A DNA stretch of 64,000 bases from contig NZ_AP023368.1 in assembly GCF_014218355.1 (NCBI RefSeq), positions 3,600,001-3,664,000 on the forward strand. Reading direction: 5' to 3'. The DNA comes from Anaerocolumna chitinilytica (GTDB lineage: Bacteria; Bacillota; Clostridia; Lachnospirales; Lachnospiraceae). Made by a program: the position numbers and the translations under genes. Below are positions 1 to 64,000 of the stretch, in pieces. Position 1 is the stretch's first letter, and each line of letters opens with the position of its first letter. The notes under the pieces are model-generated. The model ran no database searches, was not told where the DNA came from, and saw only the letters and a list, made by a program, of their open reading frames with translations.

Positions 1-121
1 TTTTATTTTGATCGTCAATCATTGATAAATAAAGGACTTCTCAAATAATTTAGTAATGAAATTTCCCGGAAGTCACTTGATATGCTCCCTTATAGTAGAT
101 AATGATTTTACTTATAATAAA

Positions 122-143
122 GGCACTTACTAGTGTAAGTGCC
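122..143 (-). terminator. Rho-independent terminator of the gene at 150-488
   Basis: A perfect 9-bp inverted repeat (GGCACTTAC / GTAAGTGCC, loop of 4) lies just downstream of the stop codon at 150. On the minus strand it is followed by a T-rich run. Confidence 0.75.
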
Positions 144-149
144 AATTTC

Positions 150-488
150 TTAGAAAAGGTCTTTAACCAAAGTTTTATAACATTTATCATCAACATCAAT
201 CAAAGCTTTAGTTCCATCATGAAATTGTAATGCGATTTGATATTGACCTTTGTTCTTAGCAGATATACTTGCTAACAAACCCACTGGTCCTAACAATGCC
301 CCACCAACAATGCCTCTTGTTATACCGCTTGCTGCAGATTTACGAATATCCTCTGTAATAATTTCATATGATTCTACATTTTGCTTATTCAGAGCAACTT
401 GCTTTGTAAACCCTTTTCCTAAAACATAGCCCTTGGGTCCTTTAACTACTGAATAACCTTCATAATCTCCTGCTATAACCTTATTCAC
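150..488 (-). CDS. Small hypothetical protein with a glycine-zipper segment
   Basis: A 112-residue protein that I do not recognise. The start is GTG at 488, chosen because a strong Shine-Dalgarno (AAAGGAGGT, 493-501) lies at the right spacing; no better ATG exists. The N-terminal half is soluble-looking. Residues about 51-76 are rich in glycine, alanine and small hydrophobics (GITRGIVGGALLGPVGLLAS), resembling a glycine zipper that could insert into or associate with membrane. The C-terminal part looks like a small beta-rich domain (YQIALQFHDGTKALIDVDD). It is monocistronic: a consensus promoter sits immediately upstream and a hairpin terminator immediately downstream. Confidence 0.75.
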   Translation of the reverse strand: MNKVIAGDYEGYSVVKGPKGYVLGKGFTKQVALNKQNVESYEIITEDIRKSAASGITRGIVGGALLGPVGLLASISAKNKGQYQIALQFHDGTKALIDVDDKCYKTLVKDLF

Positions 489-509
489 TGCACTACCTCC
501 TTTTGATAT

Positions 510-538
510 ATTATACCAAAGTTGTCGGTTTATGTAAA
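510..538 (-). promoter_or_regulatory. Sigma-A promoter for the gene at 150-488
   Basis: On the minus strand TTTACA (533-538) and TATAAT (510-515) are separated by exactly 17 bp. The predicted start point leaves a leader of only about 15 nt before the GTG start. Confidence 0.75.
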
Positions 539-603
539 ATTAAATTGTATAAAAATACCACCTACCGCTAAGATAGATGGTCTATTTAAACTCTTTTCCC
601 TCT

Positions 604-813
604 TTATAGGCTTGTATTTATACACAAAGCCTTCAGCTGAAACAAATCCTTCAATATCTCCGATAAATCGGCCGCAAGTAATTCTTGTACATATTTCACA
701 TAATCACTTTCTGTCATATTCTCATATTGATGTAAATGTTTCTCTATGTGTCTTGCAAGATAAAAAGGCGGCCAATGCTTTGGATGATCTATTAATAAAA
801 AAAGTTTAGTCAC
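604..813 (-). pseudogene. Possible gene remnant, 69 residues
   Basis: An open frame whose middle part (WPPFYLARHIEKHLHQYE, then an acidic helix-like stretch) reads like real protein, but the only start is GTG at 813 with no ribosome-binding site, and an imperfect hairpin (814-845) sits directly on its 5' side. I take it as a possible decayed gene fragment rather than an expressed gene. The plus-strand frame over the same DNA reads less like protein. Confidence 0.3.
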
Positions 814-884
814 AATACCGGGACATAAAAAAGTGCCTCGGTATTTTATTATTGCAAGTAGTTATAAAATAGTCACAATCTGTG

Positions 885-908
885 AAAAAAGCACCCGTTC
901 CCGGATGC
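885..908 (-). terminator. Terminator downstream of tRNA-Ala
   Basis: On the minus strand a 7-bp stem (GCATCCG / CGGGTGC, one G-U pair) closed by a GGAA tetraloop is followed by six T residues. It ends transcription of the tRNA at 962-1034. Confidence 0.7.
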
Positions 909-961
909 CATATATTTTCTAATAATCGTTGTAGCCCTTGATTTCACTGCCTGCTTCTTGA

Positions 962-1034
962 TGGAGCATAGGGGACTTGAACCCCTGACCCCCACACTGC
1001 CAGTGTGGTGCGCTCCCAACTGCGCTAATGCCCC
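962..1034 (-). tRNA. tRNA-Ala (anticodon GGC)
   Basis: The complement folds as a 73-nt cloverleaf: acceptor stem GGGGCAT/ATGCTCC with discriminator A, D-arm containing GCGC, anticodon stem CCACA/TGTGG with loop CTGGCAG (anticodon GGC, reading GCC), and T-arm with GGTTCAAGTCC. The 3' CCA is not encoded. A stem-loop terminator with a T tract follows at 885-908. Confidence 0.93.
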
Positions 1035-1240
1035 GAACTAAAGTAATACTATCACAAATTAACTATATTTTCAAGTTATTTTTAAAAATTCATACACTTG
1101 TTTAGGCTAAATAGCTTCCCAAAACTTCTAATTCAATTCCTTCATCATCCTATAATTACAGACGAATGGATAAATCAGAAATCATATTAAAAAGCATACT
1201 TTACAGATGGGTGGCATATTTACCGGCTTCTACCTCTGTT

Positions 1241-1336
1241 CAATAACAAATCCAGAACCTTATAGATTATCCTCCACCATGCGATACTTAATAATACAGC
1301 CACAACACCGCCCAAAATCTGTCTTATGCTATCCAT
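1241..1336 (-). CDS. Small single-span membrane protein, 31 residues
   Basis: A short ORF starting at ATG 1336 and ending in TGA at 1241. It is preceded by a strong Shine-Dalgarno (GGAGG at 1346-1350) nine bases upstream. The peptide begins MDSIRQILGG, continues with a hydrophobic run (VVAVLLSIAWW) and ends in a basic/aromatic tail (RIIYRFWICY), the layout of a small transmembrane peptide. It lies in the otherwise empty interval between tRNA-Ala and the MFS gene. No homologue comes to mind. The rest of the 1037-1555 interval shows only the MFS promoter. Confidence 0.5.
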
Positions 1337-1469
1337 TTTTGTTATCCTCCTGTTTCAATAAAATACTATAAGAATTCTCATTACGTAATTATCCTATTAT
1401 TTATCCTCCATTATGCTTAGTATTCTAACATGATATTACCATAAGCTAATATGTAAATTATAAGCAGGC

Positions 1470-1499
1470 TTGCAGTATGCCTAGTCACTAGTGTATAAT
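1470..1499 (+). promoter_or_regulatory. Promoter with a spacer dyad for the MFS gene
   Basis: TTGCAG (1470-1475) and TATAAT (1494-1499) are 18 bp apart. Within the spacer lies the perfect dyad CTAGT-C-ACTAG (1481-1491), placed where a repressor would block RNA polymerase. The regulator is not evident nearby. Confidence 0.5.
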
Positions 1500-1555
1500 A
1501 AAAAAGATTGCAAAAGGACAGGTATCCTTTACATAAACAAAGGAAGGAAATATGA

Positions 1556-2995
1556 ATGAAACTACGAAGAACTAATCTTGTTATCTCTCTAATGTTAGCA
1601 ATGTTTCTGGCAGCTGTAGAAGGAACCATTGTAACCATGGCCGCCCCGACTATTACGAAGGAAATGCATGGTTTTGAGCTAATCAGCCTTGTATTTTCCG
1701 TTTATCTTTTAACCTCTGCCATATCAACACCGATCTATGGTAAATTTGCAGATCTTTATGGTCGTAAGAATATGCTGACTATTGGAATCCTTTTATTTAT
1801 AATAGGCAGCTTTTTATGCGGTCTATCTCAGAATATGCTGATGTTAATAATCTTTCGAGCTATTCAGGGCTTAGGTGCGGGAGGAATTTTTACGATTCCC
1901 TTTACTATCATCGGAGATGAGTTCCCATTGGAGGAAAGATCAAAGATACAGGGCGGAATGAGTACGATGTGGGGAATTGCCACCCTAATTGGTCCTTTTT
2001 TAGGTGGTTTCCTTATAGACATTCTCTCCTGGCACTGGCTTTTCTTTATTAATATCCCTTTTGGTTTAATAGCCGTTTTATTACTCCAGGGAGCCTTGCA
2101 GGAACATTTTGAGAAGAAAAAGCAATCCATTGATTATGCAGGAATTATCACACTGACACTGATGGTCCTTGTTTTCTTAAGTATATTTATTTTCGATACC
2201 AATATTACCTCCCATCGCACTGTTATAATTTCAGCATTGTCAGCAACAACACTTATACTGCTTCTCCTGTTTTATTTTGTTGAGAAAAAAGCAAAGGAAC
2301 CGATTATTCCATTCTATATTTTTACCAGGACAAGTGGTCTGATTAATCTTCTGTCATTTTTGATCTGCGGTGCTTTAATAGGAATCAATGTGTATATCCC
2401 TCTGTATTTACAAAATGTCTTAGGGTATCGTCCTACTGTATCCGGCTTAGCAATGCTTCCTATGTCCGTTTCCTGGCTGATTATTTCATTTATCCTGGGT
2501 AAATTATTTATTCGCTTTGGTGGAAAGATAGTAACAGTTTCAGCCATTGCCATCATCCTGGTGGGCATGCTTCTTCTGACCAGCCTTGGAGTAAGTTCGC
2601 CCATTGCTTTGGTATTACTGTATGGTTTTATCTTAGGTATCGGTTTCGGTGGTGCAACTACAGCTTTTACAATTGTTATTCAGGATTCGGTTGAATATAG
2701 TAAGAGGGGTACTGCCGTTGCTGCCAATTCACTTCTTCGAACTTTAGGCCAGACAATCGGAATTAGTATATTTGGCAATATCTTTAACCTTTATGTTACA
2801 AACTACTTCACAAAGCAGGGTATTGAAGGTGTTACTTCAGGCAACTTATATCAGGTATCTGCATCCAACAATTTGATTACTCAGGAGCAGATAAGTCTCT
2901 CACAGAATAGTTCTCTTCATATTTTGTTTGCTATTTTTCTTGCTTTAGCAGTTTTTTCGTTTATCCTTTCAATAGCAATACCAAAAGAAAAATAG
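1556..2995 (+). CDS. MFS drug:proton antiporter, DHA2 (EmrB/QacA) family
   Basis: A 479-residue, 14-span major facilitator, the usual length of the DHA2 family, which exports drugs or toxic metabolites in exchange for protons. Motif A is visible at residues 62-71 (GKFADLYGRK), and an antiporter-type GPFLGG motif lies near residue 146. The first helix carries an acidic residue (AAVEGTIV), as in QacA/EmrB proteins. The start at 1556 is chosen over the out-of-frame ATG at 1552 because AGGAAGG (1541-1547) is correctly spaced. It is monocistronic with its own promoter. The substrate cannot be told from sequence. Confidence 0.9.
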   Translation: MKLRRTNLVISLMLAMFLAAVEGTIVTMAAPTITKEMHGFELISLVFSVYLLTSAISTPIYGKFADLYGRKNMLTIGILLFIIGSFLCGLSQNMLMLIIFRAIQGLGAGGIFTIPFTIIGDEFPLEERSKIQGGMSTMWGIATLIGPFLGGFLIDILSWHWLFFINIPFGLIAVLLLQGALQEHFEKKKQSIDYAGIITLTLMVLVFLSIFIFDTNITSHRTVIISALSATTLILLLLFYFVEKKAKEPIIPFYIFTRTSGLINLLSFLICGALIGINVYIPLYLQNVLGYRPTVSGLAMLPMSVSWLIISFILGKLFIRFGGKIVTVSAIAIILVGMLLLTSLGVSSPIALVLLYGFILGIGFGGATTAFTIVIQDSVEYSKRGTAVAANSLLRTLGQTIGISIFGNIFNLYVTNYFTKQGIEGVTSGNLYQVSASNNLITQEQISLSQNSSLHILFAIFLALAVFSFILSIAIPKEK

Positions 2996-3107
2996 TTCAC
3001 AATCTTTTCAAAACTTTTTCATATAAAGGACATATTTTTGGGGTATACTAAATTCATAAGATAAAAACAAGGTTCCCCACCTTGCTAACATACACTTTTT
3101 TCATAAT

Positions 3108-3131
3108 GGAGAAGCAGTTAACTGCTTCTCC
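3108..3131. terminator. Perfect 24-nt palindrome between convergent genes
   Basis: A 24-nt uninterrupted palindrome (12-bp arms) lies between the converging MFS gene and the small minus-strand gene at 3142. T-richness on either side is weak, so it is a probable bidirectional terminator rather than a textbook one. Confidence 0.5.
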
Positions 3132-3141
3132 TCTCCTCATT

Positions 3142-3414
3142 TTATAGACTTTTTCTTTTTATATCACACCTGATTTTACCAAGTTTCTTAGCCTCATTTG
3201 TCAGCTCTCCATTCGCGTCTCTTGCATTTTTATATTGTATTGAAATGGAGTCATATAGGCTATTCCCTTTCTTTATCTCTGTATAAACCGCTCTCCAGTT
3301 TTCATTTTCACCAAAAAACAAAAAGGTATTTTTACAGTAAATTTGTCTGTAATACAATATGAAGAGAATTATCGTTGACAGTAATGTTATTGCAAATAGT
3401 ATTTTCCATCTCAT
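3142..3414 (-). CDS. Small N-terminally membrane-anchored protein, unknown function
   Basis: About 90 residues from the ATG at 3414. I prefer this start to the longer frame from 3492 because it places a basic N-terminus directly before a hydrophobic anchor (KILFAITLLSTIILFILYY). A weak GGGG ribosome-binding site lies 10 bases upstream. The exported part begins with FFGENENWRAVYTEIKKG, an aromatic pattern I have seen in small extracytoplasmic immunoglobulin-like or lipoprotein-like domains of Bacillota. The C-terminus is short and basic, so the protein may be truncated. Function unknown. Confidence 0.5.
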   Translation of the reverse strand: MRWKILFAITLLSTIILFILYYRQIYCKNTFLFFGENENWRAVYTEIKKGNSLYDSISIQYKNARDANGELTNEAKKLGKIRCDIKRKSL

Positions 3415-3501
3415 TTTCTTAACCCCATTATCTGTTATCCGCACTGAATACAAATAAACAACATATCTTTTTGAAATCTCAAGCTTAGGCAAGAGATCTC
3501 A

Positions 3502-3657
3502 GTTACAATCATAACTGTAAATATCATCTTTCTATGTTCACAATCACATTTGTAAAACCATCTTTTATGTTCACAATCACATTGTAAATATCATTTTCCT
3601 ATGTTCACAATCACATTTTGTAAATATCATCTTCTTATGTTTACATTAATCTTGCAG
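3502..3657. repeat. Degenerate tandem repeat, about 33-36 bp unit, 4.5 copies
   Basis: Four successive units begin GTTCACAATCACATT (first copy diverged) and continue TGTAAATATCATCTT...TAT, ending in a partial fifth copy. Unit length drifts between 33 and 36 bp. Most units contain the small inverted repeat ACAAT-n-ATTGT. Direct adjacency without spacers excludes a CRISPR array. It occupies most of the 314-bp interval 3493-3806, upstream of both flanking genes. Confidence 0.7.
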
Positions 3658-3760
3658 AATTCTCATTCCATAATTATACATTTACTCTACTGTAAAAGCA
3701 AGCCATATACAAGTTATTCAAGCCTTATGCTTTCTTTTAATAAACTTCCTCAACTGGCAA

Positions 3761-3788
3761 TTTACAATTAATCTGCATATAATATAAT
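3761..3788 (+). promoter_or_regulatory. Promoter for the cystatin-like gene
   Basis: TTTACA (3761-3766) and TATAAT (3783-3788) are 16 bp apart. The -10 region is an overlapping AT repeat, so the exact hexamer is uncertain. The leader would be very short before the GGAGG at 3796. Confidence 0.45.
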
Positions 3789-3806
3789 AAACCTCGGAGG
3801 TATGTC

Positions 3807-4064
3807 ATGCCCGGTGGCTGGAATTATCAAGCTTACTTAACTCCTTATGACACCTACCTATTTTTCCATACCATGGATAATCAGGAAGACTACTTTTATG
3901 TTCCGCTTGCAGTTGCTACTCAGTTGGTAAATGGTACAAATTATCGTTATATAACCATTGCAGAACCAAAGGATACTGAGAACACCCCTCATTTTGCTCT
4001 TGTGGAAATCTACAAACCCATACAAGGAGAGTCACAAGTCACAAGTATTACAGCAGTAGATTAA
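3807..4064 (+). CDS. Stefin/cystatin-like protein
   Basis: An 85-residue protein that lines up by eye with the type-1 cystatins (stefins), reversible inhibitors of papain-like cysteine proteases. It begins MPGGW, matching the conserved N-terminal Gly-Gly trunk. It has QLVNGTNYRY (residues 39-48) in place of the QVVAGTNY first hairpin loop. It ends with FALVEIYKPIQGE, matching the beta-strand and second hairpin loop. The central alpha-helix seems shortened (stefins are about 98 residues). There is no signal peptide, so it would act in the cytosol. GGAGG at 3796-3800 fixes the start. The gene has its own promoter and terminator. Family membership is inferred from motifs only. Confidence 0.6.
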   Translation: MPGGWNYQAYLTPYDTYLFFHTMDNQEDYFYVPLAVATQLVNGTNYRYITIAEPKDTENTPHFALVEIYKPIQGESQVTSITAVD

Positions 4065-4070
4065 AAAGAA

Positions 4071-4101
4071 TGCCGTTGCTGTTCGCAACGGCACTCTTTT
4101 T
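4071..4101 (+). terminator. Terminator of the cystatin-like gene
   Basis: A perfect 9-bp stem (TGCCGTTGC / GCAACGGCA) with a 5-nt loop is followed by CTC and five T residues, seven bases after the stop codon. Confidence 0.85.
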
Positions 4102-4148
4102 CGGTTATGGTACTTTATCGTCCTTTCCGCTTCATACAATACAATCAA

Positions 4149-6167
4149 TTATTCACCATCCGCATAAGCTTCCAGTTGTCTGCTATGCTTCTCAAAGAAA
4201 TCTTCCTTAGGCTCTAAGAACTTCAGACTGTGATTTTCTTTATCTGTTACTAGCTCATTCAGTGTGCTAAAAGCATAATCCCAGTTCCAGATCTTCTCAT
4301 CCACTTTAAGATACTCTCTTATTTTCTCACAGCCGGTGGGAGCTATCGGATGTAATAACAGAATACCAATTCGTACTCCATAAAGAGAATCTGCAAGCAC
4401 CTGTCTTCTTAAAGTATCATTATCAGTGGTTTCAGCTGTCCTCATTTTATTGACCCAATATTTATTCATAAAACGGATATAGGAATCCAATACATACGTT
4501 AAGCTGTGAAATTCATGGTTGTACATATGCCTCTCATAAGTAAGAACCGCTTCCTCTGATTCTTTTCTTACCTCTTCGCTGATTTCATTGTTAAGCAGTT
4601 TCGAATCATAGTATTTCTGAGCTGTATAGAAACAGGAACGAACCAACCGGTTGAATACATTTGTAAGAAGATTGCCTTCTTTTAATACGGGGTCCACTCC
4701 TTCTCTTTCTGCTTCCGGTAAATAAACCTGCGGCTTAAAGCTTACACTCTTTTGAGATAGACCTAAACTTAAGAAATGGATGCGCAGCTGTTCCGGTGTA
4801 TAGAACTCCAATAAATCTCTTGCCATAGGCGGCTTAATGGCACTGCTGCTGCCTGCCTTTTTATCCATGAACAATATATGTCTGTTGGCAATAAGCTGAG
4901 GAGCTATGAAATTGTCCACATCTCCTTTATCACCATATTGAAGCTTCAGTGCTGAGAATAAGGCCATTTCAGCATTACCATAAAAGTAGATATTATCTTC
5001 ACCGATAAACTGATATACCTTTGCATCTTCTGATTCCCACCAGTTTTTCCATTCCGTCTGTTCTTTTCCCTGCATTTCCAGATAAGTCTTAGTAAAAGAA
5101 ATTGGTGCCCATAAGGATTCCGGCCATACCCAGAAGGTTAAATCCTTCATGTCCTCTGTATCGGGCACCGGTACACCCCATTCAATGTTTCCGGAGAGAC
5201 GGAAGGGTACCAGAGTCTTTCCGGTACGGAAACGTATTCCCTTATTGTTTAAAACATCTCTTGCACTATCCCTTTCACCCAGATTCTGAAACAAATAAGT
5301 TACGGAGGACTTATTATCCTCCTTGGACAACTCATGCTCCGGCAATAAGGTATTAAGCTCGTCTTCTGTTACTCCGGTTCTCTCAAATTCACTTTTCTTT
5401 ACATAAATACAAGGAGGTTTTAAGAATTCTTCTATGGTCTTTATTATATATTTTCTGGTATTTTCTTTTCTTTCCTTCGCAACATAATCAAGAAGCCACT
5501 GGGTATATTCCTCCAGCTTAAAATACCAGTTAGCGACCTCTTTCACTTCCGGTGTTTTGCCGGATAAGGTACTCTTAGGATTTAAAAGTTCACTGGGCAT
5601 ATACTGATGACCCAGAGAGCACTCATCAGCATAGGCTTTCTCTGACGCACAGCCTTCAATCGGGCAGTTTCCGATTACCTGTCTTCCGTTTAGAAATACT
5701 CCAAAGTCCGGATCAAAGAATTGGGGAGTTGCTAATTTCTCCAGGAAGCCATTCTTATACAGTGTATCAAATATTTCTTGTGACATTTCCTTATGAATCT
5801 CGCCTGCTCTGTCAAGAGCAGATGCTGCATACAGACTTAAGCTGATTTCATAGGCTGCAAGGGTTTCTTTTTGGTGATTATGGTTTTTCCTTACATAGTC
5901 CTTGATTGTCTCGCTGTAATCTGCCCCTTTTTCTTCTTTTAATTTACGATAGCTTTCCAATATGGGTGAACCATAGCAGTCAGTACCGGATACAAAGATA
6001 ACATTCTCTTCACCAATTCTGTCTCTTAAAAATCTTGCAAAGGTATCCGCATGAACAAACACGCCTCCAATATGGCCAAAATGCAGCTCCTTGTTTCCAT
6101 ATGGCATCCCGGCTGTGATAACTGCTCTTTTGGGAAATTCCGGACGGGTATTTTCTTTTCCAAACAT
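4149..6167 (-). CDS. Methionyl-tRNA synthetase-like class I ligase (divergent paralogue)
   Basis: A 672-residue class I aminoacyl-tRNA synthetase of the MetRS family, which normally charges tRNA-Met. The HIGH motif is present as HFGHIGG (residues 29-35), and a zinc-knuckle-like C/C/C/H set lies at about 168-187. WVWPESLWAPISF and NIYFYGNAEMALF match the MetRS core. The KMSKS loop, normally essential for adenylate formation, reads KKAGSS (about 436-441) and so is degenerate. The C-terminal anticodon-binding helical domain is present; no tRNA-binding EMAP-like domain is seen. It is preceded by a T-box leader. It may be a specialised or altered-specificity synthetase rather than the main MetG. 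Confidence 0.75.
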   Translation of the reverse strand: MFGKENTRPEFPKRAVITAGMPYGNKELHFGHIGGVFVHADTFARFLRDRIGEENVIFVSGTDCYGSPILESYRKLKEEKGADYSETIKDYVRKNHNHQKETLAAYEISLSLYAASALDRAGEIHKEMSQEIFDTLYKNGFLEKLATPQFFDPDFGVFLNGRQVIGNCPIEGCASEKAYADECSLGHQYMPSELLNPKSTLSGKTPEVKEVANWYFKLEEYTQWLLDYVAKERKENTRKYIIKTIEEFLKPPCIYVKKSEFERTGVTEDELNTLLPEHELSKEDNKSSVTYLFQNLGERDSARDVLNNKGIRFRTGKTLVPFRLSGNIEWGVPVPDTEDMKDLTFWVWPESLWAPISFTKTYLEMQGKEQTEWKNWWESEDAKVYQFIGEDNIYFYGNAEMALFSALKLQYGDKGDVDNFIAPQLIANRHILFMDKKAGSSSAIKPPMARDLLEFYTPEQLRIHFLSLGLSQKSVSFKPQVYLPEAEREGVDPVLKEGNLLTNVFNRLVRSCFYTAQKYYDSKLLNNEISEEVRKESEEAVLTYERHMYNHEFHSLTYVLDSYIRFMNKYWVNKMRTAETTDNDTLRRQVLADSLYGVRIGILLLHPIAPTGCEKIREYLKVDEKIWNWDYAFSTLNELVTDKENHSLKFLEPKEDFFEKHSRQLEAYADGE

Positions 6168-6365
6168 ATTAATTCTCCTTTTACTTTCTCATTGTTTTTC
6201 TTTTGTCATGAACTCTGTTCCCACTTATTCACTTCGAATGGATTTTCAGGAATCTGTCACAATTCCTCTTTGCATCTATTCCATCTGTATTTCAATTTAT
6301 CTTTTAGTATCTTACTTTTTCCTGCTGTCTATTTCATTAATTTAATTTTCCCTGAAAAAGGGTAT

Positions 6366-6640
6366 AAAAAAACACCTCCTGCAATCGTAATTACAGGGGC
6401 GAATCTATCGCGGTACCACCCTATTTTTTATTAATATGTCACCATATTAACCTCTTTAAGTACGAACATACTCTAGTCTTATAACGCAGACCTACGTCAT
6501 AGCATCACGGCTTAAGTATATGACCGATCCGTATGAAGCTCCGAGGCTTGTTTCGTCTGTCTTTCGCTGCTCCTTCCCACCAACTGGAGCTCTCTGTAAA
6601 CTTCCGATAGATTACTTTTCTCTTCATAGCTTTTCTTTTT
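6366..6640 (-). promoter_or_regulatory. T-box riboswitch leader
   Basis: The transcript carries all T-box hallmarks in order. There is a Stem I base (TATGAAG / CTTCATA), an AGTA element, the CAGAGAG and GGTGG motifs of the Stem I apex, the T-box core AGGGTGGTACCGCG (6409-6422), and then an intrinsic terminator (6373-6399, roughly 10-bp stem) with a seven-T tract. It would read uncharged tRNA and allow read-through into the MetRS-like gene. On the 3' side of Stem I the GAA triplet (6554-6552) is followed by ACA (6551-6549). No AUG specifier is visible there. Confidence 0.9.
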
Positions 6641-6645
6641 TCTTT

Positions 6646-6674
6646 AGTATATTCAGAAATTCTTCGATTGTCAA
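6646..6674 (-). promoter_or_regulatory. Promoter of the T-box leader
   Basis: TTGACA (6669-6674) and TATACT (6646-6651) on the minus strand are separated by 17 bp, so transcription starts near 6640, just upstream of Stem I. Confidence 0.8.
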
Positions 6675-6842
6675 GAGGCTTTCTAAATGTCGATTTATTC
6701 CATTATTTGTTCTTAAGACCTTCCTTTTATTAGCGAACTTTTTTAGAAAAGTGCCATATATTGAAATTATCTAAATCAATTCTGTATAAGTTGTATTTTA
6801 GTTAAGATTTATTCAGCTTATATGCATCCCGGAGGCTCATAA

Positions 6843-7721
6843 ATGAATTCTATGACTTATGATTTTGCCATTATCGGCGGAGATTTAAGGCAGGTCTATA
6901 TGGCTAATAATTTAATTTCCCGGGGCTTTTCTGTGTTGTTATATGGTCTTGAGAACCTATGTGATAAAAACAGCATGGAACATGCTAAATCTTTGGCCCA
7001 AGCAATAGATTCCAGTAGAGTTATTCTAACCCCCATACCCTTTACCAAAAATGGCGTTCACATCTTATCCGTGGATACCAAAACAGATTTGACTCCTGAG
7101 ATTCTTTGCAAACATCTAAAGAAAGGCCATAAGCTTTACGGTGGATGTTTTACCAAGAACATTCAGGATTTCTGTGAAGCAAATGATATTTATTACAATG
7201 ATTTTATGGAAGAAGAGGAAATCACCCTGTTTAATACCATTGCTACGGCAGAAGGAACCATAGCAGAAGCTATTATTAACGGCAGCGGCAATCTTCATGG
7301 AAGCTCCTGTCTGATACTAGGCTATGGAAGATGTGCAAAGACCCTTGCTGAAAAATTAAAGGGCTTGTGCGGTGAAGTTACGATTGCTGCAAGAGCTCCT
7401 CTTGCTATGGCCCAGGCAAAAACTTCTTCCTTCCACGCCCTGCCATTGACGGAACTTTCAGCTGTAATATCCGACTTTGATTATATTTTTAATACAATCC
7501 CTGCCCCGGTATTAAATAAAGAGCTCTTATCTAAAACCAAACAGGATGTGGTTATCATTGATATTGCTTCCGCACCTGGCGGAGTTGATTTTAGTTCAGC
7601 TAAGGAGTTGTCCCGTACCGCTAAGTTAAGTCTTGGTCTCCCGGGAAAATATGCCCCCAAGGCCAGCGCAGATTTTTTAACCAGTTATCTATTAAGTAGT
7701 CTTGGAGAACCATCTCTTTAG
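6843..7721 (+). CDS. dpaA: Dipicolinate synthase subunit A
   Basis: A 292-residue DpaA (SpoVFA). With DpaB it converts dihydrodipicolinate-pathway intermediate to dipicolinic acid, which fills the spore core. It acts in the mother cell cytoplasm. The N-terminus has a Rossmann-like start (AIIGGDLRQVYMANNL). A second nucleotide-binding fold begins near residue 154 (SSCLILGYGRCAKTLAEKL), as in the S-adenosylhomocysteine hydrolase-like domain of this family. GGAGG (6831-6835) is seven bases before the ATG. It is followed after 30 bp by dpaB, so the pair is an operon. Expression is expected in the mother cell late in sporulation, but I could not read a convincing sigma-K promoter. Confidence 0.93.
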   Translation: MNSMTYDFAIIGGDLRQVYMANNLISRGFSVLLYGLENLCDKNSMEHAKSLAQAIDSSRVILTPIPFTKNGVHILSVDTKTDLTPEILCKHLKKGHKLYGGCFTKNIQDFCEANDIYYNDFMEEEEITLFNTIATAEGTIAEAIINGSGNLHGSSCLILGYGRCAKTLAEKLKGLCGEVTIAARAPLAMAQAKTSSFHALPLTELSAVISDFDYIFNTIPAPVLNKELLSKTKQDVVIIDIASAPGGVDFSSAKELSRTAKLSLGLPGKYAPKASADFLTSYLLSSLGEPSL

Positions 7722-7751
7722 AACAGATTTTTCTCCGGAAATGAGGTATTT

Positions 7752-8339
7752 ATGTCATTGCATAATAAAAACATTGGAATCGCTTTAACCGGTTCTTTTT
7801 GTACTTTTGATAAAACCTTTGAAGAAATTGAAAAACTATTAAGAGAAGATGCCAATGTATACCCTATTCTTTCCTTTAATGCTCAGAAAATTGATTCCCG
7901 TTTCGGTAAGGCAGAGGATTTTCGCCGCAGATTAGTTGAGCTAACCGGCCATGAACCTATTACTACCATTGAGGATGCCGAACCTATCGGCCCCAAAGAA
8001 ATGTTTGATATCCTGGCTGTTATTCCCTGCACCGGCAATACTTTAGCTAAGATGGCTACCGGTATTACCGATACTCCCGTTTTAATGGCTGCCAAAGCTC
8101 ACATCCGCAACAACAAGCCACTGGTTTTATCCATTGCCACCAACGATGCTCTTGGTAATAACTTAAAAAATATCGGTACCCTCTTAAATCAAAAAAATAT
8201 CTATTTTGTTCCCTTCGGTCAGGATAGTCCTACCGGAAAACCCAAATCCATGATAGCTCATACTCACCTGCTAACGCTTACCTTAGAAAGTGCTCTCGAA
8301 GGAAAACAACTTCAGCCCGTTGTCATCAGTCCATTCTAA
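7752..8339 (+). CDS. dpaB: Dipicolinate synthase subunit B
   Basis: A 195-residue flavoprotein-like subunit (SpoVFB), of normal length for the family. The N-terminus IGIALTGSFCTFDK and the PCTGNTLAKMATGITDTPVLMAAKAH segment (about residues 96-118) are characteristic of the DpaB/Pan-flavoprotein fold. It completes dipicolinate synthase with DpaA. A GAGG ribosome-binding site precedes the ATG. The two genes together show that the organism forms endospores. Confidence 0.93.
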   Translation: MSLHNKNIGIALTGSFCTFDKTFEEIEKLLREDANVYPILSFNAQKIDSRFGKAEDFRRRLVELTGHEPITTIEDAEPIGPKEMFDILAVIPCTGNTLAKMATGITDTPVLMAAKAHIRNNKPLVLSIATNDALGNNLKNIGTLLNQKNIYFVPFGQDSPTGKPKSMIAHTHLLTLTLESALEGKQLQPVVISPF

Positions 8340-8388
8340 TATTCACTATTCTATAATAGAAACGCCAAACCTTATTTATATATTTACA

Positions 8389-8465
8389 GGAAATTTGCAC
8401 AAAGCCGAAAGAACGAATGCGCCTTGGAACCAGCGCATGAGTCTTTCGGCTTTGTGCAAATTTCC
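8389..8465. repeat. Long nearly continuous hairpin (24-bp perfect arms plus inner stem)
   Basis: Arms at 8389-8412 and 8442-8465 are perfect 24-bp inverted repeats. The 29-nt interval contains a second stem ATGCGC/GCGCAT (8417-8422 / 8433-8438). There is no T tract on either strand, so it is not a standard terminator, and it is separate from the terminator at 8500-8567. It may be a REP/MITE-like element or an RNA structure at the end of dpaB. Confidence 0.75.
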
Positions 8466-8499
8466 GTCCCCTTTAGAAAAACTAACCTTCTGCTACAAT

Positions 8500-8567
8500 A
8501 AAAGCCCGGAATATGAACCGCCCCCCGTCTGCCTGACAGGGACCGATCCACATCATTCCAGGCTTTT
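8500..8567 (-). terminator. Terminator of the GH16 gene
   Basis: Arms AAAAGCCCGGAAT (8500-8512) and ATTCCAGGCTTTT (8555-8567) pair with one mismatch across a long G/C-rich loop. The minus-strand transcript ends in TTTTATTG. Confidence 0.6.
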
Positions 8568-8573
8568 CTACTA

Positions 8574-9815
8574 CTATTGAACTTTAGTCAGATACCATTT
8601 CTGGGCATCTGTGCCGTTATCCGTCCATTGCTGCACTACCGCTCCGTCCGCTGTAGATGAGTTGGAAACGTCCATTGCAAATCCGGTAGCTTTTGATACC
8701 AGTTTGTAATAGCCACCTCCCACATCTACTATCTTCCACCTTTGCGCATCATTACCATTATCCGCAGCCTGCTGGAGTTGCAGGCCTTCTGTAGCTGCTC
8801 CATAGGGAACATCCAGACATTTACCGCTATGTATAGCAGTCAGTTTATAATACCCGCCTCCCATATCATCGATACGGAATCTTTGATTATTTGCGCTATA
8901 GTTGGTCCATTGCTGTGTCTTTGCTCCATCAGCAGTAGAATTATCTTTGATATCCAAAACTTTTCCGCTGCATTTAGCTGCCAGAGTATAGATTCCGCCA
9001 CTCACAATAGGTGAGGTATTGGACTGAGCCTGATATACTCTAACATAATCTACCAGCATTTGTGCCGGAAAAACAGTTGAGCTGTTTGGACTTCCGGGCC
9101 AGTCTCCGCCAACAGCAAGATTTAAGAGCAAGAAGAAAGGTTTCTGGAATTCTTCTGTTCCGCCTGTACCATTTTGAATGTACATCTCGCAGAACTGAGT
9201 ACCATCAACAAACCATCTTAAATAACTAGCATCCCATTCAAGAGAGTAGGTATGGAACTGAGAGAAATCAAGAGAACCTGAGGTCAGTCCATAATCAGCT
9301 TGTCCATTAGAATCCCAGTGAGCGGTTCCATTCACAAATGCATTATTGTTTACACGTTCCATAATATCAAGTTCGCCGCATTTCGGCCAGTTAACGGATG
9401 TAATATTATCACCCAACATCCAAAAAGCAGGCCAAATTCCTTGGCCGGAAGGAAGCTTGATTCTAGCTTCTATCTTCCCATAGGTAAAACTCTTAATTCC
9501 TTGTGTCTTGATTCTTGCAGAAGTATAATTCATTCCTCCGTAAGATTCCTTCAGGGCTGTTATTACAAGATTTCCACCGTTCTCTGTAACATTCTGTGAA
9601 CGGTCAGTGTAATACTCCAGCTCATTATTACCCCATCCTTTAACACCTGTTCCTATCTCTGCCGTCCATTTGGAGGTATCCAGACTGCTTCCGTTAAACT
9701 CATCACTCCAAACCAAAGACCAGTTTGTAGCAGCTTTTGGGCTCACCGAAGGCAGCATGGAAATAATAAGAGCTAAAACCAACAACAAGCTTACCATTTT
9801 CCCTTTTCTTAACAT
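8574..9815 (-). CDS. Secreted GH16 beta-glucanase (laminarinase-like) with CBM13
   Basis: A 413-residue secreted enzyme that cuts beta-1,3 (or mixed beta-1,3/1,4) glucans. Residues 1-29 are a signal peptide (basic start, hydrophobic core, AxA-type site near PKAA). The GH16 domain spans about 31-270 with the catalytic signature GELDIMERV (nucleophile Glu148, Asp150, acid/base Glu153). GTGVKGWGNNELEYYTD is typical of GH16 laminarinases. A linker leads to a ricin-type beta-trefoil (CBM13, about 277-413) with three repeats containing QxW-like motifs. It is alone in its transcription unit, with a consensus promoter and a terminator. Confidence 0.92.
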   Translation of the reverse strand: MLRKGKMVSLLLVLALIISMLPSVSPKAATNWSLVWSDEFNGSSLDTSKWTAEIGTGVKGWGNNELEYYTDRSQNVTENGGNLVITALKESYGGMNYTSARIKTQGIKSFTYGKIEARIKLPSGQGIWPAFWMLGDNITSVNWPKCGELDIMERVNNNAFVNGTAHWDSNGQADYGLTSGSLDFSQFHTYSLEWDASYLRWFVDGTQFCEMYIQNGTGGTEEFQKPFFLLLNLAVGGDWPGSPNSSTVFPAQMLVDYVRVYQAQSNTSPIVSGGIYTLAAKCSGKVLDIKDNSTADGAKTQQWTNYSANNQRFRIDDMGGGYYKLTAIHSGKCLDVPYGAATEGLQLQQAADNGNDAQRWKIVDVGGGYYKLVSKATGFAMDVSNSSTADGAVVQQWTDNGTDAQKWYLTKVQ

Positions 9816-9837
9816 AAATATATCTCCTTCTCATTTA

Positions 9838-9906
9838 TTATTTCATATCATGCCGCGCGATCATGATATTGAAATCCAGAATATAGGGGATTTTGGGTTC
9901 AGCCAT
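9838..9906 (-). other. Possible upstream ORF in the GH16 leader, 22 codons
   Basis: Between the promoter and the GH16 start lies ATG 9906 to TAA 9838 (MAEPKIPYILDFNIMIARHD and two more residues). Its ribosome-binding site is poor: GGAGG is 17 bases away. Its 3' half coincides with an 8-bp hairpin (ATATCATG / CATGATAT). It could be a leader peptide or chance. Confidence 0.25.
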
Positions 9907-9939
9907 CTTTTATGTAATTGAATCCTCCGTGCAAGGAAT

Positions 9940-9968
9940 ATTATACACTAATTGCTATAATATGTAAA
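9940..9968 (-). promoter_or_regulatory. Promoter of the GH16 gene
   Basis: On the minus strand TTTACA (9963-9968) and TATAAT (9940-9945) are 17 bp apart. The leader is about 118 nt and contains the hairpin at about 9844-9868. Confidence 0.7.
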
Positions 9969-10018
9969 TATATTTTGTTAATATTTGTCGTATTTTTACT
10001 ATTTTCAGGTTGTATAGT

Positions 10019-10073
10019 AAAAAAAACAGAAAGATTGATTTGGGTTTAATTTCCTTCCTGCAATCTTTCTGTT
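10019..10073 (-). terminator. Terminator of the SDR gene
   Basis: A perfect 13-bp inverted repeat (AACAGAAAGATTG / CAATCTTTCTGTT) is followed on the minus strand by an uninterrupted run of T residues. Confidence 0.85.
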
Positions 10074-10082
10074 ATAAACTGT

Positions 10083-11102
10083 TTAACCTCTGATAACTTT
10101 TGCCGCATTTTCCAATGTATCAATTACCTTATCACACCACAGGTCGAATTCTTCATCTTCCTTCTGGCATTCCGGATGACTGAGTACATATTCTACTATG
10201 TTCTTAACCTGCTGGTCAAATCGTCTGGTACAGGTAAACCCGGGAACCAGCCTCTTAATTTTAGAATTATCAAATACCACGGAATTGGCTTTATCACCTA
10301 TTAATGCCCCTTTATAATCCTGATTACTTACTGCATCCAGGAATTCGGAGGAGACGTAGTATGCCTTTAAGTCCACACCCAAAGCATCCGCAATTGCTTT
10401 ATGAATCTGGTTCCAGGTAAGTGTCTCATCGGAAGTAATCTGAACAGCTTCCCCAATTGCATGAAGATTACCCATCAGTCCGATAAACCCTTTTGCAAAG
10501 TCGCTGTTATGGGTTAAGGTCCACAACGATGTGCCGTCACCATGTATAAGGACTTTCTTGCCTGTCAGCATTCTCTTTATTACCTGATAACTGCCCAAAG
10601 CACCATGAACACCTACAGGAACACTCCTCTCATCATAGGTATGGCTGGGTCTTACAATGGTTACCGGGAATCCCTCTTCACGGTAAAGCTTCATCAAATA
10701 ATCTTCACAGGCTATTTTATTTCGGGAATATTCCCAATAAGGATTAGAGAGTGGCGTCCCTTCCGTTATGCGGTAATCTCCTAAAGGTTTCTGGTAAGCA
10801 GATGCCGAACTTATAAATATAAACTGTTTTGTTCTATCCTTAAAGAGTCTGTAATCTCTCTGAAGCTGTTCCGGCACAAATGCTATAAAGTCTGCGACTA
10901 CATCGAAGTTATGGCCTTTAATCAGCTCAGCAACTTTGTCTTCCTCCGCGATATCAGCTATCAATTCTTTTACTTCTCCGTCAAATACGGCATTTTTGCT
11001 GCCTCTGTTCAATAAATACAAATCGTGGCCTTCTTTGATAAGCTCTTTTGAAATGGCAGTGCTTATAGTTCCGGTTCCGCCAATAAATAGTACCTTCATC
11101 AT
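10083..11102 (-). CDS. NAD-dependent epimerase/dehydratase family protein (extended SDR)
   Basis: A 339-residue cytosolic Rossmann-fold protein. The dinucleotide-binding motif GGTGTISTAI is near the N-terminus (residues 8-17). FIFISSASAYQKPLGDY and YWEYSRNKIACEDYL supply the SDR Ser and the YxxxK pair (Tyr and Lys of YSRNK). The closest recognisable relatives are the sugar-nucleotide-type epimerases related to plant CSP41/bacterial NAD-dependent epimerases; the substrate is unknown. It has its own terminator. It is adjacent to, and in the same orientation as, the aldo-keto reductase gene, about 64 bp apart, so they could be co-transcribed. Confidence 0.85.
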   Translation of the reverse strand: MMKVLFIGGTGTISTAISKELIKEGHDLYLLNRGSKNAVFDGEVKELIADIAEEDKVAELIKGHNFDVVADFIAFVPEQLQRDYRLFKDRTKQFIFISSASAYQKPLGDYRITEGTPLSNPYWEYSRNKIACEDYLMKLYREEGFPVTIVRPSHTYDERSVPVGVHGALGSYQVIKRMLTGKKVLIHGDGTSLWTLTHNSDFAKGFIGLMGNLHAIGEAVQITSDETLTWNQIHKAIADALGVDLKAYYVSSEFLDAVSNQDYKGALIGDKANSVVFDNSKIKRLVPGFTCTRRFDQQVKNIVEYVLSHPECQKEDEEFDLWCDKVIDTLENAAKVIRG

Positions 11103-11166
11103 TACCTCCTTTATTTTTACCCGTAAAATATTCTTGCCGGTTTTCTTTCTTTAATACTAACTAGCC

Positions 11167-12303
11167 TTACTTGCCAATCAATACTTCTTCCACTCTTTTT
11201 AATTCTTCTCTGATCTTTAAGCTCTGAGGACATTGTTTTTCACAGAGTCCGCAATCCTTGCAATCTGCAATGGTTTTACCTTCATTCTTTTTATAGCTTT
11301 GCATCTCATTTTTAGCATAATCAGTAAGTCCATAAACATTGTGATAGGTGTACATATTAAATATCTTAGGAATATCGATACCTGCGGGACATGGCTGACA
11401 GTAAGCACAACCGGTACAGTAAAGTTCACTGAACTTCTTTAATTTCTCAACAGATTCTCCAAGCTGTGTCCATTCGCCCTCGGTAAGTCCTTCTGCATTA
11501 CTTGCTATAGCTACATTCTTTTCCACCATATCTATATTTTCCATGCCGGATAAGGCGCAGCTCATGTATGGATTTCCAAGAACAAACTTGAAGGCCAATT
11601 CATAGGTTGATATGGAAGGTTTTCCTGTAAGTTTTGTATAAAGATCTGTCGGAGCTGCCAATCTGCCGCCGCCTACCGGTCCCATAGCTACAACACCAAG
11701 TCCTTTGGAAGCAGCATACTGAATCATTTCTTCATTGCTTCTATCAAGAAGATTGTATTGAACCAGCATGGTTTCCATTGGAATGCCTCTCTCCTCTGCC
11801 TTATCAATAATATACTTGATATACTCTGCTTTATCATGAAAGGAGAAGGAAATATGCTTAATCAGTCCTTCCTCTTTTGCTTTCTTTGCTTCCTCTAAAA
11901 GATTAAGACCAAGAACACTCTTATCAAACTCTTCTTTACTTAGTCCCCAGAAATGATAGTAATCGATATACTCCATATCCAGTTTTTTAAGGCTCTTCTC
12001 TAATAATCTTCTGTAATCGCCGGATTCCTTACATCTATCCACCGGAATCTTAGTAGAAACCATGACCTTGTCTCTGATTCCTTTCAGTCCTTTACCAACT
12101 GTAATTTCACTGTTGTGGTGACAATAATATGGCGCAGTGTCAAAATAATTGACACCTTCTTCGTATGCTTTTAAAAGCATAGGTATCGCTTTCTCGTCAT
12201 CAACATACCATTTACCATCCTTTTCATATTCCGGAAATCTCATACATCCGAAACCTAAAGCTGAAATCAAAGAACCAGACTTTCCAAAACTTCTGTAATT
12301 CAT
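11167..12303 (-). CDS. Aldo/keto reductase with C-terminal 2x[4Fe-4S] ferredoxin domain
   Basis: About 378 residues from the ATG at 12303. The open frame reaches 12477, but AGGGGG precedes the internal ATG and a promoter overlaps the longer version, so 12303 is the real start. The AKR TIM barrel starts MNYRSFGKSGSLISALGFGCMRF and carries the Asp-Tyr catalytic pair in YFDTAPYY, Lys in VSTKIPVD and His in DYYHFW. The C-terminal 70 residues hold CTGCAYCQPCP and CKDCGLCEKQCP cysteine motifs, binding two Fe-S clusters. This class reduces aldehydes or sugars with electrons from NAD(P)H or ferredoxin. It is driven by a MerR-type promoter. Confidence 0.9.
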   Translation of the reverse strand: MNYRSFGKSGSLISALGFGCMRFPEYEKDGKWYVDDEKAIPMLLKAYEEGVNYFDTAPYYCHHNSEITVGKGLKGIRDKVMVSTKIPVDRCKESGDYRRLLEKSLKKLDMEYIDYYHFWGLSKEEFDKSVLGLNLLEEAKKAKEEGLIKHISFSFHDKAEYIKYIIDKAEERGIPMETMLVQYNLLDRSNEEMIQYAASKGLGVVAMGPVGGGRLAAPTDLYTKLTGKPSISTYELAFKFVLGNPYMSCALSGMENIDMVEKNVAIASNAEGLTEGEWTQLGESVEKLKKFSELYCTGCAYCQPCPAGIDIPKIFNMYTYHNVYGLTDYAKNEMQSYKKNEGKTIADCKDCGLCEKQCPQSLKIREELKRVEEVLIGK

Positions 12304-12343
12304 TGCAAAACCCCCTGTGATTCGTAATATTATTTCTAAATAC

Positions 12344-12374
12344 ACTATATCCCATAGAGTTAACTCTAGGTCAA
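12344..12374 (-). promoter_or_regulatory. MerR-type promoter and operator of the aldo-keto reductase
   Basis: TTGACC (12369-12374) and TATAGT (12344-12349) on the minus strand are separated by 19 bp, the overlong spacer typical of promoters activated by MerR-family proteins. The spacer contains the perfect 14-bp palindrome TAGAGTTAACTCTA (12355-12368), which resembles operators of aldehyde-responsive AdhR/NmlR-type regulators. A MerR-family gene lies 2 kb away at 14369. Confidence 0.8.
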
Positions 12375-12563
12375 ATGATTTTCTACTAAATTTTATGACC
12401 ACAATAATATCATTACGAATTTTCTTAAAATTTAATAAATAAATATAAAATTTTAGTAAAAATGTTACTTGAGGCATCTAGGTAACAGGTCTATAATTTT
12501 ATGTTGGGACATTTCTTAAAAAATGATTCCTCTTTAATATTAGATTTATAAAATGGAGTATAT

Positions 12564-14135
12564 ATGAAAAAAACAAACAACTATAGTCAGGCAGTAAGGG
12601 AATATTCAAGGCAAATGAGTATTATTATTAAAAGTATGATTGCAGGGCTTCTTGCAGGATTAATATCCAGTGCTTATCGTTTTCTACTGCTGAAAGCAGA
12701 ATTCGCTTCCTTTTCTGCATATCATTTCATTCGGAACCACCTCCAATTAATTCCCTTCCTCTTTATACTGCTGGCAGGTTTGGGACTGCTGACCATGCTT
12801 CTAGTTAAAAGATATCCTTTAATCAGCGGAAGTGGTATCCCACAGGTAAAAGGGATAATATCAGGATACATAACTCAGAATTGGCTCTCTACTCTGATAG
12901 GAAAATTTGCAGGAGGTATCCTGGCAATTCTGGCCGGCTTATCCCTTGGCAGGGAAGGCCCATCCATTCAGTTAGGCGCTTCTGTAGCTGAAGGCCTTGC
13001 TGATAAGTTTTCAGAAACCAAATTTGAAAAGAAGATTCTCATTGCCAGTGGTGCAGGTGCAGGACTGGCCGCTGCTTTTAATGCTCCGTTAGCCGGTGCC
13101 CTGTTTGCCCTGGAAGAAATATATAAGTATTTCTCTCCAATCGTATGTCTTTCAGCTCTGGCTTCCGCGGTGGTCGCTGATTATGTTTCTAAATTGATAT
13201 TTGGAACTGCTCCTGTTTTTCTATTCGGTCAATTTGCTGATATACCGCTTAAGAGCTATTGGATCTTGCTTCTTTTAGGAATTCTTCTTGGTATTTTTGG
13301 ATTTTTTTATAATAAATCAATTTTGTTATCCCAGAAATTATATAAAAAAGGGCAGAAATTAATAGGTCGCTACATTCTTTTGCTTCCCTTTCTTCTGGCA
13401 GGTATTCTAGGTCTCACCTTTCCCTTTGTATGCGGTGGAGGACATGTTCTAATCAATAAAATTAATTTTAAATCCGGTCTTCTGTTCCTGCTTTTTGCTT
13501 TGGTGCTAAAATTTCTTTTTTCCGTCATATCCTTTGGTTCTGGAGCCCCAGGTGGCATATTCTTTCCCTTTTTGGTCATGGGTGCCCTGGCTGGTGGTAT
13601 TACCGCTAAGATTTCTATCCAATACTTAGGTCTTCCGGAAAATGTTTTCTACACTTTGGTTACTCTGTCCATGTGTGGATTTTTCAGTGCTATCGTACGA
13701 GCACCAATAACTGGTATTATTCTATTAGCTGAAATGACTGGTTCCGTAACTACTCTGCTCCCCCTTACAGTAGTTTCCGTTATTTCATATATGACTGCAG
13801 ATATGTTAAAGAGCGCTCCGATTTATGACTCGCTGCTGCATTCTTTGATTCATAACATAGGTTCGGAATATATGCGGATGGACGTCAATAGTAAGGTTAC
13901 ATTTGAATCAATCATACATCATGGCTCACCTGCAGCCGATAAAAAAATCAAAGAACTGGGAATGCCTGATAACTGCCTTTTAATAGCAGTAAAAAGAGAG
14001 AACCAGGAATTTATCCCAAATGGCAGCACGATTCTAAAAGAAGGTGACCTTTTGGTACTTTTAACGGATGTTAAAGAGGAAGCTACTATTCGAAACAGCA
14101 TTTCTGATCTTACGGAGTCTTCTGTTCTTACTTAA
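12564..14135 (+). CDS. ClC-family chloride channel/antiporter with RCK-C (TrkA-C) domain
   Basis: A 523-residue polytopic membrane protein of the ClC family, moving chloride or another anion (some relatives move fluoride), often coupled to protons. The selectivity motifs are GSGIP (89-93), GREGP with gating Glu131 (129-133) and GSGAPGGIFFP. From about residue 440 a soluble TrkA-C domain follows (LGMPDNCLLIAVKRENQEFIPNG ... LKEGDLLVLLTD in part), expected to bind a ligand and gate transport. TGGAG precedes the ATG. It is divergent from the aldo-keto reductase across a 260-bp intergenic region. Confidence 0.92.
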   Translation: MKKTNNYSQAVREYSRQMSIIIKSMIAGLLAGLISSAYRFLLLKAEFASFSAYHFIRNHLQLIPFLFILLAGLGLLTMLLVKRYPLISGSGIPQVKGIISGYITQNWLSTLIGKFAGGILAILAGLSLGREGPSIQLGASVAEGLADKFSETKFEKKILIASGAGAGLAAAFNAPLAGALFALEEIYKYFSPIVCLSALASAVVADYVSKLIFGTAPVFLFGQFADIPLKSYWILLLLGILLGIFGFFYNKSILLSQKLYKKGQKLIGRYILLLPFLLAGILGLTFPFVCGGGHVLINKINFKSGLLFLLFALVLKFLFSVISFGSGAPGGIFFPFLVMGALAGGITAKISIQYLGLPENVFYTLVTLSMCGFFSAIVRAPITGIILLAEMTGSVTTLLPLTVVSVISYMTADMLKSAPIYDSLLHSLIHNIGSEYMRMDVNSKVTFESIIHHGSPAADKKIKELGMPDNCLLIAVKRENQEFIPNGSTILKEGDLLVLLTDVKEEATIRNSISDLTESSVLT

Positions 14136-14270
14136 TATAGAACCTATCAGACTTAACATCCAGCTTTTATTCTGTGAATTACCCTACTTCCCTGATGTGT
14201 CAACTTTTATATTCTGTAAACTCTTTCATATCTTTCTCATATCCTCACATTTAGTAATAATACGGACTGA

Positions 14271-14299
14271 TTGACACTAGGGAGTTAGTATGTTATGGT
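14271..14299 (+). promoter_or_regulatory. Promoter of the MerR-MocR-methyltransferase genes
   Basis: TTGACA (14271-14276) and TATGGT (14294-14299) are 17 bp apart. The interval after the ClC gene (14136-14270) shows nothing else recognisable. Confidence 0.5.
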
Positions 14300-14310
14300 T
14301 TAAGAAAACT

Positions 14311-14355
14311 ATTGTGTTATCAGCCCTAATATGGACCTTTACACAATCTGATAAC
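14311..14355 (+). promoter_or_regulatory. Interleaved inverted repeats (possible pseudoknot) in the leader
   Basis: ATTGTGT (14311-14317) pairs with ACACAAT (14341-14347), and TATCAG (14318-14323) pairs with CTGATA (14348-14353). The order is S1-S2-S1'-S2', so the stems either form an H-type pseudoknot or compete. The structure ends at the TGGAGG ribosome-binding site of the MerR gene. Confidence 0.45.
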
Positions 14356-14368
14356 TGGAGGAATTCTC

Positions 14369-14758
14369 ATGTATACTATTAAAGAAGTTTCTGAGAGAAC
14401 AGGTCTGTCTATATATACCCTGCGTTATTATGATAAGGAAGGACTGCTTCCTTTGGTAAAGCGCACCCCGTCCGGAATCCGCAAATTTTCTGATAATGAT
14501 ATAGCCTGGCTTGGGTTAATCTGCTGCCTGAAGAATTCCGGAATGTCTATTGAGAATATCAAGGAATTCATGAACCTATGTCTAAAAGGCGAGGAAACTG
14601 CAGAGATTCGTAAGGACATGCTGTTACTGCATAAACAGCATATCTTACAGCAGATGAATGAACTGGAAAAGAGCCTGGATACCGTCAACTATAAAATTAA
14701 TCACTATAAGGAAATTGGTATCTTTCATATAGATGGTGATAAACTTGATGCTGTATAA
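14369..14758 (+). CDS. MerR-family transcriptional regulator
   Basis: A 129-residue regulator. The N-terminal winged helix-turn-helix is canonical (YTIKEVSERTGLSIYTLRYY, then DKEGLLP), followed by a long dimerisation helix rich in leucine (about 78-115). There is no cysteine cluster of the metal-sensing type, so it belongs with the small aldehyde/stress-type MerR proteins (AdhR/NmlR-like), which often control aldo-keto reductases. This matches the 19-bp-spacer promoter at 12344. TGGAGG precedes the ATG. The MocR-like gene starts 26 bp after its stop. Confidence 0.9.
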   Translation: MYTIKEVSERTGLSIYTLRYYDKEGLLPLVKRTPSGIRKFSDNDIAWLGLICCLKNSGMSIENIKEFMNLCLKGEETAEIRKDMLLLHKQHILQQMNELEKSLDTVNYKINHYKEIGIFHIDGDKLDAV

Positions 14759-14784
14759 TATTTTCTCAAATTAGGAGGCTTCTC

Positions 14785-16248
14785 ATGCTCTCTGTGCCAA
14801 TAGATACGGAATCTGCTGTTCCAATGTATGAACAGATATATTCCTATATTAAGAATGAAATCAAGGATGACAGGCTAAGTAAGGGTTCTAAACTGCCTTC
14901 CGCACGAAGTCTTGCCGCACACCTTACTATCAGCCGGAACACCGTGGATATGGCCTATTCTCAGCTGGTATCGGAAGGTTATATTGAATCGGTTCCAAAG
15001 AGTGGCTTTTACGTCGCTGCGGTTTCCGCACTCACTTCCATACCAACCCTGCCTGTCATAAAAAAAGAAGTAAAAAAGCAGATAAAACAATCCTGTCAGT
15101 TTGACTTCTCGCCTTTTGCAATTGATATTAACAGTTTCCCCTATAATACCTGGCGAAAGCTCTCAAAGGATTGTATGAGCGAATACAACAATGAGTTGTT
15201 TCTATTAGGCGACAGCAGAGGAGACGAATCTCTGCGTAATGCTATCGCTGTATACCTTTACAGTTCAAGAGGTGTTATATGTTCCGCAGATCAAATTATT
15301 GTAGGAGCAGGAACAGATTACTTACTGCTGCTTTTATCAAGACTATTCAACCGTAAAAAGCTTGACTCTCTCTCGGATTCCTCAGGCACCTCCCTATCAG
15401 ACACCCGTCAAACGGAAAATGTAATTGCCATGGAAAATCCCACCTATAAGAGGGCATATGAAATTTTCATTGGAATGCAGTATGATGTAATTCCCATTGA
15501 ACTGGACCAGAATGGTATCTGCGTGGACAACCTCTTTAGTACAGATGCAGATGTTGTTTATGTAACTCCCTCTCACCAGTATCCTTTAGGAATCGTAATG
15601 CCTGTAAAGAGAAGACAGGAACTGCTGGCCTGGGCAGCCTTAAAAAAAGAACGCTATATCATTGAAGACGATCATGACAGTGAGTTTCGTTATAAAGGAA
15701 AGCCGATTCCTGCCCTAAAGAGCATGGACTCCTTTGAAAAAGTAATATACCTTGGTACTTTTTCAAGAGCCATTGCACCAGCCATACGTGTAGGATATAT
15801 GGTCTTGCCCGAAGAGTTATTATTATTGTACAAAAAATATCTTGGTATGTTTTCTTCCACCGTTTCAAGAGTAGATCAGTATATTATAACCCATTTTCTG
15901 AGCGATGGCTATTTCGAACGGCATCTTAATAAGATTCGTACTCTGTACAAGAATAAGCATGATTTGCTGCTTCAGACTCTTAAAATCTTTCAGGATAAGA
16001 TTATCATTGAAGGTGAGAATGCAGGTCTTCACCTGGTAGTTTACTTTAAGACTTCCCTCTCAGAATCTGAGTTACTAGCCCTGGCGGGGGATAACAGTAT
16101 TAAACTCTATGGATTAAACAGACATTACATTACCCCGAACAAGAGCAGTTATCCAGGAATTCTTCTAGGTTATGCGAATCTTTCGGAAAATGAAATCACT
16201 GCAGGTATCACCAGTTTGTATGATACTATCAAGTATCACTTAAATTGA
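14785..16248 (+). CDS. MocR/GabR-like regulator with altered PLP site
   Basis: A 487-residue GntR-HTH plus fold-I aminotransferase fusion. Residues about 10-75 are the winged helix (LPSARSLAAHLTISRNTVDMAY), followed by a linker and the aminotransferase-like domain from about 105. The family normally binds pyridoxal phosphate through the lysine of GTFSK. Here the motif is GTFSR (Arg328, codon AGA at 15766-15768), and the EDDYD motif reads EDDHD (His297). A polar insertion occupies about 190-212. It therefore probably cannot form the internal aldimine and may sense another ligand. AGGAGG precedes the ATG. It lies between the MerR gene and the methyltransferase gene. Confidence 0.88.
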   Translation: MLSVPIDTESAVPMYEQIYSYIKNEIKDDRLSKGSKLPSARSLAAHLTISRNTVDMAYSQLVSEGYIESVPKSGFYVAAVSALTSIPTLPVIKKEVKKQIKQSCQFDFSPFAIDINSFPYNTWRKLSKDCMSEYNNELFLLGDSRGDESLRNAIAVYLYSSRGVICSADQIIVGAGTDYLLLLLSRLFNRKKLDSLSDSSGTSLSDTRQTENVIAMENPTYKRAYEIFIGMQYDVIPIELDQNGICVDNLFSTDADVVYVTPSHQYPLGIVMPVKRRQELLAWAALKKERYIIEDDHDSEFRYKGKPIPALKSMDSFEKVIYLGTFSRAIAPAIRVGYMVLPEELLLLYKKYLGMFSSTVSRVDQYIITHFLSDGYFERHLNKIRTLYKNKHDLLLQTLKIFQDKIIIEGENAGLHLVVYFKTSLSESELLALAGDNSIKLYGLNRHYITPNKSSYPGILLGYANLSENEITAGITSLYDTIKYHLN

Positions 16249-16297
16249 AATATTGAAAACGCCTTCATAAGAAGGAAGCTGATTAAAGGAATGAAGA

Positions 16298-16999
16298 ATG
16301 AACTATAAATATGCAGTTAACCAAAATTATGAGGATTTTGCAAGTGGACGTGTATTCTACAATGCGAAAAACGTCCCTAATTATCCAGTACGTCTAATCA
16401 ATGAGCTATATGGCAGATGTCTCTCTTATTCTGAAAAGAAAGAAGATTTATGCTTATATGATTGCTGTTGCGGCGGAGGATATTCCTTAACTGTTCTTGG
16501 ATTTTTAAATCAACGGTCTATCTCTTCTATCGTTGGCAGTGATATCGATGAAAATATGCTTACGACAGCCGAGAAGAACCTATCCCTATTAACAAAGGAA
16601 GGATTAGCACGACGAAAGCATGAGCTTCAGGAATTGTATCTTAAATACTCGAAAAGCTCCCATATGGATGCCCAAATAAGTGCAGATCGATTAGGCCTCT
16701 TCTTAAAGAAAGACATATCTATAAAGATTTTTCAGGCTGATGCATTAAATCTGACTCCTCAGATATTCTCTCCCGATATCATAATTACAGATATACCTTA
16801 CGGGCATTTAGTGGAATGGCATGGTAATGACGATTGCCTGGATAAATTAATTAATAGCTTAAGAAATTTTGCTTCTAATAATACAATCATAGCTGTCTCC
16901 ATGGATAAGGGTCAAAAGCTCTCACAAACCGGTATAAAAAGATTAGAACATCAGGTAATAGGAAAAAGAAAATTTGAGATTTTCACTCTGATTAAATAG
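16298..16999 (+). CDS. AviRa-like 23S rRNA methyltransferase
   Basis: A 233-residue SAM-dependent methyltransferase. Motif I is YDCCCGGGYSLTVLGFL (54-70), the acidic motif is SDIDENML (81-88) and the catalytic motif is TDIPYG (164-169). The CCCG motif and the inserted helix after motif II (RRKHELQELYLKYSKSS) match AviRa, which methylates a guanosine in 23S rRNA domain V and gives resistance to avilamycin/evernimicin. A resistance role here is inferred. The gene follows the MocR-like gene by 49 bp and is closed by a strong terminator, so it probably belongs to the same transcript. Confidence 0.75.
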   Translation: MNYKYAVNQNYEDFASGRVFYNAKNVPNYPVRLINELYGRCLSYSEKKEDLCLYDCCCGGGYSLTVLGFLNQRSISSIVGSDIDENMLTTAEKNLSLLTKEGLARRKHELQELYLKYSKSSHMDAQISADRLGLFLKKDISIKIFQADALNLTPQIFSPDIIITDIPYGHLVEWHGNDDCLDKLINSLRNFASNNTIIAVSMDKGQKLSQTGIKRLEHQVIGKRKFEIFTLIK

Positions 17000-17027
17000 A
17001 CATGTAAAACAATATTCCTGCAAAGAA

Positions 17028-17065
17028 AAAGCACCAGTGCTGTTTACTCACAGCACTGGTGCTTT
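17028..17065. terminator. Bidirectional terminator, 16-bp stem
   Basis: Perfect 16-bp arms (17028-17043 / 17050-17065) with a 6-nt loop and A/T at both ends sit between the converging methyltransferase and ribF genes and can serve both. Confidence 0.85.
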
Positions 17066-17096
17066 AGATTATTATAGTTTCAGTTTTCTGCTTTCT

Positions 17097-18014
17097 CTAG
17101 ATTTTAAAGTATTCTCTGCCATACATAAGGTCCTTATCCATCTGAGCTTTCAGTTCCTCCAGAGACCCAAATACTTCTTCTCCCCTCATTCTCTCCAGAA
17201 ATGACACCTGTATATACTTTCCATACAAATCATTGTCATAGTCAAAGAGATAGGTTTCCACTCGTTTCTCTGGTGTAACTCCTACTGTAGGATTATGACC
17301 TACGTTTGTGATTCCGGGATATTCCACTCCGTCAATGGTGGTAATAGAGATGTATACACCATCGGGGGGCAGCAGCTTTTGCTTCTCCGGTATCAAATTT
17401 GTAGTTGGAAAACCAATGGTTCTGCCGATTTTCCTGCCATGAAGAACTTCTCCCATAACGGAAAATGATCTTCCAAGAAGCTTCGTAACTTTTTCCATAT
17501 TCCCTTTACTAATTTGCTCTCTGATACAAGAACTGCTGATCTCTTCACTTTCAATGGTTTTCTTTTCGATAATTTCAAGCTCATAACCATAAATATCAGC
17601 ATATTCCTGAAGCATCTTAGTATTTCCTCTTCTGTTTCTGCCAAAACAAAAATCAGAACCTACAACAATATATTTAGCATCCATTTTATGGATAAGAATA
17701 TCTTCAATGAACTTCTCGGGTTCCATGGATCTGGTCTCTTCGGTAAAAGGAAAGGAAATCATGACATCCAAACCATATTCTCTTAAGATATGCTGTTTTT
17801 CCTCTTCCGTATAGATTAATTCCATTTCTCTATCTGAAAGCAGATTAACAGGATGATAGAAAAAGGTAAACACAACTGCCTTTAATCCCTTTTTTTTCTG
17901 CTCTGTAATCTTATTCAGTAAAAGCTGATGGCCCAGATGCAGTCCGTCAAACTTCCCAAGAGTAACTGCACTTTTTTCCAAATGAAAATCTGCTGTTCCA
18001 GCTATATATTCCAT
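17097..18014 (-). CDS. ribF: Bifunctional riboflavin kinase/FAD synthetase
   Basis: About 305 residues. It phosphorylates riboflavin to FMN and adenylylates FMN to FAD in the cytosol. The N-terminal FAD synthetase domain has TLGKFDGLHLGHQ (nucleotidyltransferase HxGH-type) and SSCIREQISKG. The C-terminal riboflavin kinase domain has GRTIGFPTTNL and the VETYLFDYDNDLYGK segment. I chose ATG 18014 because AGAGG precedes it; the frame is open to 18104 without a better site. It is the last gene of the rimP-nusA-infB-truB operon, the usual position in Bacillota. Confidence 0.95.
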   Translation of the reverse strand: MEYIAGTADFHLEKSAVTLGKFDGLHLGHQLLLNKITEQKKKGLKAVVFTFFYHPVNLLSDREMELIYTEEEKQHILREYGLDVMISFPFTEETRSMEPEKFIEDILIHKMDAKYIVVGSDFCFGRNRRGNTKMLQEYADIYGYELEIIEKKTIESEEISSSCIREQISKGNMEKVTKLLGRSFSVMGEVLHGRKIGRTIGFPTTNLIPEKQKLLPPDGVYISITTIDGVEYPGITNVGHNPTVGVTPEKRVETYLFDYDNDLYGKYIQVSFLERMRGEEVFGSLEELKAQMDKDLMYGREYFKI

Positions 18015-18158
18015 ATTAACCTCTTTCGTGAATATCCAATCCATGTTTGAATATTCCTGAATCTGCAGTTGAAAAAACTGTTTTGTTTTCAACCTAATCT
18101 CCATGCATTTCGCAATCTTACTTGCTAAACTGCTTCAATTGAGTGTGTATAATGTCTT

Positions 18159-19061
18159 TTATAAAAACATTTTATAGGGTTTAATTATCTCTTGCTCCGG
18201 GCAGTATTCATAGATACCCACAAAGTTATTTTCTCCGTCATAAACAAGTACTTTGTTATTGGATACATTAATCTTCTCTTGTTCCAACTGATTCAGAACT
18301 AAGAAATTTCCATTGTAAAGCTGCTTATCAAACTCCTTCTTTACGGTAACGCACTCATACTCAGGGAACATAGCGGGTACACTTTTAACGTGTTCATCCA
18401 ATGTTCCATTTTTGTACTCTGTCTCAATCTCTCCAAGTTTCAGACTCTCCGTAATATCAAATTCACCTGAACGTATTCTGGTTAGCGCTTTCATGCAGCC
18501 GCCGCATAAAAGCTTCTCACCGATATCATGACAAAGGGTTCTGATATAGGTTCCTTTTGAGCACTCTACAACAATTACAGCTTCCTTTGTGTTCATATCA
18601 AGACTCTCAACGGTAATACTATGTAGTTCAACCTTTCTGGACTCTCTTGGTATCTCTTTACCCTCTCTGGCCAGTTCGTAAAGGCGTTTTCCACCAACTT
18701 TCAAGGCTGAGTACATGGGTGGAATCTGATCGTAGCTACCTCTAAAGGAAAGAATTGCTTCTAATATCTCTTCTTTACCGGCAGTAACAGCTCTTTCTTC
18801 CATTACCTTACCAGTTATATCCTGGGTATCAGTGGTTATTCCTAAAAGCAGCACTGCACGATAGGCTTTACTTTTATCCGTTAGGATATCACATAGCTTA
18901 GTAGCGTTACCAAGGCAGACCGGCAACACTCCTTCTGCATCAGGGTCCAGGGTACCTGTATGTCCTATTTTTTTCTGCTTTAAGATACCACGCAGTTTAG
19001 CTACTACATCATGCGAGGTATAACCTTTTTCTTTATATACATTTATTATTCCGTTTATCAA
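18159..19061 (-). CDS. truB: tRNA pseudouridine-55 synthase
   Basis: A 300-residue TruB, converting uridine 55 in the T-loop of tRNAs to pseudouridine. The catalytic aspartate lies in HTGTLDPDAEGVLP (about 35-48). KAYRAVLLLGITTDTQD and CSKGTYIRTLCHDIGE are further family signatures. A short PUA-like C-terminal domain is present. It lies in the infB operon between nrnA (19 bp gap) and ribF. Confidence 0.96.
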   Translation of the reverse strand: MINGIINVYKEKGYTSHDVVAKLRGILKQKKIGHTGTLDPDAEGVLPVCLGNATKLCDILTDKSKAYRAVLLLGITTDTQDITGKVMEERAVTAGKEEILEAILSFRGSYDQIPPMYSALKVGGKRLYELAREGKEIPRESRKVELHSITVESLDMNTKEAVIVVECSKGTYIRTLCHDIGEKLLCGGCMKALTRIRSGEFDITESLKLGEIETEYKNGTLDEHVKSVPAMFPEYECVTVKKEFDKQLYNGNFLVLNQLEQEKINVSNNKVLVYDGENNFVGIYEYCPEQEIIKPYKMFL

Positions 19062-19080
19062 GGTAGTACTCCAATCCTAA

Positions 19081-20040
19081 TCAGTTCTTTAGCTGGAATT
19101 CAATATGCGGTGTAAGATTATTAGTTACATCGTGAAGAGTTCCATGCATGGTACAGCCTGCAGCCATAATATGACCACCACCGCCAAAGTATACCGCTAT
19201 CTTTCTGACATCAACAGCTCCATTGGATCGCATACTTACTTTATACACATGAAAATCTACTTCATAGATCAAGATAGCTACTTCAACACCCTTTGTAATA
19301 CGGAGCTGATCAATGATTCCATCAAGGTCAGCAGACTCTACCTCATAGAACTCCATCATTTTCCGGCTAAGAGTAGATACTATACATTTTCCGTCTAATA
19401 ATAAAATGCTTTCTAAAAGGCATCTTCCAAGAATCTGGTTCTGATGATAATCCTTCCGGTAAAAAGTTTCATCTATCATTTCAGAGAAAGGCACTCCCAT
19501 TTCTATAAGACTTCCTGCTATCTCCATCGTCCTTTTTGTAGTATTACTATGCTTAAAAACACCTGTGTCATGAATAATTCCCATATAAAGTGCTTTTGCA
19601 ATAGCGATATTGAGATAAGCTTTGTCCATTAGTTCATACAGTACCTCACAGGTTGAACTGGCATCTGCCACAACATGATTTATCTGAGCAAAGTTGGTAT
19701 TACTGATATGATGATCAATGTTAATTGTTTTTCTTGCATTCTTAAAATATTCTTCTGCAAACCCCAACCGATCAAGGCTTCCGCTGTCAAGAGAAATGAA
19801 GATATCATACACTCTGCCTTCTTTGTAACTCTGCTTTACTTTTGCAGCATCTTTTGTAATACGCAGTTTCTCCGGTATTTCTTCCAGATAAAAATCTATC
19901 TGCGCATCTTTTTTTGCTTGACTCAAATAACGGTATAGGGCCAGACAGGAACCGGCACAGTCCCCATCCGGCCTCATATGCCCGGCTATTCCTATCAATT
20001 TAGCGTTCCCCACTTCTTTTAACAAATCCATACGAATCAC
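19081..20040 (-). CDS. nrnA: DHH-family bifunctional oligoribonuclease/PAP phosphatase
   Basis: A 319-residue DHH/DHHA1 phosphoesterase that degrades nano-RNA and dephosphorylates 3'-phosphoadenosine 5'-phosphate. The N-terminal motif is GHMRPDGDCAGS (metal-binding Asp residues), followed by SLDSGSLDRLG and the DHH motif in NIDHHISNTNF (about 113-123). The DHHA1 domain ends with GGGGHIMAAG (about 289-298). It is part of the infB operon, directly upstream of truB. Confidence 0.93.
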   Translation of the reverse strand: MIRMDLLKEVGNAKLIGIAGHMRPDGDCAGSCLALYRYLSQAKKDAQIDFYLEEIPEKLRITKDAAKVKQSYKEGRVYDIFISLDSGSLDRLGFAEEYFKNARKTINIDHHISNTNFAQINHVVADASSTCEVLYELMDKAYLNIAIAKALYMGIIHDTGVFKHSNTTKRTMEIAGSLIEMGVPFSEMIDETFYRKDYHQNQILGRCLLESILLLDGKCIVSTLSRKMMEFYEVESADLDGIIDQLRITKGVEVAILIYEVDFHVYKVSMRSNGAVDVRKIAVYFGGGGHIMAAGCTMHGTLHDVTNNLTPHIEFQLKN

Positions 20041-20094
20041 CTACCCCTTTCTAATCACTTCAAGTTCTTGTGTAGGATAATACTTATACACCAA

Positions 20095-20544
20095 CTATTC
20101 CAGCCTGGAATCTTCACTGGTCTCTTCCTCGGCCTCTTCTTCCTCTAACTCTTCATCCTCTGCTTCTTCTGTCTCTTCTTCATCATTTGGTAAATCTTTT
20201 GTTACTTCATGAATCAAATGTGACATGTTAACACCATATTCGATGGATTGGTCTATTACAAAAATTAATTCAGGGGTGTTTCTTAAATTAATGGTTTTTG
20301 CAAGTTGTCCTCTCATATAGGGAGCTGCACTGCGTAATCCAACCAAAGTACTTTTCTGAGCTTGCTCATCACCAAGTACGCTGATATATACCTTTGCAGA
20401 TTTTAAATCTGGAGCCACGTCCACAGCTACCACGGAAGTCATTGGATGAATTCTGGGGTCTTTAATCTCCCGGCTGATTAACATGCTTAATTCTCTTTGA
20501 ACTTCTCCGTTAATTCTTGTGTTCTTAATACTATTCTTTCTCAT
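20095..20544 (-). CDS. rbfA: 30S ribosome-binding factor A with acidic tail
   Basis: A 149-residue RbfA, which binds the 30S subunit and assists 16S rRNA 5'-end maturation. The KH-like core occupies residues 1-118 (NGEVQRELSMLISREIKDPRI, then SAKVYISVLGDE). The last 30 residues are almost entirely Glu/Asp, an extension beyond the usual 115-120 residues. It follows infB in the operon. Confidence 0.95.
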   Translation of the reverse strand: MRKNSIKNTRINGEVQRELSMLISREIKDPRIHPMTSVVAVDVAPDLKSAKVYISVLGDEQAQKSTLVGLRSAAPYMRGQLAKTINLRNTPELIFVIDQSIEYGVNMSHLIHEVTKDLPNDEEETEEAEDEELEEEEAEEETSEDSRLE

Positions 20545-20626
20545 ATAGACTCCTAACTGTTATCTTTGTTAAGGTTTGCGCCATAAGGAACTAATTTCCA
20601 TTTCCCCATGGCGCATTGTATATCTC

Positions 20627-23600
20627 TTATTTTCTAGGAACTTCTTCCATTATATAGAGTTCTACCTGGTCAAATTCTTTGATATCACTGAATTTTTCAA
20701 ATACCAGACCACACTCATATCCTGTAGCAACTTCTTTTACATCATCCTTGAAACGCTTTAAGGAAGCTAAGCTGCCTTCATAGATCAACGTTCCTTCTCT
20801 TCTGATTCTTGCTAAACTGCCTCTTTGAATCTTACCGTCTAAAACATAAGAACCTGCAATTAATCCAAGACCAGAAGCCTTAAATACCTGCCTTACTTCT
20901 GCATGACCGATAACTTTCTCTTCAAAGATAGGCTCTAACATGCCCTTCATAGCTGCTTCAACATCTTCAATGGCATTGTAAATGACACGATACAGTCTTA
21001 AATCAACCTTTTCACTCTCAGCCTTTTCCTTTGCCACATTATCAGGTCTTACATTAAAGCCTATGATAATGGCATTAGAAGCACTGGCAAGGTTAACATC
21101 GGACTCATTGATTGCACCTACACCACCATGTATTACTCTAACTGCAACTTCATCGTTGGAAAGTTTTAATAAACTTTGTTTCATTGCTTCCACAGAACCC
21201 TGAACATCAGCCTTGATAATAATGTTAAGCTCTTTGATATTACCTGCTTTAATCTGAGAGAATAATCCATCAAGAGATAGTTTTGCTTTTGTATCAGCTA
21301 GCAGCTTCTCTCTGCCCTGAGAAATATAAGTTTCTGATATTGCTCTGGCTTCTTTTTCAGTTGTAGTAGCAATAAAGATCTCACCTGCATCGGGTACTTC
21401 GTTAAGACCCAGAATCTCAACAGGTGTGGAAGGAGTTGCATCTTTTACTCTTCTTCCCTTATCATCCATCATAGCTCTAACTTTACCATAAGCAGAACCG
21501 ATGGCAATGGAATCACCCACATGTAAGGTTCCTTTTTGAACAAGAACAGTAGCAACAGGACCTCTTCCCTTATCAAGCTCTGCCTCAATAACAATACCTC
21601 TGGCATTTCTATTAGGATTAGCCTTTAATTCTACTAAGTCGGCTGTAAGAATAATCATTTCCAAAAGCTGCTCAATGCCTTCTTTTGTATGAGCGGATAC
21701 GGGAACAAATACGGTATCACCGCCCCAATCTTCTGCAACCAACTCATATTCTGTTAATTCCTGTTTCACTCTTTCAATATTTGCGCTAGGTTTATCAATC
21801 TTGTTGATAGCAACAATAATCTGAATACCGGCTGCTTTTGCATGACTGATAGCTTCTATTGTCTGAGGCATTACACCATCATCTGCAGCAACTACCAGAA
21901 TAGCAATATCAGTTGACTGAGCGCCGCGCATTCTCATAGAGGTAAAGGCTTCATGTCCGGGTGTATCAAGAAAAGTAATCTTCTCTCCATTTACCTCAAC
22001 TACATAAGCACCAATATGCTGTGTAATACCACCTGCTTCATGAGATGTAACATTGGTCTCTCTGATAGCATCCAAAAGAGAAGTCTTACCATGGTCAACA
22101 TGACCCATTACGCAGACAACAGGAGGTCTTTTTTCAAGAGTATCTGTATTCTCTTCTTCCTCTTTTAAAAGTTCCTCGATAACGTCAACCTTCACCTCAT
22201 GCTCTGCTATTATCTCATACTCTATAGCAATGCTTTCAGCTTCTTCAAATGTGATCTCCTGATTGATTGATACCATTTTGCCGGAAAGGAACAGTTTTTT
22301 CACAAGGGTTGCAGCAGGCATCTTCATCTTATCTGCCAATTCTTTAATTGTCAGTATGTCAGGAAGGATAATTGTCTTGATTTCATCTTCCTTGTTCTCC
22401 TGCAATATGGCCTTGGGTTTAATAAACTGGCCTTTTTTAGGCAGTTTAATCTCATCGTTGTTTTCATTATCAATGTGTCTTTCATAACTATTCTTTGCAT
22501 TTTTCGGATTTTTATTAGCCCTGCTGTTTCTTACACTGGCAGAATCACTTCTTGACATTCCAATCGGTGCATCGAATTTCTTAGCGGAGTCTGTTCTGGT
22601 ATTAGAACTGCTTCTTCTCCTTGTATCATTCGGCTCATCCTTATCCTTATTCATGCCACCAAATCGGTCAAATCCTTGACCACCGTTACGGTTAGCAGAA
22701 TTGCCGCCATACTGTCCCTGACGGAAACCTCCGCCTCCTGCCGGTCTTGTGCCTCCTGCATAAGGTCTTCCCTGACCATTTCCTGCCGGTCTGTTCTGGG
22801 AATCATTATTTCTGTTATATTGTCCTTGATTGTTACCGTTATAACTTCTATTATACTGTCCCTGGCTTCCTGTTCCGTCACTGTTTCTATTATACTGTCC
22901 CTGGCTTCCAGTGCCATCATTTCTGTTATACTGTCCCTGATTATTGCCATTATAACTTCTGTTATACTGTCCCTGGCTATTGTTCCCATAAGGACGGTTA
23001 CCGCCTCCTTGATAACCAGTTCTCTCACCTTGAGGTCTTGGTGAATTACCCTGATAACCTTGACCGGTTCTCTCACCCTGAGGTCTTGGTGAATTACCCT
23101 GGTAACCCTGACCGGTTCTCTCACCTTGAGGTCTTGGTGAATTACCCTGATAACCCTGACCGGTTCTCTCGCCTTGAGGTCTTGGTGAATTACCCTGGTA
23201 GCCTTGACCATTTCTGTCACCCTGGGGTCTTGTGCTGCCTCCCTGTCCCTGAGTGCCATATTGTCCCTGAGGGCGGTTATTATTGTAAGGGCGGTTTTGA
23301 TTATTTTGTCCCTGACGGTAAGAATTTTGTCCCTGGGAACCCTGGGCTCCTTGTGCATGAGCACCTTGTGCGCGGGTAAAGCCTTCTCTATCCGGTCTTT
23401 GGCCATAGTCCTGTCTTTGACCCTGATAAGAGGATCTGTTAGCGCCTTGCCCTTGGGTATGAGAGCCTTGACTACCTTGTGCGCGGGTAAAGCCTTCCCT
23501 ATCCGGTCTTTGACTCTGCTCTGTTCTTTCACCCTGAGAATGTGCGTTTCTATCTGCGTTATCGCCGTAGTTCCTTTGGCCGCCGTCCTGTCTCTGGTAG

Positions 23601-23947
23601 GAATTATGGGATCCCTGTGTATTACTGTTATGTTCAGAGGAACCAGTTCTTTGTGTACTCTGTCCTCCAAATGAAGTTGTCTGAGGTCTGTTAAACTGAT
23701 TTACAGGTGCAGTCTCCGTCTTCTTCTCTTTGATTTCTGTTGTCAATCCTGTAGCTGCTACAGAGGGTTTATTTTCAGTCTGACCTGACTGCGGAGCAAA
23801 ATGCCCTTTTACCATGTTAATCTCCTTATCGTCGATACTGCTCATGTGGCTCTTTATATCCACGCCTTTTCCATTTAAAAAGCCCACAATATCTTTGCTG
23901 TGTATATTAATTTCTTTTGCTAACTCGTATACTTTTATTTTTGCCAT
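20627..23947 (-). CDS. infB: Translation initiation factor IF-2
   Basis: About 1106 residues, longer than most IF-2 proteins. It is the GTPase that brings fMet-tRNA to the 30S subunit. The start is ATG 23947, with GGAGG directly upstream; the ATG at 23962 overlaps that site. Order of parts: IF2_N helix (about 1-45); a long Gly/Gln/Asn/Arg/Pro-rich disordered region (about 90-430) with 16-residue repeats; a second IF2_N domain (about 540-600); the G domain with [14 protein letters not shown] and NKID; then domains II, III and C. It is central in the rimP-nusA-infB operon. Confidence 0.97.
23018..23225 (-). repeat. 48-bp in-frame tandem repeats inside infB
   Basis: Four copies of a 48-bp unit, with degenerate copies at the edges, encode [16 protein letters not shown]. 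Next to them lie shorter SQGQYNR-type repeats (about 22800-22980). Copies differ mainly at third positions, showing selection on the protein. Confidence 0.9.
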
Positions 23948-23965
23948 ACTTACTACCTCCACTTA

Positions 23966-24394
23966 TCATGACTGGATGCTTTCATCGCCCGCGTCAATCA
24001 TTAACATGTTCAGTTGCTTTTCTACCTCATCAGCCAGACCTTTGTCTAAGAGAACCAGGGAAGCCCTGAATTCTTTTCCAATAGCATGACCGAGTTTTGT
24101 CTTATCGCCAAAAAAGTAAATCGGCACTTTATAGTAAGTACACATATTGGTAAACATCTTTTTCGTATTATCCGATGCTTCCTCGGAAACTACAACCAGC
24201 TTCGCTTTCCCTTCTTTTACGGCCTTTTCCGTCATGAATTCACCGCTTACCAGTTTTCCCGCCTTAGCTGCTAAGCCAATATAAGAAAATACTTTTTTTT
24301 CAATACTTGCACTGCTTGCATTTCCGGTATTATTTGTGTTACCTGCAATGCCCTGTTCTGTCTTTGCGCTATTGTTTTCATATGCCAAGTCCAT
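23966..24394 (-). CDS. L7Ae-family ribosomal protein (YlxQ-like)
   Basis: A 142-residue protein. From about residue 33 it is an L7Ae/L30e RNA-binding domain (KVFSYIGLAAKAGKLVSGEF, then KLVVVSEEASDNT), preceded by a Ser/Asn-rich tail and followed by a short acidic tail. It is the expected YlxQ homologue between ylxR and infB and probably binds kink-turn RNA. The start overlaps the end of ylxR by 17 bp, implying translational coupling. The N-terminal tail is longer than in Bacillus. Confidence 0.9.
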   Translation of the reverse strand: MDLAYENNSAKTEQGIAGNTNNTGNASSASIEKKVFSYIGLAAKAGKLVSGEFMTEKAVKEGKAKLVVVSEEASDNTKKMFTNMCTYYKVPIYFFGDKTKLGHAIGKEFRASLVLLDKGLADEVEKQLNMLMIDAGDESIQS

Positions 24395-24653
24395 TCAGCT
24401 CCTTCTTCAATTCCTCATACACCTCAGCAGGAATATTTACTTTCAAGGACCTTTCCAGGCCTTTGCTCTTAACTGCTTTCAAAAAACACTCTTCCGATTT
24501 GCACAGATATGCGCCTCTGCCGTTCTTTTTACCTGTAGTATCAAGCAATATAATATCCTCCGGTGTTTTGATCACACGGATCATTTCTTTTTTATTCTTC
24601 ATTTCCCCACAGCCGATACACTGTCTCTGAGGAATTTTCTTAACTGCTGCCAT
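24378..24653 (-). CDS. ylxR: YlxR/RnpM RNA-binding protein
   Basis: 91 residues from ATG 24653, four bases after the nusA stop; the longer frame would lie inside nusA. The family motif is visible: [20 protein letters not shown] with the CxxC pair, and later [12 protein letters not shown]. YlxR (RnpM) binds RNase P RNA and modulates its activity in Bacillus. It lies in the nusA operon, in its standard place. Confidence 0.93.
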
Positions 24654-24657
24654 ACTC

Positions 24658-25710
24658 TTACCATCCAATTTCGTCAGCCTGGGTCTCGCTCTTGATGTCA
24701 ATCTTAAATCCTGTTAATCTTGCTGCCAGACGTGCATTCTGTCCTTCCTTACCGATAGCTAAAGAGAGCTGATAATCCGGTACGATAACACGGGCGCTCT
24801 TTTCCGCTACATCTACAGAAACCGCAACAACTTTTGCAGGGCTTAAAGCATTCTCTATGAGGATTGCCGGATCTTCACTCCAATTGATAATATCAATCTT
24901 TTCTCCCCTGAGCTCATTTACAATCGCATTTACTCTGGCTCCGTTGATACCAACACAGGCACCGACAGGATCTACATCCGGATTATTGGAATAAACCGCT
25001 ATCTTTGTTCTGGAGCCGGATTCTCTGGAAATACTCTTGATTTCTACGGTTCCGTCCTTAACTTCTGCTACTTCTGATTCAAATAATCTCTTCACCAATT
25101 CCGGATGGGTTCTGGATACGGTGATTTTAGGGCCTTTCGTAGTATCCTTTACTTCCAGAACATATAATTTTATTCGGTCGGTGGGTCTGAAATGCTCTCC
25201 CTTTACCTGCTCATTTTCAGCAAGCACAGCATCTACCTTTCCCAGATTAATACTTACATTATTTCCTACATAACGCTGTACAATACCGGTCACCACATCT
25301 TTTTCTTTACTGTAATATTGGTTGTATAGTACCTTTCTTTCTTCTTCCCTGATCTTTTGTACCACTACCTGTTTTGCTTTCTGGGCAGCAATACGTCCAA
25401 AATTCTTAGGAGTTACTTCCACACTAACGATGTCACCGATATCATTTCTGGGGAATTTCAATCTGGCTTCCACAACACTTATCTGAGTAACCGGATCTGT
25501 TACTGTCTCTACAATCTCTCTTTCAGCATAGACATTTACAGCACCTGATTCTCTATTTATGTTAACTTTGATGTTGTCTGCCTTGCCAAAGTGATTCTTA
25601 CAGGCAGCCACCAGCGAGTTCTCCATGGCTTCTAACAGAATATCCTTACTGATATCTTTTTCTCTTTCAATCTGGTTTAATGCGTCAATTAACTCTTTGT
25701 TACCGTTCAT
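24658..25710 (-). CDS. nusA: Transcription termination/antitermination factor NusA
   Basis: A 350-residue NusA that binds RNA polymerase and modulates pausing and termination. An N-terminal polymerase-binding domain (about 1-125) is followed by S1 (about 135-200), KH1 (about 230-280) and KH2 ([20 protein letters not shown], about 310-330). It lacks the acidic repeats of E. coli NusA, as is normal in Bacillota. It is the second gene of the operon after rimP. Confidence 0.96.
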
Positions 25711-25790
25711 TTTCTGCGAATCCTCCTCTTTTCTCCTGCATAACGGGGTTTATTTTCACTATCCTTTAATGCGGGTCTTATAAAACAATG

Positions 25791-26258
25791 TTAAAAATCG
25801 AATGCAAGGCGTATTAAGGAAATATTTTGCCTTGGGATTTCTAATGTCTCACCCTCTTCAAATTCCAGTGTAATCTTCTCTTCGTCATAAGCCTTTAAAA
25901 TACCTGTGAATTGCTTCTGTTTTTCAATTGCCTTATAAAGCTTTACATCCACTTCTTCGCCAAGGCTTCTCTTAAAATCTTTTTCCTTCTTAAGCTGTCT
26001 TCCAAGGCCTGGTGAGCTGACTTCTAAAATATAGGCATCCGGTATAAAATCATGCTTATCCAATAAATCACTTAATGCCCTACTGACTAATTCGCAGTCA
26101 TCTACGGTGATTCCTCCGGGTTTATCGATGTAAGCCCTTAGATACCAGTTGCTTCCTTCCTTTACATATTCCACATCCACTACTTCAAAATGATGTTCGG
26201 ACATGATAGGCTCTAACAACCGCTCTGTTTTCTGTTCATATTCTTCTTTCTTTGCCAT
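25791..26258 (-). CDS. rimP: Ribosome maturation factor RimP
   Basis: About 155 residues. RimP acts in 30S assembly. The N-terminal domain (LLEPIMSEHHFEVVDVEYVK) and the GITVDDCELVSRALSDLLD and YILEVSSPGLGRQL motifs are canonical. I prefer the second in-frame ATG (26258), since the first (26267) lies only one base from the AAAGG ribosome-binding site. It is the first gene of the nusA-infB operon, behind a consensus promoter and a leader hairpin. Confidence 0.94.
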   Translation of the reverse strand: MAKKEEYEQKTERLLEPIMSEHHFEVVDVEYVKEGSNWYLRAYIDKPGGITVDDCELVSRALSDLLDKHDFIPDAYILEVSSPGLGRQLKKEKDFKRSLGEEVDVKLYKAIEKQKQFTGILKAYDEEKITLEFEEGETLEIPRQNISLIRLAFDF

Positions 26259-26286
26259 CTTCACCATACCTTTCTATAAATACAAA

Positions 26287-26306
26287 GAGTGGACTTTCGT
26301 CCACTC
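26287..26306 (-). promoter_or_regulatory. Leader hairpin upstream of rimP
   Basis: A perfect 8-bp stem GAGTGGAC/GTCCACTC with a GAAA loop on the transcript strand, followed by TTTGTATTT. It lies downstream of the rimP promoter, so it is in the leader of the operon. It could act as an attenuator or end read-through from the his operon. Confidence 0.6.
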
Positions 26307-26337
26307 CTTCCAAATCTTTTTACACTCTCAATTAAGT

Positions 26338-26366
26338 ATTATATCATTACTATCTAGGGAAATCAA
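26338..26366 (-). promoter_or_regulatory. Promoter of the rimP-nusA-infB operon
   Basis: TTGATT (26361-26366) and TATAAT (26338-26343) are 17 bp apart on the minus strand. Confidence 0.8.
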
Positions 26367-26462
26367 GTATTATTTCCCATATTTTTGATTTTTCAATGAT
26401 TGATGAATCTAACTCTAAAACTCGTTACTGAACTTTTAAGCAAAATCCTTGAATTCTAATGC

Positions 26463-26507
26463 TTTCTTCCTATGAGCTTTCTTCATATGAGCTTACCGCC
26501 TATGAGC
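26463..26507 (-). repeat. Three 15-bp tandem repeats across the hisIE stop codon
   Basis: GCTCATAGGCGGTAA, GCTCATATGAAGAAA and GCTCATAGGAAGAAA follow each other exactly. The first contains the hisIE stop codon where the others have AAA, so the in-frame continuation would encode AHMKKAHRKK. Confidence 0.85.
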
Positions 26508-27812
26508 CAATTCCTTTATTATATCTTTCCAGTCCAGTCCGCATTCTGCCATGAGCACCATCATGTGGTACAAAAAGTCGGATATTTCGTATTTAAGCTC
26601 TGAGGAATCCGGATTCTTGGCGGCGATTATGATTTCCGCTGCCTCTTCCCCGCACTTCTTTAGTATCTTATCAATGCCCTTATCAAAAAGATAATTGGTA
26701 TAGGAACCTTCTTTGGGATGCTCTTTACGGTCTATAATGACTTGAAAGACCTCATCTAATACGGTAAGCGGATTAATATCATCGTAAGGTTTCTTATAAG
26801 TTTCTTCAAAAAAGCAGGTAGGACTTCCGGTATGGCAGGCAGGCCCAATTTGACGTACTTTCGCAAGAAGTGTATCTTTATCGCAATCCACTGTCAGGGA
26901 TTTAACATACTGGAAATGACCGGAAGTCTCACCTTTTATCCATAGTTTGCTGCGGCTTCTGCTATAATACGTCATTTTTCCCGTTTCTACCGTCATATTA
27001 TAGGCTTCCTCATTCATATAGGCCACCATCAGGACTTCCTTCGTTTTATAATCCTGGACTACTACCGGCAAAAGCCCGTCATTGTTCTTCTTCATTTCCG
27101 AAAAGGGTATACTGCTTTCATAGGTGTTAACCAGGATACCCTCTGCCTTTAAGTTTCTCTTAAAAGCATTTAACTCCTCCCTCTGAGAGAAGTCTGTAAG
27201 AATACCCAGGGTATTCTCCTCCAAAAGAGCCTGCTTTGTGAGCTTAAAGAGTTCCTGACTTCTGTCTTTGGCTTCATTCTCCTGCTGTATCGGTTCAGTT
27301 ATTTGTATATATACCGGAAGCTCTGACTTAGGAACGAAGTCCTTCCAATTATTATCTACTATAATAGCTGATACAAACTCTTTTACTGACTCTATCAGGC
27401 TGTTTTCAGTTTTTTCGTTAATAACAAGATAAATTCTATCTTTTCCGAAGCGTGCTGAAGCTTCCTTTAACGCTTTTACAGTCGTAAGCTCCTCTATCTC
27501 TCCAGCTCCGACTGACAAACTATCCTCCATGAAGTCCCATGCATTCACTGCCATGGCTTTTGCTCCCGTATAAAGAGCCTTTTTTACGTCTTCAAAACGT
27601 TCCAGTTTATAATTTATTATAATCGGGATATCTACCTGTTTCGCCAGCTCCCCAGAAGCCTTTAAGAATTCCTCCTTCTCAGTATAATCTTTAGAGTCGC
27701 ATTTAATATAGAGTTCATCTGCACCGTAGGCTTCAAACTCTGCTCCCTGCTTTAGAAATTCCTCTGCATTATCTCTATCATAAACAATCCATGGTATTAT
27801 TTTCTTCTCCAT
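26493..27812 (-). CDS. hisI: HisIE with N-terminal HisA/HisF-like pseudo-barrel
   Basis: About 439 residues from ATG 27812, with GGAG correctly spaced; the ATG at 27824 abuts its own AAGG. Residues about 225-330 are phosphoribosyl-AMP cyclohydrolase ([31 protein letters not shown] zinc/active-site cysteines). About 340-439 is phosphoribosyl-ATP pyrophosphatase ([15 protein letters not shown]). The first 215 residues look like a HisA/HisF (beta/alpha) barrel ([29 protein letters not shown]), but the IPCLDV catalytic Asp is replaced (IPWIVY), so this part is probably inactive. It catalyses steps 2 and 3 of histidine synthesis and is last in the operon. Confidence 0.9.
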
Positions 27813-27826
27813 AACTGTCTCCATCC

Positions 27827-28420
27827 TTACTTTTCTATCATTCCTTTCGTAGAAAGCACATCCTTTATCCTGCTGTCAGAAGAAGCTGCTTCATCCAGTG
27901 CCTTGGCAAAAGCTTTAAAAGCTGCTTCAATAATGTGATGTGTATTGCTGCCGTGAATCTTCTTAATATGAAGATTCATACCGGCACTATAGGATAAGGC
28001 ATAGAAGAACTCCTGAATCAATTGCGTATCAAGTTCTCCCACCATAGGTGCAAGCTCTCCAAGCTCACAGACCAGATAAGGCCTGCCGGATAAATCTATA
28101 GCACATACAACGAGAGATTCATCCATGGGAAGCATAAAGTTCCCAAACCTTTTAATCCCTTTCTTCTCACCCAAAGCCTGTCGGATTGCCTGACCTAATA
28201 CAATACCGGTATCTTCTACGGTATGGTGTCCATCCACATACAGATCCCCAATTGCAGTTACTTCCAAGTCAAAGAAACCGTGCTTTGCAAATCCCTCCAG
28301 CATATGATCAAAGAAGCCGATTCCGGTATTTATCTTTCCTTCTCCGGTTCCATCCAGATTAATTGTAAGGGTTATATCTGTTTCTTTTGTTTTCCTGTTT
28401 ATCCTGCTTATTCTTTCCAT
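27827..28420 (-). CDS. hisB: Imidazoleglycerol-phosphate dehydratase
   Basis: A 197-residue monofunctional HisB of normal length; it dehydrates imidazole glycerol phosphate in histidine synthesis. The manganese-binding histidines are in [30 protein letters not shown] and the C-terminal [19 protein letters not shown]. It starts 3 bp after hisD and is followed 15 bp later by hisIE, so these are co-translated or tightly coupled. Confidence 0.97.
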
Positions 28421-28422
28421 CC

Positions 28423-29721
28423 CTATTCCTCCTCTTCAAAACGCACTGCGATGGAATTGGCATGGGCAGTAAGTCCCTCCGCCTTGGCGAAGCGGATAAT
28501 ATCCTGATATACCGGTTCCAGAGCCTCTTTGGAATAAGAAATGATACTGGATTTCTTAATATAATCATCCACACTCAATGGTGAAAAAAACTTTGCTGTT
28601 CCATTGGTAGGAAGAACGTGATTGGGACCCGCATAGTAGTCGCCTAGAGGTTCACTGCTATACTCTCCAAGAAAGATTGCTCCCGCATTCTGTATCTTTG
28701 TCATAATGGAAAAAGGGTCCTTCGTAAGTATCTCCAGGTGTTCGGAAGCTATCTCATTGGCAGTCACCACCGCCTCTTCCATGTCAGAAGCTATTAGGAT
28801 GTAACCGTAATTCTCAAGTGACTTTTCGATAATTTCTTTTCTGGATAACACTGCAGTAAATCTCTTGATTTCATCGGATACCTGATAAGCTAAAGCTTCA
28901 CTGGTCGTGATTAGAATTGCACTTGCTAACTCATCATGCTCTGCCTGGGACAAAAGGTCCGCGGCTACATATCTTGGATTAGCGCTCTCATCGGCAAGAA
29001 CCAGAATCTCACTGGGGCCTGCAATAGAATCAATACTTACATGCCCATAGACTGCTTTTTTTGCCAATGCAACATAGATATTACCGGGTCCTACAATCTT
29101 ATCAACCTTTTGTATAGACTCAGTGCCATGGGCAAGGGCTGCTATAGCCTGGGCACCGCCTGCCTTATAGATTTCCGTAACACCAGCTTCTTTTGCGGCA
29201 ACAAGGGTTCCGGCATAAATCTTTCCTTCGCTGTCCGGCGGGGTGGTCATGGCAATTCTCTTAACACCTGCTACTTTAGCAGGGATTACATTCATTAATA
29301 CAGAGGAGGGATACGCTGCCTTACCACCAGGTACATAAACCCCGACTGCTGCTAACGGAGTAACCTTTTGTCCCAGAATAATACCGTTTGGTTCACTGTC
29401 AAACCAGCTGTATTGTTTTTGCTTTATATGATAAGCCCTGATATTCTCGGCAGATTTTCGAATAACCTCAACAACCTTTGGGTCAATCAGACGATAGGCT
29501 TCTTCTATTTCTTCCGAGGTTACACGGATAGTCGTTTCGTTGATATCAGCCTTATCAAAACGCTTGGTATATTCAAAAAGGGCAGCATCTCTATTGATTT
29601 TTACTTCCTCTATGATTTCCATTACTGCCTTTTCATAGGTCTCATACTGGTTGGGACTTCTTTTTAAAAGATTCTTCAGAATATCTTCTTTTATCTCTTT
29701 TTCTAGCTTTGCTATCCTCAT
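28423..29721 (-). CDS. hisD: Histidinol dehydrogenase
   Basis: About 432 residues. It oxidises histidinol to histidine with two NAD in the last steps of the pathway. [28 protein letters not shown] (quoted only in part: [26 protein letters not shown]) and the zinc/catalytic [13 protein letters not shown] and SEHLEI motifs are all present. [16 protein letters not shown] completes the signature. I prefer ATG 29721 because the upstream ATG at 29733 abuts the AAGGG. Confidence 0.97.
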
Positions 29722-29773
29722 AATAATAACCATCCCTTCTCTAAGTCTGCAAGCTTTGAGCTACAGGCATGCT

Positions 29774-30421
29774 TTATTTTGTTCTGGCAAGAACTTCTCG
29801 TAAATCCGCTATGAGCTTATTGATTCGTTCCTGTTCCATCTTCATACTTACCTGATTTACCACCATTCTGGCTGAGAGAGGACATATCTCCTCCAGGACT
29901 TCCAGTCCGTTTTCTCTTAGAGTAGAACCGGTTTCAACAATATCCACAATAACCTCTGATAATCCGACAATAGGGGCAAGTTCTATGGAGCCGTTTAGTT
30001 TGATGATTTCCACGGTCTGATGCTTTTTATTATAGAAATAATCCTTCGCAATGTTGGGATACTTGGTTGCCACACGAATTAATTCACCATGCTGCAGCAA
30101 TTCTCTGGCTGAAGCAGGTCCTGCCACACACATGCGGCACTTGCCAAAGCCTAAATCAATGACCTCATAGAGCTTTCGCCCCTCTTCCAGGATGGTGTCC
30201 TTTCCGACCACCCCGATGTCAGCTGCCCCGTATTCCACATAGGTTGGGACGTCATTTGCTTTTGCTAAAAATATTTTAATTTTCTGTTCTTCATTTACAA
30301 ATATCAATTTCCTGGAATCCGGATCATTCATTTCTTCACAGGTATAACCTACCTGCTCCAGTATTCCCATTGTCTTTTTTGCCAGCCTTCCTTTGGCCAG
30401 TGCAAATGTCAGATATCTCAT
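29774..30421 (-). CDS. hisG: ATP phosphoribosyltransferase, short (HisZ-dependent) form
   Basis: About 215 residues, the catalytic-only short form that requires HisZ. It performs the first committed step, joining ATP and [19 protein letters not shown] at the N-terminus, [13 protein letters not shown] and the PRPP-binding [14 protein letters not shown] segment are typical. No C-terminal ACT-like regulatory domain is present. It follows hisZ, its regulatory partner. GGGAG nine bases upstream supports the second ATG (30421). Confidence 0.96.
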
Positions 30422-30454
30422 CCGCATGTTCTCCCATACTTTATATACTATTTA

Positions 30455-31714
30455 TCAGGCTAAAAATTCCGAGAGCTTTGCTGTGTTAATCTCCCCGGTT
30501 TGAGAATTAATTACTTCTACAAAATCTTCTTTTTCAAAGAACAGGATACCGCCTATACTGTTTCTTTTGCAATATTCCTTATACTCTGTAAGGGAGTCCC
30601 CTTCTTCAAAAGTGATAAGTTCTATATTCATATTTTGACTGCGAAAACGGTTCGCCAGGGAAATAGCTGTTTTTTGAAAAGCTTTGCGGTACAGTATTAA
30701 GGTGTTATTGTCGTTGGTTTCTATTGTAATTTTCTGTCTTGTAAGGGCTGACATAAGCTGGTCAGCCAAAATAGCGATTCCGATAGCCGGAGCTTCCTTA
30801 CCAAATTGTCCAACCAGATTATCATATCTTCCTCCGCTGGCAATGATATCTCCGGTGCCATAGGTATAAGCCCTAAAAATAATTCCGGTATAGTAATTGT
30901 ATTGGCTGAGCATTCCAAGGTCAAAGGTAATATATTTTTCTAGTCCATATAGAGTAAGTATCTCATATACTTCTTCTAACCGTTCGATAGCTTTTAATGC
31001 TTTTGCATTTTTTGTGATTTTTTTTGCTTCCAAGAGCCGCTCTGTGGAACCAAACAGTTCAGTAAGGGTCAGAAAGGCACTCTTTAACTCCTCACTGATT
31101 TCTTTTTCTGACAGGAGTTCTTCCACTCCGAACATATTCTTTTCTTCAATCAGATTTCGAAGCTGAGCTTCTTCCTCTTCTGTAAAACCGGCTTCCTCCG
31201 TCAATCCATAGAAAAAACCTGCTTCTCCGATTTCAACTTGAAATTCTGTTAGCCCGGTTTCTAACAGACATTCAATGGTTAATGCAATCATTTCCGCATC
31301 TGCATTAACGGTAGGATCATTGATAAGCTCCGCTCCAAGCTGGGTAGCTTCCTTTAACTTTCCCTGATAACTGGTGTTATTTATAAAAATACTTCCCATG
31401 TAGCACAGACGAATGGGAAGCTTTTCTTCTTTGTAATATTTAGCGGCACACCGTGCAATAGACGGTGTTATATCCGGTCTTAGCACCAGGGTGTTTCCGT
31501 CTCTGTCAACGAACTTGTACATATCCTTTTGAGGAACAGTACCTCTCTCCTGGCTGAAAATTTCAAAGAATTCAAAGGTTGGCGTCTGTATATCCCGAAA
31601 ACCGTGAAGTTCCATCACATGATGGAGCTTCCTCTGTATATGAAGCTTCCTCTCACATTCATGGTTGTAAATATCTCTGACACCTTCCGGTGTATGCAAC
31701 AGTTTATCGTTCAT
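30455..31714 (-). CDS. hisZ: ATP phosphoribosyltransferase regulatory subunit
   Basis: About 419 residues from the ATG at 31714. The frame is open to 31846, but the family begins with LLHTPEGVRDIYNHE and an AGG lies seven bases upstream of 31714. It is a HisRS-like class II fold that forms an octamer with short HisG and confers histidine feedback. Motifs RGTVPQKDMYKFVDRDG and LRPDITPSIAR match the HisRS catalytic core, but it lacks the anticodon-binding domain. It is the first gene of hisZ-G-D-B-IE; hisA, hisF, hisH and hisC are not in this window. Confidence 0.95.
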   Translation of the reverse strand: MNDKLLHTPEGVRDIYNHECERKLHIQRKLHHVMELHGFRDIQTPTFEFFEIFSQERGTVPQKDMYKFVDRDGNTLVLRPDITPSIARCAAKYYKEEKLPIRLCYMGSIFINNTSYQGKLKEATQLGAELINDPTVNADAEMIALTIECLLETGLTEFQVEIGEAGFFYGLTEEAGFTEEEEAQLRNLIEEKNMFGVEELLSEKEISEELKSAFLTLTELFGSTERLLEAKKITKNAKALKAIERLEEVYEILTLYGLEKYITFDLGMLSQYNYYTGIIFRAYTYGTGDIIASGGRYDNLVGQFGKEAPAIGIAILADQLMSALTRQKITIETNDNNTLILYRKAFQKTAISLANRFRSQNMNIELITFEEGDSLTEYKEYCKRNSIGGILFFEKEDFVEVINSQTGEINTAKLSEFLA

Positions 31715-31999
31715 ATCCATACCTGTCGGAATCAAAAGCATCACTTTGACAGCTTTGGTTCCCCGCCGCTTATGATTGAAAGAAGGAATCTGCGGCATAC
31801 TCTTTCCTCTAAAATTTTCTTTCAACCCATCTCTTTCTGTATCCATGATAAAATCGAAATCAATATTAAATATGAGATTCCCGATTCTTAATTCAAATAG
31901 TTTATGTAAGATCCTGCAAAATACTCTATGAAATTACAATCTAGCACATTCGCTTCATTGTGGTAACGTGATAATTCATTAGCAGAAAGATGTGAAACA

Positions 32000-32028
32000 A
32001 TTATAATACAATGCATACTTTGTGTCAA
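32000..32028 (-). promoter_or_regulatory. Consensus promoter of the his operon
   Basis: TTGACA (32023-32028) and TATAAT (32000-32005) are separated by 17 bp on the minus strand, a perfect sigma-A promoter. Transcription would begin near 31993, leaving about 280 nt before hisZ. I saw no T-box motif in that leader. Confidence 0.88.
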
Positions 32029-32043
32029 CCTTTTCTTTTAGGC

Positions 32044-32592
32044 TTAACAAGACTGCTGCTTTTCTCTGTTTTGTGCATCCTTCGCAATATTGACCAGATA
32101 ATGTATGTATATACTGTTCATGCAGGATATCGTGTTATCAGCATCAAGCTCTTCGAAACGGAAGCTCTTTCTTCCTCCCTCTTTCGCCCGGTTCCAGAAT
32201 ACCAGTAAATCCTTCAAGGGTAAGTAGTAATAATAATTTCTTTTAGAATAATAGATTAAGAGAAAAGCAATCCCTCCTTGTTTCTCAAAATCCTTCATAA
32301 ATTCCACCTGATGTTCATGGACATTCTGAAGGGCAAAGGTATCACTGGCACATTCCTTGGCATCAAAACATACCGGGATTCCCTGTGCTGTACCGATATA
32401 ATCCACCGTACTTTTCTCTTCAAAATAAGCCAGCGTTATATGACGGTTTTCCTTGTCTATCGTAATGGGTGTTATAGGTGTAGGAATTTTCTGAATGAGA
32501 GCAAGATTTTTCTCCCTGTATTTCGTATTAGTAAGGTTTATCAGTTCCTCCAGTGCGGAGCCTCTAAGACCTCTGGAATTCCATGAAGGCAT
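32044..32592 (-). CDS. recU: Holliday junction resolvase RecU
   Basis: A 182-residue RecU, the Bacillota functional counterpart of RuvC, cutting Holliday junctions in recombination and chromosome segregation. NSRGLRGSALEELIN at the N-terminus, IQKIPTPITPI and the nuclease core VDYIGTAQGIPVCFDAKECAS (catalytic Asp/Glu/Lys, quoted in part) are diagnostic. In many Bacillota it neighbours ponA; here it lies between a pseudouridine synthase and the his operon. Confidence 0.95.
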   Translation of the reverse strand: MPSWNSRGLRGSALEELINLTNTKYREKNLALIQKIPTPITPITIDKENRHITLAYFEEKSTVDYIGTAQGIPVCFDAKECASDTFALQNVHEHQVEFMKDFEKQGGIAFLLIYYSKRNYYYYLPLKDLLVFWNRAKEGGRKSFRFEELDADNTISCMNSIYIHYLVNIAKDAQNREKQQSC

Positions 32593-32620
32593 TATTTTTC
32601 CTCCTTTTTCTCAATATAAG

Positions 32621-32708
32621 TTGAACTTTCGAAGCTTACTCTTAACCAGCCCATAAAGGTTTTGTGCTATAGGTATCTCTTCTGGTAAAGAGTAAGTCGA
32701 AAGTTCAA
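32621..32708. repeat. Long intergenic hairpin, 27-bp arms
   Basis: Arms at 32621-32649 and 32682-32708 pair over 27 bp (12 + 15, with a 2-nt bulge and one mismatch) around a 32-nt loop. The second arm overlaps the last bases of the pseudouridine synthase gene. No T tract follows on the minus strand, so it is not a standard terminator. Confidence 0.8.
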
Positions 32709-33715
32709 TCTTTATTTATACATGCTATTATAATCCTGATAAAATAATCAGGAAGCTCAGCCGTCAGCTGCAGACCGGAAAGATTGCTAAGTTCTCCCTG
32801 TATATTCTTTGGAAATATCATCTCATAGGAATGGAGCAATTGGTGGGTTAGTCTGAATTTCTGCCTAAACTTATCATTTATGTTCTTATCTCCGTATTTG
32901 CCATCCCCTATAATGGGACAGCCGATACTGCTTAAATGTGCTCTGATCTGATGGGTCTTTCCGGTGATTAATTTCACCTTTAACAGAGTATAATCCTTAT
33001 TGCCTTGGAGAGGGGTATATTCCGTCTCAATATAATCCGCATTATCTGCTGCTTTCGCAAGAACTTTGACCTGATTAGTCTTCTCATCTTTTATAAGAAA
33101 ACCGGTTATCTTTTTATCTTCTTTTACCACCCCTTTTACAAGACAGAGGTAATACTTTGAGAGGGTTCTCTCCCTAAAAAGTTCTGATAGTGTCTTTAAT
33201 CCCGCTAAGGTCTTTCCTGCCGCTACCAACCCGCTGGTATTCCGGTCAAGACGGTTACAGATACCGGGTTTAAAGGTCTCCAGCTCCTTTGGTGTAATAC
33301 ATCCTGTATTCAGCAGATAAGAAATTACATGTTCCACCAGAGAAATATCTGATTCTTTCGCCTTTTGGGAGAGCATTCCTGCAGGCTTATTTACGATTAG
33401 CACATTGGCATCTTCATAGACCACCTGAAAATTTTCCTTGAGGTTTTCAGGAACCCCATCCTCAGAGGATATCTGCGGCAGGGGATTACTATAATTATCA
33501 GAAAACTTCTCAAGGGTCTCCTCGGATAAGAACAGTTTTATTTCATCTTCTGTATTAACCATCTCAGAGCCTTCTGCCTTTTTTCCATTTAAGGTTATGT
33601 TCTTTTTACGAAGCATTTTATAAACAAAGCTTTTAGGAGCTTTTTTTAATACTTTAAACAGTAATTTGTCCAAACGCTGCCCAGCTTCATTCTTACCTGC
33701 TATAATAGTCTTCAT
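32705..33715 (-). CDS. RluA-family pseudouridine synthase with S4 domain
   Basis: A 336-residue RluC/RluD-like enzyme that modifies uridines in 23S rRNA. The S4 RNA-binding domain occupies about 1-75 (GQRLDKLLFKVLKKAPKSFV). The catalytic motif GICNRLDRNTSGLVAAGK (Asp in RLDRNTSG) lies near residue 155, with the usual HRLDRDTSG histidine replaced by Asn. KTHQIRAHLSSIGCPIIGDGKYG follows (first 18 residues quoted are the RluA motif III). The exact target base cannot be given. Confidence 0.92.
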   Translation of the reverse strand: MKTIIAGKNEAGQRLDKLLFKVLKKAPKSFVYKMLRKKNITLNGKKAEGSEMVNTEDEIKLFLSEETLEKFSDNYSNPLPQISSEDGVPENLKENFQVVYEDANVLIVNKPAGMLSQKAKESDISLVEHVISYLLNTGCITPKELETFKPGICNRLDRNTSGLVAAGKTLAGLKTLSELFRERTLSKYYLCLVKGVVKEDKKITGFLIKDEKTNQVKVLAKAADNADYIETEYTPLQGNKDYTLLKVKLITGKTHQIRAHLSSIGCPIIGDGKYGDKNINDKFRQKFRLTHQLLHSYEMIFPKNIQGELSNLSGLQLTAELPDYFIRIIIACINKD

Positions 33716-33739
33716 TTTACTAATAATCCTCCATGGGGG

Positions 33740-34402
33740 TCATGCTAACTCCAGATAAGAATTGATATAATAATCTGCTTCTTCTCTTTTCCTTACAGCA
33801 TCTCTCTCCGAATTTTTATCATAAACACCGCATACTCGCATCCCTGCGTTTTTTCCGGCTTGTATCCCTTGAATAATATCCTCAAATACCAGGCAGTTTT
33901 CTGCTGCTGCACCTAAATCCCTTGCAACCAGTTCGTAGATATCCGGGGAGGGTTTTCCTTTTGCCACCTCACAAGAAGTTCTGATGGAATGAAAATACTC
34001 CTTTACCCCCAACTTTGAGATAACGAGCTCCACCAATTCTTTTGAATTGCTGGTGGCTATGCCCATGCGAATTCCCTGTTGCTGCAATTCTTCTAAAAAA
34101 GCCAGCACTCCTTCTTTTAAAGGCACTTCATTGGAGTACTTATCCCATGCCATCCTATTCCATTCCGCCTTGATTTCCTCTATGGGCTGAGGAATATGAA
34201 AGCGTTTCTTAAAATACTCCGCTGTTTCTGAAAAGCTCATTCCCTGAACCATTTCCTCCAGGTCATCAGGTAAATCTATCCCAAACTTCCCAAGATATTC
34301 TCTGTCTATATCCTCCCATATCCACATGGAGTCTATTAAGGTTCCGTCCAAATCAAACAGAACCGCTTCTATCCCTTGAAATATCTCCTTTTTTAATGTC
34401 AT
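33740..34402 (-). CDS. HAD-superfamily phosphatase (beta-phosphoglucomutase-like)
   Basis: A 220-residue cytosolic HAD hydrolase. Motif I DLDGTLIDS (17-25), motif II Thr/Ser in GIATSNSKEL, motif III Lys in KGKPSPDIYE and motif IV in CLVFEDIIQGIQAGKNAG are all intact, with the C1 helical cap of the beta-PGM/phosphatase subclass. The substrate is unknown. It lies in a run of minus-strand housekeeping genes, 24 bp upstream of the RluA-like gene. Confidence 0.9.
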   Translation of the reverse strand: MTLKKEIFQGIEAVLFDLDGTLIDSMWIWEDIDREYLGKFGIDLPDDLEEMVQGMSFSETAEYFKKRFHIPQPIEEIKAEWNRMAWDKYSNEVPLKEGVLAFLEELQQQGIRMGIATSNSKELVELVISKLGVKEYFHSIRTSCEVAKGKPSPDIYELVARDLGAAAENCLVFEDIIQGIQAGKNAGMRVCGVYDKNSERDAVRKREEADYYINSYLELA

Positions 34403-34500
34403 CTAACTAGTCCTCCATACTTCAATACACTGGATATTTTCCATCAGCAAATCAGCAAAGTAAAATGTGTTATTATTTAAATAAACATCTATGTTGAGCT

Positions 34501-35220
34501 TCAATGCTGATTTTGCAATAGCTGTATTTCTTCATCGGTAAGCTTTCTATATTCTCCCGGGTTTAAGCTTTCATCCAGAGCAAGTGTTCCCATCTGTAAT
34601 CGTTTTAAATAAAGGACTTCCTTTCCCACCGCTTCAAACATTCGCTTTATCTGGTGAAATTTGCCTTCGCTGATGGTAACAAGGACCTCTGACTCTTCCC
34701 CAGAACTTATAATCTCCAATTCAGCCGGGAGAGTCGTAAAGTCCTCTTCCAGATTTATGCCTTCCTGAAATCTATTAATATCTGCCTCTGCTACTCGTCC
34801 CTGTACTCTGGCAAAATATAACTTTTTTACATGTTTCTTAGGTGAGAGTAATCTATGTGCAAGATCTCCGTCGTTTGTAATAATTAAAAGCCCTTCCGTG
34901 TCTTTATCCAGTCTTCCCACAGGAAAAAGATCCTTTCTCTTTCCTTCTTCAATCAAATCCACCACAGTGGAAGCAAATTTATCTCTACTGGCAGAGACTA
35001 CTCCTGCCGGTTTATTTAACATAAAGTACTCTGTCACTATATAAGAAATGACTCTTTCATCAAAGGTAATCTTATCTTCTGAAGTGATTTTACTTTCAGG
35101 CTGCTTTGCCACCTGCCCGTTTATTTTCACACGACCTTTTCTGATATAACCTTTTACCTCACTACGGGTACCAATTCCCATATCTGCAAGATATTTATCC
35201 AAACGAAGATATTCACCCAT
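34501..35220 (-). CDS. RsuA-family pseudouridine synthase
   Basis: A 239-residue RsuA/RluB/E/F-type synthase that modifies rRNA. The N-terminal S4 domain is RLDKYLADMGIGTRSEVKGY. The catalytic motif is VGRLDKDTEGLLIITND (Asp in RLDKDT), and SEGKFHQIKRMFEAVG is the family C-terminal motif. The length is typical. RsuA acts on 16S U516 in E. coli; the target here is inferred. Confidence 0.93.
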   Translation of the reverse strand: MGEYLRLDKYLADMGIGTRSEVKGYIRKGRVKINGQVAKQPESKITSEDKITFDERVISYIVTEYFMLNKPAGVVSASRDKFASTVVDLIEEGKRKDLFPVGRLDKDTEGLLIITNDGDLAHRLLSPKKHVKKLYFARVQGRVAEADINRFQEGINLEEDFTTLPAELEIISSGEESEVLVTISEGKFHQIKRMFEAVGKEVLYLKRLQMGTLALDESLNPGEYRKLTDEEIQLLQNQH

Positions 35221-35336
35221 ATTCCGGTAATTTCCTTTCTAAGCCCGCGTTGTTTTCCTTAACTGCCTATACTCTGTTACTTCCCATCTGTTGTATTGCC
35301 GTCTATCTTACTAACTTCCATGTATTTATGAAGATA

Positions 35337-36719
35337 TTACATCCATCTCCAACCGGGAAGATATTTATTTTTCAAAGAACCCTTGGCTAGCTTTCCCCAG
35401 CCCAGAGAGTAAGAATCGGCTGTAACCAAATGATAACCGTCACCCTTTGTACTGTTTGCTTCAATGGTTTCGCATTTTAGATATTTGATTACTTCTGCAC
35501 TGTTCCCCGGCAGATCAATAACCTTATGGTAATCCCCTTTATACAAAGCACTTGCCAGCGCTTGACTGGGCTCAAAACGTCCCTTTTTCATTTCTCCCAG
35601 TAAAAGCCCCTGACGGAGCAGACGAAGTCCTTTTAACTCAGGGAGTTCACTTGGCAGAAGATAGAGCCTGTCCTCTTTTACCAAGAGATTTTCTTCGTTT
35701 ATGGGCAGGGGAATTTCTGAAAGAAAATCCTCTGCTTCTTTTGTTATCTTTAATTTACCAAGGTTTCCGGATACAGCAATCAGGCTATCTCCCTTGGGTT
35801 CACCTTTTCTTAACAGTGCGATAAAATGTCCTTCTCCCTTTATCTTATGGGGCCACAAACGAATACAGTTCTTAAGTTCTTCTCTTCCATTTCCCCATTC
35901 CGGTCTTCCATGAGAGAAGCCTTCATAGGACACGCTGTTGTCAGTAAGAGGATCCACTACCTGAAATTCGGGGTATTGCTCCAATAAATAGGATATAGTC
36001 CCTTCGTTCTCTTCCTTTGAAAAGGTACAGGTAGAATAGAGAAGATATCCTCCGGGTTTCAGCATTCTCGCTGCTTGAAGAATGATTTCCTTTTGCAGTT
36101 TATTATAATACTCCACACCATATTGTTCCCAATTTTTCATGATTGCAGGGCTTTTACGAAACATCCCTTCACCGGAACAGGGAGCATCTACAAGAATCTT
36201 GTCAAAATATTCCGTAAAATAGTCCACTAACTTTCCCGGTGCTTCACTGGCTATAACCGGATTGCGAATACCAAACAGCTCTATGTTCTTAAGAAGCGCC
36301 TTCGCCCTGGAATTGGAGATATCATTGGATACCAAAACTCCCTTGCCGCAAAGCTTCGCTCCAAGTTCCGTACTCTTTCCTCCCGGAGCAGCACAAATAT
36401 CCAGCACTTTATCCCCCGGTGTAACCGGAAGTAAGCTGGCGGGAGTCATTGCGCTTGGTTCCTGTATATAATAAAGCCCGGCGAAATAATACGGATGTCT
36501 TGCAGGCTGTTCATTTTGATTGTAATAATAACCGTTTTTAATCCAAGGAATTCTTGTAATTGAAAATGGAGCTATTTTTTCAAATTCTTCCGGCGATATC
36601 TTTAATGTATTTACCCTTATGCCGCTGTAATGCTTCTCCTCCAGGGTTTTCTCATAATCTTTATATTCTTCTCCAAGCATTTCTTTCATGCGTGTTTCAA
36701 AGGTCTGTGGTAATTTCAT
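35337..36719 (-). CDS. RsmF/NOP2-type rRNA m5C methyltransferase
   Basis: A 460-residue SAM-dependent cytosine-C5 methyltransferase. The SAM site is DICAAPGGKSTELGAKL, motif IV is DAPCSGEGMFRKSP (catalytic region) and motif VI is YSTCTFSKEENEG with the nucleophilic cysteine in TCTF. The C-terminal 170 residues correspond to the RsmF/YebU extension with a PUA-like end (YHLVTADSYSLGWGKLAKG). It lies upstream of rsuA-like and other rRNA modification genes. Confidence 0.92.
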   Translation of the reverse strand: MKLPQTFETRMKEMLGEEYKDYEKTLEEKHYSGIRVNTLKISPEEFEKIAPFSITRIPWIKNGYYYNQNEQPARHPYYFAGLYYIQEPSAMTPASLLPVTPGDKVLDICAAPGGKSTELGAKLCGKGVLVSNDISNSRAKALLKNIELFGIRNPVIASEAPGKLVDYFTEYFDKILVDAPCSGEGMFRKSPAIMKNWEQYGVEYYNKLQKEIILQAARMLKPGGYLLYSTCTFSKEENEGTISYLLEQYPEFQVVDPLTDNSVSYEGFSHGRPEWGNGREELKNCIRLWPHKIKGEGHFIALLRKGEPKGDSLIAVSGNLGKLKITKEAEDFLSEIPLPINEENLLVKEDRLYLLPSELPELKGLRLLRQGLLLGEMKKGRFEPSQALASALYKGDYHKVIDLPGNSAEVIKYLKCETIEANSTKGDGYHLVTADSYSLGWGKLAKGSLKNKYLPGWRWM

Positions 36720-36804
36720 TCTTTCCTCTTTCTATTTAATACTTCCATATTAAAATTATTGCCATCCCTTTTGGTCTGACAGTAATTTGGTATTCCGAGT
36801 TTAC

Positions 36805-37608
36805 TTAACCGAGGCTCTGAGCCCGGTATCCTTCGGAGATTTTGTCCAATTCTCTATTAAAACGCTCTAACTGTTCTAAGTCACCGGTTTCATATATTTT
36901 AAAGAATTCGTCCTGTATTTTTACAACTTCTCTTTTATTCGCTACCATATATAAATTCTGAATATTGGTCAGTATATCTGCTACCATATTCGCTTTTACT
37001 TTAAAAGAATTCTGAGCATCCATGATCTCATCTCTGACAGAAGACATCTCCTGGTCTAAGGATATTATCGCATCCGCTGCTTTACTAAGTCTTGTTCTAA
37101 TCTGTTCCGGCATATTTTCCTTATATTTATACTGAAGAGAGTGTTCTATGGTAGCCCAAAAATTCATGGCCAGGGTACGAATCTGTATCTCGGCCTGTAC
37201 CTGCTTTGTACCGTTTAAGGTCTCCACCTTATAATAAATAATCATATGGTAGCTTCTATAGCCGCTGGCCTTCATGTTGGTTATATAATCTTTCTCACTC
37301 TTTACCTGCATGTCGGTACGCATCTTTATAATTTCTACTACTTTCTCTATATCTTCTACGAACTGGCAGATAATACGAATACCGGCAATATCCTCCATCT
37401 TATCTTCAATATCCTGCAAGGGGATGTTCTTCTTCTGGGCCTTTCCCAGAATACTTGAAATGGTTTTAACTCTTCCGTTAACCTGTTCTATTGGCGAGTA
37501 TTCCCCTTTCTTCTTATACTCTTCAATTATGTGGTTGAATTTTACTACCAGTTCATCAACTGCTAAGGCATAAGGGTCCAGAATTTCTCTCCATAATTGT
37601 ATTTCCAT
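36805..37608 (-). CDS. relQ: Small alarmone synthetase (RelQ-like)
   Basis: A 267-residue single-domain (p)ppGpp synthetase with no hydrolase domain. Core motifs: EDIAGIRIICQFVEDI (metal-binding Asp), KASGYRSYHMIIYYKV (G-loop/ATP binding) and EIQIRTLAMNFWATIEHSLQYKY (catalytic Glu in EIQIRT). A C-terminal helix follows, consistent with the tetrameter RelQ type. It converts GDP/GTP and ATP to (p)ppGpp during envelope or starvation stress. A probable promoter lies at 37766-37771. Confidence 0.93.
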   Translation of the reverse strand: MEIQLWREILDPYALAVDELVVKFNHIIEEYKKKGEYSPIEQVNGRVKTISSILGKAQKKNIPLQDIEDKMEDIAGIRIICQFVEDIEKVVEIIKMRTDMQVKSEKDYITNMKASGYRSYHMIIYYKVETLNGTKQVQAEIQIRTLAMNFWATIEHSLQYKYKENMPEQIRTRLSKAADAIISLDQEMSSVRDEIMDAQNSFKVKANMVADILTNIQNLYMVANKREVVKIQDEFFKIYETGDLEQLERFNRELDKISEGYRAQSLG

Positions 37609-37765
37609 TAAAACCTCTTTCCGGATACGAAGTTCCCTGTCGTATCCCTCCTGTTCTTACATATTAATTTATGATGTCGGATAAGTTGATGAAATAAATG
37701 AATTCAACTTACATTGATTGCATAATTGTTTCTGCTTTTATCACAAATCAAATAAATCCAGTCTT

Positions 37766-37795
37766 ATTATAACACAAATTGCCGCATAGTGGAAA
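37766..37795 (-). promoter_or_regulatory. Probable promoter of the alarmone synthetase gene
   Basis: TATAAT (37766-37771) on the minus strand with TTTCCA about 18 bp upstream. The roughly 155-nt leader includes an 8-bp inverted repeat near 37681-37711. Confidence 0.4.
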
Positions 37796-37813
37796 TAAAT
37801 TAAAAGGCCTATT

Positions 37814-38674
37814 TTATCGCTTTTTCTCCAGATAAAGTAAGCATTGATAGGGATTTACACTGGTCTCACCAAGTGCCGTGTCCAGATAAATTCCAAAATG
37901 CAGATGTACCGGAAACATACCTTTTGTGCCTTCCTTTCCATATCCGCTATCTCCCATATAACCTAAAAACTCTCCGGCTTTTATGATATCTCCGGTTTTT
38001 AGGCCTTTAGCATAGGAGTCCAGATGGGCATAATAAAAATAGGCTCCGTGGGGAGCTCTAATACCAACTCTGTAGCCTCCCTTCTCCAACCAGCCAAGCC
38101 TTTCAACTATGCCATCTGATGCACTTATAACCTCATACTTTCCTCTTATATTCTCCTTTGGCATAATATCTGTTCCTTCATGTCTTCTGTTACCGCCGTA
38201 ATTTCTAAGTTCATTCCAGGAATCTCCAAAGGATACGATATCATCTTTGCTTTCTGCTTTTACCGGAAAAAGCTTAACATCTGATAGTAAAGTCTGATAG
38301 TACCCTGTTAATTCCTGAAAAGACTTATTATCCTTTAATTTATCCTGCAAATAATAAAGTTTCTTTTCGGATATATTATCACCCTTTATCAGATTACTCT
38401 GCTTTAACATGGTATATATGGCAGCATACTCTGCCTTACATTCACTTTCCTCTTCCTGTCCCTTTTGATAACATACATTAATATCCCTCAATAAATCCTG
38501 AGGCAACAGCATATTCCGAAAATAATCATAATTAATACCTTCTCTTATTATGGTCTTATAGGCCTTGTTTACGCTGTAAGAATCCAGCCAGGACAATGTT
38601 CTTATCAATATAAGTATGGTAAGTATTAAAACAGCACCAATCAGAATTTTATTACTGTTTATTACCCTGTTCAT
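37814..38674 (-). CDS. Membrane-anchored M23 peptidase
   Basis: 286 residues from ATG 38674. A single membrane span (about 10-28) anchors an external peptidase of the M23/LytM family, which cuts peptidoglycan cross-links. Zinc ligands are in RRHEGTDIMP (His and Asp) and VHLHFGIY (His-x-His), with YYAHLDSYA between them, so the site looks intact. The coding frame appears to continue upstream of this ATG for about 90 codons (see 38675-38950), which would give a basic cytoplasmic tail. No ribosome-binding site is convincing at 38674. Confidence 0.85.
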   Translation of the reverse strand: MNRVINSNKILIGAVLILTILILIRTLSWLDSYSVNKAYKTIIREGINYDYFRNMLLPQDLLRDINVCYQKGQEEESECKAEYAAIYTMLKQSNLIKGDNISEKKLYYLQDKLKDNKSFQELTGYYQTLLSDVKLFPVKAESKDDIVSFGDSWNELRNYGGNRRHEGTDIMPKENIRGKYEVISASDGIVERLGWLEKGGYRVGIRAPHGAYFYYAHLDSYAKGLKTGDIIKAGEFLGYMGDSGYGKEGTKGMFPVHLHFGIYLDTALGETSVNPYQCLLYLEKKR

Positions 38675-38950
38675 CTTTCTTTCAGAAAGGGGTAATCTTC
38701 GTACGGATGTCCCTTCATATTCGGTAATTCTAATCTGATTCCTTACGCTGCTTTGCTTCTTGATTTTCTTTGTAATCTCTGCGGCGCTTAGCTTAATTGG
38801 ATTTTCCGGAACGGTTGCAATTTTTTGCTGTTTGCCTAATCGGCTCCCTTTTTTTGCTCTTTTTTGATTGTCTGCACTTATCCTTTGAAGTTTTTTCTTT
38901 ATCTGATTATTATCTATAACCGCCAGGCTTTCCCCAGTATGTATATTTTT
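38675..38950 (-). other. In-frame coding-like extension of the M23 gene without a standard start
   Basis: Reading upstream from ATG 38674 in the same frame, there is no stop until TAG at 38953-38951. The encoded sequence looks protein-like: Lys-rich, with NQIKKKLQRISADNQKRAKK, then PENPIKLSAAEITKKIKKQS and ITEYEGTSVRRLPLSERK. The stretch holds no ATG, GTG or TTG in frame; CTG at 38926-38924 behind GGGGA is the best candidate. In another frame an ATG near 38959 leads to a stop at 38917-38915, so a frameshift is an alternative. Nothing else was found between here and the GH95 gene. Confidence 0.55.
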
Positions 38951-39028
38951 CTACACATACCAGTTTTACGAAATGTCCCTAACATTATATGCCTGTCTTT
39001 TAAAACTATACCACCTGACAGGGTTAGT

Positions 39029-41380
39029 TTATCTCTTATAAGTACTTATACATTGCAATTTATTATCAAGTATATAAGTCATCCCTGCCAAAGCATTAAA
39101 ATCCTCTGTCTTATCTTTAACTCTTAATCGTATTTTTCCATCATAAGCAGCCCTAATTGTAATCTCATTTGCATTTCCTTCTTTCCAGCTGATATCTATC
39201 TCATATCCTCCTCTTGCCTTTAACCCTTTTACATAGCCTTCTTTCCAGGCACTAGGCAGTGCAGGAAGAATATGAATCTCCTCCTGATGGCTTTGAAGCA
39301 GCATTTCTGCTATACCTGCAGAGCATCCGAAATTACCGTCAATTTGAAAGGGCGGATGATTGTCAAATAAATTTGGCAAGGTTGAATTACGAAGCAATTC
39401 TAAAATATTTTGATATGCCTTCTCTCCTTCTTCCAAGCGAGCCCACATATTAATAATCCATGCTCTGCTCCAGCCTGTATGTCCGCCTCCGTTTGCCAGC
39501 CTTCTATTCAGTGTCTTCTTTGCCGCTTCTGCTAAGTCAGGGGTTTTCTCTACGGAAATCTGATTTCCCGGATGCAAAGCAAATAGATGAGATATATGAC
39601 GATGTCCCGGGTCGATCTCCTCATAATCTTGTGTCCATTCCATTATTTGACCGTATTTCCCGATTTTCATCTCCGGTACCTTGGCTGATATTCTTATCAT
39701 CTCCTCACGGAATTCTTTGTCTGTCTCTAAGATTACGGAGGCTTTCATACATGCATTGAAAAGAGCATGTATTATCTGATTATCCATAGATGCTCCCATG
39801 CAGATTACAGCCGTTTCACCATTTGGAAGACGGTACTCATTTTCAGGAGAAAGAGTCGGGCTAGTAACCAGATTGCCATTACCATCTTCTATCAAAAAGT
39901 CAATGATGAACTCCACCGCTTCTTTCATCGTATTATAGGATTCCTTTAAAAAATCCAAGTCTTTCGTAAACTCGTAGTGCTCCCATAAATGGAGGCATAA
40001 CCAAGCCGCTCCCATAACCCAATAGGTGGAGCTAAGGCAAACATCCTGAGGTGCTGTATCTGCCCAGATATCTGTATTATGATGCGCCATAAATCCTCTG
40101 CAGCCATACATGATACTGGCTGTTTTTCTTCCGTTAACTCTCATCCTTTCCAGATGGTCAAATAAGGGGAGATGACATTCCGATAGATTACAGGTCTCTG
40201 CCGGCCAGTAATTCATTTGAGTATTAATATTTATGGTGTATTTGCTATCCCAGGCAGGAAGCATATCCTTGTTCCAGATTCCCTGCAGATTGGCAGGCAA
40301 AGCTCCTGGTCTGCTGCTAGCTATCAGTAAATATCTGCCGTACTGAAAGAACAGGTTTATCAGCCCGATATCCTCTTCTCCTTTTTTCATCCGTTCCAGC
40401 CTGACATCGGTAGGCAGACAACTCTTGTCCGAATCTTCTATCCCTGTAATATTATCATTGATATGCAATTGTACCCGTGAGAATAATATTCCATAGTCCT
40501 TGCTATGGGCCTGGTAGAGCTCCTGGTAGGAAAGTGCTGCTAAGCTTTCTGTCTGCCCCATACACGCTTTTACAGGGTCCGCTTCCCTATAAGTTGTGTT
40601 TGCAGTAAGCAGCAAGGTAACAGCATCTGCACGCTCAACAATAACAGAATTGCCAAGTGTTGAAACGCAGCCCCCTTCTGTCTGAATCTTCAACATACTT
40701 GCAAAACTTATTGCTTCATTACCCCCGCATTGCCCCGCCATCACAGAACTATCCGGGGAAATGGCATAGGATTTGTCTACATAAGCATTAAACCCTCCGT
40801 TATACCGGAATTTATGAGTGTTAAAGGGTTCATAATTCCAGGGGGCAGTGCCTCTTGAAAGCTGTGTATGTAGAGAGATTGCACCACTTTTGTCTGCTGT
40901 TAACCTTATTACCATGGCTCCATGGGGATAACTGGTGAATATCTCTCTTTTATAATGAACTCCTTCCAGGCAATATTCCACTCTTACAGTACCCGTTTCA
41001 AGGTCCAATTCACGATAATAATCCATTACAGAGCCTTTTTCATTGCGAAAGAAAAGATATAAATCACCCAAGGGTTCATAATGCCGCTGCCCTTCCGGCG
41101 TTCCCGATAATGCCATAACAGAGAGTTCTTCTGCTTCTTTCATTCTTCCTTCGGATATCAGGCTGCGAATACGCTGAAGGTTTGAAGCAGCATCCGGATT
41201 ATTACGGTCCATCGGTCCTCCATACCAGACACTATCCTCATTTAATTGAATTCTTTCACTATAAACATTTCCAAAAACCATACCACCAAGTCTGCCATTT
41301 CCTAATGGTAATGCTTCCTCCCAGTTCTCTGCCGGTTTGTTATACCAGAGCTTCATTGTGTTTTGTGTTGGTTTATTCAT
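39029..41380 (-). CDS. GH95 alpha-L-fucosidase
   Basis: A 783-residue glycoside hydrolase family 95 enzyme, an inverting 1,2-alpha-L-fucosidase (some members are alpha-L-galactosidases) acting on fucosylated xyloglucan or host glycans. The N-terminal beta-domain starts MKLWYNKPAENWEEALPLGNGRLGG (first part quoted). The catalytic (alpha/alpha)6 barrel contains MNYWPAETCNLSE and the C-terminal FQIDGNFGCSAGIAEMLLQS. No signal peptide is seen, so it works on imported oligosaccharides. GGGAGAG precedes the ATG. It is monocistronic. Confidence 0.94.
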   Translation of the reverse strand: MNKPTQNTMKLWYNKPAENWEEALPLGNGRLGGMVFGNVYSERIQLNEDSVWYGGPMDRNNPDAASNLQRIRSLISEGRMKEAEELSVMALSGTPEGQRHYEPLGDLYLFFRNEKGSVMDYYRELDLETGTVRVEYCLEGVHYKREIFTSYPHGAMVIRLTADKSGAISLHTQLSRGTAPWNYEPFNTHKFRYNGGFNAYVDKSYAISPDSSVMAGQCGGNEAISFASMLKIQTEGGCVSTLGNSVIVERADAVTLLLTANTTYREADPVKACMGQTESLAALSYQELYQAHSKDYGILFSRVQLHINDNITGIEDSDKSCLPTDVRLERMKKGEEDIGLINLFFQYGRYLLIASSRPGALPANLQGIWNKDMLPAWDSKYTININTQMNYWPAETCNLSECHLPLFDHLERMRVNGRKTASIMYGCRGFMAHHNTDIWADTAPQDVCLSSTYWVMGAAWLCLHLWEHYEFTKDLDFLKESYNTMKEAVEFIIDFLIEDGNGNLVTSPTLSPENEYRLPNGETAVICMGASMDNQIIHALFNACMKASVILETDKEFREEMIRISAKVPEMKIGKYGQIMEWTQDYEEIDPGHRHISHLFALHPGNQISVEKTPDLAEAAKKTLNRRLANGGGHTGWSRAWIINMWARLEEGEKAYQNILELLRNSTLPNLFDNHPPFQIDGNFGCSAGIAEMLLQSHQEEIHILPALPSAWKEGYVKGLKARGGYEIDISWKEGNANEITIRAAYDGKIRLRVKDKTEDFNALAGMTYILDNKLQCISTYKR

Positions 41381-41629
41381 GCAATATTCTCTCCCTACAG
41401 TTTAATCTATATTATTTTCACTCCACGCATTTAAACAATTTTATTATAGCATAATCTCTCATGTACTATTTTGTAATTTTAATGGTTTTATCTTATTCAG
41501 ATTAATAAAAGCTGAAAATAAAAAAGAAAGAAACAGTATGGAATCCTTCACACACCCGTATTCGTCTGCGTTAAGTGATACCTTATTGTTCCTTTATCTT
41601 TTTTATTATAGTTAATGATTTCTTATTGC

Positions 41630-42871
41630 TTACTTCTTATCTCCAGTTCCTTCATTGATAAAGTTCTGTAAAAGAGTTGTATTTTCTTTCATATCAGGAA
41701 TTAAGACCGACATCCCTCTGACGGTTCCCACATCATACATGTTATCCGCAGGTATTCGTAAGGTCATTAAATCATTTCCCTGGATTTCTGTCAGCTCTTT
41801 TAGATAGGTTGTAAACTGTTCTTTTGAAAGATCTGTTGTAATATCAGGGAGGATGCTATTCGCAAGGAGGGCGAGTTCCGGCAGACTCTTGGTTTTATAT
41901 TTTTCATAAATAGCATTTAACACGATCCGTTGTCTTGAGGTTCTGCCAAAATCATTCAGTTCATGATCACCTGTGGCTACATAACGAATTCTGCAATAAC
42001 CCAATGCCTGATTGCCGTTTAGTACCTGGGTACCAGTTGTAACGTGTCGGTATTCTTCTTTGGATATATAATTGGTGCTGTTTAAATAATCTGCTTCATT
42101 CCTGGTCAATGTTATGGTAACACCACCAAGCTTGTCTATAATATCCTCAAAGGTATCGAACCCAACCAGCATATAACCATCCAGATGAATACCAAAATTG
42201 GTACTTAAGGTCTCATAAAGCAAAGGTACTCCGCCGTACTCATAAGCGGCATTCAATTTATTATCCCGAAATCCGGGTATTTGTACCAGCATATCTCTCA
42301 TAAGAGAAGTAAGTTTGATACATTTTCCCTTCTTGTCCAAGGTTGCAATCATCATAATATCTGTTCTGCCATTTGCAATTCCTGAATTAATGGCCTCTTC
42401 CCCTAAGAGAAGAATATTAACGGTCTTATCCTCCTGCTCGGTTATACCTGCAGCCGTAGGTGTTGCAGTCGGTACATCCGTAGGTGTCAGAGTCGGACCC
42501 GATGTTTCCTGATGAATGGTACTGTTTTCATCATGGACCATCTTTCCATAAGCATAACTGGAAACAGCATCAAAAAGTATTCCACGCCCAAAGGGAGTAA
42601 TAATTATTACAAGTATAACTACAATAGCCAGGACAACTGACACAAGAACAGCCTTTAACCCTCTATGCTTCTTACGGGAATTTTGTTTTAATTTCCCCTT
42701 GGGAGCAATTTCAGCAGCTACTTGTTCTTTCAGACTTTCTGTAATATCATTTAACAATTCATCTTCCTGTCCCCTGATTAGTATCTGCATTCCAAGTGGA
42801 TCTTCTTCCAGTGTCTTATGTAGCTCTTCTGTAATGATATTTTCATTTGTTCCTGTCTCTGGTTTTTGCAT
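41630..42871 (-). CDS. LytR-CpsA-Psr (LCP) family cell-wall glycopolymer transferase
   Basis: 413 residues. A cytoplasmic segment of about 75 residues, one membrane span (AVLVSVVLAIVVILVIIIT) and a Thr/Pro linker precede the LCP domain. The domain has RTDIMMIATLDKKGK, SLMRDMLVQIPG and GYCRIRYVATGDHELNDFGRTSRQ (in part), including the conserved Arg residues that bind polyprenyl phosphate. LCP proteins transfer teichoic acid or polysaccharide to peptidoglycan outside the cell. The gene has a consensus promoter (42914-42942). Confidence 0.93.
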   Translation of the reverse strand: MQKPETGTNENIITEELHKTLEEDPLGMQILIRGQEDELLNDITESLKEQVAAEIAPKGKLKQNSRKKHRGLKAVLVSVVLAIVVILVIIITPFGRGILFDAVSSYAYGKMVHDENSTIHQETSGPTLTPTDVPTATPTAAGITEQEDKTVNILLLGEEAINSGIANGRTDIMMIATLDKKGKCIKLTSLMRDMLVQIPGFRDNKLNAAYEYGGVPLLYETLSTNFGIHLDGYMLVGFDTFEDIIDKLGGVTITLTRNEADYLNSTNYISKEEYRHVTTGTQVLNGNQALGYCRIRYVATGDHELNDFGRTSRQRIVLNAIYEKYKTKSLPELALLANSILPDITTDLSKEQFTTYLKELTEIQGNDLMTLRIPADNMYDVGTVRGMSVLIPDMKENTTLLQNFINEGTGDKK

Positions 42872-42913
42872 ATGCGGCTCCTAAGCACAAATTACCATAT
42901 TATGGTAGGTATT

Positions 42914-42942
42914 ATTATAGCATGATGTCCGGCTGTTGTAAA
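42914..42942 (-). promoter_or_regulatory. Promoter of the LCP gene
   Basis: TTTACA (42937-42942) and TATAAT (42914-42919) on the minus strand, 17 bp apart. Confidence 0.75.
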
Positions 42943-43037
42943 ATCATTTTACATCATTTCCCATTTATATATAACACCGTGCTTTCCCCCACAGGAATTC
43001 CGTCTGTACAGAGGATTCACAGGTAATATGTAACCAG

Positions 43038-44261
43038 TTATTTGTTCAGGGAAGCATAACCACTTTCACCAAAATTCACATCAAAAGAGATACTCTTCAT
43101 ATATTGATAGAATTCCCGAACTTTGTTTGTATCCGATATAAGCTGTGTCTTCCCATTCGCCGCATAAGCAGGAAGCAGTTGAATTTTTGAATTAAGCTCT
43201 TCATCTAAGGTTACTTTTAAGACGGCGGTACTTTTAATATTGCTGTAAAACATATAATTACCAAGACTGTATATAATAGGCTTGCCCTTATAATATTCCA
43301 TCCCCTGTAAGACGTGAGGGTGGCTTCCGATCACCAAATCAGCCCCGGCGTCGATATACTGTTTTGCCAGGTTTCTTTGATAATCTTTCGGAGTATCCAT
43401 CCTCTCAATTCCCCAATGAAGATATACAATTACATAGTCACTGTTCTCCCTGGCAGTCTTAATATCTTCCAGTAAGAAGGTCGGATCATAGGTGGTAAGC
43501 ATACCCGGTTTTGTCTCAGTGGCATTCCAATTATACTCGGGTATTACTCTGGACGCAGCTAGAAAGGCCAATGTCTTCCCTTTGTCTTTAACATAATGAA
43601 TGTTCCTTGCCTCTTTCAGATTATTCCCGGCACCGACATAGGCAATTCCTGCCCCATTCAAAGTATCAAAGGAATCTTTTAGCGCTTCTGTTCCAAAATC
43701 CATAGAATGATTATTGGCAAGAGTTACAACATCTATACCCATATCCTTAAAAGCAGTGACATAGTCCGGATTTACCCGGAAAGTAAACTGTTTATTCTCA
43801 GCCCGCTTTCCGCCTTTACTAAAAGTAAATTCCTGGTTCACCATCGTTATATCAGCATCTTTCATATCCTTTAAAAGCTTGGAATCTATTATACCGTCTA
43901 TTCCCTTATTTTTGTAAGCAGCTGCTACTGCATCGGATAAATAAATATCTCCTGCAAAGAACAGATTAATATCACCTTCTTCTTCAGCAGCAGAAGGTGT
44001 TACCGTATCTGTTACGCTCTCTCCTGAATCAGTGCTCTGCCCATTATTCTTACTATCATCTGCTGTCGGGGTTACTTTGTCAGGCACAGCCGTTACCGAA
44101 TCTGCTCCGCCAGACACCGATGCAAGATCTCCTGCTATTGAATTGTTTGTTCCTTCTTTCCCCCATAGATAACCTTTTGTCTCATAACAGATTACCAGTG
44201 CCAATAAGCCAAAAGTACAAAGAATAAAGGTCAGGAGACCATACATCTTACGTTTACTCAT
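43038..44261 (-). CDS. CapA-family (PGA_cap) putative metallophosphatase
   Basis: 407 residues. An N-terminal membrane anchor (about 7-26) and a Ser/Thr/Asp-rich linker are followed by the CapA domain (about 97-400): FAGDIYLSDAVA, NQEFTFS, LANNHSMDFG, VYLHWGIER and GADLVIGSHPHVLQG carry the metal-binding residues. CapA proteins are linked to poly-gamma-glutamate capsule anchoring, but many clostridial homologues are of unknown role and no capBC genes are here. Its ATG overlaps the pepD stop by 4 bp, so the two are translationally coupled. Confidence 0.9.
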   Translation of the reverse strand: MSKRKMYGLLTFILCTFGLLALVICYETKGYLWGKEGTNNSIAGDLASVSGGADSVTAVPDKVTPTADDSKNNGQSTDSGESVTDTVTPSAAEEEGDINLFFAGDIYLSDAVAAAYKNKGIDGIIDSKLLKDMKDADITMVNQEFTFSKGGKRAENKQFTFRVNPDYVTAFKDMGIDVVTLANNHSMDFGTEALKDSFDTLNGAGIAYVGAGNNLKEARNIHYVKDKGKTLAFLAASRVIPEYNWNATETKPGMLTTYDPTFLLEDIKTARENSDYVIVYLHWGIERMDTPKDYQRNLAKQYIDAGADLVIGSHPHVLQGMEYYKGKPIIYSLGNYMFYSNIKSTAVLKVTLDEELNSKIQLLPAYAANGKTQLISDTNKVREFYQYMKSISFDVNFGESGYASLNK

Positions 44262-45715
44262 AAATTCTTCATTCCCTCAATCACTTTTTCAATATATTGA
44301 TAAACTCTAATAGTTGAAGATATGCTAAGTCTTTCCTTCGGCGTATGAATATCCCACATATCAGGTCCTAAGGATACCATGTCGATGCCAGGAATCTTTT
44401 CAGCAAAGAAGCTGCATTCAAGTCCAGCATGAATCGCTTCGAGTTTAGGTGCCTTCTTATATAACTCTTCATATACTTTGGATAAATATTCCCTTAAGGG
44501 AGATTCTTTTTTATACTCCCAAGCTGGGTACTGTCCTCTTATTACGAATTCTCCGCCCATGAATTCACAGATATAATTAAGCTGTTTTGCCAGGAATTCT
44601 TTATAGCTGTTAACAGAACTTCTGACTGAAAAGCAGATAATTGCCTTCTCTTCTTCCATGTGAAAAATCCCGAGGTTTAAGGAACTTTCTACCAATCCTG
44701 GAATATCATTACTCATACACTGAACACCATTCGGTGTATTTAATAGAATAAAAAGCAGTTTTTCAAAGGAAGTAGGATGGAGTATTTTATATTCGCCTTC
44801 TTCACCCTGCATTACTCCAATATTAAGATGAGGTTCATTGGTTACAAATTCATTTTTGTATTTCCTTGATAAGCCGCTTATAATATCGGCAAAGCGGTCA
44901 TATTCATCAGCATCTATTACAATTTCTGCTTTAGAATCTCTAGGTATAGCATTATCTTTTAGCCCGCCATTAAACTCTACCAGTTGAAAATCCATAGCAC
45001 CTTTTAGTTCAAATAAAAGCCTTGCCATTAATTTTGTTGCATTGATATGATTTTTATGAATCTCGGCACCTGAATGTCCGCCCTGTAAATCCGATATCGC
45101 AATAATTATCTTAAGGCCCTCTGCTTTGATACGTTTTAAAGGCAATTCACAGGTTGCTGTTAAACCACCGGCGGAACTAGTTAGAAGTATACCTTCTTCC
45201 TCAGAATCAATATTTAGAAGTAACTTACCCTTAAAATCTGATACATCAAGGCCGATAGCTCCATCCATTCCAGTCTCTTCATCCGTTGTCATAACAGCTT
45301 CAAGTCTGGGATGTTCTAAGGTGTCATCATCAAAAAGAGCAAGAATATAGGCAAGAGCAATCCCATCATCACCGCCTAAGGTAGTGCGGTCTGCGTGGAT
45401 AAAATCACCTTCTGTAAACAGCTCAATACCTTCCTTTAAGAAATCATGGGTACAGTCATTTGTCTTCTCACACACCATATCCATATGTCCCTGTAAGATT
45501 AGGGCGGGAGCATTTTCATAACCGGGTGTAGCTCCCTTAAACATAATTACATTCTCATATTCATCCTGGCGATAGGCTAACCCTTTTGTTTTTGCAAACT
45601 CCACCAGATAATCACTGATTGCTTTATTGTTTTTGGAGCCTCTTGGAACAGCTGAAATTTCAGTAAAATAATAAAATACTTTTTTATAATCAAGTTCTTT
45701 TAATGTCTGATTCAT
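44258..45715 (-). CDS. pepD: Aminoacyl-histidine dipeptidase (M20 family)
   Basis: A 485-residue cytosolic zinc dipeptidase. Metal-binding and catalytic motifs: LILQGHMDMVCEK (His, Asp), TLGGDDGIALAYILAL (bridging Asp), TTDEETGMDGA (catalytic Glu, metal Glu) and a C-terminal His in WDIHTPKERLS. It hydrolyses Xaa-His and other dipeptides. Located upstream of, and coupled to, the CapA-like gene. Confidence 0.94.
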   Translation of the reverse strand: MNQTLKELDYKKVFYYFTEISAVPRGSKNNKAISDYLVEFAKTKGLAYRQDEYENVIMFKGATPGYENAPALILQGHMDMVCEKTNDCTHDFLKEGIELFTEGDFIHADRTTLGGDDGIALAYILALFDDDTLEHPRLEAVMTTDEETGMDGAIGLDVSDFKGKLLLNIDSEEEGILLTSSAGGLTATCELPLKRIKAEGLKIIIAISDLQGGHSGAEIHKNHINATKLMARLLFELKGAMDFQLVEFNGGLKDNAIPRDSKAEIVIDADEYDRFADIISGLSRKYKNEFVTNEPHLNIGVMQGEEGEYKILHPTSFEKLLFILLNTPNGVQCMSNDIPGLVESSLNLGIFHMEEEKAIICFSVRSSVNSYKEFLAKQLNYICEFMGGEFVIRGQYPAWEYKKESPLREYLSKVYEELYKKAPKLEAIHAGLECSFFAEKIPGIDMVSLGPDMWDIHTPKERLSISSTIRVYQYIEKVIEGMKNL

Positions 45716-45772
45716 ATTGCATCCTTCTTTCTGAATTACATCGCCCTTATTCAGCTGATACAGGGCTGATTT

Positions 45773-47137
45773 TTAATTTTTAAAACTATGGATAGGAGCC
45801 GGAATTCTTCCTCCCCTGTTAATAAAATCATCACAAGCAAAACGATTTACCGGCATTACCGGTGCATATCCTAATAGTCCGCCGAATTCTACCATCTCTC
45901 CCACAGATTTACCGATTACCGGTATCAGTCTGACTGCTGTCGTTTTTTGATTAATCATACCGATAGCCATCTCATCTGCTATAATCCCCGAGATTGTGGT
46001 TGCTTTTGTATCTCCCGGTATTGCTATCATATCAAGACCCACAGAGCAGACACAGGTCATAGCTTCCAGTTTCTCTAAGGTAAGGGCACCTACCTGCACA
46101 GCTTCAATCATACCTCTGTCCTCGCTGACAGGAATAAACGCACCGCTTAAACCTCCCACATAGGAAGAAGCCATAACACCGCCTTTTTTTACATTGTCAT
46201 TCAGAAGTGCCAGAGCTGCCGTTGTTCCGGGTGCTCCTGCCCTTTCAAGACCCATTTCTTCAAAAATTTCTGCAATACTGTCTCCTACCGCAGGTGTAGG
46301 TGCCAGGGAAAGGTCAATTATCCCAAAAGGAATATTCAAGCGCTTTGAAGCCTCCCTTGCTACTAACTGGCCGACTCTTGTGATCTTAAAGGCTGTAGTC
46401 TTAACCGTTTCGCAAAGAGTCTCAAAATCCGCTCCTTTTACACGCTTTAGTGCATTCTTTACAACTCCCGGACCGCTGACACCAACATTAATTACGGCAT
46501 CACCTTCCGTAACACCATGAAAAGCACCTGCCATAAAGGGGTTGTCATCGGGAGCATTGCAGAATACTACCAGCTTAGCACATCCGATAGAGTCTCTTTC
46601 TTTGGTATTTTCCGCTGTCTTTAATATAATTTCACCCAATAGCTTAACAGCGTCCATATCAATACCTGTCTTGGTAGAACCCACATTAACAGAAGAACAA
46701 ACTCTCTCAGTAACAGAAAGTGCTTCCGGTATGGATTCAATCAAATAGCGGTCGCCTGTTGTCATACCTTTGGAAACTAAGGCCGAGTATCCTCCGATAA
46801 AATTCACACCTACTACCTTTGCCGCTGCATCCAGGGTTTTTGCGATAGTCACATAATCCTCAGGAGATTTGCAGGCGCAGCTGCCTACCAATGCAATTGG
46901 AGTAACAGAAATTCTCTTATTTACTATAGGTATGCCATATTCACGCTCAATAGCAGCTCCGGTAGCAACCAGATCTTTTGCAACTGTTGTTATTTTATCA
47001 TATATCTTTTTATTTAATACATCCAGGTTATTATCAGCACAATCTAACAGGCTTATTCCAAGGGTTATGGTTCTGACATCCAGGTTTTCCTGTTCAATCA
47101 TCTTATTGGTTTCTATAACCTCATTCATGTCAATCAT
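45773..47137 (-). CDS. UPF0210/DUF711 (PFL-family) protein
   Basis: A 454-residue protein of the conserved DUF711 family, usually encoded next to an ACT-domain gene, as here. Family features include the Gly/Ala-rich [17 protein letters not shown] and [20 protein letters not shown] segments. It is distantly related in fold to glycyl-radical enzyme-like barrels, but no radical glycine motif is apparent. Function is not established. It follows the ACT gene by 25 bp in one operon. Confidence 0.92.
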
Positions 47138-47162
47138 ATAGGTACCTCCGATTATCCGTTTG

Positions 47163-47435
47163 TTAGAGTCTGTGCATCATGTTGAAGATATCTTCATGCT
47201 GTGCTTTTATAACAACACCGATTTCCTTTCCCAATTCTTCTAATTCCGTAGCAATGACATCAAACCCTTTGGTAGCTTCATTGGCATCCACAATCATCAT
47301 CATATTAAAATATCCTTGGACAATTGTCTGCGAAATATCCATAATATTAATTTTATTACCGGCAAGATAGGTGCAAACCTTTGCAATAATTCCAACCTGG
47401 TCCTTCCCTACAACGGATATGATAGTTTTTTTCAT
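47163..47435 (-). CDS. ACT-domain protein (UPF0237)
   Basis: A 90-residue single ACT domain ([20 protein letters not shown] at the N-terminus) expected to bind an amino acid or similar ligand. The start is ATG 47435 behind GGAGG; the upstream ATG overlaps that site. Conserved pairing with DUF711 suggests it regulates or partners the DUF711 protein. Confidence 0.92.
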
Positions 47436-47516
47436 AATTTCCTCCATTTTCCCGAATATTGAATATTCTTATTAGGTAGTTGAATTGGGTATTTCTTTAT
47501 ATCAAATGGCACAGAA

Positions 47517-48326
47517 TTAGATTGTGCATAACATTTCCGATGGAATATCTCTTTTGGCAACACTTAATACAGAATCGGCTTTTAAGGCATAGGAGTTCTC
47601 AGAAATCGCTTTATTCAATTCCAGCTTTACAGTCTCGTATGCCAAATCTTCAAAATTATTTTCTTTGCTTAAGTGAGCAAGGGTAATATAGCGGAGCTTC
47701 TCATGAAGAATTCTTCCGAGTAATTTTCCGGAAGTCTCATTGGATAAATGTCCTCTCGCCCCAAGTATTCTTTGTTTCAGATAATAGGGATAAGCACCTG
47801 CAAGAAGCATATTCTCATCGTGATTCGCTTCCAGTAGTAAGATTTCCGAACCGGCCAGCTTTGATATGATATAATCGTCATAGACGCCAAGGTCCGTTGC
47901 CATGCCGATCTTTCTTCCTTCTGAAGTAAAGGTATAGCACACTGGATTGACTGCATCGTGTGAGGTACTGAAAGGTTCTACTAAAATATCATTTATATAA
48001 AAACCTTCATCCGGTAATACCGGACGAAAGAGTTCTGACGGAATGTCCCCCATATTTTTCATCCTGCTTATAGCCAAAAGAGTCTCCTTTGTGCCGTAAA
48101 TAGGGGTGTGATAACGCCTTGCCAGTACTCCGATACCCTGAATATGGTCTGAGTGTTCGTGGGTTATTAATATCCCCTCTAAATCTGCCGGTTTGACATC
48201 TATACAGCTTAATCCGTATTCTATTTTTTTCCCGCTGATTCCTGCATCAACGAGTATATTGGCATGACTGCTGCCGACGAAAGTACAATTGCCGCTGCTG
48301 CCGCTTGCCAGACTGCATAACTTCAT
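47517..48326 (-). CDS. WalJ/YycJ-like metallo-beta-lactamase-fold hydrolase
   Basis: About 269 residues from ATG 48326 (GGAG upstream). The metal-binding motif is ITHEHSDHIQGIG (about 57-69), with further ligands in LLLEANHD and the C-terminal HLSKEN. The N-terminus LASGSSGNCTFVGS is characteristic of the YycJ/WalJ group, implicated in DNA or RNA processing linked to the WalRK cell-wall system. No walRK genes are here; it follows the FtsA-like gene. Confidence 0.9.
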   Translation of the reverse strand: MKLCSLASGSSGNCTFVGSSHANILVDAGISGKKIEYGLSCIDVKPADLEGILITHEHSDHIQGIGVLARRYHTPIYGTKETLLAISRMKNMGDIPSELFRPVLPDEGFYINDILVEPFSTSHDAVNPVCYTFTSEGRKIGMATDLGVYDDYIISKLAGSEILLLEANHDENMLLAGAYPYYLKQRILGARGHLSNETSGKLLGRILHEKLRYITLAHLSKENNFEDLAYETVKLELNKAISENSYALKADSVLSVAKRDIPSEMLCTI

Positions 48327-48428
48327 AATTCTCTCCATTCCTGCTCGAGCTTACTAGTCTTTCGAAGTTTGTTAAGTTCACATAACTCAAGAAAAGTATC
48401 CCTTATTCTTCCCTGTTTGTCAATAAGT

Positions 48429-50573
48429 TTATTGCACCCAGTAAAGTTCCACAATATCACTATCCTTAAGCGGTGCTGTAAAATCGCTCTTTTCTCCATT
48501 CAGCGTTATAACAAGCTCTGAGCCTAATACCTTTGTCAGGTCAAAGGGATAGAAATCAAAAACATCCACAAATATATAGTCTTTTTTACCTGATAGTTTT
48601 ACGGGTTGTTTATTTACAATAATAAAGATTTCTTTATTGTTATTTTCTCTTTTTTCATCTTCCTGACTATTCACAGAGATAGTTTTTAAGGATTCCGGAG
48701 TTTCTGTGGCATCCTTTGAAGTTAATCCCTCATCACCTTCCAGAGTACTGTAATCATCCTCCGCTGCTTCAAAGGTATAATCTTCTCTCAGCCTTTGTGC
48801 CGCCCGCATTGCTTCCAAGGAGTCATAAATTTCGCATTTAATAGAGAAATTTTCATATATTTTTTCATCTTCTGAAGCAGGGACATTGTTTACATAAATG
48901 GTTCCGGTATAGGCGATATCCATAAATTCCAGCACCTGCTTTAATGTATAGTAATTTAAGATTTCAATATTATCACCATTGTTTATTTCGTAATATTCAG
49001 TTACCAGCTTCTTATTCACCTCTGCATATTTTGGGCAAAGTATTCTGGTATCATTAAAGATAAAAGTAATATTGCTCTTATATTCAGAGAGTTCCCCAAT
49101 TGTAATTTTAGCATCTGCACCTACACTGGATTCTTTGATTTCAATGATATCATTCTGTTCAATACGCTGGGTTATACCAACGATTTCACCGTTTAATTTT
49201 ACCAGGGCAGCTTCTCCAAGCTCACCTCTTACCAAGCGCTTTATACCATTTACCGTATAATTGATGGCCTGTCCCCTTTTAGGAAAAAGATACTCATTGG
49301 GAAGCCCCACCTGAATAGCAGCATCGGCAATGGTAAGCTTACTGTTATCATAAAGTTTTACTCTTTCACCGTTAACCTGGACCAGGATAAAATTATTTTT
49401 CTGTTCGTAAAAATTCAGACAGATACCAATGGGAGTAACAAGAAGAGGGTCTTTTTTGATATTTTCCTGAAGGAAGGTAACATCGCCCAGAACTTCTTCT
49501 CCCCTTAAGGCTACTCTTTCTTTCTCCAGACCTAAGAATCTTGCCAGTCCTTCTGTAAAACCGGGAATTTTACCACCGCCGCCTACAACAAATACCGCAC
49601 TGACAGCTTTCCCGCCGTTTAATTCAATGATTTTATCCGCAACACATTTTGTCATGTTCTCTATGGTTGGCTTTAATCCTTCAATTACCTCTTCTGTAGT
49701 AACTTTCTGACTGATGCCCATAATATCCTTGTATGTAACCTTTTTCTTCTTAAGGCAGGATTGCTTAATGTTTTCAGCGGTTTTAAAATCCACCAGATAT
49801 CTTCTTGCTACAGCTTCTGTTATCTCATCTCCGGCCCTAGGTATCATACCATAAGCTATGATGCTTCCATCCTTCGTTATAGAAATATCGGAGGTTCCTG
49901 CGCCTACATCAATCATGGCAATATTTAACAGACGAAACTTCTCCGGTATGGCAACGTTGATGGCAGCGATTGGTTCCAGGGTCAGATTGGCAACATAAAG
50001 ACCTGCCTTTTCAACTGCTGCATAGAGACTGTCAATAACCTCATCCGGAAGAAAAGTTGTTATGAGATTGGTTCCGATACGGTTGGCTTTATGACCATCC
50101 AATTTACCAATCGTGTAGCCATTTAAATAGTACTGAATTACCGAATACCCGACACAATAAAAGTGAATATTTTCTTCTTTCATCTCCTTGCGCAGAGTAT
50201 CATAAGCCTTCTCCACACCAATCAAATCCAGGGAATGTACATGTTCTTCTCCTACAACCGTTTCTCCTGAGAATTCATATTCTGCTTCAACTGTCACTGT
50301 CTTAAGAACACGTCCCGCAGCAGCAATACAGACATCGGTAAGACGCCTGCCAACCTGATCTTCCAGTTCTTTCTTCACATCTTCTATGGTTTCGGATACT
50401 TTGGATATATCATGAATCTGTCCGTCTAACATAGCGCGGGTTTCATGTTCCCTCACACATTGGGCTACCACGATAAACTGTTTTCCTTCTTTATAACCCA
50501 CTGTGCCCACTATGCTCCTGGTACCAATATCCAAGCCAAAAACCAGATGTTCCGGGTACTTTTTATTTATCAT
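48429..50573 (-). CDS. FtsA-like actin-fold ATPase with long C-terminal extension
   Basis: 714 residues, far longer than true FtsA (about 420). The ATPase core (1-380) has FGLDIGTRSIVGTVGYK (phosphate 1), MIDVGAGTSDISITKDG (phosphate 2) and VFVVGGGGKIPGFTEGLA (adenosine). The extension (about 385-714) appears to hold three beta-grasp (ThiS/ubiquitin-like) units: around VQVNGERVKLYDNSKLT, around ITFIFNDTRILCPKYAEV and at the C-terminus from IFIIVNKQPVKLSGKKD to SDIVELYW. A Glu/Ser-rich linker separates the last. It overlaps coaE by 4 bp. A role in division or wall assembly is inferred only from the fold. Confidence 0.85.
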   Translation of the reverse strand: MINKKYPEHLVFGLDIGTRSIVGTVGYKEGKQFIVVAQCVREHETRAMLDGQIHDISKVSETIEDVKKELEDQVGRRLTDVCIAAAGRVLKTVTVEAEYEFSGETVVGEEHVHSLDLIGVEKAYDTLRKEMKEENIHFYCVGYSVIQYYLNGYTIGKLDGHKANRIGTNLITTFLPDEVIDSLYAAVEKAGLYVANLTLEPIAAINVAIPEKFRLLNIAMIDVGAGTSDISITKDGSIIAYGMIPRAGDEITEAVARRYLVDFKTAENIKQSCLKKKKVTYKDIMGISQKVTTEEVIEGLKPTIENMTKCVADKIIELNGGKAVSAVFVVGGGGKIPGFTEGLARFLGLEKERVALRGEEVLGDVTFLQENIKKDPLLVTPIGICLNFYEQKNNFILVQVNGERVKLYDNSKLTIADAAIQVGLPNEYLFPKRGQAINYTVNGIKRLVRGELGEAALVKLNGEIVGITQRIEQNDIIEIKESSVGADAKITIGELSEYKSNITFIFNDTRILCPKYAEVNKKLVTEYYEINNGDNIEILNYYTLKQVLEFMDIAYTGTIYVNNVPASEDEKIYENFSIKCEIYDSLEAMRAAQRLREDYTFEAAEDDYSTLEGDEGLTSKDATETPESLKTISVNSQEDEKRENNNKEIFIIVNKQPVKLSGKKDYIFVDVFDFYPFDLTKVLGSELVITLNGEKSDFTAPLKDSDIVELYWVQ

Positions 50574-51217
50574 CCTTTGTATCCTCCGTAAAGTAACTGC
50601 ACTAATTCTTCTATCTGATCCTTTAAATTCTCCAGAGAATCATTGTTTTGTAAAACATGTGTACTCAACTGTCTATATTCTTCTTCTGTAAGCTGATTCA
50701 ATAACACCTGATCAAATTTTTCTTTGTTAAAATTCCTGAAATTTTTAAGCCGTTCTTCCCTTACTTCCCTATCAGCAGTGACATACCAGATCTCATCACA
50801 AAACTCCTGAAGGGCGGCTTCTTTTGGAAGAGCTGTTTCCACACAGACAAAAGAATGAGAGGCATTCGCTTTTGTTTCTTCAATCCTGTCCCGAACATAT
50901 TTCATAACATAGGGATGTGTGAAGGAATTAAGAATTCTTAGCTTCTCCGAATTCTGATATACTTCTCTTCCAAGCCTGCTCCTGTCAATCTTTCTATCTT
51001 CATCCAAAATGCCCTCTCCAAAATATTCCACAATCAATTTATAGGATATACCGCCTATCTCCATAAAGTCATGGGCAATACGATCTGTATTCAATAAAAG
51101 AGCATTATAATCCTCTACCAGTATTCTGGCGGCCTCTGATTTACCGCTTCCGATGCCGCCGGTTAACCCGATTACCATTACCTCATTATTTTGCTTCATA
51201 CCAGTTAGGTCCTTCAT
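50570..51217 (-). CDS. coaE: Dephospho-CoA kinase
   Basis: About 215 residues, the last step of CoA synthesis. The P-loop GLTGGIGSGKSEAARIL, the DRIAHDFM segment and VCVETALPKEAAL match CoaE. ATG 51217 has a GAGGTGG upstream and overlaps polA by 32 bp; the conserved family start is at the third ATG (51178), which has a poorly spaced site. It is followed by a 4-bp overlap with the FtsA-like gene. Confidence 0.94.
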   Translation of the reverse strand: MKDLTGMKQNNEVMVIGLTGGIGSGKSEAARILVEDYNALLLNTDRIAHDFMEIGGISYKLIVEYFGEGILDEDRKIDRSRLGREVYQNSEKLRILNSFTHPYVMKYVRDRIEETKANASHSFVCVETALPKEAALQEFCDEIWYVTADREVREERLKNFRNFNKEKFDQVLLNQLTEEEYRQLSTHVLQNNDSLENLKDQIEELVQLLYGGYKG

Positions 51218-53855
51218 TTACGTCCACCTCTAAGGATACGAGCAATTCAGCCGCATGCTGCATTTCCTCCTGCAATAGTTTCCTTACGGTTTCTATTTCG
51301 TCTGTGGCAGTTTCAATTAAAAGTTCATCATGGATCTGTAATATGAGCCTTGAACGAAGCTTCAATGCCTTTAACTTATCATTTACTCGTATCATTGCAA
51401 TTTTAATAATATCTGCTGCCGTTCCTTGAATCGGTGAATTCATAGCCACTCTCTCACCAAAAGAGCGGGTCATAAAATTCGAAGAGGCAAGTTCTGGTAT
51501 CGGTCTCTTTCTGCCGAATAAGGTTGTGACATACCCCTGGGTTTTACCTTCACTTACCAGGCCATCCAGGAAGGTCTTTACACCGGGATAGGTATCAAAA
51601 TATCTGTTAATATAATCTTCCGCTTCTTTTCTGGATATATTCAGGTCTTGTCCCAGCCCGAAAGAGCTGATTCCATAAACTATCCCAAAATTAACAGCCT
51701 TCGCACTGCGCCTTTGTTCGGAAGTAACTTCTTCAAAAGGTGTATGGAATACCAGAGAAGCTGTAATCCGATGTATATCCTCATTCTGCTTATAGGCTTC
51801 TATCAGTCTTTCATCTCCTGACATGTGAGCCAGGACTCTCAGCTCAATTTGGGAATAATCCGCATCCAGGAACAAATAACCCTCTTCCGGTATAAATACC
51901 TTCCTGATTTCCCTGCCTAGCTCCATACGTATAGGGATATTCTGAAGATTCGGCTCTGTACTGCTGATACGTCCGGTAGCAGCTATAGTCTGATGGAACT
52001 TTCCATGTATCCTTCCATCTTCACCGATATAGGCAGCTAAACCATCTGCATAAGTTGATTTTAGCTTAGTCAGCTGCCGATATTCCAATATTTTTCCTAC
52101 GATAGGAGCATCATGCTGCAGTTTCTCCAATACTTCCGCAGAGGTAGAGTATCCAGTCTTCGTTTTCTTGCCATTCGGTAAATGAAGCTTCTCAAACAGG
52201 ATGACCCCTAACTGTTTCGGAGAGTTGATATTAAATACTTCTCCGGCTTTCTCATAGATCTCTTTTTCCAAGCGGTCGATTCCAACTGTTAATTTGTCTC
52301 CGTACTCTTTTAATCCCTCTTTATTAACTCTTATTCCTCTTTGCTCCATATCGAACAACGTGTAAACCAAAGGCATTTCTATGGTATCATAAAGCTCTTC
52401 CATATCTTTTTGCTTTAGTTCTTCTCTGATAAGCGGCATCGCTTTACCTGCTATCAATGCATGATTACAGTAATAAGCAACACTTTCTTCTTTCTTGTTC
52501 TTTAAGAATTCTTTCAGAGACCCCTTCCCAAGTATTTCATTCTGTGAAGGCAGTGTAATCTTTAAAAAATCTCTGGCAATATCGTCATATTCATAGGTTG
52601 ATTGCAAGGGATTTAACAAATAAGCACCAATAACAATATCATCAATTCCTTCGCTTAACCCTTCCGGCAAAAAGGGAAGCTGTTCCTTTAAGTGCAGGGT
52701 AGCAAAGGATTTCTTATTGGAAATAAGTGCGGCAAGGCCAGCTTTTATATCCTGCAGAGACAAATTTTCCTCACTCGCCTGTTCCTGTGCAAGTATGAGC
52801 CAGGCTTTCTCCTCAAAAGAAAGTGCCAATACTGCAGTCTCTTCCTCACACGCCAGATAAAAGCCTATTGTGGTGCCATTTGATGCTTTTATTGCCGCAT
52901 CCAGGATATCCTGTGCCTTTGCTTTTTCTTCTATTACTTCGAACTTTGTTCCCTCTTTTTCCTTTTCCTTCGTAACAGATACATTGGCACGTGAAAATCG
53001 ATTTAAGAGGCTTTTAAGCTCTAGTCTCTTAAAATAATTGTAGGCATCCTCATTAAATACATCCTGATAAGTACAATCTTCCAGCTTATAGTCCAATTCA
53101 CAGTCCGTTTTTATGGTAGCAAGAATCTTACTTAGATATGCCTGCTCCTTGTTGTTTATCATGGACTCTCTGGCTTTATTGGGAGTCACCTCATCTATAT
53201 GCTCATAGGCATTCTCTATTGAGCCAAAAGCCATTATTATTTTGGCTGCTGTTTTTTCTCCAATACCAGGAACTCCCGGTATATTATCGGAGGTGTCCCC
53301 CATAAGGGCTTTCAGGTCTATGAATTCCTTTGGTGTTACGCCATAAGCTTCCAGTACATCTTGGGTATTGTAATTTTCAATTTCCGTACCTCCCTTTTTG
53401 GTCTTGGGAATACGTATTTTAATCTTATCGGTTGCCAATTGGAGCAAATCCCTGTCTCCGGATACCAATGATACCTGATAACCTTCTTTCTCTGCTTTTA
53501 CAGCAAGAGTTCCGAGAATATCATCCGCCTCATAGCCGCCTTTTTCCAATATGGTTATCTTCATTGCTTTTAGAACTTCTTTCAATAAAGGAACTTGTCC
53601 TCTTAATTCTTCCGGCATACCTTTTCTTGTACCTTTATACTCTGCAAACATCTCATGACGAAAGGTCGGCTGATGTACATCAAAGGCAATGGTTAAGTAC
53701 TCCGGCTTTTCTTCATCCAATATCTTAAATAAGATATTAAGAAATCCTAATACCCCGTTTGTATATAAACCTTCGGAATTCGTCAGTGCCGGGAGAGCAT
53801 AAAATGCTCTGTTTAATATACTATGTCCATCAATTAATACAATCTTTTTACTCAT
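51186..53855 (-). CDS. polA: DNA polymerase I
   Basis: An 889-residue family A polymerase for repair and Okazaki fragment processing. The 5'-3' exonuclease occupies about 1-290 (LIDGHSILNRAFYAL, GDTSDNIPGVPGIGEKTA). A degenerate 3'-5' exonuclease fold covers about 310-480, without the DxE motif, so proofreading is probably lost. The polymerase spans about 490-889 (DADYSQIELRVLAHMSGDE, RRSAKAVNFGIVYGIS, LQIHDELLIE). It is the first gene of polA-coaE-ftsA-like-walJ. Confidence 0.97.
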   Translation of the reverse strand: MSKKIVLIDGHSILNRAFYALPALTNSEGLYTNGVLGFLNILFKILDEEKPEYLTIAFDVHQPTFRHEMFAEYKGTRKGMPEELRGQVPLLKEVLKAMKITILEKGGYEADDILGTLAVKAEKEGYQVSLVSGDRDLLQLATDKIKIRIPKTKKGGTEIENYNTQDVLEAYGVTPKEFIDLKALMGDTSDNIPGVPGIGEKTAAKIIMAFGSIENAYEHIDEVTPNKARESMINNKEQAYLSKILATIKTDCELDYKLEDCTYQDVFNEDAYNYFKRLELKSLLNRFSRANVSVTKEKEKEGTKFEVIEEKAKAQDILDAAIKASNGTTIGFYLACEEETAVLALSFEEKAWLILAQEQASEENLSLQDIKAGLAALISNKKSFATLHLKEQLPFLPEGLSEGIDDIVIGAYLLNPLQSTYEYDDIARDFLKITLPSQNEILGKGSLKEFLKNKKEESVAYYCNHALIAGKAMPLIREELKQKDMEELYDTIEMPLVYTLFDMEQRGIRVNKEGLKEYGDKLTVGIDRLEKEIYEKAGEVFNINSPKQLGVILFEKLHLPNGKKTKTGYSTSAEVLEKLQHDAPIVGKILEYRQLTKLKSTYADGLAAYIGEDGRIHGKFHQTIAATGRISSTEPNLQNIPIRMELGREIRKVFIPEEGYLFLDADYSQIELRVLAHMSGDERLIEAYKQNEDIHRITASLVFHTPFEEVTSEQRRSAKAVNFGIVYGISSFGLGQDLNISRKEAEDYINRYFDTYPGVKTFLDGLVSEGKTQGYVTTLFGRKRPIPELASSNFMTRSFGERVAMNSPIQGTAADIIKIAMIRVNDKLKALKLRSRLILQIHDELLIETATDEIETVRKLLQEEMQHAAELLVSLEVDVNEGPNWYEAK

Positions 53856-53957
53856 GGGACCTCGTTTCTAAACTTTATTTTTATAAGTATTTATTATTTC
53901 ATATTATCAGGCATACCATTTCCAACATAAGATAATTTATTCGTTTTTATCATGTAA

Positions 53958-54539
53958 TTATCTCAAATAGGGGCCGGTGCTGTCAAAATGCTCCGGAAAT
54001 TTTTCTTTTAATCTTTTTGCCCCATCTTCATCTTTTACAATAAGATAATCATAGATACTATCTAACTGAGACATTATCTGTCCGGTAAACAATCCTCCGG
54101 GTATATTGCTTATATCTTGCTGTCTGTAACCATAAAAGTCCGCAAAAAACAAATCTTGTGCAAGATAATTACTGTTCTTGGGTTCTTCCTTTAGCACATC
54201 CTGTACCACATATTCACCTATATGAAAACTGGAGGCGATTGCAGCTATCGATATGATAAGTATTAAAATAATCCGCTTCCTGATATGAGAAAACTTATTA
54301 TGAATGAGTTTTTCTTCATTCTCATGAAGTATTTCAACGAAATCCTCGTGGAAGTTATCTGAGAGTTCCTTGTCCGCATCCAAACGTCTCATACCGGTCA
54401 GCAGAATATAATGCACTTCAAGCTCCTCCATACAATCAGGACAGGACTTGATATGTTCCATAAATTCTTCCAGCTGCTCTATGCTTAATTTGTTGTCTAT
54501 AAAAGGCATCATAAGCCTTTGAACTTCAATGCAGTTCAT
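53958..54539 (-). CDS. Zinc-finger anti-sigma-factor-like membrane protein
   Basis: 193 residues. Residues 1-45 form a zf-HC2 anti-sigma zinc finger (MNCIEVQRLMMPFIDNKLS, HIKSCPDCMEEL; the HxxxCxxC ligands are present). A membrane span lies at about 88-106 (RIILILIISIAAIASSFHI), and the rest is extracytoplasmic. Such proteins hold an ECF sigma factor at the membrane, but no sigma gene is adjacent: the next upstream gene is a tRNA on the other strand. Either the partner is elsewhere or the protein has another role. Confidence 0.8.
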   Translation of the reverse strand: MNCIEVQRLMMPFIDNKLSIEQLEEFMEHIKSCPDCMEELEVHYILLTGMRRLDADKELSDNFHEDFVEILHENEEKLIHNKFSHIRKRIILILIISIAAIASSFHIGEYVVQDVLKEEPKNSNYLAQDLFFADFYGYRQQDISNIPGGLFTGQIMSQLDSIYDYLIVKDEDGAKRLKEKFPEHFDSTGPYLR

Positions 54540-54718
54540 ATTCTTCCATACCTTTCACCTGCAGAACCTGATCTTATAAAATAAGAAGGCTACCTGCTAA
54601 AAAGCGTACCTATTGGGAACGTGTTATATATGTTTAATTATTTATTTTACCCTTTTTTCGATAATGTTTCAACTAAACTTTCAATTTCTGTTATTAGTTT
54701 AATTTATGCATTTTTTTC

Positions 54719-54747
54719 TTGCTTTCTGATTCACTTTATGTTAAAAT
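54719..54747 (+). promoter_or_regulatory. Promoter of tRNA-Leu
   Basis: TTGCTT (54719-54724) and TAAAAT (54742-54747) are 17 bp apart; the predicted start is about 50 nt before the tRNA. The rest of 54540-54805 shows nothing else. Confidence 0.5.
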
Positions 54748-54805
54748 GGATTTCGCTGGTTAAGGAAACCTATTTGAGTCAACTATACCAGTAATATTAA
54801 GATAA

Positions 54806-54889
54806 GCCGGTGTGTTGGAATTGGCAGACGAGACGGACTCAAAATCCGTTGTCCGCGAGGGCGTGTGGGTTCGAGTCCCACCACCGGCA
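54806..54889 (+). tRNA. tRNA-Leu (anticodon CAA)
   Basis: An 84-nt class II tRNA with acceptor stem GCCGGTG/CACCGGC, discriminator A, anticodon stem ACGGA/TCCGT with loop CTCAAAA (anticodon CAA, reading TTG), a long variable arm (TTGTCCGCGAGGGCGT) and the GGTTCGAGTCC T-arm. CCA is not encoded. A strong hairpin terminator follows. Confidence 0.95.
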
Positions 54890-54898
54890 CTTATTAAT

Positions 54899-54929
54899 AA
54901 GACCGATTCATTCATGAATCGGTCTTTTT
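54899..54929. terminator. Bidirectional terminator between tRNA-Leu and the MFS gene
   Basis: Arms AAGACCGATTCAT (54899-54911) and ATGAATCGGTCTT (54914-54926) are perfect, with T runs at the plus-strand 3' end and A-rich sequence before, so it serves both the tRNA and the converging MFS gene. Confidence 0.85.
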
Positions 54930-54932
54930 GTG

Positions 54933-56267
54933 TTATACAGCAATAGAGTTGCTGCTATCTTCTGTATCTTCTTTTTCTAACTGCCATATATGTCTATTCT
55001 TTCGAAAAATCAGACACACCACTGTTCCTGCTATTCCAATAATCAGAAATAATACTGCCGCACCTGAACCCTTGCCACTGCCGAACAGCTTAATCCAAAG
55101 ACTGTCAGCCGGCTGCAGTTTCATAAATGGTTCAAATAAACGGTCTACTAATAATCCGCCAAACAAATAGCCGATAGGAATCGTAAAAAACTGCAGTGTA
55201 TTTCTGGTTGCATATACTCTTCCCTGAATTTCTACCGGAATTTTCATTCTAATAATCACATCCATATTAGCTCCCATTACCGGAATAAAGATCCATCCGG
55301 CGATTGCTCCCAGACACCAGACAATCCCATTCCTGCCAAAAGCTAAAATGAAGTTTTCGGTACTCATCGAAAAAAGCAATGAATAATATATAATTTTTAC
55401 ACGGCTCTTTGGTGCAGGCATAAATGTCATCAGTATACTGCCCGCTAAAGTAGCAATTCCTGTACAGGTATTGACAAATCCAAGGACATTTTCTCCTCCC
55501 CCTTTTCGTGAGAGCAGCATAGCCGGAAGTGCCGCATTGTAAATAGATGCAATAAAATTAATAACTGCGAGAAACAGTATCAAATCAAAAATACCACGAT
55601 TGTCTTTCAAATACCTTAATCCGTACTTTATCTCCCGGCCAAAGCTTTCCGCTGTATCCGAAAGGCTGGAAGGAAGCTTTGGGATTTTAACAAACATAAG
55701 CAAGGAAATAAAAGCGATAATGAATGTTAATAAATCAATAATGATAATAACATCCATACTGCTTAAGGTCAGTATGGCAGTAGCCAATACCGGGGCTAAT
55801 AAAGTAACCAGCGAGTTTGATAAAGAACGCATACCGCTGGTCTTCTGATAATGTTTTTTGGGTATCAGAAGGCTCATGGTTACATCAGCTGCCGGCCGCT
55901 GAACGGTATTCATCAAACCATTGAATGCATTCAGCAGATATAAGTGCCAGATTTCAAGGTGTCCTGTCTTTAATAAAATCAGCACTATGACCGTACTCAA
56001 TGCAGCAAAGCTGTCACTAAGTATTAATATCTTCTTTTTATCCCATTTATCACTGATTGCACCTGCAAAAATACTAAACAGTACATAGGGCAAATAGGAA
56101 CACACCGAAAGTAAGGAAGTAGATAGTGCTGACCCCTTCTGTTGGTAGGACCATATAACTAATGAAAAACTTGTCATCGAACTGCCCAATCCTGATAAAG
56201 CCTGGGTAATCCATAATATGAAAAATGTCTTTAATTCCTTTATTATACTTCTTAAGTTTTCTTTCAT
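54933..56267 (-). CDS. MFS exporter, macrolide-efflux-like (12 spans)
   Basis: A 444-residue, 12-span major facilitator resembling the MefA-type/MFS_3 exporters. The N-terminus TFFILWITQALSGLGSSMT and the loop motif AGAISDKWDKKKIL (motif A, about 68-81) are typical, and a long central loop precedes TM7. AAGGAG (56275-56280) is seven bases before the ATG. An 8-bp hairpin arm lies right between that site and the ATG. A 13-codon ORF and alternative hairpins lie just upstream, as in leader-controlled resistance genes. The substrate is unknown. Confidence 0.88.
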   Translation of the reverse strand: MKENLRSIIKELKTFFILWITQALSGLGSSMTSFSLVIWSYQQKGSALSTSLLSVCSYLPYVLFSIFAGAISDKWDKKKILILSDSFAALSTVIVLILLKTGHLEIWHLYLLNAFNGLMNTVQRPAADVTMSLLIPKKHYQKTSGMRSLSNSLVTLLAPVLATAILTLSSMDVIIIIDLLTFIIAFISLLMFVKIPKLPSSLSDTAESFGREIKYGLRYLKDNRGIFDLILFLAVINFIASIYNAALPAMLLSRKGGGENVLGFVNTCTGIATLAGSILMTFMPAPKSRVKIIYYSLLFSMSTENFILAFGRNGIVWCLGAIAGWIFIPVMGANMDVIIRMKIPVEIQGRVYATRNTLQFFTIPIGYLFGGLLVDRLFEPFMKLQPADSLWIKLFGSGKGSGAAVLFLIIGIAGTVVCLIFRKNRHIWQLEKEDTEDSSNSIAV

Positions 56268-56370
56268 GACTTTGCTCCTTTAATTTTTATAATGAGAAAT
56301 TAAGTGCAAAGTCCTAAGGACGAATTATCTATCCTCCATGCATTATCGTCCTAACAGACCTTGCATGGAG
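56268..56370 (-). promoter_or_regulatory. Competing hairpins in the MFS leader
   Basis: Three stems can form. A: 56362-56370 with 56334-56342 (CTCCATGCA/TGCATGGAG). C: 56346-56352 with 56317-56323 (AGGACGA/TCGTCCT), exclusive with A. B: 56305-56312 with 56268-56275 (GACTTTGC/GCAAAGTC), which sits against the ribosome-binding site and ATG of the MFS gene. Stem A includes codons 8-11 of the leader ORF, so translating ribosomes would disrupt it. No T tract is present, so control would be translational. Confidence 0.55.
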
Positions 56371-56392
56371 CGCCACCAATACAGAGCTTCAT
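56351..56392 (-). CDS. Candidate leader peptide, 13 residues (MKLCIGGAPCKVC)
   Basis: ATG 56392 is preceded by AAGGAG six bases upstream; the ORF ends with TAG at 56351 and encodes MKLCIGGAPCKVC. It starts 24 bp after the aspA stop codon and lies 83 bp before the MFS start. Codons 8-11 are one arm of a 9-bp hairpin. Its position and structure suggest an attenuator leader, though a genuine Cys-rich micropeptide is possible. Confidence 0.5.
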   Translation of the reverse strand: MKLCIGGAPCKVC

Positions 56393-56415
56393 ATTGTTCT
56401 CCTTTCGTAATCAAT

Positions 56416-57726
56416 TTAACTGCCTGCTTCCGCCTCTAAGATGTTTTTAATGGCAGCGGGATCACCTTTATACTGCTCTATTATTTCACTTACCCTATCA
56501 TATCCCAGGATTCTGGTATAAGCAGTAGCAAATGCATAGGAACCTTCCAGCAGTGCCTCGCACCTGTCTTTGTCCGGTTCCAGCAGTTCTATACATTTCT
56601 CCTGAAAGAGACTGACGGCCCTCTCAAGTAAGGACAGACTTTCTAACAAACAATCCGCAATTAAGGGTAGAAATGCATTCAACTCAAATTCCCCTCTGGA
56701 AGCTGCCATCGTAATGGCAGAATCATTTGCTATTACTTTCATCGCAACCTGTGTTACCATTTCCGGAATAACAGGATTTACTTTCCCCGGCATGATAGTA
56801 CTGCCTGCCTGAAGTGCTTTTAAACGTATCTCTCCAATCCCTCCGAAGGGACCGGAATTCATAAGTCTTAAATCACCGGATATCTTCATAAGATTTACTG
56901 CCAAGGCTTTTAACAATCCGGACACTTCTACGAATACATCATTATTTTGAGTAATATCCATAGGATATTCAGCTGCCGCAAGTCCCATCCCAGTAATATC
57001 TCTGAGTTCTTCTATGACCATGAAGCGGTACTTTCTTTCTGCATTGCTGGAGTTTCCCACTGCAGTTCCTCCCAGGTTAACCTGGCGCAGTCTCTCTTCC
57101 ACCTTATACAGCCTCCAGCGGTCCCTTGCAATGGCCTGGGCATAGGCTCCGAACTCTTCTCCCAAGGTAATAGGAATTGCATCCATTAATTCTGTCCTGC
57201 CAAGCTTCCTTATACCTTCGTACTCTCTTTCCTTTAATTGAAGAGCCTGCTGTAGCCTTGCACAAGACTGGCTTAATTCCCGAAGCAATTCAATGGAGGC
57301 AATACGCAGAGCTGTGGGATAAACATCATTCGTCGACTGCCCTCTATTTACATCATCCAAGGGATGAATAGTTATTTTCTTGTTCTTCTCTTCCTGCCAT
57401 ATGGTTTCTGCCAGGTGTGCTAGCACTTCATTGACATTCATATTAACTGAAGTACCTGCTCCTCCGGAAAGTGCATCAACTACAAACTGCTCCTGATATC
57501 TACCGGCAAGAATACTGTCACAAGCCTTTATGACAGCTTCGTATACCCCATCATTTCCAACCTTTAGCTTTAGATAAGTCTTAGCTGCTGCCTTTTTAAT
57601 ATTTACAACAGCATATATAAGCCGAATATTTGTTTTCTTGTAGTTCAAGGCAAAGTTAGAGACTGCTTTTTTACTTTCTACTCCAATAAACATTTCCTGC
57701 TGGGGGGTATTATATAAATCTTCCAT
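56416..57726 (-). CDS. aspA: Aspartate ammonia-lyase
   Basis: About 436 residues from ATG 57726 (GGAGG eight bases upstream). A member of the fumarase/aspartase superfamily, deaminating aspartate to fumarate and ammonia. The signature GSTIMPGKVNPVIPEM (catalytic Ser loop) lies near residue 307. GGAGTSVNMNVNEVLA and ITQNNDVFVEVSG are further superfamily motifs. It is 57 bp downstream of hydF on the same strand, a pairing known from clostridial hydrogenase-maturation clusters. Confidence 0.88.
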   Translation of the reverse strand: MEDLYNTPQQEMFIGVESKKAVSNFALNYKKTNIRLIYAVVNIKKAAAKTYLKLKVGNDGVYEAVIKACDSILAGRYQEQFVVDALSGGAGTSVNMNVNEVLAHLAETIWQEEKNKKITIHPLDDVNRGQSTNDVYPTALRIASIELLRELSQSCARLQQALQLKEREYEGIRKLGRTELMDAIPITLGEEFGAYAQAIARDRWRLYKVEERLRQVNLGGTAVGNSSNAERKYRFMVIEELRDITGMGLAAAEYPMDITQNNDVFVEVSGLLKALAVNLMKISGDLRLMNSGPFGGIGEIRLKALQAGSTIMPGKVNPVIPEMVTQVAMKVIANDSAITMAASRGEFELNAFLPLIADCLLESLSLLERAVSLFQEKCIELLEPDKDRCEALLEGSYAFATAYTRILGYDRVSEIIEQYKGDPAAIKNILEAEAGS

Positions 57727-57782
57727 CTGTATCTCCTCCCTACAAACCCTCATACCTTATCCAATGTGCCTCTAGTAAAGGA

Positions 57783-58997
57783 TTAATATTCCTGATTTAG
57801 TTCTTCTAGTATAGCCGGGAAGACTTCCAAACTGCGTTTTAATATTCCTTGCATATAAGCTATGAGAATACCATAATTCGTTATTGGAACCTGTTGATCT
57901 ATACTGCATTTTTGACGGTATTTTACTTCTCGTTCTGTAATCATACAGCCTCCGCAGTGAACGATAAGTTTATATGGGCTTAAGTCCTCCGGGAATTGTC
58001 CTCCGGAAGTAAAAGCGAACTGAAATTCTTTGCCCGTATAATTCTTAATCCATCTTGGCAGCTTTACCGTTCCGATATCATCACATTGTCTGTGATGGGT
58101 ACAGCCTTCACATATTAATATGGTGTCACCATCTGTAAGTTGTTCCAGGGCTGCCACTCCCTTTACTGCTTCCTGAAGAAGCCCTTTATACCTTGCAAAA
58201 AGGATGGAGAAGGACGTTAAGGGAATATCTCTTGGTGTGTCTGCTGATACTTTAGCGAAGACCTGACTGTCTGTTATAACCAAACTTGGCTTCTTTCCCA
58301 AATTCTCTAAGGTTTCCTTCAACTCATATTCCTTTACCACAATAGCGGTGGCATCGGACTCTAAAATATCTCTTATTGTCTGCTGTTGAGGTAAAATCAA
58401 TCTGCCTTTTGGTGCTGCTTTATCAATAGGTACAACCAAAACTATGAAGTCAGAAGGATGTATAATATCTCCAACAATTCGAAGTTTATTATCTTCTACG
58501 GGAGCTAAAATTGCAATTTTTTCTTTCAATGCTTCTATATTTTTTCCTGTAATAGCGCTAACATAAATTTCATTTGACTTATCGGGAGACGCTTCCTCTG
58601 TTAATAAATCCACTTTATTATACACAATAAGATATGGAATATTTTTTTCTCCGAAAAGTGTAATTAATTCTTCATCCGAATTGCTAATTCCGGTAGTTGC
58701 ATCTACTATAAGAATTGCAACATCCGTTTTATTTAATACCTGCCTGGTCTTTCTGACTCTAAGTTCTCCTAAGGAACCTTCGTCATCAATTCCTGGAGTG
58801 TCGATTATCATCACAGGACCCATTGGTAGCAACTCCATTGCTTTATATACAGGATCTGTAGTAGTACCTTTGAATTCAGACACCACTGATAGTTCCTGCC
58901 CGGTGATTTTATTTACAAGGCTTGATTTGCCTGCATTCCTCTTACCGAAAAACCCAATATGCACCCTGTCAGAGGAGGGTGTTTCATTTAATCCCAT
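57783..58997 (-). CDS. hydF: [FeFe]-hydrogenase maturation GTPase HydF
   Basis: About 404 residues from ATG 58997 (AGGAG upstream; longer frames lack a site). HydF is the scaffold on which the 2Fe subcluster is assembled and handed to the hydrogenase. The N-terminal GTPase has GFFGKRNAGKSSLVN (P-loop), DTPGIDDEG and YNKVDLL. The C-terminal [4Fe-4S] domain holds CEGCTHHRQCDD and HCGGCM, with the expected Cys/His ligands. HydE and HydG are not in the window. Followed by aspA. Confidence 0.95.
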   Translation of the reverse strand: MGLNETPSSDRVHIGFFGKRNAGKSSLVNKITGQELSVVSEFKGTTTDPVYKAMELLPMGPVMIIDTPGIDDEGSLGELRVRKTRQVLNKTDVAILIVDATTGISNSDEELITLFGEKNIPYLIVYNKVDLLTEEASPDKSNEIYVSAITGKNIEALKEKIAILAPVEDNKLRIVGDIIHPSDFIVLVVPIDKAAPKGRLILPQQQTIRDILESDATAIVVKEYELKETLENLGKKPSLVITDSQVFAKVSADTPRDIPLTSFSILFARYKGLLQEAVKGVAALEQLTDGDTILICEGCTHHRQCDDIGTVKLPRWIKNYTGKEFQFAFTSGGQFPEDLSPYKLIVHCGGCMITEREVKYRQKCSIDQQVPITNYGILIAYMQGILKRSLEVFPAILEELNQEY

Positions 58998-59114
58998 ACT
59001 GCCATCTCCTTTGTGATTTTCATGAAAAGACATTTTTCCTGCCTTTTCATATATCTCCATGCGAACCTTATGGTATCACAAAAACCTTATCAAATCAAGC
59101 AGGAGTAGAGTTTA

Positions 59115-59189
59115 CAAATAATAATAATAATAATAAGAAGAAGAAGAACCGGCTATAGAGGAAATATTCAAATCTTCTATAACCGGTTC
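59115..59189 (-). terminator. Terminator whose tail is a trinucleotide microsatellite
   Basis: Arms GAACCGGCTATAGA (59146-59159) and TCTATAACCGGTTC (59176-59189) pair with one mismatch. On the minus strand the T-rich tail is made of (TTC)n followed by (TTA)n repeats, about 59115-59148. It closes the KAS III-like gene. Confidence 0.75.
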
Positions 59190-59193
59190 TCAA

Positions 59194-60159
59194 TTAAAAT
59201 TTACAAAGTAATGTTATGGTCTGGGTACCGCTCCCGAATGCACATAGGATAAAATAATCACCACGCTTGATCTGCTGGTTCTCCCACATCTCGTAAAGAG
59301 CAATAAAGGGGCTGCTGGTTCCTGTATCACCATATATATCTCCAATATATGGGCTATTCACCGCATCTATATATAGTCTCTCCCGAATACGCTCAAGACC
59401 CTCTCGGTTATTCTGAGAAAAGCAGAACATATTAATATCATTTATTCCAAGGTTGTTGCGACTTAGTATCTCATAAATTGATTCCTCTGCAACATCCATG
59501 ATATGTGCTTTCTTTCCTACAAAAGAGAACTTGAAGTCTGCTCCTTCTTTAATCATAAGCAGATTAGAAAAACCGCCGTAAGGGAAATGATATCCATCAT
59601 TATCTTCTGTTCTTACAAGACTCAAAGAATCATATACTCCGCATTCATCTTCTGTTCTTTCAAGGATTACAGCACAGGCTGCATCTCCTAAGTTATTTTT
59701 ATTCATATCTATATAATCACATCCAATTAAGAGTGCCCTCTTTATGTTTGAGCTTACCGACATATATTTTGATATTTGATCAAAGGCAAGAGTCATACCA
59801 CAGCCATTGGAATTAACATCGTAACAGATGCATTCTTTTTTACCGCCGATAGCATTATGGATTTTCACAGATGTTGCAGGTGTCACATATTCCGGCAATT
59901 GACTGGACAATACAATCATATCCATGTCAGCACCGGACAAATCGGTTTTAAAGAACAGTTCCTGTATTGCATCTAAAGAAAGCATAATTGTATTCTGCCA
60001 ATTATACCTGATACTGCTGTATTTTTCACTTTTATCCACTATTTCTTCAACCACCACATTTCCTTGTGCCTTTTCAGAAATAATCTTTTTATTTTTGATA
60101 TGGTCGGAAATATAGTATCCCTGACTTACTGCGATATCTCTGATCTTAATATGTATCAT
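59194..60159 (-). CDS. KAS III-like (FabH-type) thiolase-fold protein with altered catalytic residues
   Basis: 321 residues from ATG 60159 (GGGAG upstream). It has the beta-ketoacyl-ACP synthase III fold: the nucleophile region is DVNSNGCGMTLAF with Cys120, and the C-terminal glycine loop is CAFGSGTQT. The normal catalytic His (HQAN motif) is replaced, as the site reads FSQNN with Ser248. The catalytic Asn (YGNT) is replaced by Asp278 (YGDTG). It therefore may not decarboxylate malonyl-ACP and could be a transferase, hydrolase or non-FAS enzyme. It stands alone behind a cyclic-di-GMP riboswitch. Confidence 0.8.
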   Translation of the reverse strand: MIHIKIRDIAVSQGYYISDHIKNKKIISEKAQGNVVVEEIVDKSEKYSSIRYNWQNTIMLSLDAIQELFFKTDLSGADMDMIVLSSQLPEYVTPATSVKIHNAIGGKKECICYDVNSNGCGMTLAFDQISKYMSVSSNIKRALLIGCDYIDMNKNNLGDAACAVILERTEDECGVYDSLSLVRTEDNDGYHFPYGGFSNLLMIKEGADFKFSFVGKKAHIMDVAEESIYEILSRNNLGINDINMFCFSQNNREGLERIRERLYIDAVNSPYIGDIYGDTGTSSPFIALYEMWENQQIKRGDYFILCAFGSGTQTITLLCKF

Positions 60160-60279
60160 ATAATCTCCCATGCATATGGCAATCTGCCTGTTGATTGTTT
60201 ATTGTCTACAAGATATTGCTAACAATAGTGAAAATTACAATTGCACTGTTATCGTTATATCATTTACAAATTTTTCTAT

Positions 60280-60314
60280 AAAAAGAAAAAGCTAGCCAAG
60301 AAAGCCATGGCTAG
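60280..60314 (-). terminator. Expression-platform terminator of the c-di-GMP riboswitch
   Basis: The stem CTAGCCA / TGGCTAG (60308-60314 with 60292-60298 on the transcript) is followed by CTTTTTCTTTTT. It stands between the aptamer and the KAS III-like gene, so ligand binding would control read-through. Confidence 0.8.
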
Positions 60315-60319
60315 TCAAT

Positions 60320-60398
60320 AAACCTGGTAACCCGGCTACCTTTGCATCTGCTTTAGGCCCGTGGCTTTGCGTCCCTGCCTTTCGACAGGTTTGCCTTT
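60320..60398 (-). promoter_or_regulatory. Cyclic-di-GMP-I (GEMM) riboswitch aptamer
   Basis: The minus-strand RNA carries the GEMM-I consensus in order: GGCAAACC, a GAAA tetraloop hairpin (TGTCGAAAGGCA), GGGACGCAAAGCCACGGGCC, then the second hairpin arm and AGGTAGCCGGGTTACC. This class binds bis-(3'-5')-cyclic dimeric GMP. It is followed at once by an intrinsic terminator and the KAS III-like gene, which is therefore its only evident target. The remaining part of 60172-60571 shows no further gene. Confidence 0.93.
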
Positions 60399-60571
60399 AT
60401 CTTGCATTATTTTTTTGTTTCCGTACTATAGTAATAAATACCTATTACATATTATATTATATACATATTTCACTTTTTAGCAAGTATTATTTATATAATT
60501 TGTCATTCTTAGTCATTTTTTGTTGTTTTGATTTCATGAAATCCAAATTTCTTTCATCTGATATATACATT

Positions 60572-61117
60572 TTATTTGTCGATAATTAAATTCACAATAT
60601 CTTTGTATGTCGTAAATGCCTTCAACTGAAACTTCCCTATTTTTATACTTTTTGTATAATTGTTAATCACCAAGTATTGACTGAAAGCAGCTGAGTCTTC
60701 AATAATTCCTTTTTCCTTTAAAAGCTTTGATACCTGTTCTGAAGTCATACCTTGGGTAATATTTATTTCGATGGCACCTGAGGCATTACTGGTATCCTTG
60801 GAATTCCCTTCCTTTGAGGTATCTTCAGAAGCCGGGGTCTTTGTAGAAGCAGGAGTATCTGTTGGTGTTGGGGTGTCCGTTGGTGCAGGAGTATCTGTTG
60901 GTGCAGGGGTAGTTGTAGGGGCCTCTGTAGGAGTCGTAAGTAAATCATTTAGTGACCCGTCTGCTGTCTTTTCTACCATTCCGAGTTCTGTAGCCCGCTC
61001 TTTGATTTGTGCATCGGTTAGTTTTTTATTTGGAAATATATGAAATGCAACAGACATAACAACAGCAGTAAAAAGTATTCCAACACCTATCCCTCTTATA
61101 TAATATTTTAAGTTCAT
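60572..61117 (-). CDS. Truncated MltG/YceG-like membrane protein
   Basis: 181 residues. One membrane span (about 7-27), a Thr/Pro linker of repeated TPAPTD-type units (about 61-100), then a C-terminal domain with INITQGMTSEQVSKLLKEKG and IKIGKFQLKAFTTYKDIVNL. This C-terminal domain matches the LysM-like N-terminal part of MltG. The catalytic transglycosylase domain is absent, so it probably binds rather than cuts peptidoglycan. It is the last gene of a minus-strand run after fapA. Confidence 0.75.
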   Translation of the reverse strand: MNLKYYIRGIGVGILFTAVVMSVAFHIFPNKKLTDAQIKERATELGMVEKTADGSLNDLLTTPTEAPTTTPAPTDTPAPTDTPTPTDTPASTKTPASEDTSKEGNSKDTSNASGAIEINITQGMTSEQVSKLLKEKGIIEDSAAFSQYLVINNYTKSIKIGKFQLKAFTTYKDIVNLIIDK

Positions 61118-61200
61118 ATAATCCTTTCGCTAATATCAGATTCTTATTTGATATTCCTTAAAAATATTGTTAAAAAAACGAAACCTTTTAATTGGATTTC

Positions 61201-61854
61201 TTACTGTTGTTTTTGTCTGTACAGGTCGACTACAAGCTTTACTTCACCCTGTCCGATTTCTAAAGTTCGTGAGATATCTACAATAGAAAATCCATTGGAG
61301 TACAGTTCCAATATTTTTTGATTGGAATTATTTCCTGCTTCAGGATTATCTGGGGCTTGTAATTCCCTCGCCGGTAAATCTCTTGCCCCAACAGTCTTCT
61401 CTGTCTTCTCTTCCTTCTTTTCCGTCCTGGCAGGCTGGTGAATATTTTCTTCCAATACTTTTTTCTGCCTGTCTGCATTTTTTAGGAATGTTTTGAGCTC
61501 TTCTTCCTTTTCACCAAGCATATTATAAAGAAATATCACTTCTTCATGATTGTGCTTAATCTTCTCTAATATTTGTTCTGAAAAGTCATGAACTGCTATG
61601 ATTTTCTCATTGGAAAGCTGACTTAATTGATTCTCCAGTTTAAATAAATATCCCTCTGAAGTCTCCTGACAAGCCTCGTCAAATTTCTGTCTCAACTCCT
61701 TCGTAAGAAGTTCATTACTGACTTCGCCCACTGTTTGATTCAGGACAGTTGAAGGAATAAATCCATTGTTCTTATCGGTTTTATCCACCATAAAACAACT
61801 GATTATTATCGCTGCAAGTCCTGCTATAACAAGGATAATTGCTATCGCTTCCAT
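61201..61854 (-). CDS. Membrane-anchored coiled-coil protein (DUF6115-like)
   Basis: 217 residues: an N-terminal membrane span (about 2-22), a long helical/coiled-coil segment (about 45-135), a Lys/Glu-rich linker and a C-terminal helix-turn-helix-like motif (ILELYSNGFSIVDISRTLEIGQG, in part quoted) that resembles the DUF6115 end. Such proteins are common next to fapA in motile clostridia; function unknown. Confidence 0.75.
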   Translation of the reverse strand: MEAIAIILVIAGLAAIIISCFMVDKTDKNNGFIPSTVLNQTVGEVSNELLTKELRQKFDEACQETSEGYLFKLENQLSQLSNEKIIAVHDFSEQILEKIKHNHEEVIFLYNMLGEKEEELKTFLKNADRQKKVLEENIHQPARTEKKEEKTEKTVGARDLPARELQAPDNPEAGNNSNQKILELYSNGFSIVDISRTLEIGQGEVKLVVDLYRQKQQ

Positions 61855-61985
61855 ACATAACCTCGTTTCTGAATATTAATCATACCTGAATATTAATTAT
61901 TGATTCAATATTCTTAAATCGGCAATTAATTAATGCCGAGTTCCTATACAATCCTTCGGATTAAGTTAAGTTCTCTCTTATAGAA

Positions 61986-62297
61986 TTATATCCTGATATC
62001 AATAGAACCTGGCTTCATCGTCCCTTTTTCATCCTTGGACTCTTCTTTTTGCTTTTTCTTTGAATTTGAACCGGAATAACTGTTATTCCCTTTTTCTTTT
62101 GCATCATAACGATATTCCTTGTTATCACCCTTTGTCATTTTGACTGTTTGCTGACTGTTATGTTTTACTTCATGGCTCAACTTGTCGTGGATCAGAATCT
62201 GGTCGTTCATGGGTTTCTGACTTTCCTGATGCTTATAGCTTGTAACCTCCTGGGACTTTGGTGCCATCGATGCAATTTCAATAGGCGTTATAGGCAT
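61986..62297 (-). CDS. Small hydrophilic protein, unknown function
   Basis: 103 residues from ATG 62297 with GGAGG upstream. It is Lys/Ser/Gln-rich and without membrane spans, probably disordered (SGSNSKKKQKEESKDEKGT near the end). PITPIEIASMAPKSQEV at the N-terminus recalls small proteins found near flagellar genes. It lies between the fapA-like and the DUF6115-like genes. Confidence 0.6.
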   Translation of the reverse strand: MPITPIEIASMAPKSQEVTSYKHQESQKPMNDQILIHDKLSHEVKHNSQQTVKMTKGDNKEYRYDAKEKGNNSYSGSNSKKKQKEESKDEKGTMKPGSIDIRI

Positions 62298-62471
62298 ATT
62301 ACCCTCCATGTGATGCGCTTTTGCGCATCCTCAAATCAAATGTGAATTGTATTAATTTTCACATTACTCCTTTGTGAATATCAAATCTTACTATTAATAT
62401 ACCTGAATATATAGCTGAAAATGCTTCATTTCTTTCAACATTCGAAACAACCATGTCGCCGACTAACTGAA

Positions 62472-64000
62472 TTATAAACCAACTATTTTGATGTCAGCCC
62501 TGTCTCTTATAAATTTTGAATAATGGGTTTCTGTCTTTATGTAATAGATTACATTGGATATCATAACTTTTACCCCAGGATAAGCGACGTTTTCAACTTT
62601 TATCCATCCTCCATCGCTATTACCAATTTCAGCCCTCAACTGCTCATATTGACTCTGGCATTCTTTTAGTTCTTTCCGAAGTAAAATGCAATTATTTGTA
62701 GCAATTCTGATATATTCTAATTTTTCAGGTGAAAACACTTCTCCCTGACTTAATTTTCGTTTGTAAGTATCTATAATTGGCAGCAGCTTATCGAGATCTG
62801 CATCGATAGCAGTTATTCTCTTTTGTAATGCTCTGTAATTTTCTACTTTTCTGGGATCAATACCAACTTCCAGCATAGTATAGGTTCCCATAGTGGAGCC
62901 TGCAGTTTTAACAGTAATGGATGTTCCGGACATTATTTCACCTCCGGTTATAAATCCCTTTTTACCGCCTACTGTGATATCTCCTTTAGCAGATACCTTA
63001 CTGTGCAGAATAGCTTCTGTCGTAATATACCCTCCGGACTTGACAACGGCATTTTCGATAAATTTGCTGATTATATTACCTTCTGCCTCCATAATCCCTT
63101 TATTCATACCCTGCATGCCTCTTTTTAAGACGATCTGACCGCCTGCATAAAGAGTGGCTCCTTCTACAACACCGTCTACGATAATATCTCCTTTGGCATG
63201 TACAGAGTATCCGGCAGTTACATTACCTTTAACAGTAACATTTCCTTCGTAGGTGATATCTCCTGTGGAGGAATCAACATCAGCAAGAACTTCATAGGTA
63301 TTGGAAACAAACACTTTGTCATTTATCAAATCAGCATGTCCGCTGACATCTGAGAACATGATAAGCCCGTCTTCTGACAAATGAATATCTCTGCCATGTT
63401 TTAAGACCTTTCTCGTTACTTTTCTGGGTTGTATACTAACACCTGTAACATCTATCCCCGGCTTACCAAGAACTTCAGGGATTAATTGAGCCAGCTGATC
63501 CCCTTTATTAATAGAGCTAATCATATCCAACTGATGAAAATCTACCGTTCCATCCTCTTTTTCTTTTGGCTTTAAAGATTTATCCGTATTAAAAAAATAG
63601 ATGATTTCCGCATCTTTTCCTTCAACAGGCTTTAATCCTCTGGCTAATGTTATTGCTTCATTGTAGACTGGGTTTGCAATATAATCATTAATGATATCTT
63701 CAAGAATACCATATTTTACACCGGAACTTTTTAATACCTCTATAATATTTGCCTTACTTAACCTATTCCCCTTCTGGGAAGCTGGATAGAAAATACCTTC
63801 AGCGTACATCTTATCCGGAGAAAATGTAACCTCCATTAATTCGTCAATTTTTGGTAATTGTGCTACCGTCAACTTGCATTCAACTACATTTTCTTTTGAT
63901 GCATTCAAAGCACGTACAAGTGAATTCATGTCATAATCATAAATCTTTACCTTGCTAAGATATTTTGATAAATCATCAAATTCCAATGGTTTACCATCCG
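62472..64000 (-). CDS. FapA-like (DUF342) protein, 5' end beyond the window
   Basis: At least 508 residues. The family (FapA/flagellar assembly protein A) is defined by repeated right-handed beta-strand units, visible as GNVTVKGNVTAGYSVHAKGDI and GGQIVLKRGMQGM in the middle (first quoted in part), preceded by the DUF342 N-terminal part (SINKGDQLAQLIPEVLGKPG) and followed by a coiled coil (about 385-465). The open frame continues to the window edge (DGKPLEFDDL); the TTG at 63986 is an internal codon. It suggests a motility or polar-assembly role. Confidence 0.85.
   Translation of the reverse strand, partial: DGKPLEFDDLSKYLSKVKIYDYDMNSLVRALNASKENVVECKLTVAQLPKIDELMEVTFSPDKMYAEGIFYPASQKGNRLSKANIIEVLKSSGVKYGILEDIINDYIANPVYNEAITLARGLKPVEGKDAEIIYFFNTDKSLKPKEKEDGTVDFHQLDMISSINKGDQLAQLIPEVLGKPGIDVTGVSIQPRKVTRKVLKHGRDIHLSEDGLIMFSDVSGHADLINDKVFVSNTYEVLADVDSSTGDITYEGNVTVKGNVTAGYSVHAKGDIIVDGVVEGATLYAGGQIVLKRGMQGMNKGIMEAEGNIISKFIENAVVKSGGYITTEAILHSKVSAKGDITVGGKKGFITGGEIMSGTSITVKTAGSTMGTYTMLEVGIDPRKVENYRALQKRITAIDADLDKLLPIIDTYKRKLSQGEVFSPEKLEYIRIATNNCILLRKELKECQSQYEQLRAEIGNSDGGWIKVENVAYPGVKVMISNVIYYIKTETHYSKFIRDRADIKIVGL

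Follow-up and report, generated by a model that had tools for sequence, protein, structure and literature searches.

Beta-ketoacyl-ACP synthase III (FabH) carries a Cys-His-Asn triad, of which the His and the Asn are needed for decarboxylative condensation, and PqsB/PqsC is a KAS III-like pair in which one of the two subunits is non-catalytic. On the RNA side, among the closest described systems to the locus considered here is Cd1, the c-di-GMP-I riboswitch of the C. difficile flagellar operon (PMC9262584, PMC3649979). PMC9262584 describes Cd1 as an OFF switch in which the terminator coexists with the aptamer and competes with an antiterminator, and the pilM riboswitch as an ON switch. Two Bacillus switches are reported as ON, namely Bc1, a c-di-GMP-I switch of B. 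thuringiensis that precedes an MCP gene and turns transcription on (PMC11218506), and Bc2 (PMC4933901). The locus described below has a riboswitch of this known kind, and its target is a KAS III-like gene; full-text literature searches listed no paper in which a gene of the KAS III type is tied to a c-di-GMP riboswitch, which is not proof of absence.

The window, by which we mean the whole 64,000 nucleotide stretch analyzed, comes from the Anaerocolumna chitinilytica genome (5,621,910 bases, 5.62 Mb, in one contig). Its relevant features are as follows.

57783-59060, minus strand, hydF, downstream of the KAS III-like gene
59144-59191, minus strand, hairpin that probably ends the KAS III-like transcript (-25.1 kcal/mol, z -5.6; none of 200 shuffled sequences does as well)
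59194-60171, minus strand, KAS III-like gene, longest open reading frame (325 aa)
59326-59328, minus strand, Asp282 codon, at the place of the catalytic Asn by alignment
59416-59418, minus strand, Ser252 codon, at the place of the catalytic His by alignment
59803-59805, minus strand, Gly123 codon, at the place of the catalytic Cys by alignment (the next residue is Cys124)
60279-60291, minus strand, U-rich run after the terminator hairpin, from the sequence
60292-60314, minus strand, expression-platform terminator hairpin CUAGCC-loop-GGCUAG, 8 nt after the aptamer
60322-60404, minus strand, c-di-GMP class I (GEMM-I) aptamer (cmscan E 3.4e-15)
60456-60483, minus strand, putative sigma-70 promoter, TTGCTA-16-TATAAT, upstream of the aptamer
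60572-61117, minus strand, YceG-like gene, upstream of the riboswitch
60572-63986, minus strand, tail of a flagellar/chemotaxis run (fapA, 107-aa ORF, DUF6115, YceG-like), directly upstream
62472-63986, minus strand, fapA, upstream

Read along the minus strand, the order is thus fapA, a 107-aa ORF, a DUF6115 gene, the YceG-like gene, the riboswitch, its terminator hairpin, the KAS III-like gene, a second hairpin and hydF. The KAS III-like gene probably starts at the ATG at 60159 (321 aa), because GGGAG precedes this codon and the orthologues align from the methionine there. The strong hairpin between this gene and hydF makes a one-gene unit look likely, with a terminator of its own; short trinucleotide repeats (aat, then aag/gaa) are found at 59119-59150, between that terminator and hydF. 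The candidate promoter comes from a scan that was not above chance overall (10 found, 8.6 expected). Beyond the window the upstream run goes on with a fliA-type sigma factor gene, cheD, cheC, cheW, cheA and cheB, and further with a YcgR-type PilZ gene, flhG, flhF, flhA, flhB, fliR, fliQ and fliM; these names rest on Pfam for seven genes and were otherwise given by eye from ORF starts. To judge from the sequence, the KAS III-like gene lies directly behind flagellar and chemotaxis genes, yet has its own switch and its own end. Elsewhere in the window, a T-box leader (RF00230, 112 bits) lies at 6392-6636 on the minus strand.

A sequence-only reading of this DNA had proposed a well-conserved GEMM-I aptamer with an adjacent terminator, and both parts of that proposal hold. 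The covariance-model search with RF01051 that was to follow it up places a canonical aptamer at 60323-60405 (84.4 bits, cut-off 35), a few bases away from the coordinates first given, and the hairpin at 60292-60314, followed by its U-rich run, has a predicted free energy of -10.4 kcal/mol (z -2.3; 5 of 200 shuffled sequences do as well). Its loop is 11 bases, and a simple terminator scanner with loops of 3-8 did not list it. The locus resembles Cd1, as described in PMC9262584 and PMC3649979, in aptamer sequence and structure, in pocket residues, in a terminator independent of the aptamer strands and in motility context; it differs in that the target of Cd1 is the flagellar operon itself, whereas the switch here acts on a single gene for a KAS III-like pseudoenzyme, which follows the flagellar run.

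The top Rfam name given to the aptamer by cmscan is RF03167 (c-di-GMP-I-GGC; 72.3 bits, cut-off 59), which might suggest that the RNA senses that variant's ligand. The pocket, in positions that we take to follow Vc2 numbering, reads G20/A47/C92 and by sequence is of the ordinary c-di-GMP type. The RF03167 model has G at the A47 place, which we take to be the mark of the GGC variant (an interpretation of its name based on the consensus of the model), and the window aptamer has A there, on which ground the variant is rejected. A at position 20 is a change linked to cGAMP sensing, and the window aptamer has G at this position. With the RF01051 score as well, sensing of another ligand, whether that of the GGC variant or cGAMP, is very improbable. 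Of 30 aptamers at loci of the wider protein family discussed below, 18 read G/A/C at positions 20/47/92 and 12 read A/A/C; all ten Anaerocolumna RNAs are G/A/C, and the A/A/C group comprises clostridia, Sporolactobacillus, L014 and L127. Ligand preference among family aptamers outside Anaerocolumna may therefore vary, as judged from these pocket letters. The twelve A-at-20 aptamers upstream of the KAS III-like family, all in Firmicutes, are at L014, L016, L018-L021, L023, L025, L032, L049, L051 and L127.

The genome has seven RF01051 matches, the window aptamer among them. The targets of the other six are an operon of STAS-like, KAS III-like and acyl-CoA-ligase genes, an MCP gene, a gene for a cellulose-binding-domain protein and one for a transglutaminase-like protein; by eye, one of the remaining two precedes a GGDEF/PAS-like ORF and the last has no clear target. 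In Bacillota, a survey also reports tandem c-di-GMP-I switches that control transglutaminase-like genes (PMC12452182).

The polarity of the window switch was considered through predicted folds. When only the part downstream of the aptamer was folded, as was done for 8 of 13 RNAs, the terminator hairpin formed alone in all eight (P 0.99-1.00). In the free fold of the leader, aptamer strands break the terminator in three of the four window-type RNAs (P 0.03, 0.00 and 0.01), and the fourth, L129, keeps it (P 0.73). Of six RNAs that precede the paralogue described below, four keep the terminator (L090 and L122-L124, P 0.99-1.00) and two about half keep it (L091, 0.55; L121, 0.45); it is also kept at L014 and L025 (P 1.00). 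In these folds a clear antiterminator is present in the window type only, and the antiterminators considered for the paralogue RNAs are not convincing. In the ten Anaerocolumna RNAs the terminator begins 5-12 nt past the aptamer; since it is complete without an aptamer strand, the bound aptamer and the terminator can coexist. A terminator-like hairpin follows 27 of the 30 family-locus aptamers (a count that includes L027 and L053, where 4-5 kb separate the aptamer from the gene downstream); it is weak at L084 (-3.8 kcal/mol), and none was found at L040, L045 and L046.

Because a terminator that coexists with the aptamer matches the description of Cd1 in PMC9262584, we favor an OFF switch, in which c-di-GMP binding would let the terminator form. 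The opposite arrangement, in which binding prevents termination and expression belongs to the sessile state with high c-di-GMP, would agree with the ON polarity reported for Bc1 and Bc2 in Bacillus (PMC11218506 and PMC4933901). It would also agree with one feature of the window RNA: in its free fold, UAGCC of the aptamer 3′ strand is base-paired to the 3′ arm of the terminator (P 0.92-0.95), which yields a longer hairpin before the same U-run. It is nevertheless unlikely, given a terminator that needs no aptamer strand, the spacing that allows it to coexist with the bound aptamer, and the flagellar location of the gene.

That a single thiolase-fold gene stands behind this switch, as the sequence-only reading had it, is borne out by a match to the C-terminal KAS III domain PF08541 (59.9 bits, cut-off 26.6) and by the gene's own terminator hairpin; the N-terminal domain PF08545 falls just below its cut-off (23 against 24). 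The KAS III match covers most of the protein length, and the best PDB match, 5bqs, spans residues 59-322. The same reading called the product a fatty-acid-type condensing enzyme, and here the alignment disagrees. The protein shares the FabH fold family and aligns with it over nearly its full length, but Gly-Ser-Asp replaces Cys-His-Asn, in all 11 window-type proteins (the query plus P0001-P0010). The next 85 homologs have C/S/Y (84) or C/T/Y (1), and the last four have C/H/N (three) or C/S/F (one, a partial protein). Among the tree rows, the 96 other family members are all C/S/Y (91) or C/T/Y (5), without His or Asn, and the FabH controls are C/H/N in 4 of 4. From these triad residues, the family has lost the His and Asn on which decarboxylative condensation depends, and in the window type the acyl-carrying Cys is gone too. 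The TIGR00747 (FabH) score of 77.4 bits is far under the cut-off of 292.1; by triad and score, plain FabH identity is ruled out, although the family is named "3-oxoacyl-ACP synthase" in databases. The proposed tie between c-di-GMP and lipid making fares badly for the same reason.

A real condensing enzyme or acyltransferase, perhaps among the genome's only KAS III proteins and linking c-di-GMP to lipid or small-molecule synthesis, would still find some room in the genome content. Two PF08541 genes were found, both under c-di-GMP-I switches, and the TIGR00747 cut-off is reached in 0 of 15 genus genomes, some of which carry KAS III-like genes below it, against 8 of 14 control genomes. The fatty-acid operon (L148, G000:C1:960500-974500) encodes ACP, FabK, FabD, FabG, FabF, AccB, FabZ, AccC, AccD and AccA, and no fabH was seen in it when its ORF starts were named by eye. 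An acyl-CoA ligase gene adjoins the paralogue, and Cys124 remains one residue beyond the catalytic place in the window protein. We nonetheless judge an enzyme of this kind improbable. None of the aligned places holds a catalytic Cys, His or Asn, the family as a whole is without His and Asn, and Cys124 is common to the paralogue, which also keeps the catalytic Cys. The genome has one PF00109 gene and FabF is present, so fatty-acid synthesis may start another way. An acyl function of some sort for the Cys-bearing paralogue keeps a low probability, but it would not rescue the window protein, which lacks all three residues.

The paralogue also qualifies the description of the target as a lone gene: the window gene does appear to be a single-gene unit, but it is not the only one of its kind, as a second KAS III-like gene (Cys-Ser-Tyr) in the same genome is under a sister c-di-GMP-I riboswitch (G000:C1:4593254-4593336). 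That operon, all on the minus strand, reads as follows in the coordinates of its own locus (L120).

10837-11166, minus strand, STAS-like gene
9821-10810, minus strand, KAS III-like gene
7982-9640, minus strand, acyl-CoA ligase gene

In a tree of 104 rows, made by a quick method with SH-aLRT support only and with a long-branch warning that leaves single placements unsure (one duplicate pair, L062/L092, is kept in the tree and triad rows), the four window-type rows form one clade (support 100) nested in a ten-row Anaerocolumna clade (support 100), all of whose rows have the aptamer. By this topology the window type arose by duplication inside a riboswitch-bearing clade. Among 15 genus genomes, several of them incomplete, the family is present in 10: four carry the window type (G000, G398, G404 and G407), all together with the paralogue, two carry the paralogue alone and four have only distant members. 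In the genus, all four window-type genes and all six paralogue genes have an aptamer ahead of them.

The window-type stem branch is long (0.76 changes per column after the duplication), and this, with the lost triad, is what would be expected of a decaying duplicate without function. That account is scarcely credible: three window-type orthologues give dN/dS values of 0.034-0.056 (synonymous sites are saturated in comparisons that involve the window gene itself), from which the catalytically dead form appears to be under purifying selection in these three; the open frame and the riboswitch are retained in 4 of 4 genomes, and the G/S/D residues are identical in 11 of 11 proteins. On dN/dS and conservation we reject a decaying pseudogene.

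The wider family spans Firmicutes. Named genomes and MAGs yielded 242 relatives when scanned, and the loci of the best 80 of these 242 (1.31 Mb) were searched on both strands with a model built from the genome's seven aptamers. An aptamer was found at 23 of these 80 loci, on the sense strand in 23 of 23 and within 1 kb upstream in 21; the two distant ones lie 5.2 kb upstream (L053) and 4 kb upstream, ahead of an MCP gene (L027). At L027 (3873-5452) STAS-like and KAS III-like genes follow further downstream of that MCP gene on the same strand. Among 397 family-level genomes the profile matched 40 at E <= 1e-40, and the 13 genomes with E < 1e-60 were taken as family; a further family match in G278 (contig 28) is not among the loci. 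Matches not below E 1e-60 were taken as FabH-like, and the resulting 17 loci (L103-L119), set apart in this way by E-value, showed no aptamer at E <= 0.01 in flanks of at most 1.5 kb (0 of 17); four of them entered the tree and the triad check.

An aptamer lies upstream in 30 of 100 family tree rows and is absent from the DNA covered in the other 70. Explaining the aptamer label across the full tree takes 10 changes, of which no fewer than 8 fall on well-supported branches, so the aptamer has, on this tree, been repeatedly gained or lost in the family. Another riboswitch class at members without GEMM-I was considered. Rfam gave seven riboswitch matches at 20 small loci, all c-di-GMP-I or its GGC variant and all at already aptamer-positive loci, and at nine further loci only group II intron pieces and no riboswitch; no other class was found at these 20 and nine loci.

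Neighbors were counted at 95 non-redundant loci, leaving out those without a called KAS ORF (L027, L057, L074 and L080) and duplicates (L092, L121, L122, L129 and L131). A STAS-like gene, mostly of 110-117 aa, lies on the same strand within 600 bp upstream at 61 of the 95 (and on the other strand at four), a same-strand MCP gene no more than 300 bp away at 17 (with five more within 3 kb), and an acyl-CoA-ligase gene within 300 bp at 11. Partner matches beyond 3 kb number four, all MCP, with flanks of at most 1.5 kb at loci L090-L131. MCP neighbors concentrate in clostridia, and shared ancestry inflates all of these neighbor and linkage counts. The MCP gene is adjacent at 12 of 13 loci of L093-L102 and L125-L127. 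For the MCPs of these loci, some of them on truncated ORFs, a simple hydropathy scan predicts roughly four to six membrane segments at the N terminus, against two in the Bacillus type. Nine loci have no STAS-like, MCP or ligase neighbor, including all four window-type loci (0 of 4 with any of these). Across the family as a whole, gene order points to linkage with STAS-like, MCP and acyl-CoA-ligase genes.

For the small partner, evidence of a STAS relationship is weak. No STAS match was found in Pfam (four proteins scanned, with two weak unrelated matches) or in NCBIfam (31 members), and a PDB search gave no STAS chain. Alignment by hhalign to 19 STAS rows covers 94 columns at 20% identity (P 5e-4 to 1e-3, probability 22-31%), and against one STAS protein only 14 columns aligned.

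Bc1 (B. cereus group) shares a chemotaxis target with these loci and is matched at L007, another c-di-GMP-I locus of the A. chitinilytica genome, where an aptamer (1501-1583, with A at position 20) lies directly ahead of an MCP gene (1663-2919); Bc1 differs in being reported as ON, and the passages of PMC11218506 considered here do not mention a KAS III-like gene. The target found here agrees with motility, the customary theme of c-di-GMP-I switches, more than it departs from it, because the family recurs beside chemoreceptor, STAS-like and acyl-CoA-ligase genes and the gene is not isolated. A link to the change between motile and sessile states, which the sequence-only reading had raised, is probable, and the chemoreceptor or signaling-like genes beside many family members point to signaling and away from lipid synthesis.

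We lean, somewhat more than evenly, to the explanation that a c-di-GMP-I riboswitch controls by premature termination a non-catalytic KAS III-fold subunit of a motility-phase module that is OFF at high c-di-GMP. Its ligand, polarity, partner and output we infer from the anatomy, linkage and conservation visible in the sequences. Binding of c-di-GMP to the aptamer would let the terminator at 60292-60314 form and turn the window gene off; the protein would then be made in the low-c-di-GMP, motile phase, where it would act as a non-catalytic subunit, probably pairing with the Cys-bearing paralogue, in a complex that would serve chemotaxis or motility rather than fatty-acid synthesis. Counter to this explanation, the window-type loci lack partner genes, and in two genomes of the genus the paralogue occurs and the window type does not. 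PqsB/PqsC, whose PqsC is matched by the KAS III-like family profile, offers a precedent for pairing a live KAS III subunit with a dead partner; it differs in serving quinolone synthesis, of which there is no sign here, and the pairing proposed here is a candidate only.

More tentatively, and with rather less than an even chance, the family may represent an undescribed chemotaxis-linked module of Firmicutes, present in clostridia such as C. beijerinckii, where the riboswitch and KAS III-like gene of L025 come with the STAS-like gene, and C. tyrobutyricum, where those of L051 come with the MCP gene. In it the KAS III-fold protein, without the condensing His and Asn and here without the Cys as well, would be an acyl-reading or scaffold subunit for the small STAS-like protein and multi-pass chemoreceptors; c-di-GMP riboswitches would have been recruited several times, and the window gene would be a fully dead subunit in Anaerocolumna. 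The riboswitch is of a known kind and its target is not, being a KAS III-like family without the reaction residues that travels with chemoreceptor and STAS-like genes. If confirmed, this would be a new type of effector gene for c-di-GMP, it would correct a widespread misannotation, and it would suggest a way in which swimming might be informed by acyl metabolites or by a dead subunit of a synthase.
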